Origin: a bacterium UBA3734
GTDB lineage: Bacteria; Bacteroidota; Bacteroidia; Bacteroidales; Bacteroidaceae
Length of the DNA: 21,200 nucleotides
Direction: 5' to 3'
Assembly (NCBI GenBank): GCA_002372575.1
Contig: DFHC01000124.1
Span: 1-21,200 of the forward strand
Positions 1 to 21,200 of the stretch are shown piece by piece. The translations under genes and the position numbers were made by a program. The stretch's first letter is position 1; every line of letters starts with the position of its first letter. Under the pieces are notes generated by a model that was given only the letters and a program-made list of their open reading frames with translations, was not told the DNA's origin and searched no databases.

Positions 1-728
1 TGGTTGTAGAGCAGGATGCCGTTGTAGGGCTTGTTTTCCTCTATCAGCGACTTGTCAACCGTGATGGTGCCGCTGAGCGTACAGGGATTGCCGAAGGGAT
101 CGACCGAAGGATAGTTGAACACGTAGTTCATGTAGTCGGGGAATATCCCTACTGGGATGCTGTCAGTGATGCAGGCACGAGGAAGTGTGGACTTTGCCAT
201 CCAGTCTTGAATCAAATCGTTCTTTTTGCTTCCTGCCTTGGTCAGCGAGCCCTTGTGGGAGCTGTTGCTGAAGGCAATACGTCCCTGCGTGCCATTCATT
301 TTGATTTGAGTAACATCGACAAAGTCGTCGTGACCGCCGTCGCTGCGCGTATGAGACGGCATGAGGGTTATGCTCGTATTCTCGGCAGTCAGGGTGATAT
401 GTCCTTCTGCATCCACCTGCCATGTAAACGGGGCGTCTTTCGGACCGCCGTAAACCACAAGCGGCTCGTTGAATTCGTCGTCAAACACTGCCAATGCGAC
501 GTAGCCCGTGTGGTCGGCTTTGAACTCCGCTGCTATCAATGCGCGGTCGAAGGGCTTTCCGTTCTCGGTCACGTCCTGATAGTCGAACTCCTCGTGCCAC
601 AGACCGACGAGGTTCTCTTCCATCTCCTGTTGGCTGTGGGTTTCGATGTTGTTGGTGTCGTCTGAACAGCCACTGATGCCCATCAGGAATACTATCACGG
701 CAAATATTGCAAAGATTTTCTGTTTCAT
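1..728 (-). CDS. Lipoprotein with start of a possible esterase/lipase domain, 3' part outside window
   Basis: The frame is open from an ATG at 728 to the window edge, giving 242 codons with no stop, so the C-terminus is missing. Residues 1-20 form a lipoprotein signal peptide ending ISGC, with the lipidated cysteine at position 21 followed by SDD, so the protein should be on a membrane, perhaps surface exposed. Residues of about 40-150 (LVGLWHEEFDYQ onward, many beta-strand-like stretches) resemble a lipocalin-like domain. From about residue 205 the pattern YPSVDPFGNPCTLSGTI followed by YNGILLYN resembles the N-terminal strand region of alpha/beta hydrolases (esterase/lipase type) found in Bacteroidetes. 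The catalytic residues would lie outside the window, so hydrolase activity is inference. A TATCTTTG promoter box lies 90 bases upstream of the start. It is transcribed divergently from the M28 peptidase gene. Confidence 0.8.
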   Translation of the reverse strand, partial: MKQKIFAIFAVIVFLMGISGCSDDTNNIETHSQQEMEENLVGLWHEEFDYQDVTENGKPFDRALIAAEFKADHTGYVALAVFDDEFNEPLVVYGGPKDAPFTWQVDAEGHITLTAENTSITLMPSHTRSDGGHDDFVDVTQIKMNGTQGRIAFSNSSHKGSLTKAGSKKNDLIQDWMAKSTLPRACITDSIPVGIFPDYMNYVFNYPSVDPFGNPCTLSGTITVDKSLIEENKPYNGILLYN

Positions 729-817
729 ATTTCTTTTTTTTACGTTTACACAACTGACTGCAAAGTCCTTGCCGAAGTAATTGGCTTCTCGCTTGTCGCC
801 AGTTGTATATGCAGGTG

Positions 818-825
818 CAAAGATA
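818..825 (-). promoter_or_regulatory. Bacteroidetes -7 box for the lipoprotein gene
   Basis: The minus strand reads TATCTTTG, matching TAnnTTTG, 90 bases before the ATG at 728. The -33 element is poor: about 20 bases upstream only a TTTT-like stretch is seen. The position in a divergent intergenic region and the full match to the box support it. Confidence 0.55.
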
Positions 826-884
826 CTATTTTTTCACTAGTGTCCACTAAAAATGAAGGAAAAAATGAAAAATCTGGTTTTAAT

Positions 885-915
885 TTTGATTTCTCGTCTT
901 TTCTGCTTACCTTTG
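885..915 (+). promoter_or_regulatory. Bacteroidetes promoter for the M28 peptidase gene
   Basis: TTTG at 885-888 and TACCTTTG at 908-915 are separated by 19 bases, which matches the Bacteroidetes housekeeping sigma consensus (TTTG, 19-20 bases, TAnnTTTG). Transcription would begin near 920, giving a leader of about 50 bases before the ATG at 972. Confidence 0.75.
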
Positions 916-971
916 TATCACCTTTCTAGCACAAAGGAATATACAGGGCTCCTAATAGTTCGTAACCAAAA

Positions 972-2564
972 ATGAGTAAGATGATGGGAATGAAAGCAAA
1001 AGTACTGATGGCGGTAATCGCTTTTGTCGCCATGGGAGTGACAACTGCCAGCGCACAGATTACACAAGAGCAGTTGCAGACTGGAAGTGACGAACAGCTG
1101 CTGAGGGAATGGATCAGGGTGCTTTCGCATGATGAATTTGGCGGAAGAAAACCCATGACGCCCTATGAGGACAAGACGGTGGACTACCTTGCCAAGCAGT
1201 TGGAGGTAATGGGCCTGGAGCCCGCCTTCAACGGCAGTTGGTCTCAGCCCTTTGAAATGATTGCGGTAACAGCCAAGCCCGTGAGCAGCGGATTCTCCGT
1301 GAGTGGGAAGAAGAAATCGGTGCTTCGCTATCCCGACGACATGATTATCTGGACGACGCGCGCCACAGAGAAAATCGATTTGAAGAAGGCCGAGTATGTG
1401 TTTTGCGGTTTTGGCATCAACGCGCCCGAATACGGCTGGAACGACTACGAGGGCATCGACGTGAAAGGCAAGATAGTGATTGTCATGGTCAACGACCCGG
1501 GCTTTTATGACAGCCAGCTCTTCAAGGGACGCAATATGACCTATTACGGCCGTTGGACTTATAAGTTCGAAGAGGCGCAGCGACAGGGAGCTGCCGGTTG
1601 TCTGGTGCTTCATCATACGGAAGCCGCAAGCTACGGGTGGCACGTCTGCGTGAATGGCCACCTGAGTGACAATCTCGGCATCTATCATCCCAATACGCGC
1701 AACGCCGACGAGTTGGCCGTCAGAGGATGGCTGCATGAGGACGGCTGCAAAAAGCTGTTTCTTGCTGCCGGCATGGACATGAACAAGGCACTGGCCGAGG
1801 CGAAAAGACCGGGCTTCAAGAGTTTTTCCCTGAATGTGAAAGGTGACGTGAAGATGAATGTCACTTACGACATCAAAAAGACGCGCAATGTGGGCGGCAT
1901 ACTCCGAGGAAACAGCCACAATGGTGAGGCCGTGGTGTTCTGTGCCCACTGGGATCATCTGGGCATCGGGAAAGCCGACGAACACGGCGATACGATATAC
2001 AACGGTGCGGCCGACAATGCATCGGGCATGGCTGGAGCCTTGCTCGTGGCTAAGAAGTTCAAGGAGATGCCCCAACCGCGTCGTGACCTGTTGTTCTTCT
2101 TCCCCTCGTCGGAGGAGAGCGGACTTTTCGGCTCGGCGTATTACTGCGATCACCCTGCCGTGCCGATGGAGAAGACGGTGGCCTGCCTTAATTTTGAGAG
2201 CATCGGTCCAGCCGAGCTGACGCGCGATGTCGTGATTTTGGGCGGAGGGGAAAGCGATCTGGACCATTATTATGTGGCTGCCGCCGCTGCCCAGGGCCGT
2301 TATATCTATTTCGACGACGACAACTCCGACGGCTGGTTTTACCGCTCTGACCATTATAATTTTGTGAAAAAGGGTGTGCCTGCGGTGGTGTTGGAAAACG
2401 GCCGTCATCCCGTGGATGTGAGCAAGCCCAATAAATACCCGATGCCCGTGTGGTATCACAAACCATCCGACGAGTATCGTGAGGACTGGGATGTCAGCGG
2501 CACATTGAGCAATGTGAACCTGATTTTTAGCGTAGGGCTGTCGTTGTCGAACAATTCCCGATAA
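972..2564 (+). CDS. Secreted M28-family zinc aminopeptidase with PA-like insert
   Basis: This 530-residue protein should be exported and remove N-terminal residues from peptides, or act as a related zinc exopeptidase. A signal peptide (hydrophobic VLMAVIAFVAMGV, cleavage near ASA-Q) spans about residues 7-31. A PA-like protease-associated region (ADY..GFGINAPEYGWNDYEGIDVKGKIVIV, then GAAGCLVLHH) covers about 135-300. The M28 catalytic domain follows, with ligand-type residues His326 in HWDHLG, Asp348 in AADNASG, the Glu381-Glu382 pair in SSEESG, and His461 in SDHYNF. The position usually held by the fourth ligand Asp reads NFE (Glu409). Several in-frame ATGs (972, 981, 984, 990) could start it; the first is used here. 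A consensus promoter lies 57 bases upstream. No close operon partner is seen: the next gene has its own promoter. Confidence 0.9.
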   Translation: MSKMMGMKAKVLMAVIAFVAMGVTTASAQITQEQLQTGSDEQLLREWIRVLSHDEFGGRKPMTPYEDKTVDYLAKQLEVMGLEPAFNGSWSQPFEMIAVTAKPVSSGFSVSGKKKSVLRYPDDMIIWTTRATEKIDLKKAEYVFCGFGINAPEYGWNDYEGIDVKGKIVIVMVNDPGFYDSQLFKGRNMTYYGRWTYKFEEAQRQGAAGCLVLHHTEAASYGWHVCVNGHLSDNLGIYHPNTRNADELAVRGWLHEDGCKKLFLAAGMDMNKALAEAKRPGFKSFSLNVKGDVKMNVTYDIKKTRNVGGILRGNSHNGEAVVFCAHWDHLGIGKADEHGDTIYNGAADNASGMAGALLVAKKFKEMPQPRRDLLFFFPSSEESGLFGSAYYCDHPAVPMEKTVACLNFESIGPAELTRDVVILGGGESDLDHYYVAAAAAQGRYIYFDDDNSDGWFYRSDHYNFVKKGVPAVVLENGRHPVDVSKPNKYPMPVWYHKPSDEYREDWDVSGTLSNVNLIFSVGLSLSNNSR

Positions 2565-2593
2565 GGAAAAACTTCGCAAGTCTGTGACTGAGC

Positions 2594-2632
2594 GGAAAGT
2601 GGCCAAGTCGCACTTTTTCAGAATTTTTTTTG
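2594..2632 (+). terminator. Weak terminator-like hairpin after the M28 gene
   Basis: AAAGTG at 2596-2601 pairs with CACTTT at 2611-2616 around a 9-base loop. Five T residues overlap the 3' arm and a second run of eight T lies at 2624-2631. The stem is short and AT-rich, so termination here is uncertain. Confidence 0.35.
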
Positions 2633-2662
2633 TCAAATTTCGTTGATTTACAATAAAAGTGT

Positions 2663-2670
2663 TACCTTTG
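2663..2670 (+). promoter_or_regulatory. Bacteroidetes -7 box for the M48 protease operon
   Basis: TACCTTTG matches TAnnTTTG. The -33 region is imperfect (CGTTG near 2641-2645). Because it lies downstream of the upstream in-frame ATG at 2643 and 60 bases before ATG 2730, it supports 2730 as the real start. Confidence 0.6.
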
Positions 2671-2729
2671 CAGTTGAAACCATCAATAACTACGCATTTA
2701 AACTAAACCAAAAAACGATAGAAAAAACG

Positions 2730-3626
2730 ATGAAACACCTGAAACACTACGTACTCGCCGTCGTGGCTGCCGTGCTCTTCTCGGCCTGCGGAACGACGCG
2801 CACCGTGCCCCTCACCGGACGCAAGCAAAACCTCATGATCAGCGACCAGGAAGTGCTCTCGCTCAGTGCCTCGGAATACTCGAAGTACATGGCGAGCGCA
2901 AAGAAATCGACCAACGCCGCGAACACCGCTATGGTGCAGCGCGTGGGACAGAAACTGGCCAACGCCGTGCAGACCTACCTGACGAACAACGGCTACGCCA
3001 ACGAGCTGCAGAACTACGCATGGGAGTTCAACCTCGTGGCCGACCAGAACGTGAACGCCTTCTGCATGCCGGGCGGGAAAATCGTGGTCTATGAAGGGCT
3101 GCTGCCCGTGACGCAAAACGAGGCGTCGCTGGCCGTGGTGCTCGGACACGAGATTGCCCACGCCGTGGCCAACCACTCGGCGGAGCAGATGTCGAAGCAA
3201 ATCAAGCAGCAATACGGCCTGCAGATTGGGTCGGCCGTGGCCGGAGCGCTGGGCGTGGGACAGAATGCGCAGAGCATTGCGCAAATCATTGCGCAGCAAG
3301 GCCTGCAGTTCCGCAACCTGAAATACTCGCGCGACCACGAGACCGAGGCCGACCACATGGGACTGATTTTCTCGGCCATGGCCGGCTACGACCCCAACGC
3401 CGCCGTCACCTTCTGGCAGCGCATGGCCGCCACGTCGAACAACAACACCGCCGAGTTCCTCAGCGACCACCCGAGCGACGAAACGCGCATCCGCAACATC
3501 CAGTCGAAGTTCCTCGCCGAGGCACTGAAATACTACCATGCCGCCACGGGCACAACCACAACTACAACCACTGCGCCCAAGAAATCGGCAACGAAAACCA
3601 TCAAGATTTCGTCGAAGAAGAAATAA
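2730..3626 (+). CDS. M48-family metalloprotease lipoprotein
   Basis: This 298-residue protein belongs to the M48 (Oma1/BepA/LoiP-like) zinc proteases, which act in envelope protein quality control in the periplasm. Residues 1-19 form a lipoprotein signal, with Cys20 in FSAC. The zinc-binding motif HEIAH is at residues 140-144, and the segment HETEADHMG (about 203-211) should give the third zinc ligand. The motif SDHPSDETRIRNI near the C-terminus is typical of the family. The tail is a run of Thr followed by a Lys-rich end (KKSATKTIKISSKKK), which looks like a flexible linker. An upstream ATG at 2643 is in frame but lies before the promoter box at 2663-2670, so 2730 is chosen. The DUF4160 gene begins 7 bases after the stop, so the two are probably co-transcribed. 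Confidence 0.92.
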   Translation: MKHLKHYVLAVVAAVLFSACGTTRTVPLTGRKQNLMISDQEVLSLSASEYSKYMASAKKSTNAANTAMVQRVGQKLANAVQTYLTNNGYANELQNYAWEFNLVADQNVNAFCMPGGKIVVYEGLLPVTQNEASLAVVLGHEIAHAVANHSAEQMSKQIKQQYGLQIGSAVAGALGVGQNAQSIAQIIAQQGLQFRNLKYSRDHETEADHMGLIFSAMAGYDPNAAVTFWQRMAATSNNNTAEFLSDHPSDETRIRNIQSKFLAEALKYYHAATGTTTTTTTAPKKSATKTIKISSKKK

Positions 3627-3633
3627 CGACGCT

Positions 3634-3885
3634 ATGAGTCCTGTTTTCAGACGTGAGAATATATATACATTCAAGATATATTCCAACGAGGAGGAACGGC
3701 TACATATTCACGTTCTCTGTGACGGGAAAGAAGCCAAATTTTGGTTGGAGCCTGAGGTAGAGTTAGCCAAGAATACAGGCATCCCCGAACACAGACTAAG
3801 CGAAATTAAGAAAATTGTAGAAAAATATGCAGACAGTTTCAAAGAACAATTTCGAAAACACATCGGCAAGCGTATTGATGATTAA
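3634..3885 (+). CDS. DUF4160-family small protein
   Basis: This 83-residue protein has the DUF4160 pattern: an N-terminal YTFKIYSNEEERLHIHV segment (the conserved aromatic/His-rich strand), then KEAKFWLEPEVELA, then a helical C-terminus with LSEIKKIVEKYADSFKEQF. Its molecular role is not established. Members are often encoded next to a DUF2442 protein, as here, and such pairs have been suggested to be toxin-antitoxin-like. The start at 3634 is chosen because the upstream in-frame extension overlaps the protease gene in another frame and is Arg/Pro-rich shadow sequence. It starts 7 bases after the M48 stop and its own stop overlaps the next gene by 8 bases. Base composition is more AT-rich than in the protease gene, which hints at separate acquisition. 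Confidence 0.8.
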   Translation: MSPVFRRENIYTFKIYSNEEERLHIHVLCDGKEAKFWLEPEVELAKNTGIPEHRLSEIKKIVEKYADSFKEQFRKHIGKRIDD

Positions 3886-4120
3886 TGCCGACGGCATTAT
3901 GCTCAGTGTTCAGGGGCATGACTATTTCCTGTCGTACAACCGTATTCCGTGGATGCAGGATGCCCCCATACGCAGCGTTCTTAATGTGCAAATGAGTGGC
4001 CCGGAATCCATCGAGTGGCCAAGTCTTGACGTTGACCTCGAAATCGATAGCCTTCGCCATCCTGAACGCTACCCGCTTGTAATCAAACGAAACCAGCTGG
4101 ACTTCGTGGCTGAGCAGTAA
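3878..4120 (+). CDS. DUF2442-family small protein
   Basis: Starting at the ATG at 3878, which overlaps the DUF4160 stop by 8 bases, this gives an 80-residue protein with the DUF2442 pattern: a beta-rich first half (GIMLSVQGHDYFLSY) and the conserved motif IEWPSLDVDLEIDSL near residues 50-64. An upstream ATG at 3827 is in frame but would overlap the previous gene by 59 bases, so it is less likely. The overlap suggests translational coupling with the DUF4160 gene. A strong terminator follows 25 bases after the stop. Function is unknown. A DNA- or partner-binding antitoxin-like role is only a suggestion from the pairing. Confidence 0.78.
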   Translation: MINADGIMLSVQGHDYFLSYNRIPWMQDAPIRSVLNVQMSGPESIEWPSLDVDLEIDSLRHPERYPLVIKRNQLDFVAEQ

Positions 4121-4145
4121 GTTCAGGCCATCTGTTTGCCCAAAA

Positions 4146-4190
4146 CACCGCCCCGCCGCTTCTCACGAAGCAGTGGGGCGGCTTTCTTTG
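4146..4190 (+). terminator. Rho-independent terminator after the DUF2442 gene
   Basis: CCGCCCC at 4148-4154 pairs perfectly with GGGGCGG at 4175-4181, with a nested GCTTC/GAAGC stem at 4158-4162 and 4167-4171, followed by TTTCTTTG. It closes the M48-DUF4160-DUF2442 unit and separates it from the convergent sigma-factor operon, for which it may also act weakly in reverse. Confidence 0.8.
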
Positions 4191-4244
4191 TAAAATGAAG
4201 TGTCACAAAGAAATCATATAACTAAAATCGTATTCAGGCGATGT

Positions 4245-4751
4245 TCACCATTTTCCGTTTTCAGCGTTTCCAGCCAACAACTCGTAGGCGATGTTGTCGC
4301 AGAGCATCGAGCAGCCCACGCCTTCGGGCTTGTCGGGCAAGTCGTCCGTCGAGGTTGATGGCGTTGGCGATGCCTGCGCCACCACATTCTTCGATGGAAT
4401 TTCGCGCACGACGACGCGCGTCTGATACACCGTGTCGCGGATGGTTTCGCGCACGAGAATCGTGTCGAGATGCACGATGTTCTTCACAACGGGCGACTCC
4501 TGCGTTTCTGCGCCGCCTGACGGGTGCCGAAATTCCTCGTTCACACCGAATCCAGCCAGAAATCCCACGAGACAGGCAGCCGCAGCCCACCAACGATGCT
4601 TAGCCGAAGGCAAGGGCTTCACCGCAGCGTTGCGGAACTCGGGCGGCACCGGTAGTGCCTCGTTTTGCTCGTCGCGCAGCTGTTGCGCAGCGCGGATGAT
4701 GTCGTTGTCGCTCAACAAGTTCGACGGTTTTGCAAAATTATCTTTCTTCAT
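4245..4751 (-). CDS. One-pass membrane protein, candidate anti-sigma factor
   Basis: This 168-residue protein is not recognised as a named family. Residues 1-52 are soluble and charged (LLSDNDIIRAAQQLRDEQNE), about 53-70 form a single hydrophobic segment (WWAAAACLVGFLAGFGV), and the rest is extracytoplasmic-looking with a Thr/Val-rich stretch (TILVRETIRDTVYQTRVVVRE) and a C-terminal GCSMLCDN pair of cysteines. No zinc-binding anti-sigma motif (HxxxCxxC) is present. Its first 14 bases overlap the end of the ECF sigma gene, the usual arrangement for an anti-sigma factor, and the topology (N-terminus inside, one membrane span) fits that role. The anti-sigma assignment rests on context and topology only. 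Confidence 0.75.
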   Translation of the reverse strand: MKKDNFAKPSNLLSDNDIIRAAQQLRDEQNEALPVPPEFRNAAVKPLPSAKHRWWAAAACLVGFLAGFGVNEEFRHPSGGAETQESPVVKNIVHLDTILVRETIRDTVYQTRVVVREIPSKNVVAQASPTPSTSTDDLPDKPEGVGCSMLCDNIAYELLAGNAENGKW

Positions 4752-5259
4752 ATTCTTTGAGTTGTTTTCGGATGATGGTCATGGTTTTGTGCAATCTCGA
4801 TTTCACGGTTCCTTCGGGAATCTGCAGGATTTCGGCCACTTGCGGCACGGTGAGTTCTTCTTCGTGGCGCAGCGAGAACAGCAGCCGAAGCGGAGGCGGC
4901 AGTCCGTCGAGCACCTTGCCGAGGGCGGCGAGCAGCGTTTGCTGGTCGAGTCGCAGTTCAATCTGCTGTTCTTCCATCGGCTGGCGGTCGAGCTGGGCGA
5001 GATAGTCCGTTTCGTAGGCCCGATGGCGATAGCGGTTGCGCAGCAGGTTGTAGGCGATGGTGAAGAGCCACGCGGCCTCGTTGCCGTTGTCGGAAAGGCG
5101 CTCGCCAGCCTCGAAAGCCCGCAGGAAGGTGTCGTGGGTGGCATCGGCGGCAGCCTGCGCGTCGTGGCCGAGTTGTCGCAAGAAGAAACCTTGCAGCCGT
5201 CGGGCGTAGCGTTGGTAGAGAGCCTTTTGCCAGTTGTCGGAATCGGTTCGGTGCATCAT
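4738..5259 (-). CDS. ECF-type RNA polymerase sigma factor
   Basis: This 173-residue protein has the two-domain architecture of group 4 (extracytoplasmic function) sigma factors. Region 2 spans about residues 10-80, with the core-binding pattern ATHDTFLRAFEAGERL and AWLFTIAYNLLRNRYRHR. Region 4 spans about 115-168, with LRLLFSLRHEEELTVPQVAEILQIPEGTVKSRLHK as the helix-turn-helix for the -35 element. It should direct RNA polymerase to a small regulon in response to an envelope or nutrient signal. Its ATG overlaps the stop of the upstream 482-residue gene as ATGA, and its end overlaps the membrane protein gene by 14 bases, so all three are probably translationally coupled. Confidence 0.93.
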   Translation of the reverse strand: MMHRTDSDNWQKALYQRYARRLQGFFLRQLGHDAQAAADATHDTFLRAFEAGERLSDNGNEAAWLFTIAYNLLRNRYRHRAYETDYLAQLDRQPMEEQQIELRLDQQTLLAALGKVLDGLPPPLRLLFSLRHEEELTVPQVAEILQIPEGTVKSRLHKTMTIIRKQLKEYEER

Positions 5260-6704
5260 TTCTTCTCTTGCTTGGCTGGGGGTTCAGCGTTTTTGTCGGC
5301 TTCTTTGGCCTTTTTCTCGGCTTCTTCAATATCCTTCAAGAATTCTTCTATACGATTTTTCTCAATATCTTCCAACTCTTTCAATGCTTTCTCAAGGTCT
5401 TGCATAGTCTTTCCTTCTGGCAGCGCATCCGCTCCTTGATTGGCCATTTGCCTGAATGTTGTAATCCACGGTCCTACCATGATTCGGAAGAAAAGGCGTC
5501 CCAACCGCAGATAGCCTTCGCGGTCGTTTTTCTTGTACCAAGGCAATTGGTCTTTAAACAATTCGATATAATTATTGGCATAGGAACTTTCGTCGTCGCC
5601 CCATCTCCAACCTCGATGCCACTCATTTTTGGGTTTCTGGAACTCATAGAGCAGGTATTCCAAATGATAGCGATGGTCGATGTTACGGCGTTTCACGGCG
5701 AAATTGTCGTAGGGCGTAGCAGAATAGCGCATTGTCAGTCCTTCGTTGTAAAGCCGGGCCCTCAAACTGTCAGTAAGCCAGTTGCCGTTCATTCCCCAAG
5801 CCGAAAAACACACGGGACGGGGTGAGTGGTCGCAAAGGTGTTGCACAACCTCTTTGTGCCAGTCATCCTCATTTGTCCATGTTCCATGTATGCGCAGCCA
5901 CTCGTTATAATCGAGTTCTGGAACTCCTAACTTTCTGAAAGCCTGTGCATTGTAATCTTTGTCGAAGCATATATTTTGATTGTAGAACACTTTGTCACGA
6001 TGCCGTCCCATGACATTTTGAATGATAAGTTTCGGAATGATGTCACCATGCCCATTTCCGATGTAAAGAGCCGAATCGGGCATCCCTTGCAACTCGTTGA
6101 AATGATATTGCAGCACATTTTGGGAAATCAGCCTGCGGTTGTAGAGTTCAAAGAGCAGTTTATTCGTGCGCAAGGTGTCGCAGTTATCCATCATGATGCC
6201 AATGAGGTCGTTCATATCACGATTACTCACTTCGTCGGGCAAAACCTCCATTGCTTTGCAGGCGTATTTGTACTGGGCACGTGCCCATTTTTCACCATTG
6301 TCATCTGGATCTTCAACTGATGAATAATGTATCATCATAAAATAATAGGTGTAGGTGTCGGGGATGCTTTCGCGCAATCGTTGGGCATAATTAATGCGAG
6401 CCCTTTGGCTTTCATCCCCCCAGCCACGCTTCATCCAATACGTTAGCAATACTTCTGAATAGTTGCGCCAACCGATTTCGTCGGTGGGATGCTGCCGAGT
6501 GTATTCTTCCCATTCCCGATAGAGTTGGGCAACTATCGTGGTGTCGGTGTGGGCTTCGCAGTCATAGAAGTCGGGGCCGTAGAGAAGTTCAATTTTGCCA
6601 TCTTCTCTGGGATGCAGATACTCCTTGTCGTTCGGGTTTACCTGTGCCATTGTCGTGAACGAGATGGTTGCGGCAAGCGCGAGGGTTGTCAGTATTCGTT
6701 TCAT
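5256..6704 (-). CDS. Secreted 482-residue protein of unknown function, first gene of sigma-factor operon
   Basis: No named family is recognised with certainty. Residues 1-20 form a signal peptide (ILTTLALAATISFTTMAQ), so the protein should act outside the cytoplasm. About residues 60-215 are rich in helical, Tyr/Trp-containing segments that look like degenerate TPR-type repeats (GWRNYSEVLLTYWMKRGW, WARAQYKYACKAMEVLPDE). The segment ALYIGNGHGDIIPKLIIQN followed by GRHRDKVFYNQ (about 217-250) recalls the GDND-type region of DUF2723 glycosyltransferase-like proteins, but the match is loose. Residues of about 430-482 form a charged coiled coil (LEKALKELEDIEKNRIEEF) ending in a Lys/Glu-rich tail. 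It precedes the sigma gene with an ATGA overlap, so it may sense or condition the signal that controls the sigma factor. Confidence 0.85.
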   Translation of the reverse strand: MKRILTTLALAATISFTTMAQVNPNDKEYLHPREDGKIELLYGPDFYDCEAHTDTTIVAQLYREWEEYTRQHPTDEIGWRNYSEVLLTYWMKRGWGDESQRARINYAQRLRESIPDTYTYYFMMIHYSSVEDPDDNGEKWARAQYKYACKAMEVLPDEVSNRDMNDLIGIMMDNCDTLRTNKLLFELYNRRLISQNVLQYHFNELQGMPDSALYIGNGHGDIIPKLIIQNVMGRHRDKVFYNQNICFDKDYNAQAFRKLGVPELDYNEWLRIHGTWTNEDDWHKEVVQHLCDHSPRPVCFSAWGMNGNWLTDSLRARLYNEGLTMRYSATPYDNFAVKRRNIDHRYHLEYLLYEFQKPKNEWHRGWRWGDDESSYANNYIELFKDQLPWYKKNDREGYLRLGRLFFRIMVGPWITTFRQMANQGADALPEGKTMQDLEKALKELEDIEKNRIEEFLKDIEEAEKKAKEADKNAEPPAKQEKK

Positions 6705-6745
6705 AATTCTTAATTTTTTAGTTTTTACCTTTTGATTTTTAACTC

Positions 6746-6765
6746 TTCAGAAGGGCCTTTCTGAA
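6746..6765. repeat. Inverted repeat upstream of the sigma-factor operon
   Basis: TTCAGAA at 6746-6752 and TTCTGAA at 6759-6765 are perfect inverted copies around GGGCCT. The site lies 42 bases before the ATG at 6704 and no TAnnTTTG box was found nearby for that operon. It could be an operator or an RNA hairpin in the leader. Confidence 0.45.
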
Positions 6766-6858
6766 AGTGCATACACTTGAAACGCGAAATCGTTCACAAA
6801 TTTCGTCATTTTTTCTGTTTTTTCGGAGTTTCTGAGCCATAATCTCGAAAATTTTGTT

Positions 6859-6866
6859 TAAATTTG
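6859..6866 (+). promoter_or_regulatory. Bacteroidetes -7 box for holA
   Basis: TAAATTTG matches TAnnTTTG and ends only 8 bases before the ATG at 6875, so the message would be nearly leaderless. No clear TTTG is seen at the right distance upstream. Confidence 0.45.
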
Positions 6867-6874
6867 CAGGCGAT

Positions 6875-7924
6875 ATGGCCACGAAACGAACCACTGGCAC
6901 GAGCTTCGACTCCCTGATGAGCGACCTGCGCGCACGGAAGTTTGCCCCCATCTATCTGCTGATGGGCGAGGAGCCGTATTACATCGACCAAATCGCCGAC
7001 TACATCGCCGACCACGTGCTTGGCGAAACCGAACGCGACTTCAACCAAACCATCGTTTTCGGCTCCGACACCACGGCGGCGCAGGTGGCCGACATGGCGC
7101 GGCGCTTCCCGATGATGGCCGAGCATCAGGTGGTTATCGTCAAAGAGGCGCAGAACCTGAAAAACCTCGAGCCACTCGTGGCCTACGCCGAAAAACAGCC
7201 CACGAACTCGACCATTCTCGTGCTCTGCCACAAAAACGCCTCGCTCGACCGCCGCAAGAAGGTCAACAGCAGCCTGATTGCCATCGTGGAGCGCATTGGC
7301 GTGGTGTTCGAGAGCAAGAAGAAAGACGAGCGCGACCTGCCGACCTTCATCGAGGCCTATCTGAAGAAGAAAGGCGCGGAAATCGACTACAAGGCCTCGC
7401 AGATGATGGCCGACCACATCGGTGCCGACCTGAGCCGGCTCTCGTCGGAGCTCGACAAAGTGCTGATTTCGCTGCCCGAAAACGGCGAAAAAAAGGTTAC
7501 GCCCGAGATTGTGGAGCGCGAAATTGGCGTGAGCAAGGAGTTCAACAGAGTTGAGTTGAGAGCCGCCATCATCAACCGAAACGTGTTCAAGGCTAACCAA
7601 ATTGTGAAATATTTTGACAAAAATCAAAAAGCAGGGTCGGTCTATTCCGTCCTTCCGCTGCTCTTCAACTATTTCCAAAATCTGATGCTGGCCTACTATG
7701 CACCCAACCGCTCAAACGAGAACGCCGTGGCCCAACATTTGGGACTGAAATCGGGGTGGGCAGCTCGCGAATATATGACCGGAATGAGAAATTACAGCGG
7801 AATGAAAACGCTGCAAATTATTTCGAAAATGAGAGAAATCGATGCCAAAAGTAAGGGCATCGAAAACCCAAATACCGACTCAGGCGAACTGATGAAGGAA
7901 CTCATTTTCTTCATTCTTCACTAA
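6875..7924 (+). CDS. holA: DNA polymerase III delta subunit (clamp loader)
   Basis: This 349-residue protein is the delta subunit, which opens the beta sliding clamp as part of the clamp-loader complex. It has the family pattern: an N-terminal domain beginning FAPIYLLMGEEPYYIDQIADYI (about 23-44), the clamp-contacting region QVADMARRFPMMAEHQVVIVKEA (about 70-92), the LVAYAEKQPTNSTILVL segment, a middle domain with MMADHIGADLSRLSSELDKVL, and a C-terminal helical collar domain with NVFKANQIVKYF and VLPLLFNYFQNLMLAYY. The length is normal for the family. A TTG at 6854 gives a longer frame but lies inside the -7 box region, so ATG 6875 is chosen. It is divergent from the sigma operon and followed by AT-rich non-coding DNA. 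Confidence 0.93.
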   Translation: MATKRTTGTSFDSLMSDLRARKFAPIYLLMGEEPYYIDQIADYIADHVLGETERDFNQTIVFGSDTTAAQVADMARRFPMMAEHQVVIVKEAQNLKNLEPLVAYAEKQPTNSTILVLCHKNASLDRRKKVNSSLIAIVERIGVVFESKKKDERDLPTFIEAYLKKKGAEIDYKASQMMADHIGADLSRLSSELDKVLISLPENGEKKVTPEIVEREIGVSKEFNRVELRAAIINRNVFKANQIVKYFDKNQKAGSVYSVLPLLFNYFQNLMLAYYAPNRSNENAVAQHLGLKSGWAAREYMTGMRNYSGMKTLQIISKMREIDAKSKGIENPNTDSGELMKELIFFILH

Positions 7925-8496
7925 AAAAACGATTATTTTTTCTATTTTGAGCCAAAAAAGTGCTTTTTGGAAGTGTAATTTTTGGCCAAGAATCGTTTGA
8001 TAAAAGGCGGTTTCAGCGATTTGACCCCCTCTCAGATTTAAAATTTTTCGCCATTTTGGCCGAGAATCCAGAATTTCTTAAAATAAGGCGATTTTTTGCC
8101 ACTTTTCAACAAACCAATTTAGCATTAAGATTTGTTAGCATTTTACATTCTGAATTTAAAACGCTAAAGATTTGCAGTTTTATACGATATTTAGGTTTTT
8201 GATTTGTAAAATATACATTTCTATATTCGATGATGTTCAAAACATTTAATTTTCAATATTCAAAATTTAGGGTTTTAATTTTCAAATGTATAGATATTCT
8301 ATATTGATTTTTCGTCATAATTGATTAAATATGAGCGACTTATATGTTTTTTATGAAGTAAATGCGAAGTTTTGGACATTCGTCTGGAAACTTTGATTGC
8401 ATATTCCTATAAAAAAGCGGTTTTTAATATGAATAACTAAATTATTCCCAGTTAGTTATGTTTTCTTCATTCAATTTTATTCTATCCCCTATTTTT

Positions 8497-8516
8497 ACCT
8501 GAAAATTCAGGTTTTT
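8497..8516 (+). terminator. Terminator-like hairpin in the AT-rich region
   Basis: ACCTGA at 8497-8502 pairs with TCAGGT at 8507-8512 and is followed by four more T residues. The stem is only 6 bases and no upstream transcript is known here, so it could also be a regulatory palindrome for the following regulator gene. Confidence 0.3.
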
Positions 8517-8608
8517 AATTCCAAACTGCTTTCTCGATTTTTATATTTTTGTTTTGTGAATTTTCGGAAATCAATATCGAAATTTAAAAATTAAAAATTT
8601 TCGTCACA

Positions 8609-8643
8609 TTTGTTGTGTATTCCAATTTTTTGTTTTACCTTTG
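8609..8643 (+). promoter_or_regulatory. Bacteroidetes promoter for the XRE regulator gene
   Basis: TACCTTTG at 8636-8643 matches TAnnTTTG and TTTGTTG at 8609-8615 supplies a -33 element at 20 (TTG) or 23 (TTTG) bases. The leader to ATG 8700 would be about 50 bases. Confidence 0.65.
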
Positions 8644-8699
8644 TAAAATCAACGGAAAATCGCCCATTTGGGGCAAAAATTGCACTAAATAGAAAAAAT

Positions 8700-9158
8700 A
8701 TGAAGGATCGAATCAGAAAAATTATGGAGAGTCAGCACATGACGCAGCAAACTTTTGCACAATTTGTGGAGATGTCGCCGGCATCGCTCAGCAGCATTTT
8801 CAATGGCAGAACCAAACCTACCCTCAACATCGTCGAGGCGATTAAGCAAAAAATTCCTGCCATCTCCACCGACTGGTTGATGTTCGGTCGCGGACAGATG
8901 TACACCGACGAGGTTCCGAAAAACGAAAATCCAGCAGCAACAGATTCCGGGCAACAAAATGTTGAGCCGCGACTCGATTTTGCCCCCTCTTCCACTACCC
9001 TACCTGTGTCGGAAGACAGTCGGCCAACTCCCCATTTCAGCACGACAAAAATGGAGCAAGCAGTTTTGAAAAATATTGACAAAAAGCAACGACAGATTAC
9101 GGAAATCAGAATTTTCTTCGACGACCAGACCTGGGAGACCTTCGTTCCGAAGAAATAA
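8700..9158 (+). CDS. XRE-family helix-turn-helix transcriptional regulator
   Basis: This 152-residue protein should be a DNA-binding regulator. Residues of about 1-65 form an HTH_3/XRE domain: MKDRIRKIMESQHMTQQTFA (helices 1-2), then the recognition-helix region MSPASLSSIFNGRTKPTLN, ending with the pattern STDWLMFGRGQMY typical of Cro/CI-like regulators of Bacteroidales. Residues of about 72-118 are a low-complexity Pro/Ser/Glu linker, and the C-terminus (QITEIRIFFDDQTWETFVPKK) is a short conserved-looking strand-rich tail. A TTG at 8610 would extend the frame across the promoter, so ATG 8700 is chosen. No prophage genes are nearby. It stands alone between an AT-rich region and pyrK, and its target is unknown. 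Confidence 0.88.
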   Translation: MKDRIRKIMESQHMTQQTFAQFVEMSPASLSSIFNGRTKPTLNIVEAIKQKIPAISTDWLMFGRGQMYTDEVPKNENPAATDSGQQNVEPRLDFAPSSTTLPVSEDSRPTPHFSTTKMEQAVLKNIDKKQRQITEIRIFFDDQTWETFVPKK

Positions 9159-9195
9159 ATTCGTTTGTTTGTTTCTCATTTACGCACTTTTTTCG

Positions 9196-9203
9196 TAATT
9201 TTG
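9196..9203 (+). promoter_or_regulatory. Bacteroidetes -7 box for the pyrK-pyrD-aguB unit
   Basis: TAATTTTG matches TAnnTTTG, 41 bases before ATG 9245. Two TTTG copies at 9164-9171 are 24 or more bases upstream, longer than the usual spacing. Confidence 0.55.
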
Positions 9204-9244
9204 CCCTTGTATTCGCTTTGAGGCGAGATTTTGCATTGAAAATC

Positions 9245-10015
9245 ATGAAAAAATACTGTATCGACCTGACGGTTTGCGCCGTTGAACGCGTGAACGAGCG
9301 CCACGTGTTGCTCAGGCTGACGGCGGAAGAAACGCTGCCGCCGATGCTGCCCGGACAGTTTGCGGAAGTGCGCGTGGACGGGAGTTCCACGACGTTTTTG
9401 CGCCGCCCCATTTCCATTCATTTCGTCGATGAGGAGAGCAACGAGCTGTGGCTCCTGGTGGCGATGGTGGGCGACGGCACGCGACGATTGGCGGAACTGA
9501 AAGTGGGTGAGAAACTGAACTGCGTGCTGCCGCTGGGACGCGGATTTTCGCTGCCAAGCAGCGCGAAACAGCGATTTTTGCTCGTGGGCGGCGGCGTGGG
9601 CGTGGCTCCGCTGCTGTTGCTGGCCAAGGAAATCTGCCGGATGGGCGGCGAAGCGACGTTTCTGCTCGGCGCGCGCACGGAGTCGGACTTGCTTGAACTG
9701 GAACTATATAATAGGTACGGGCGCGTGTGCGTAACAACGGAAGACGGCACGGCTGGCGTGCGCGGCATGGTGACCGACCACCCCGTTTTGAGCGAGCCTT
9801 TCGACAGGATGAGCGTGTGCGGTCCGCTGCCGATGATGAAAGCGGTGGCGGCAGTGGCACGACAGAAGGGAACGCCCTGCGAGGTGTCGCTGGAAAACAT
9901 GATGGCCTGCGGCGTGGGCGCGTGTCTGTGTTGCGTGGAAAAGACGACGAAAGGCAACATCTGTGTGTGTACGGATGGACCAGTGTTTAATACGGAAAAT
10001 ATATGGCTGACTTAA
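9245..10015 (+). CDS. pyrK: Dihydroorotate dehydrogenase B, electron transfer subunit
   Basis: This 256-residue protein carries electrons from the PyrD FMN to NAD+ in class 1B dihydroorotate dehydrogenase, a cytoplasmic step of UMP synthesis. The N-terminal FAD-binding barrel has the motif RRPISI (about residues 59-64), the NAD-binding half has [18 protein letters not shown] (about 112-129), and the C-terminus carries the [2Fe-2S] motif with Cys222, Cys227, Cys230 and Cys242 in [14 protein letters not shown]...CTDGPVF. Two extra cysteines (229 and 240) sit beside ligand positions. A TTG at 9218 would extend the frame, but ATG 9245 gives the usual family N-terminus. It overlaps pyrD by 13 bases, consistent with a coupled two-subunit enzyme. 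Confidence 0.95.
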
Positions 10016-10914
10016 CGACAAAAATAGGTGGATTGACACTGAAAAACCCCGTGATGACTGCCTCGGGAACCTTCGGCTATGGGCTTGAATTTCAAGACTT
10101 TGTGCCTTTGGAAGAGCTCGGCGGCATCATCGTGAAGGGCACAACGCTGCACCCGCGCGAGGGCAACGACTATCCGCGCATGGCCGAAACTGCGAGCGGA
10201 ATGCTCAACTGCGTGGGACTGCAGAACAAGGGCGTCGATTACTTCTGCGAGCAGATTTATCCGCAGTTGAAGGATATCGACACGAATTTCATCGTGAACG
10301 TAAGTGGTTCGGCGACAGAGGATTACGCCGAATGCGCCGCCCGCATCGATGCACTTGAAAAAATTCCTGCCATCGAGCTGAACATCTCGTGTCCGAACGT
10401 GAAACAGGGCGGCATGGCCTTCGGAACCTCGTGCGAGGGCGCAGCAAGCGTGGTCAGAGCCGTGCGCCAGCGCTATCGCAAGACGCTCATCGTGAAACTC
10501 TCGCCCAACGTCACGAACATTGCCGACATCGCCCGCGCCTGCGAAGCCGAGGGTGCCGACAGCGTCTCGCTCATCAACACGCTGATGGGCATGGCGGTGG
10601 ACATTGAACGGCGGAAGCCCGTGCTCTCGATTGCCACGGGCGGATTGTCGGGTCCGGCGGTGAAACCCGTGGCGCTGCGCATGGTGTGGCAGGTGGCACA
10701 GGCCGTGAAAATTCCCGTCGTGGGACTTGGCGGCATCATGACTGCCGAGGATGCGATTGAATTCCTGATGGTGGGCGCGTCGGCCATCGAAATCGGCACA
10801 GCCAACTTCATCGACCCCACCGTCACCATCAAGGTGCGCGACGGCATCAGCGACTGGCTCGACAAGCATGGTTGTCGGTCGGTCGGGGAAATCGTGGGAA
10901 GCCTCACCCCCTAA
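10003..10914 (+). CDS. pyrD: Dihydroorotate dehydrogenase, class 1B catalytic subunit
   Basis: This 303-residue FMN enzyme oxidises dihydroorotate to orotate in pyrimidine synthesis. It has [15 protein letters not shown] near the N-terminus, the active-site segment [11 protein letters not shown] with catalytic-base Cys130 (Cys marks class 1; the PyrK partner marks class 1B), the FMN phosphate-binding pattern [29 protein letters not shown] in two parts, and the usual length. It starts inside the end of pyrK. Its last three codons and stop (LTP, TAA at 10912-10914) fall inside a GC-rich palindromic repeat that also occurs inside aguB, so the natural C-terminus may have been altered slightly by repeat insertion. 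It is probably co-transcribed with aguB. Confidence 0.95.
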
Positions 10915-10972
10915 CCCCCTCTCCAAAGGGAGAAGGGGAACATTCTTCATTACTCATTCCTCACTACTCATT
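10901..10972. repeat. GC-rich palindromic repeat plus ATTCTTCA-like repeat at the pyrD-aguB junction
   Basis: CACCCCCTAACCCCC at 10905-10919 is shared (one C fewer) with the insert in aguB at 11632. It continues into an imperfect palindrome: C-rich arm 10915-10924, AAA, G-rich arm 10928-10938. From 10941 to 10972 follows a degenerate direct repeat of TTCATTACTCATT type. Together they supply the pyrD stop and fill the gap to the aguB start completely. Confidence 0.75.
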
Positions 10973-11908
10973 ATGAAAATCGGAATCATCCAACAGCACA
11001 ACAGTGCTGACAGAAACGAGAATATGACGCGCCTTGCGGCGAAAATCCGCCAGCTGGCAGCCGACGGCGCAGAACTCATCGTATTGCAGGAGCTGCACAA
11101 CGGACTATACTTCTGCCAGACGGAAAATGTGGACATTTTCGACCAGGCAGAGCCGATTCCCGGGCCTTCGACCGACTTTTTCGGCGCGCTGGCCAAGGAA
11201 CTCGCCGTGGTCATCGTCACCTCGCTTTTCGAGCGTCGCGCCGCCGGCCTCTACCACAACACCGCCGTGGTACTCGAAAAAGACGGCTCCATCGCTGGGA
11301 AATACCGCAAAATGCACATTCCCGACGACCCCGCCTACTACGAAAAATTCTATTTCACCCCGGGCGACCTCGGCTTCCACCCCATCCAGACCAGCGTGGG
11401 GCGGCTGGGCGTGCTCGTTTGCTGGGACCAGTGGTATCCCGAGGCCGCACGACTGATGGCCTTGCAGGGCGCGGAACTGCTCATCTACCCCACTGCCATC
11501 GGCTACGACAGCCACGACACGCCCGACGAGCAAGAGCGGCAGCGCGAAGCATGGACAACCGTGCAGCGCGGCCACGCCGTGGCCAACGGACTGCCCGTTG
11601 TGGCTGTGAATCGCGTGGGTTGGGAGAGCCCCACCCCTAACCCCTCCCCCGCAGGGAGGGGAACCATGGATACAGGTGCCTCCCCCAGTGGGGGGAGGTT
11701 GGAGGGGGCTGGCATCCAATTCTGGGGCAGTTCGTTCGTGGTGGGACCGCAGGGCGAATTTCTCTATCGCGCGCCCAACGACGAAGAGGTGGCGCAGGTG
11801 GTCGAGGTGGATCTCCGGCGCAGCGAACAAGTGCGACGATGGTGGCCCTTCCTGCGCGACCGTCGCATCGAGGCCTACGACGACTTGCTCAAACGATTTG
11901 CTGACTGA
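10973..11908 (+). CDS. aguB: N-carbamoylputrescine amidase with in-frame repeat insert
   Basis: This 311-residue nitrilase-superfamily enzyme should hydrolyse N-carbamoylputrescine to putrescine, CO2 and ammonia in the cytoplasm (agmatine route). The catalytic triad is visible: Glu40 in LQELHN, Lys113 in KYRKMHIPDDP and Cys150 in LVCWDQWYPEAARLMAL. The motif FWGSSFVVGPQGE and the end RRWWPFLRDRRIEAYDDL fit the AguB branch. Residues 219-246 are encoded by a GC-rich double palindrome (11627-11710) and have no expected counterpart in the family, where the segment before the Ile-Gln-Phe-Trp-Gly motif is shorter. The frame is kept, so the enzyme may still work. The ATG at 10973 directly follows a repeat and gives the family N-terminus. 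No agmatine deiminase gene is in the window. Confidence 0.9.
   Translation: MKIGIIQQHNSADRNENMTRLAAKIRQLAADGAELIVLQELHNGLYFCQTENVDIFDQAEPIPGPSTDFFGALAKELAVVIVTSLFERRAAGLYHNTAVVLEKDGSIAGKYRKMHIPDDPAYYEKFYFTPGDLGFHPIQTSVGRLGVLVCWDQWYPEAARLMALQGAELLIYPTAIGYDSHDTPDEQERQREAWTTVQRGHAVANGLPVVAVNRVGWESPTPNPSPAGRGTMDTGASPSGGRLEGAGIQFWGSSFVVGPQGEFLYRAPNDEEVAQVVEVDLRRSEQVRRWWPFLRDRRIEAYDDLLKRFAD
11627..11710. repeat. In-frame GC-rich double palindrome inside aguB
   Basis: Two perfect 8-base stems are seen: CCCCTCCC (11641-11648) with GGGAGGGG (11654-11661), and CCTCCCCC (11679-11686) with GGGGGAGG (11691-11698). CACCCCTAACCCCTCC at 11632-11647 matches the repeat at the end of pyrD. The apparent insert is 84 bases (28 codons), a multiple of three, and is read in the frame that avoids its TAA. 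Confidence 0.8.
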
Positions 11909-11923
11909 GCAAGTCGTTTTTTT
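11881..11923 (+). terminator. Rho-independent terminator overlapping the end of aguB
   Basis: CGACTTGCTC at 11881-11890 pairs perfectly with GAGCAAGTCG at 11907-11916, followed by seven T residues (11917-11923). The 5' arm is coding and the stop TGA (11906-11908) reaches into the 3' arm. It closes the pyrK-pyrD-aguB unit. Confidence 0.85.
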
Positions 11924-11948
11924 AGAAATAAATCAGTAAAATATTGTC

Positions 11949-11973
11949 TTTTTAAGGAAATAAACCTTAAAAA
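11949..11973. repeat. Inverted repeat just upstream of the susC-like promoter
   Basis: TTTTTAAGG at 11949-11957 and CCTTAAAAA at 11965-11973 are perfect inverted copies around AAATAAA, ending a few bases before the putative -33 element. It may be an operator for the susCD-like pair; no T-run follows on the plus strand. Confidence 0.5.
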
Positions 11974-11975
11974 AG

Positions 11976-12006
11976 TTGGTGGTTTAATATGTTTGTCGTA
12001 ACTTTG
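11976..12006 (+). promoter_or_regulatory. Bacteroidetes promoter for the susCD-like operon
   Basis: TAACTTTG at 11999-12006 matches TAnnTTTG, with TTGG at 11976-11979 as a near -33 element 19 bases upstream. It would give a leader of about 80 bases to ATG 12093. Confidence 0.65.
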
Positions 12007-12092
12007 GCAAAAATTGGAAAAGATTGTGTGCAAAATATGTGAAAAAACCTCTTTTTTATTAACCATTTTATTAACAAACTAAATTTACAGAC

Positions 12093-15000
12093 ATGTTCAA
12101 AAATCAATTGAAACCACTCTCTCTCACGAAGATGAGAGTTTGCCTGACTGGATTTCTGATGCTCTTTGTCGCGTTTGCCTACGCGCAAGACATCACAGTC
12201 AGTGGTTCTGTGAAAGATGCTGCCGGCGACCCCGCTATCGGAGCTACCATCCGCGTGCAGGGTTCAGCCAATGCAGGCACAGTAACAGACGTGAATGGTA
12301 ACTTTACCATTACTTGTTCGCCGAGGGCAACCTTGGACGTAGTTTACATCGGCTATGCGACGCAGTCGGTGCCCGTGAACGGACGCACTAACATCGACGT
12401 GGTGCTGAGCCAGTCGTCCACCGACCTCGGCGAAGTCGTGGTTGTGGGTTACGGCACGCAGAAGAAAGTGAACGTGACCGGTGCCGTGAGCATGATTGGC
12501 GGCGAGGCCTTGGAGGACCGCCCCGTGACCAACGTCACGCAGGCTCTGCAAGGCCAGGTTCCGGGTCTGAACTTCAGCACGAACACCAACGGCGGTATGC
12601 TCAACAACCCGATGCGCATCACCATCCGCGGAACAGGTACCATCGGTAACGGTTCCACCGACAACCCGCTCATCCTGATCGACGGAATCGAAGGCGACAT
12701 CAACGCCCTCAACCCCAACGACATCGAGAGCGTGTCGGTGCTGAAAGACGCTGCCTCGGCCTCTATCTACGGTACGCGTGCTGCCTTCGGTGTGATTCTG
12801 ATCACGACCAAGAGCGGCAAGGGCGGCAAGGTCAGGGTGAACTACTCGGGCGACGTGCGCTTCAGCACGGCCACGCAGCTGCCGAAGATGGTCAGCTCGC
12901 TCCAGTTTGCCGAGTATTTCAACGCCGCAGGCCAGAACTCCGGCGGTGGCAACACCTTCAACGATGAAACCATCGAACGCATGAAAACCTACATGAACGG
13001 AGGCTTCACCGATCCTTCCCAGCCCGAGTACTACGGAACCGTTGCCAGCAGCAACGGCGACTGGAGAGACTACGGCGGTGCTTTTGCCAACACCAACTGG
13101 TTCGACGAGTTCTACAAGAAGAACGTTCCCTCCACGCAGCACAACCTGAGCCTGAGCGGCGGAAACGACAAAATCAGCTGGCTCATCAGCGGTGGCTACC
13201 TGAAAAACAACGGTTTGATTCGCCACGGACACGACGAACTCGACCGCTACAACATGAACGCCAAGATCAACGCCCAGCTCGCCAAGTGGGTCCGCGTGGA
13301 ATATGCCACGAAGTGGAGCCGCCAGAACTACGAGCGTCCGCAGTATCTGAGCCCGCTGTTCTTCCACAACATCGCCCGCCGCTGGCCGACCTGTCCGGTT
13401 ATCGACCCCAACGGCCACTGGTTCAGAGGCATGGAAATCGAAGAGCTGGAAAATGGTGGTGTTTACAAAAACAGAAGCGACGTTCTCACCCAGCAGCTCA
13501 ACTTCACCTTCACGCCGCTGGAAGGCTGGAACATCCACGTCGATGGAGCCCTGAAGACCCAATTCGACAAGGGAACCACGAGCGTCATCCCCATCTACTG
13601 GTGGAACGTGAACAACGTGCCCTCCATCCGCAACAGTGACTACGGCACGGTGACCAACTACACCGACTATCGCTTCGAGCAGGACTACTACGCCATCAAC
13701 ATCTACACCGACTACACACGTAGCTTCGGCAAGCACAACGGAAAGGTGCTGCTCGGTATGAACTACGAGAAATACAAGCGGAACGACATGCAGGGCTACG
13801 GTGAGAACCTCACCACGTCGGCCTTCCCCTACCTGAGCCAGACGCAGGAAAACCACCGCGCTACGGATGCCTACTGGCACCGCGCCACGGCCGGTTACTT
13901 CGGTCGTCTGAACTACGACTACGACGGCATCTACCTGCTGGAATTCAACCTGCGCTACGACGGTTCGTCGCGCTTCCTCGCCGACAAGCGTTGGGCTTGG
14001 TTCCCCTCGGTGTCTGCCGGTTGGAACATCGCCCGCGAAGGCTTCTTCCAGAAGCTCACCGACCAGATCAGCACCCTGAAACTGCGTGCATCGTGGGGTC
14101 AGCTGGGTAACACCAGTGCCAACTACAGCAGCTTCGCCGACTGGTATCCGTTCTATCAGCAGCAGAGCATCGGCGCCGCCAACAGCTCGTGGATCATCAA
14201 CGGACAGCGCCAGAACACGGCAACGCTCCCCGGCATCGTCAACTCCTCGATGACATGGGAAACGGTGGAGACGTGGGACATCGGTCTTGACTTCGCCGCC
14301 TTCAACAACCGCCTGACCGGTAGCTTCGACTACTACGTGCGCACCACGAAAGACATGATTGGCCCGGCTCCGATTCTGGGCTCTGTGCTCGGTGCAAACG
14401 CTCCCCGCACCAACAACTGCGATATGCGTTCGAAGGGTTGGGAATTCGAGATTGCATGGCGCGACCACATCGGCGACTTCAGCTATGGCGCTGGATTCAG
14501 CATTGCCGACGCTACGGCCAAGATTCTGAGCTATCCGTTCGACGGCGAGTTCAGCAATCAGAGCATCACCGGCTACTACGACGGCAAGAAACTCGGCGAA
14601 ATCTGGGGCTTCACCACACACGGCATCGCCCAGAGCGACGAGGAAATGAACGCATGGATTGCCAACAACAAGCCCAACTGGGGCGGTAACTGGGGAGCCG
14701 GCGACATCATGTACACCGACCTCAACGGCGACAATGCCGTGACCCCGGGAGCCTCCACGCTGGCCGACCACGGCGACCTCACCGTCATTGGTAACTCTAC
14801 GCCGCGCTACAACTTTGGCATCAACCTGAACGCTGCCTGGAAGGGCATCGACTTCTCCGTCTTCTTCCAAGGCGTGATGAAGGGCGACTGGTGGCCCGGA
14901 CAAGGTCAGGCTTACTTCTGGGGTGCTCAGGGCAACAAGTGGCAGAGCGCCTGCTTCGAGGAACACCTCGACTACTGGTCGCCTGAAAACACGGGTGCCT

Positions 15001-15302
15001 ACTATCCGAAACCCTATCTGACCGGCGGTATCCAGAAGAACCAGCGCGAGCAGGACAAGTATCTGCAAAGCAAGGCCTACATGCGCTGCAAGAACATCCA
15101 GCTCGGCTACACGCTGCCGCAGAGCATCACCATGAAGGCAGGCATCAGCCGCGCCCGCATCTACTTCTCTTGCGACAACCTCTTCACCCTGACCAGCCTG
15201 TCGCGCATCTTCGATCCCGAGGCTCTCGACGGTGGATGGGGTATTGGTAAGCTCTACCCGCTGCAGCGCACGTTTGCATTCGGTTTAAATGTCAGTTTCT
15301 AA
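12093..15302 (+). CDS. SusC/RagA-family TonB-linked outer membrane transporter
   Basis: This 1069-residue protein should form a 22-strand outer membrane barrel that imports a glycan or peptide ligand with energy from TonB-ExbBD, working with the SusD-like lipoprotein encoded next. A signal peptide covers about residues 1-31 (cleavage AYA-Q). A carboxypeptidase-regulatory-like domain covers about 34-107 (ITVSGSVKDAAGDPAIGATI to NIDVVLS). A TonB-box-like GEVVVVGYGTQKK is at about 112-125, the plug at about 126-240 with the SusC signature PLILIDGIEGDINALNPNDI and SVLKDAASASIYGTRAAFGV, then the barrel ending in a terminal Phe (FGLNVSF). The signature usually reads RAANGVI, and here is RAAFGVI. 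Length is normal. It lies 20 bases before the susD-like gene. The substrate cannot be told. Confidence 0.97.
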   Translation: MFKNQLKPLSLTKMRVCLTGFLMLFVAFAYAQDITVSGSVKDAAGDPAIGATIRVQGSANAGTVTDVNGNFTITCSPRATLDVVYIGYATQSVPVNGRTNIDVVLSQSSTDLGEVVVVGYGTQKKVNVTGAVSMIGGEALEDRPVTNVTQALQGQVPGLNFSTNTNGGMLNNPMRITIRGTGTIGNGSTDNPLILIDGIEGDINALNPNDIESVSVLKDAASASIYGTRAAFGVILITTKSGKGGKVRVNYSGDVRFSTATQLPKMVSSLQFAEYFNAAGQNSGGGNTFNDETIERMKTYMNGGFTDPSQPEYYGTVASSNGDWRDYGGAFANTNWFDEFYKKNVPSTQHNLSLSGGNDKISWLISGGYLKNNGLIRHGHDELDRYNMNAKINAQLAKWVRVEYATKWSRQNYERPQYLSPLFFHNIARRWPTCPVIDPNGHWFRGMEIEELENGGVYKNRSDVLTQQLNFTFTPLEGWNIHVDGALKTQFDKGTTSVIPIYWWNVNNVPSIRNSDYGTVTNYTDYRFEQDYYAINIYTDYTRSFGKHNGKVLLGMNYEKYKRNDMQGYGENLTTSAFPYLSQTQENHRATDAYWHRATAGYFGRLNYDYDGIYLLEFNLRYDGSSRFLADKRWAWFPSVSAGWNIAREGFFQKLTDQISTLKLRASWGQLGNTSANYSSFADWYPFYQQQSIGAANSSWIINGQRQNTATLPGIVNSSMTWETVETWDIGLDFAAFNNRLTGSFDYYVRTTKDMIGPAPILGSVLGANAPRTNNCDMRSKGWEFEIAWRDHIGDFSYGAGFSIADATAKILSYPFDGEFSNQSITGYYDGKKLGEIWGFTTHGIAQSDEEMNAWIANNKPNWGGNWGAGDIMYTDLNGDNAVTPGASTLADHGDLTVIGNSTPRYNFGINLNAAWKGIDFSVFFQGVMKGDWWPGQGQAYFWGAQGNKWQSACFEEHLDYWSPENTGAYYPKPYLTGGIQKNQREQDKYLQSKAYMRCKNIQLGYTLPQSITMKAGISRARIYFSCDNLFTLTSLSRIFDPEALDGGWGIGKLYPLQRTFAFGLNVSF

Positions 15303-15322
15303 TTTTTAATCTATAAAACGAT

Positions 15323-17374
15323 ATGAAAATGAATATAAAAAATATGTGCGTCAGCACCTTTATGGGCTTTGCTGCACTGGCGATGACCTCGTGCAACGAC
15401 GCGCTGGACCTGGAGCCTGTCAGCCAGATTACTCCACCGTCCTACTATGCCAATGCTGACCAGTTGGCTTCCTATCTGAATCAGTATTACGACGCGTATC
15501 TCTATGCACCCTACTCCGGCACCATGACCCATTACTGGGGCGGCTGGAACGAGGGAAAGGCAGCCTCTGACACCAACACCGACATCTACGTGAATGGTGG
15601 CGGCAATACACAACTCTTCGCCGATAACCACTGGGAAGTGCCCTCAGGCAAGCAGATCCAGTCGTACTACGAAGGCATTCGCGTGTTCAACTTCATCATC
15701 GGAGAGGCCGAAAAGGGCATTGCCAGCGGCAAGCTCTCGGGTGCCGACGCCAACAGCTATCTCGGCGAGGCTTATTTCTTCCGCGCCATTTGCTACTTCC
15801 GCATGCTGGCACTCTTCGGCGACCTGCCCATCGTGACGGAAGTCCTTGAGGACAACAACGACGTGCTCGTGGAGAACAGCAAGCGTGCTCCCCGCAACGA
15901 GGTGGCCCGCTTCATCCTTGCCGACCTCGACAAGGCCATCGGCATGCTGAAGTCGAGAAGCGCCTACAACGGCCAGCGTCTGAACAAGGAAGCTGCACTG
16001 CTGTTCAAGTCGCGCGTGGCACTGTTTGAGGCTACTTTCGAGAAGTATCACAAGGGTTCGGGCCGCGTTCCTGGCGACAGCAACTGGCCGGGTGCCAAGA
16101 TGGCCTACAACAGCGGAAAGTCGTTCAACATCGATGCTGAAGTGAAATTCTTCCTTCAGGAAGCCATGAGCGCAGCCAAGCAGGTGGGCGACGTGGCCAA
16201 TCTCGCAGTCAACAACCACGTGATTGAGCCGAAAATCGGTACGATTACGGGTTGGAACGCCTATTTCAACATGTTCTCGCAGCCCTCGCTGGCCAATGTG
16301 GACGAAGTGTTGCTCTGGAAGCAGTACAGCGGTCCTCTCGGCCATACGCACGACACGCCCTATCGCGTGAAAGTGGGTTGCCGCAGCGGTTTCACCAAGA
16401 ACTTCGTGGAGTCGTTCCTCATGGCAAACGGCCTGCCCATCTATGCCGACGGTAGTGGCTATCAGGGCGACCTGACGCTCGACAATGTGAAGAAGAACCG
16501 CGACGAGCGTCTGCAGCTCTTCATGTGGAGCGAAAGCACGATTGTCGATACCGACCCGACGGTGGCCGCAGAAGACCTTGGCAAGACGTTCATGACTGCC
16601 GAGATGAAGGAAAAGAGAAACTGCGAGCGCATCACCACCAACAACCAGGAAATCCGCAACATCACGGGCTACCAGATTCGTAAGTACTACACCTACGACT
16701 ACGCCCAGACGCCCAACGACCAGCGTTGGGGTACGGATGCCTGCCCCGTGTTCCGCACGGCTGAGGCTCTGCTCAACTACATGGAGGCTTGCTACGAGCT
16801 CAACGGAAACCTTGATGCTACGGCTCAGGGCTACTGGCGTCAGCTGCGCGAGCGCGCCGGCGTGAGCACCGACTTCCAGGCCACCATCGCTGCCACCGAC
16901 CTCTCGAAGGAAGGCGACTTCGGTGTGTATTCTGGCACGAAGCAGGTTGATAAGACCCTCTACAACATCCGTCGTGAGCGCGTGAACGAGCTCTTCGCCG
17001 AAGGTCTGCGCTTTGCCGACCTCGTGCGCTGGCGTTCGTTCGACAACCTGTTGACGAAGAAGTGGATTCCCGAGGGAGCCAACTTCTGGGGTGGCGAAAT
17101 GCACCTGTACTACGCCGAGGACATCAAGGCCGACGGCAGTGCCGACGCCGTGGTTTCGTCGAAGAGCCTGAGCAACTACCTGCGCCCGTACAGCATCGTG
17201 CAGTCGGCCACCAACGAACTGCTCAACGGCTACAACTGGCACGAGGCCTACTATCTGTATCCGATTGGCATCTCCGATATTCGCACGGCATCTGCCGACC
17301 GCAGCATCGAGAATTCCAACCTCTATCAGAACCTCTACTGGCCGACCACTGCCGGTGGCCATGCCGAGAAATAA
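15323..17374 (+). CDS. SusD/RagB-family nutrient-binding lipoprotein
   Basis: This 683-residue surface lipoprotein should cap the SusC-like barrel and capture the substrate. The signal peptide ends in MTSC with the lipidated Cys24, followed by an acidic stretch (NDALDLE) like a surface-export signal. The SusD-like N-terminal TPR region is visible (residues 30-230: SYLNQYYDAYL, EAYFFRAICYFRMLALFGDLPIV), and the RagB/SusD C-terminal domain is marked by YNIRRERVNELFAEGLRFAD-LVRW and the closing YYLYPIGISDIRTA. It is somewhat longer than many members. It is followed by a strong terminator, and no glycoside hydrolase, sulfatase or regulator gene is next to the pair, so substrate class is unknown. 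Confidence 0.96.
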   Translation: MKMNIKNMCVSTFMGFAALAMTSCNDALDLEPVSQITPPSYYANADQLASYLNQYYDAYLYAPYSGTMTHYWGGWNEGKAASDTNTDIYVNGGGNTQLFADNHWEVPSGKQIQSYYEGIRVFNFIIGEAEKGIASGKLSGADANSYLGEAYFFRAICYFRMLALFGDLPIVTEVLEDNNDVLVENSKRAPRNEVARFILADLDKAIGMLKSRSAYNGQRLNKEAALLFKSRVALFEATFEKYHKGSGRVPGDSNWPGAKMAYNSGKSFNIDAEVKFFLQEAMSAAKQVGDVANLAVNNHVIEPKIGTITGWNAYFNMFSQPSLANVDEVLLWKQYSGPLGHTHDTPYRVKVGCRSGFTKNFVESFLMANGLPIYADGSGYQGDLTLDNVKKNRDERLQLFMWSESTIVDTDPTVAAEDLGKTFMTAEMKEKRNCERITTNNQEIRNITGYQIRKYYTYDYAQTPNDQRWGTDACPVFRTAEALLNYMEACYELNGNLDATAQGYWRQLRERAGVSTDFQATIAATDLSKEGDFGVYSGTKQVDKTLYNIRRERVNELFAEGLRFADLVRWRSFDNLLTKKWIPEGANFWGGEMHLYYAEDIKADGSADAVVSSKSLSNYLRPYSIVQSATNELLNGYNWHEAYYLYPIGISDIRTASADRSIENSNLYQNLYWPTTAGGHAEK

Positions 17375-17395
17375 TCGAGCCTTGGGCTTATTTAC

Positions 17396-17435
17396 AAAGA
17401 AATTCCGCTCCCTCTCGGGGCGGAATTTCTTTTTC
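17396..17435 (+). terminator. Rho-independent terminator after the susD-like gene
   Basis: AAAGAAATTCCGC at 17396-17408 pairs perfectly over 13 bases with GCGGAATTTCTTT at 17420-17432, with an 11-base loop that can add a CCC/GGG stem, and ends in a T-run (TTTTTCT). Confidence 0.9.
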
Positions 17436-17442
17436 TGAACAC

Positions 17443-17494
17443 CTGAACTCCTGCAACTCCTGAACTCCTGTAACTCCTGAACTCCTGTAACTCC
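17443..17494. repeat. 17-base tandem repeat, three units
   Basis: Units CTGAACTCCTGCAACTC (17443-17459) and CTGAACTCCTGTAACTC (17460-17476, 17477-17493) follow without gaps between the susD terminator and the end of the helicase gene. The same GAACTCCTG core recurs in frame inside the helicase gene at 19458-19505. Confidence 0.85.
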
Positions 17495-17498
17495 TTCT

Positions 17499-20276
17499 TT
17501 AAAAAAACTTCAAAATCGGATTCATGAAGCGCGTGAGCTGGCGCGGACGCGGATTGCCGTGGTAGTCGGTGCGCGTGAGGCATTGGGCCACGTAGAGGCG
17601 TTTTCGAGCTCGCGTGATGGCGACGTAGAACTTTCGGGCATCCTCGGCCAGTGCCGCGGGGTTGTTGCGGTTGAAGAACGAGGGATAGCGGTCTTCCACG
17701 GCATCGAAAACGATGACATTGTCGAACTCCAGCCCCTTCGCCTTGTGGACGGTAGTGACGAAAATGCGGTCGTCGAGGCTGCGGCTGCCGCAGAGGTCGG
17801 CCTCTTTCAGCGTGTTGATTTCCACGATGTGGGCCGAGAGCTGTTGCGCGAGCGACTGCGCCTGGTCGGTGGCGATGAGTTCGTCGGCGAGGTAGCGCAC
17901 GATGTAGTCGAGCTTCTTCACGGGCTGAATCGACTCAGCCTCCACCAAATTCTGGTGGAAGCGCAGCAATTCGCCGACGAGCGGAGCCACATCATCATCG
18001 GCATAAAGTTTTTTCTGTGCCTCGAGATACTCCTGCCGATAGTGGCGGCGGAAGGCGCCCACGCGCTCCTGCACGCGCTTCTGACGACGAAATTCCTGCT
18101 GTCGGGGCACGGCCTCGCGGGCTTTTTCGTGGCAATAGCGCACGAGCGAGCAGGTCGCAGCCACGTCGGCATCGGCCAGATGGCTGTTTTCGCCCTCCAG
18201 ATGGAGCATTTCGAGCAGCGATTTCAGCTTGTATTGCTTCAGGCTGGGCTTGAGCAGTCGCGTGAGCTTCAGCGAGTCGAAGATGGGCGGTCGGGCGATG
18301 GGCGTGAGGCCGCGCCGGTGGCAGTTGTTGCGCAGCATCTGCCAGTCGAAATTCACGTTGTGGCCGAGCAGTACGCAGCCGTCGGCATAGTCGAGGAAGC
18401 GCTGCAGCGCCTCCGTGGGCGGCAGTTGCTCGTGGTGGCGCAGCTCCTCGATGATGGGATTGTCGAGGTCGCCGAGTTTTTCGGGGATGGGGCGGTCGGT
18501 CTGCAGATAGACGTTGAACTGCGAACCCTCGACCACTTCGCCCTGCCGCAGGCGTACGGCGGCAATCTGCACGATGTCGTCGTCGTGGACGTCGGTGCCG
18601 GTGGTTTCCGTGTCGAAAACGACGATGTCGCTATGGTCGTAGGCCTTGAGAAACTCCTCGAGATAGGTGCTGTCGTCATAGACCAGGAAATCGCTCGGCA
18701 GCATGGCGTTCTGGCGCAGCAGCTGCACGAAATTGCGGGCATAGGCATTGGAGGCCATCACGCCGAATCCCCTCAGGAGCCGCGCCCAGGCAATGAAATT
18801 ATGCTCGTTGGCCAGCACATTGAGGTGCGCCAGCAGCAACTTTACCTCTTTCGACGCGAAAAGGTCCTCGCCCGACACTTTGAAGTGCTCCTGCCCCATT
18901 TTCTGCAGCTCTTGGCTGATGCGGTCGGCGTCGTCGTTGGCATTCACGATAATGGCCGTGGTTTCCTTGGGATAGGCTTCGGCGAGCACCTGCGCCATGT
19001 GCGAGGCGTCGTAGTATTCGGTTTCGAGCGTGTTGCTGCGGAGAATGCGTAGCCGCTGTTCGCCGGCGGTTTCGTCGTTGGAGGCGTGTTCGGCAGAGGG
19101 TTTCGGCAGCAGTGCGCTGTCGATGTCGAGCACCATGCGGGCGTATTCGTTGAACACGTTGAGCAGATACTGCGGCGAGCGATGGTTCGTGGAAAGATGG
19201 TGGATTTGGCTGCCGCAACGCTCGCGCAGCAGGTTGAGCGTGCTCAGGCGGGCGCCCATAAACGAGAAAATGGCCTGCTGCTCGTCGCCGAGGTACATGA
19301 CGGTGGGACCCCCCCTCCCGGCCTCCCCCAAATGGGTGAGGGGTTTCGAGGAAGGAGGAGCGAGATTCGAGGAGGTGTCGGTGATGAGGTCGATGATGGC
19401 GAGTTGCAGTGGGTTCAGGTCCTGCACCTCATCCACCTGAATCCAGCGGTATTTCCTGAACTCCTGCACGCCCGAACTCCCGAACTCCTGAACTTCTGAA
19501 CTCCCCAAACAATCATACGTCATGATCAGCAAATCCTCGAAATCCACGAGGTGGTGCTCACGCTTGTATTGCTCGTATTGCGCCGCCACGGTCATCTTGC
19601 GCAGCAGTCGGTCGATGATGGCCTGCGAGCCGAGGTCGTAGCCGGCGGCAGAGCGCAGGTCGGTGTGGAAAAAGTCGGCGTGGTCGTAAATGTCGAGCAT
19701 GGCGACGGCATCGAAATCCCTCTTCTGCACCTCGCAGATTTTCCGCATCGCCGCCACGTCGTCGGCATTGCAGCTCTCGGGGTGCAGGCGCAGCTCGCGC
19801 GGCTGCGAGGAGCGGAGCTGCCGCATGAAGTGCGAGAAATGGATGATTTCGTAGTAGGCCCGACGGCGCACGGCGTTCTCCATCACCTGCATCTCGTCTT
19901 CGTCGAGATAGCGCGCCACGATGCTCACGGCGTCCTCCTCGTCGATGATCGACGTCTCGCTCGGAATGATGCTGTTTTCAAACAGGAATTTCGAGCAGAA
20001 GCGATGCACGTTGCCCACATACACCTCTCGCACTTCCTCGTCGCTGATGTTCTGCTGAATGCGCTCCATCATGCCGCGCGCCGCACGGTTCGTGAAGGTC
20101 AGGCAGAGCATCTGGTCGTAGGCCACGCTGTCGCGCTCATGCGCCCGACGGATGCGCTCGGTCAGAATCTGCGTTTTTCCGCATCCGGGCGGCGCCAGCA
20201 CCAAGTGGTAGCCGCCCTCGGCATCGATTACGCGCTGTTGGCTTGCGTCGGGGGTGAATGTCGCGTTTTTGCCCAT
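17499..20276 (-). CDS. UvrD/REP-type superfamily 1 helicase with internal DnaQ-like exonuclease domain
   Basis: This 925-residue protein should unwind DNA 3'-5' with ATP and degrade DNA or RNA ends, probably in repair. Helicase motifs are intact: Walker A APPGCGKTQ (Lys34), motif Ia LTFTNRAA, motif II VDEVQDLN, motif III YLGDEQQAIFSFMGA, motif IV STNHRSP, motif V TTVHKAKGLEFDNVIVF and motif VI YVAITRARKRLYVA. Between motifs IV and V (about residues 550-715) lies a DEDDh exonuclease domain with FDTETTGTD (Asp555, Glu557), GHNVNFDWQML and HLADAD (His699, Asp704). Two repeat-derived stretches are inserted in frame: residues 258-273 (GSSEVQEFGSSGVQEF) and about 300-324. An upstream ATG at 20306 precedes the promoter box at 20295-20302, so ATG 20276 is chosen. 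Confidence 0.93.
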   Translation of the reverse strand: MGKNATFTPDASQQRVIDAEGGYHLVLAPPGCGKTQILTERIRRAHERDSVAYDQMLCLTFTNRAARGMMERIQQNISDEEVREVYVGNVHRFCSKFLFENSIIPSETSIIDEEDAVSIVARYLDEDEMQVMENAVRRRAYYEIIHFSHFMRQLRSSQPRELRLHPESCNADDVAAMRKICEVQKRDFDAVAMLDIYDHADFFHTDLRSAAGYDLGSQAIIDRLLRKMTVAAQYEQYKREHHLVDFEDLLIMTYDCLGSSEVQEFGSSGVQEFRKYRWIQVDEVQDLNPLQLAIIDLITDTSSNLAPPSSKPLTHLGEAGRGGPTVMYLGDEQQAIFSFMGARLSTLNLLRERCGSQIHHLSTNHRSPQYLLNVFNEYARMVLDIDSALLPKPSAEHASNDETAGEQRLRILRSNTLETEYYDASHMAQVLAEAYPKETTAIIVNANDDADRISQELQKMGQEHFKVSGEDLFASKEVKLLLAHLNVLANEHNFIAWARLLRGFGVMASNAYARNFVQLLRQNAMLPSDFLVYDDSTYLEEFLKAYDHSDIVVFDTETTGTDVHDDDIVQIAAVRLRQGEVVEGSQFNVYLQTDRPIPEKLGDLDNPIIEELRHHEQLPPTEALQRFLDYADGCVLLGHNVNFDWQMLRNNCHRRGLTPIARPPIFDSLKLTRLLKPSLKQYKLKSLLEMLHLEGENSHLADADVAATCSLVRYCHEKAREAVPRQQEFRRQKRVQERVGAFRRHYRQEYLEAQKKLYADDDVAPLVGELLRFHQNLVEAESIQPVKKLDYIVRYLADELIATDQAQSLAQQLSAHIVEINTLKEADLCGSRSLDDRIFVTTVHKAKGLEFDNVIVFDAVEDRYPSFFNRNNPAALAEDARKFYVAITRARKRLYVAQCLTRTDYHGNPRPRQLTRFMNPILKFF
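19305..19379. repeat. In-frame GC-rich palindromic repeat inside the helicase gene
   Basis: On the plus strand a C-rich arm (19309-19319) and CCTCCCCCA (19322-19330) face GTGAGGGG (19336-19343), a layout like the aguB insert. It encodes 25 residues (about 300-324) between helicase motifs II and III, including the stretch PLTHLGEAGRGG, where the family normally passes directly from an Ile/Leu-rich helix to TVMYLGDEQQ. Confidence 0.7.
19458..19505. repeat. 24-base tandem duplication of the GAACTCCTG family inside the helicase gene
   Basis: The 48 bases encode GSSEVQEF and GSSGVQEF back to back just before motif II. The plus strand contains GAACTCCTG-type units like those of the 17-base array at 17443-17494. 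Confidence 0.75.
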
Positions 20277-20294
20277 CTCGTCGCTCTTTTCCCG

Positions 20295-20302
20295 CAAAGT
20301 TA
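20295..20302 (-). promoter_or_regulatory. Bacteroidetes -7 box for the helicase gene
   Basis: The minus strand reads TAACTTTG, matching TAnnTTTG, 18 bases before ATG 20276. About 20 bases upstream only TTG is present as a -33 element. Confidence 0.55.
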
Positions 20303-20341
20303 GCATTTTTCCGGCAAAACGGCAATTTTCTTATCATTTAT

Positions 20342-20372
20342 TTTGCGAAAAAGCGAAAAAGCGGTATCTTTG
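20342..20372 (+). promoter_or_regulatory. Bacteroidetes promoter for the small HExxH gene
   Basis: TTTG at 20342-20345 and TATCTTTG at 20365-20372 are separated by 19 bases, a full consensus match. The box ends 10 bases before ATG 20383, so the leader should be only a few bases. Confidence 0.75.
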
Positions 20373-20382
20373 CGCATCGAGT

Positions 20383-20703
20383 ATGATCATCATCCACAAC
20401 CGCCTGCTGCCCTTCCGCCGCTACGACGCCATCAACATCTGCGGCCTGCTGTTCTGCCGAAAAGGGGTGAGCATCACGACAGACCTCATTCAGCACGAGC
20501 GCATCCACACGGCGCAAATGCTGGAGATGCTCATCGTGGGCTTCTATCTGTGGTATGTCGTAGAGTGGCTCATCCGCCTACCGATGCGCGGACGAGCCTA
20601 CTCCAACATTTCTTTCGAGCGCGAGGCCTACGAGCACATGCACAATCCAAACTATCTGCTTACGCGCCGCCGCTTCGCCTGGGTGAAATACTTGACGAGT
20701 TGA
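20383..20703 (+). CDS. Small membrane protein with HExxH motif, unknown function
   Basis: This 106-residue protein is not assigned to a named family here. It has HERIH at residues 38-42, a pattern of zinc metalloproteases, followed by one hydrophobic segment (about 47-66, LEMLIVGFYLWYVVEWLIRL) and then FEREAYEHM (78-86), where Glu79 or Glu81 could be a third zinc ligand. The context HERIHTAQ resembles minimal gluzincin-like domains. Whether it cleaves anything is unknown. An extended in-frame start at 20254 would run across the promoter and the divergent helicase start, so ATG 20383 is used. Its stop TGA lies at the beginning of a repeat array shared with the convergent transporter gene. Confidence 0.82.
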   Translation: MIIIHNRLLPFRRYDAINICGLLFCRKGVSITTDLIQHERIHTAQMLEMLIVGFYLWYVVEWLIRLPMRGRAYSNISFEREAYEHMHNPNYLLTRRRFAWVKYLTS

Positions 20704-20776
20704 AAGTTGAGAGTTGAGAGTTCACCCTTTAACTCTTTAACTCTTTAACCCCTTAACTCTTTCACCCTTTAACCCT
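20700..20776. repeat. Short-period repeat array between convergent genes
   Basis: GTTGAAA and GTTGAGA units of 7 bases (about 20699-20722) are followed by an 8-base-period array of ACTCTTTA, ACCCCTTA and ACCCTTTA units (about 20725-20776). The two halves are partly complementary (AGAGTT and AACTCT), so the transcript could fold and may act as a bidirectional terminator. The array covers the stop of the plus-strand gene and the last codons and stop of the minus-strand gene. Confidence 0.75.
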
Positions 20777-21200
20777 TCCCTTCGTTGCCCAAATGAAGTA
20801 GCCGATGAGCAGCAGATAGGCCACGAGCGAGAGCATTTCCGACATCGGATTGGCCAGCCAAGCCTCATCAACGGGATTGAAGCCACCGAAGCGCAGCAGT
20901 GCCGACAACACGCCCATCAGCGCACCGCCAGCAATGAAGCCCGACGCAATGAGCGTGCCCTTCTCGCCGCGAGCCTTGTTCTCTTCCTCGTTTTTCGAGC
21001 GCGTGGTCACATACCAGTTCACAGCACCACCCACGAGCAACGGAATGTTCAGCTCGATGGGGATGAACATACCCAGCGCGAAGGCCAGCGCAGGCACATT
21101 GAAATAGGTGAGCACCACGGCCAGCACGGCTCCGATGGCATAGAGCAGCCACGGGGCGCCCACACCGTTCATCAGCGGGTCGATGACGGCTGCCATGGCG
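20762..21200 (-). CDS. OPT-family oligopeptide transporter, C-terminal part
   Basis: The frame is open to the window edge, so the N-terminal part lies outside. About 146 residues are seen, with four hydrophobic segments: LLYAIGAVLAVVLTYF, ALAFALGMFIPIELNIPLLVGG, GTLIASGFIAGGALMGVLSALL and LSLVAYLLLIGYFIW. The pattern of an aliphatic GMFIPIELN-PLLVGG block followed by ARGEKGTLIASGFIAGGALMGV is typical of the end of OPT-family inner membrane transporters, which import small peptides or metal chelates. The ATG at 21196 is internal, not the start. The final residues and stop (RVKG, TGA at 20762-20764) are encoded by the ACCCTTTA-type repeat array, so its extreme C-terminus may be repeat-derived. 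Confidence 0.9.
   Translation of the reverse strand, partial: AMAAVIDPLMNGVGAPWLLYAIGAVLAVVLTYFNVPALAFALGMFIPIELNIPLLVGGAVNWYVTTRSKNEEENKARGEKGTLIASGFIAGGALMGVLSALLRFGGFNPVDEAWLANPMSEMLSLVAYLLLIGYFIWATKGRVKG

What the first reader, a model, noticed from the sequence alone, without database searches (positions are those of the whole stretch)
11627..11710. GC-rich double palindrome inserted in frame into aguB
An 84-base segment with two perfect 8-base hairpins adds 28 codons between the catalytic core and the conserved IQFWGSSF motif. The same CACCCC(C)TAACCCC core occurs at the pyrD stop. In pyrD the TAA is read as the stop; in aguB the frame is shifted so it is not. This looks like a mobile or expanding palindromic element that tolerates insertion in genes, comparable in idea to Rickettsia palindromic elements.
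Basis: partly seen in the sequence, partly recalled or inferred. Interest (0 to 1): 0.7.

Follow-up and report, generated by a model that had tools for sequence, protein, structure and literature searches.

The report
Nuclease-linked palindromes inside working genes
A short GC-rich double palindrome sits in frame inside a Prevotella enzyme gene, and it appears to be a stripped-down relic of a little-known mobile DNA element that carries its own nuclease gene between two such palindromes and nests inside housekeeping proteins without breaking them.

Summary
In detail: window 11627-11710 is an in-frame inverted pair of GC hairpins in aguB. It belongs to a dispersed family: 43 BLAST matches, itself included, in the partial genome and 77 units by pattern. 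In 18 of 40 open frames tested, one protein-family match runs across a unit (MutS, FolC, MnmA, TyrS, SufB and others).

Similar units, inverted, bound genes for DUF559, a Vsr-like nuclease, in 67 of 78 Bacteroidota loci against 0 of 574 random intervals. Units and DUF559 co-occur across 100 genomes (odds ratio 9.3); RAYT transposases do not, in 60. In priA and at two sites of the CCA-adding enzyme, homologues carry a full palindrome-DUF559-palindrome cassette, a single unit, a double, or nothing. One is a cassette whose nuclease has been deleted (P0241).

Best reading: the aguB element is a non-autonomous derivative of such a DUF559 element. That DUF559 moves it is inferred. No paper on this link was found.

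The parts
10973..11908 (+). aguB, N-carbamoylputrescine amidase, 311 aa, host gene of the insert
   Evidence: ORF; NCBIfam TIGR03381 E 1.9e-85, one match spanning the insert, score 286.6 below the curated cut-off 410; 29 relatives aligned
11627..11664 (+). B-type unit: tail AGCCCCACCCCTAA, hairpin, AAC; read SPTPNPSPAGRGT (limits by eye)
   Evidence: sequence; genome copies
11641..11661 (+). hairpin 1, 8 perfect base pairs, loop of 5
11665..11677 (+). linker between the two units (limits by eye)
   Evidence: sequence; differs between close proteins, MDTG against MEIE
11678..11710 (-). A-type unit, 33 bp, inverted; read ASPSGGRLEGA on the coding strand
   Evidence: two 100% identical 32-bp copies on contig C84 and many more
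11679..11698 (-). hairpin 2, 8 perfect base pairs plus one G-U
10900..10941 (+). single B-type unit over the pyrD stop; its TAA ends pyrD (10003-10914)
19311..19343 (+). single A-type unit in frame in the UvrD-like ORF 17499-20306 (-), read KPLTHLGEAGRGG
   Evidence: RecB-like model NF010485 matches 250-543 across residues 329-341

Best explanation
The aguB insert is a non-autonomous, double-ended derivative of a mobile element whose complete form is: palindromic unit, short gene for a DUF559 (Vsr-like) nuclease, same unit inverted. Complete cassettes sit between genes or in frame inside host genes, where the DUF559 domain can be one continuous reading frame with the host protein. Internal deletion leaves a double palindrome; further loss leaves a single 33-40-bp unit or an empty site. 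Shown here: the family, the in-frame insertions, the cassette structure, the alternation of full, double, single and empty states at the same sites, and one internally deleted cassette. Inferred: the DUF559 nuclease cuts or nicks at the palindromic ends or at targets and so copies the element and, in trans, the short units, in a homing-like way; out-of-frame or core insertions are purged, so the survivors are in frame in flexible loops. The GC-rich A unit helps because it is usually free of stops in all six frames.
For: Dispersed family: 43 BLAST matches; 77 distinct units by pattern, 36 A and 41 B. In frame: in 18 of 40 submitted ORFs one NCBIfam match runs across a unit (MutS, UvrD-like, HutU, CCA enzyme, oligopeptidase, DsbD, FolC, MnmA, ABC-F, AguB, MurB, RlmB, DapB, ZupT, RNase HII, SufB, TsaE, TyrS). 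Cassettes: DUF559 with strong inverted flanking repeats in 18 of 30 Pfam-found loci, against 0 of 29 AguB loci and 1 of 253 random intervals; 67 of 78 genome-contig loci against 0 of 574. Co-occurrence in 100 genomes: 31/20/7/42, odds ratio 9.3, p 1.6e-6; same genus 28/9/7/16, p 0.001; RAYT 15/24/8/13 in 60 genomes, odds ratio 1.0. The aguB query hits units 44-65 bp from DUF559 in G034, G016 and G001, in G001 the genome's only hit at E<=0.001. In G023, 12 of 13 listed end hits (14 in all) form inverted pairs, one pair around DUF559. Site states in 120 PriA homologues: 9 cassette, 8 single, 1 with B-type double, 96 empty or near-empty, 3 other, 3 without motif; two CCA sites vary likewise. P0241, 98% identical over 63% of the query, keeps both ends and loses only the nuclease. 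DUF559 resembles homing endonuclease I-Bth0305I: profile E 2.9e-7, model TM 0.70. The AguB model puts the insert in a low-confidence loop between strands 215-218 and 248-251.
Against: No activity is shown. The two DUF559 genes of this genome are only about 56% identical to each other, and DUF559s tend to group by host site (11 of 12 PriA copies have a PriA copy as nearest neighbour), which is site-bound residence rather than frequent jumping of full cassettes. In the genus 9 genomes have DUF559 without this unit and 7 the reverse; many genomes are incomplete and one query unit cannot find all variants. 12 of 27 RAYT loci also have inverted flanks, though none of 30 matched these units, and 92 of 870 mismatched DUF559 flank pairs reach the score too. 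The reversed-pattern control for B gave 24 rows against 51, so some B-type units may be chance. The 80 genome-contig loci were ranked by similarity to six DUF559s, several from palindrome-flanked loci, so 67 of 78 may overstate. No target-site duplication or exact DNA empty site was seen. No AguB with a cassette was seen.
Confidence: 0.72

Rival explanations
1. Ordinary REP/REPIN elements moved by a RAYT (TnpA-REP, Y1 transposase); DUF559 is incidental.
For: Same look: inverted pairs of GC hairpins; RAYT subclasses 2.4 and 2.6 occur in Bacteroidetes and REPs can lie in frame (PMC6006769, passages and section 23). Y1_Tnp matches occur in 39 of 60 relatives, and 12 of 27 such loci have inverted flanks.
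Against: No Y1_Tnp match in the own, 58.5% complete genome; five unit queries found nothing in 30 fetched RAYT loci at E<=0.01; no association across 60 genomes (15/24/8/13); no GT[AG]G foot beside either hairpin.
Confidence: 0.1
2. DUF559 is a passenger that inserts into pre-existing double palindromes, which are hot spots; the palindromes spread by something else.
For: Insertion sequences are known to sit in REPs (ISPpu9; abstract start of PMC8450116 in the listing). DUF559 tends to group by host site. In the own genome 77 units were found against 2 DUF559 matches.
Against: P0241 shows the opposite direction, cassette to double, with residues from the start of the nuclease frame left behind. 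Flanks match each other within a locus more than between loci (18 of 30 true pairs reach 30, against 92 of 870 mixed pairs).
Confidence: 0.13
3. Slow decay only: the units are old hairpins that expand or shrink by replication slippage in tolerant loops, with no enzyme.
For: Other, tandem-repeat peptides occupy the same loops in relatives (NSQLSTVNCQLST in AguB, RSEERGA in PriA, HPTPNT in the CCA enzyme), so these loops accept many repeats.
Against: Closely similar copies at dozens of unrelated sites need copying between sites; slippage cannot add a nuclease domain of about 105 residues.
Confidence: 0.05

Closest known systems
Rickettsia palindromic elements (RPE) and intragenic GTAG/CGTC REPs (PMC3733652: section 15, part 1 of 2 of section 17, and other passages seen)
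   Same: Short palindromes, often dimers of 20-30 codons, in frame in housekeeping and repair genes, including UvrD/Rep helicase, thought tolerated in loops
   Different: No GTAG foot here; no DUF559 link in the text I saw; 'Prevotella' and 'Bacteroides' occur 0 times in that paper
REPIN/RAYT (TnpA-REP subclasses 2.4 and 2.6; PMC6006769, passages and section 23)
   Same: Inverted hairpin pairs; small nuclease gene flanked by them; in-frame REP insertions reported within tnpA-REP genes
   Different: Enzyme is a Y1 HUH transposase there, a Vsr-like fold here; RAYT shows no association with these units
Vsr-like homing endonuclease I-Bth0305I (PDB 3r3p)
   Same: Similar fold and detectable sequence relation
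   Different: The PDB entry calls it a mobile intron protein; no intron was looked for here, and the ends are palindromes
ShiLan domain, phage methylase insert hiding an HNH nuclease (PMC11855218, abstract and outline)
   Same: Insertion without stops in the host frame, carrying a nuclease, thought tolerated as a loop
   Different: HNH nuclease in another frame; phage; no palindromic ends mentioned in the abstract
Inteins
   Same: In-frame insert with endonuclease domain in conserved enzymes
   Different: No intein family among the models shown for the fusion ORFs (strict cut-offs, at most 25 shown per protein, so not a full test)

Membership tests
REP/REPIN | Dispersed GC hairpins, often inverted pairs | tested here: met
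REP/REPIN | GT[AG]G tetranucleotide at the 5' foot of the hairpin | tested here: not met
   Four bases before hairpins 1 and 2 on the two strands are CTAA/GGTT and GGTG/CCAA; only the aguB copy was checked
REP/REPIN | Cognate RAYT gene bounded by the same repeat | tested here: not met
   0 of 30 RAYT loci hit by five unit queries; no co-occurrence; own genome is only 58.5% complete
REP/REPIN | Mostly extragenic | tested here: inconclusive
   53 of 77 units lie inside an open frame of 110 aa or more with 25 aa on both sides, but shadow frames count there; 18 of 40 submitted ORFs are firm cases
Rickettsia palindromic elements | In-frame insertion in many unrelated functional genes | tested here: met
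   function of the proteins is inferred from family matches
Rickettsia palindromic elements | Sequence membership in an RPE family | not tested
   No RPE sequence was compared. Genus is Prevotella by inference (same-genus G026 has a contig of 211032 bases, as P. veroralis NZ_KB898329.1)
MITE of a DUF559 element | Autonomous partner with the same kind of terminal repeats | tested here: met
MITE of a DUF559 element | Derivation by internal deletion | tested here: met
   P0241, one clear case, at the CCA site; not seen for aguB itself
MITE of a DUF559 element | Mobilisation in trans by the nuclease | not testable with these tools
   needs an experiment
Transposon with target duplication | Short direct target repeats at the ends | tested here: inconclusive
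   None obvious by eye in 30 printed copies; no DNA-level empty site of the same species available
Homing endonuclease gene | Nuclease fold with conserved polar and acidic residues | tested here: met
   E15, D43, E54, D56, H60, D69 invariant in 30 sequences; 3r3p match; which are catalytic was not tested
Homing endonuclease gene | Site-specific cleavage of empty alleles | not testable with these tools
   Mosaic flanks at priA (P0122: N part 97.9% to P0121, C part 98.4% to empty P0152) are suggestive but could be metagenome chimeras

The most novel reading that the evidence does not exclude
A widespread, undescribed class of bacterial mobile element: a Vsr-like DUF559 nuclease between palindromic ends that homes or transposes into permissive loops of protein-coding genes and persists unspliced as an in-frame domain, seeding REP-like peptides across the proteome. 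It would be a REPIN analogue built on an unrelated enzyme, reaching beyond Bacteroidota: 6 of 12 fetched DUF559 loci, from Deinococcus, cyanobacterial and alphaproteobacterial records, have inverted GC flanks scoring 40 or more, against 0 of 18 random intervals.
Probability: 0.5. Interest if true: 0.85.

Novelty: new variant of a known kind. Interest (0 to 1): 0.75.

Why it matters
If true, it supplies the missing enzyme for a set of GC-rich palindromes dispersed in Prevotella and other Bacteroidota genomes, gives a function to the unnamed domain DUF559, and offers another way, besides inteins and RPEs, for selfish DNA to live inside essential proteins. It is directly testable in culture, and it warns that odd insert peptides of the types SPTPNPSPxGRG, ASPSGGRLEGA and APSNLPQLGEA are likely mobile-element relics, not domains.

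Tried and rejected
RAYT link: looked for and not found. Rfam: only mir-9168 at 23.9 bits against a cut-off of 100, taken as chance. The within-window inverted-repeat search had a minimum length of 14, so it could not list 8-bp hairpins. The reversed-pattern control (35 rows against 36) is uninformative because the pattern is almost its own reverse; that gave 24 rows against 51. Comparing pyrD ends beside aguB in relatives failed: my motif found pyrD only in the window's own locus. Frame openness is above composition but modestly so: 26 of 36 A units are open in all six frames, against 39% of composition shuffles and 18% of genome background. PriA and DUF559 distances correlate only weakly (Spearman 0.32, p 0.09, 8 proteins), so vertical descent and homing are not separated. 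No exact DNA boundaries or target duplication could be set. I did not test how many units break genes out of frame. Among the 120 closest AguB proteins the longest is 333 aa, so none there holds a cassette and the cassette origin of this very copy rests on the other sites. A paper on G-quadruplex repeats (PMC4692102, abstract and outline) concerns another repeat.

Full report
What is there. It consists of a B-type unit (tail AGCCCCACCCCTAA plus hairpin), a 13-bp linker, and an A-type unit of 33 bp in inverted orientation, so the C-rich tails face outward. AguB was found in 47 of 60 relatives; the 29 relatives' loci that were fetched lack the insert and have loops of 8 residues (23 of 29) or 9 to 20 (6 of 29) there, against 28. 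Among the 120 closest proteins, read by eye, P0001-P0008 (98-99% identity) and P0011 (88%) carry the double; several others carry only the A-type end; another group carries a different repeat (NSQLSTVNCQLST), and a further group a short WEDSPEGAS loop. An AlphaFold2 model (mean pLDDT 79.4; 224 of 311 residues at 70 or more) has residues 223-244 of the insert under 50, as a loop between strands 215-218 and 248-251; residues 118-131 and most of 295-311 are also under 50.

It is one of a family. In the own genome (1.88 Mb, 58.5% complete) the 84 bp has 43 BLAST matches at E<=10, itself included. Two patterns gave 36 A-type places and 51 B-type rows; the reversed control gave 35 (uninformative, the pattern is near its own reverse) and 24. 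After removing duplicates over the fetched loci, 77 distinct units remain (36 A, 41 B). The window holds three: aguB, the pyrD end, where the unit supplies the stop (found by reading, not by the B pattern), and the UvrD-like ORF.

Units are read through in conserved genes. I sent 40 open frames containing units, some of them probable shadow frames, to NCBIfam. In 18 of them one family match runs across a unit: MutS, the window's UvrD-like ORF (RecB-like model), HutU, CCA-adding enzyme, oligopeptidase, DsbD, FolC (two units), MnmA, an ABC-F ATPase (three units), AguB, MurB, RlmB, DapB, ZupT, RNase HII, SufB, TsaE, TyrS. PriA, Fmt, RsgA, ApbE and a glycosyltransferase gave two or more separate stretches for a model. 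12 of the 40 had no match at the cut-offs used (1e-10, 1e-5 in the others). I did not test how many units disrupt genes.

The unexpected partner. In PriA two inverted A units (residues 365-378 and 499-512) enclose a DUF559 domain (401-499), and in the CCA enzyme a DUF559 domain (128-236) ends at an A unit (234-247). DUF559 occurs in 51 of 100 genomes of the search. Of 30 fetched loci, 18 have strong inverted repeats within 220 bp on both sides (local score >=30), against 0 of 29 AguB loci, 1 of 253 random intervals of the same loci, 12 of 27 RAYT loci (3 of 30 dropped for short flanks) and 92 of 870 mismatched DUF559 flank pairs. The repeats have the layout of the aguB element, tail outside and hairpin inside. 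In 80 named Bacteroidota loci, mostly Prevotella and relatives, 67 of 78 with enough flank reach 30, against 0 of 574 random intervals; two loci were dropped for short flanks. This second set was ranked by similarity to six DUF559s and may be enriched for element-borne copies. Outside the phylum, 12 of the 49 plasmid-collection records with a match were fetched: 6 of 12 reach 40 (Deinococcus twice, Pseudanabaena, Sphingomonas, Azospirillum, Qipengyuania), against 0 of 18 random intervals whose maximum was 35.

Host proteins of cassettes include LeuRS (L197, L219, L223, L268), ValRS (L252, L266, L282), ABC-F (L205, L279), acetylglutamate kinase, IspF, RNase H, guanylate kinase, a helicase, an NAD-dependent epimerase or dehydratase, alpha-xylosidase and a LegC-family aminotransferase; two of nine ORFs had no match at its strict cut-off of 1e-90.

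Co-occurrence. Using the 65-bp end of one cassette as query, 100 genomes split as DUF559+unit+ 31, DUF559+unit- 20, DUF559-unit+ 7, neither 42 (odds ratio 9.3, p 1.6e-6; same genus 28/9/7/16, p 0.001). For RAYT in 60 genomes the table is 15/24/8/13 (odds ratio 1.0). Genomes are related and many incomplete, so p-values are indicative only. The aguB element itself, used as query, hits units 44-65 bp from DUF559 in G034, G016 and G001.

Same sites, different states. Classes below are by regular expression and rough. In 120 PriA homologues the site holds a full cassette in 9 (12 by the Pfam listing; the other 3 lacked my motif), a single unit in 8, a B-type double in 1, other insert in 3, nothing or a tiny remnant in 96, no motif in 3. 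At CCA site 1: 6 cassettes, 20 single (one of these, P0241, is really a deleted cassette), 4 with two units or B-type, 27 other, 62 empty, 1 without motif. At CCA site 2: 16 cassettes, 20 single, 6 double or B-type, 9 other, 26 empty, 43 without motif. At site 2 the own genome has a single unit where relatives such as P0267 and P0280 have the cassette. P0241, 98% identical over 63% of the query, keeps the left end, the first residues of the nuclease frame and the right end, with the nuclease domain gone. This shows the direction cassette to double at least once.

The enzyme. The 30 DUF559 domains share invariant E15, D43, E54, D56, H60 and D69 among others. The profile matches PDB 3hrl (E 2e-31) and 3r3p, homing endonuclease I-Bth0305I (E 2.9e-7); the model (pLDDT 87.9) matches 3hrl and 3r3p at TM 0.71 and about 0.70, and Vsr more weakly.

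How it probably works. Shown: a cassette with palindromic ends, its derivatives, and insertion in open frame. Inferred: the nuclease acts on the hairpin ends or on target sites, repair copies the element, and selection keeps in-frame copies in loops. The DUF559s tend to group by host site and the flanks at priA look mosaic, which fits homing-like spread or long residence better than frequent jumping of full cassettes; the short units are the more numerous. Chimeric metagenome contigs could also make mosaics.

Known or new. In-frame palindromes (RPE, intragenic REPs: PMC3733652; section 15, part 1 of section 17 and other passages seen) and REP-flanked small nucleases (RAYT; PMC6006769, passages and section 23) are known. 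I found no paper linking such palindromes to DUF559: DUF559 with palindromic and repeat gave 2 papers that by listing are unrelated and were not opened, DUF559 with inverted repeat gave 0, DUF559 with Vsr gave 1, by listing on cytosine methylation and a Vsr-like protein in Caulobacter, not opened, and none of the 20 listed of 3,734 papers held DUF559. Only open-licence papers were searched, and other names of the family (recalled: COG2852, endonuclease domain-containing protein) were not.

Odds.

Noticed in passing
window 17502-20330 (-), residues 279-291 of the 943-residue open frame: A second, different repeat, EVQEFGSSGVQEF, sits in frame in the UvrD-like ORF; the same ORF also matches DnaQ-type exonuclease models at about 562-740.
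   Followed up: no
P0012, P0067 (AguB), P0125, P0178 (PriA), P0245 (CCA enzyme) and others: The loops that take palindromes also take unrelated tandem-repeat peptides (NSQLSTVNCQLST, QHPTPNT, RSEERGA), so these are general repeat-accepting loops in these bacteria.
   Followed up: partly
L332 and L325: In two same-genus genomes a double palindrome lies in frame before a sequence (in L332 [24 protein letters not shown]) that I recall as a CarB start, in L332 after what looks like a CarA C-terminus; it may fuse the two genes. No family search was run.
   Followed up: no
L197, L219, L268 (LeuRS) and L252, L266, L282 (ValRS); L257, L277: Aminoacyl-tRNA synthetases of several Bacteroidota groups carry a DUF559 domain; L257 and L277 (Psychroflexus; LeuRS by a motif only) have long fused ORFs but flank scores of 13 and 16, perhaps settled copies.
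   Followed up: partly
L023: A B-type unit appears in frame within what looks like a signal peptide (MKKKLLLGRDNYLPLPSGGVRGGLLLLFALFSLIVSAQ).
   Followed up: no
L221, L224, L248, L253, L265, L280, L283, L288: DUF559 is recurrently joined to the N-terminus of guanylate kinase (NCBIfam for L221; the other seven by the motif SAPSGSGKST only).
   Followed up: partly
L032, the aguB loop of G027: The loop DNA GCACCCCTCCATCTCCCCACCATAGAGGGAGGG looks like a decayed unit in the relative's aguB.
   Followed up: no
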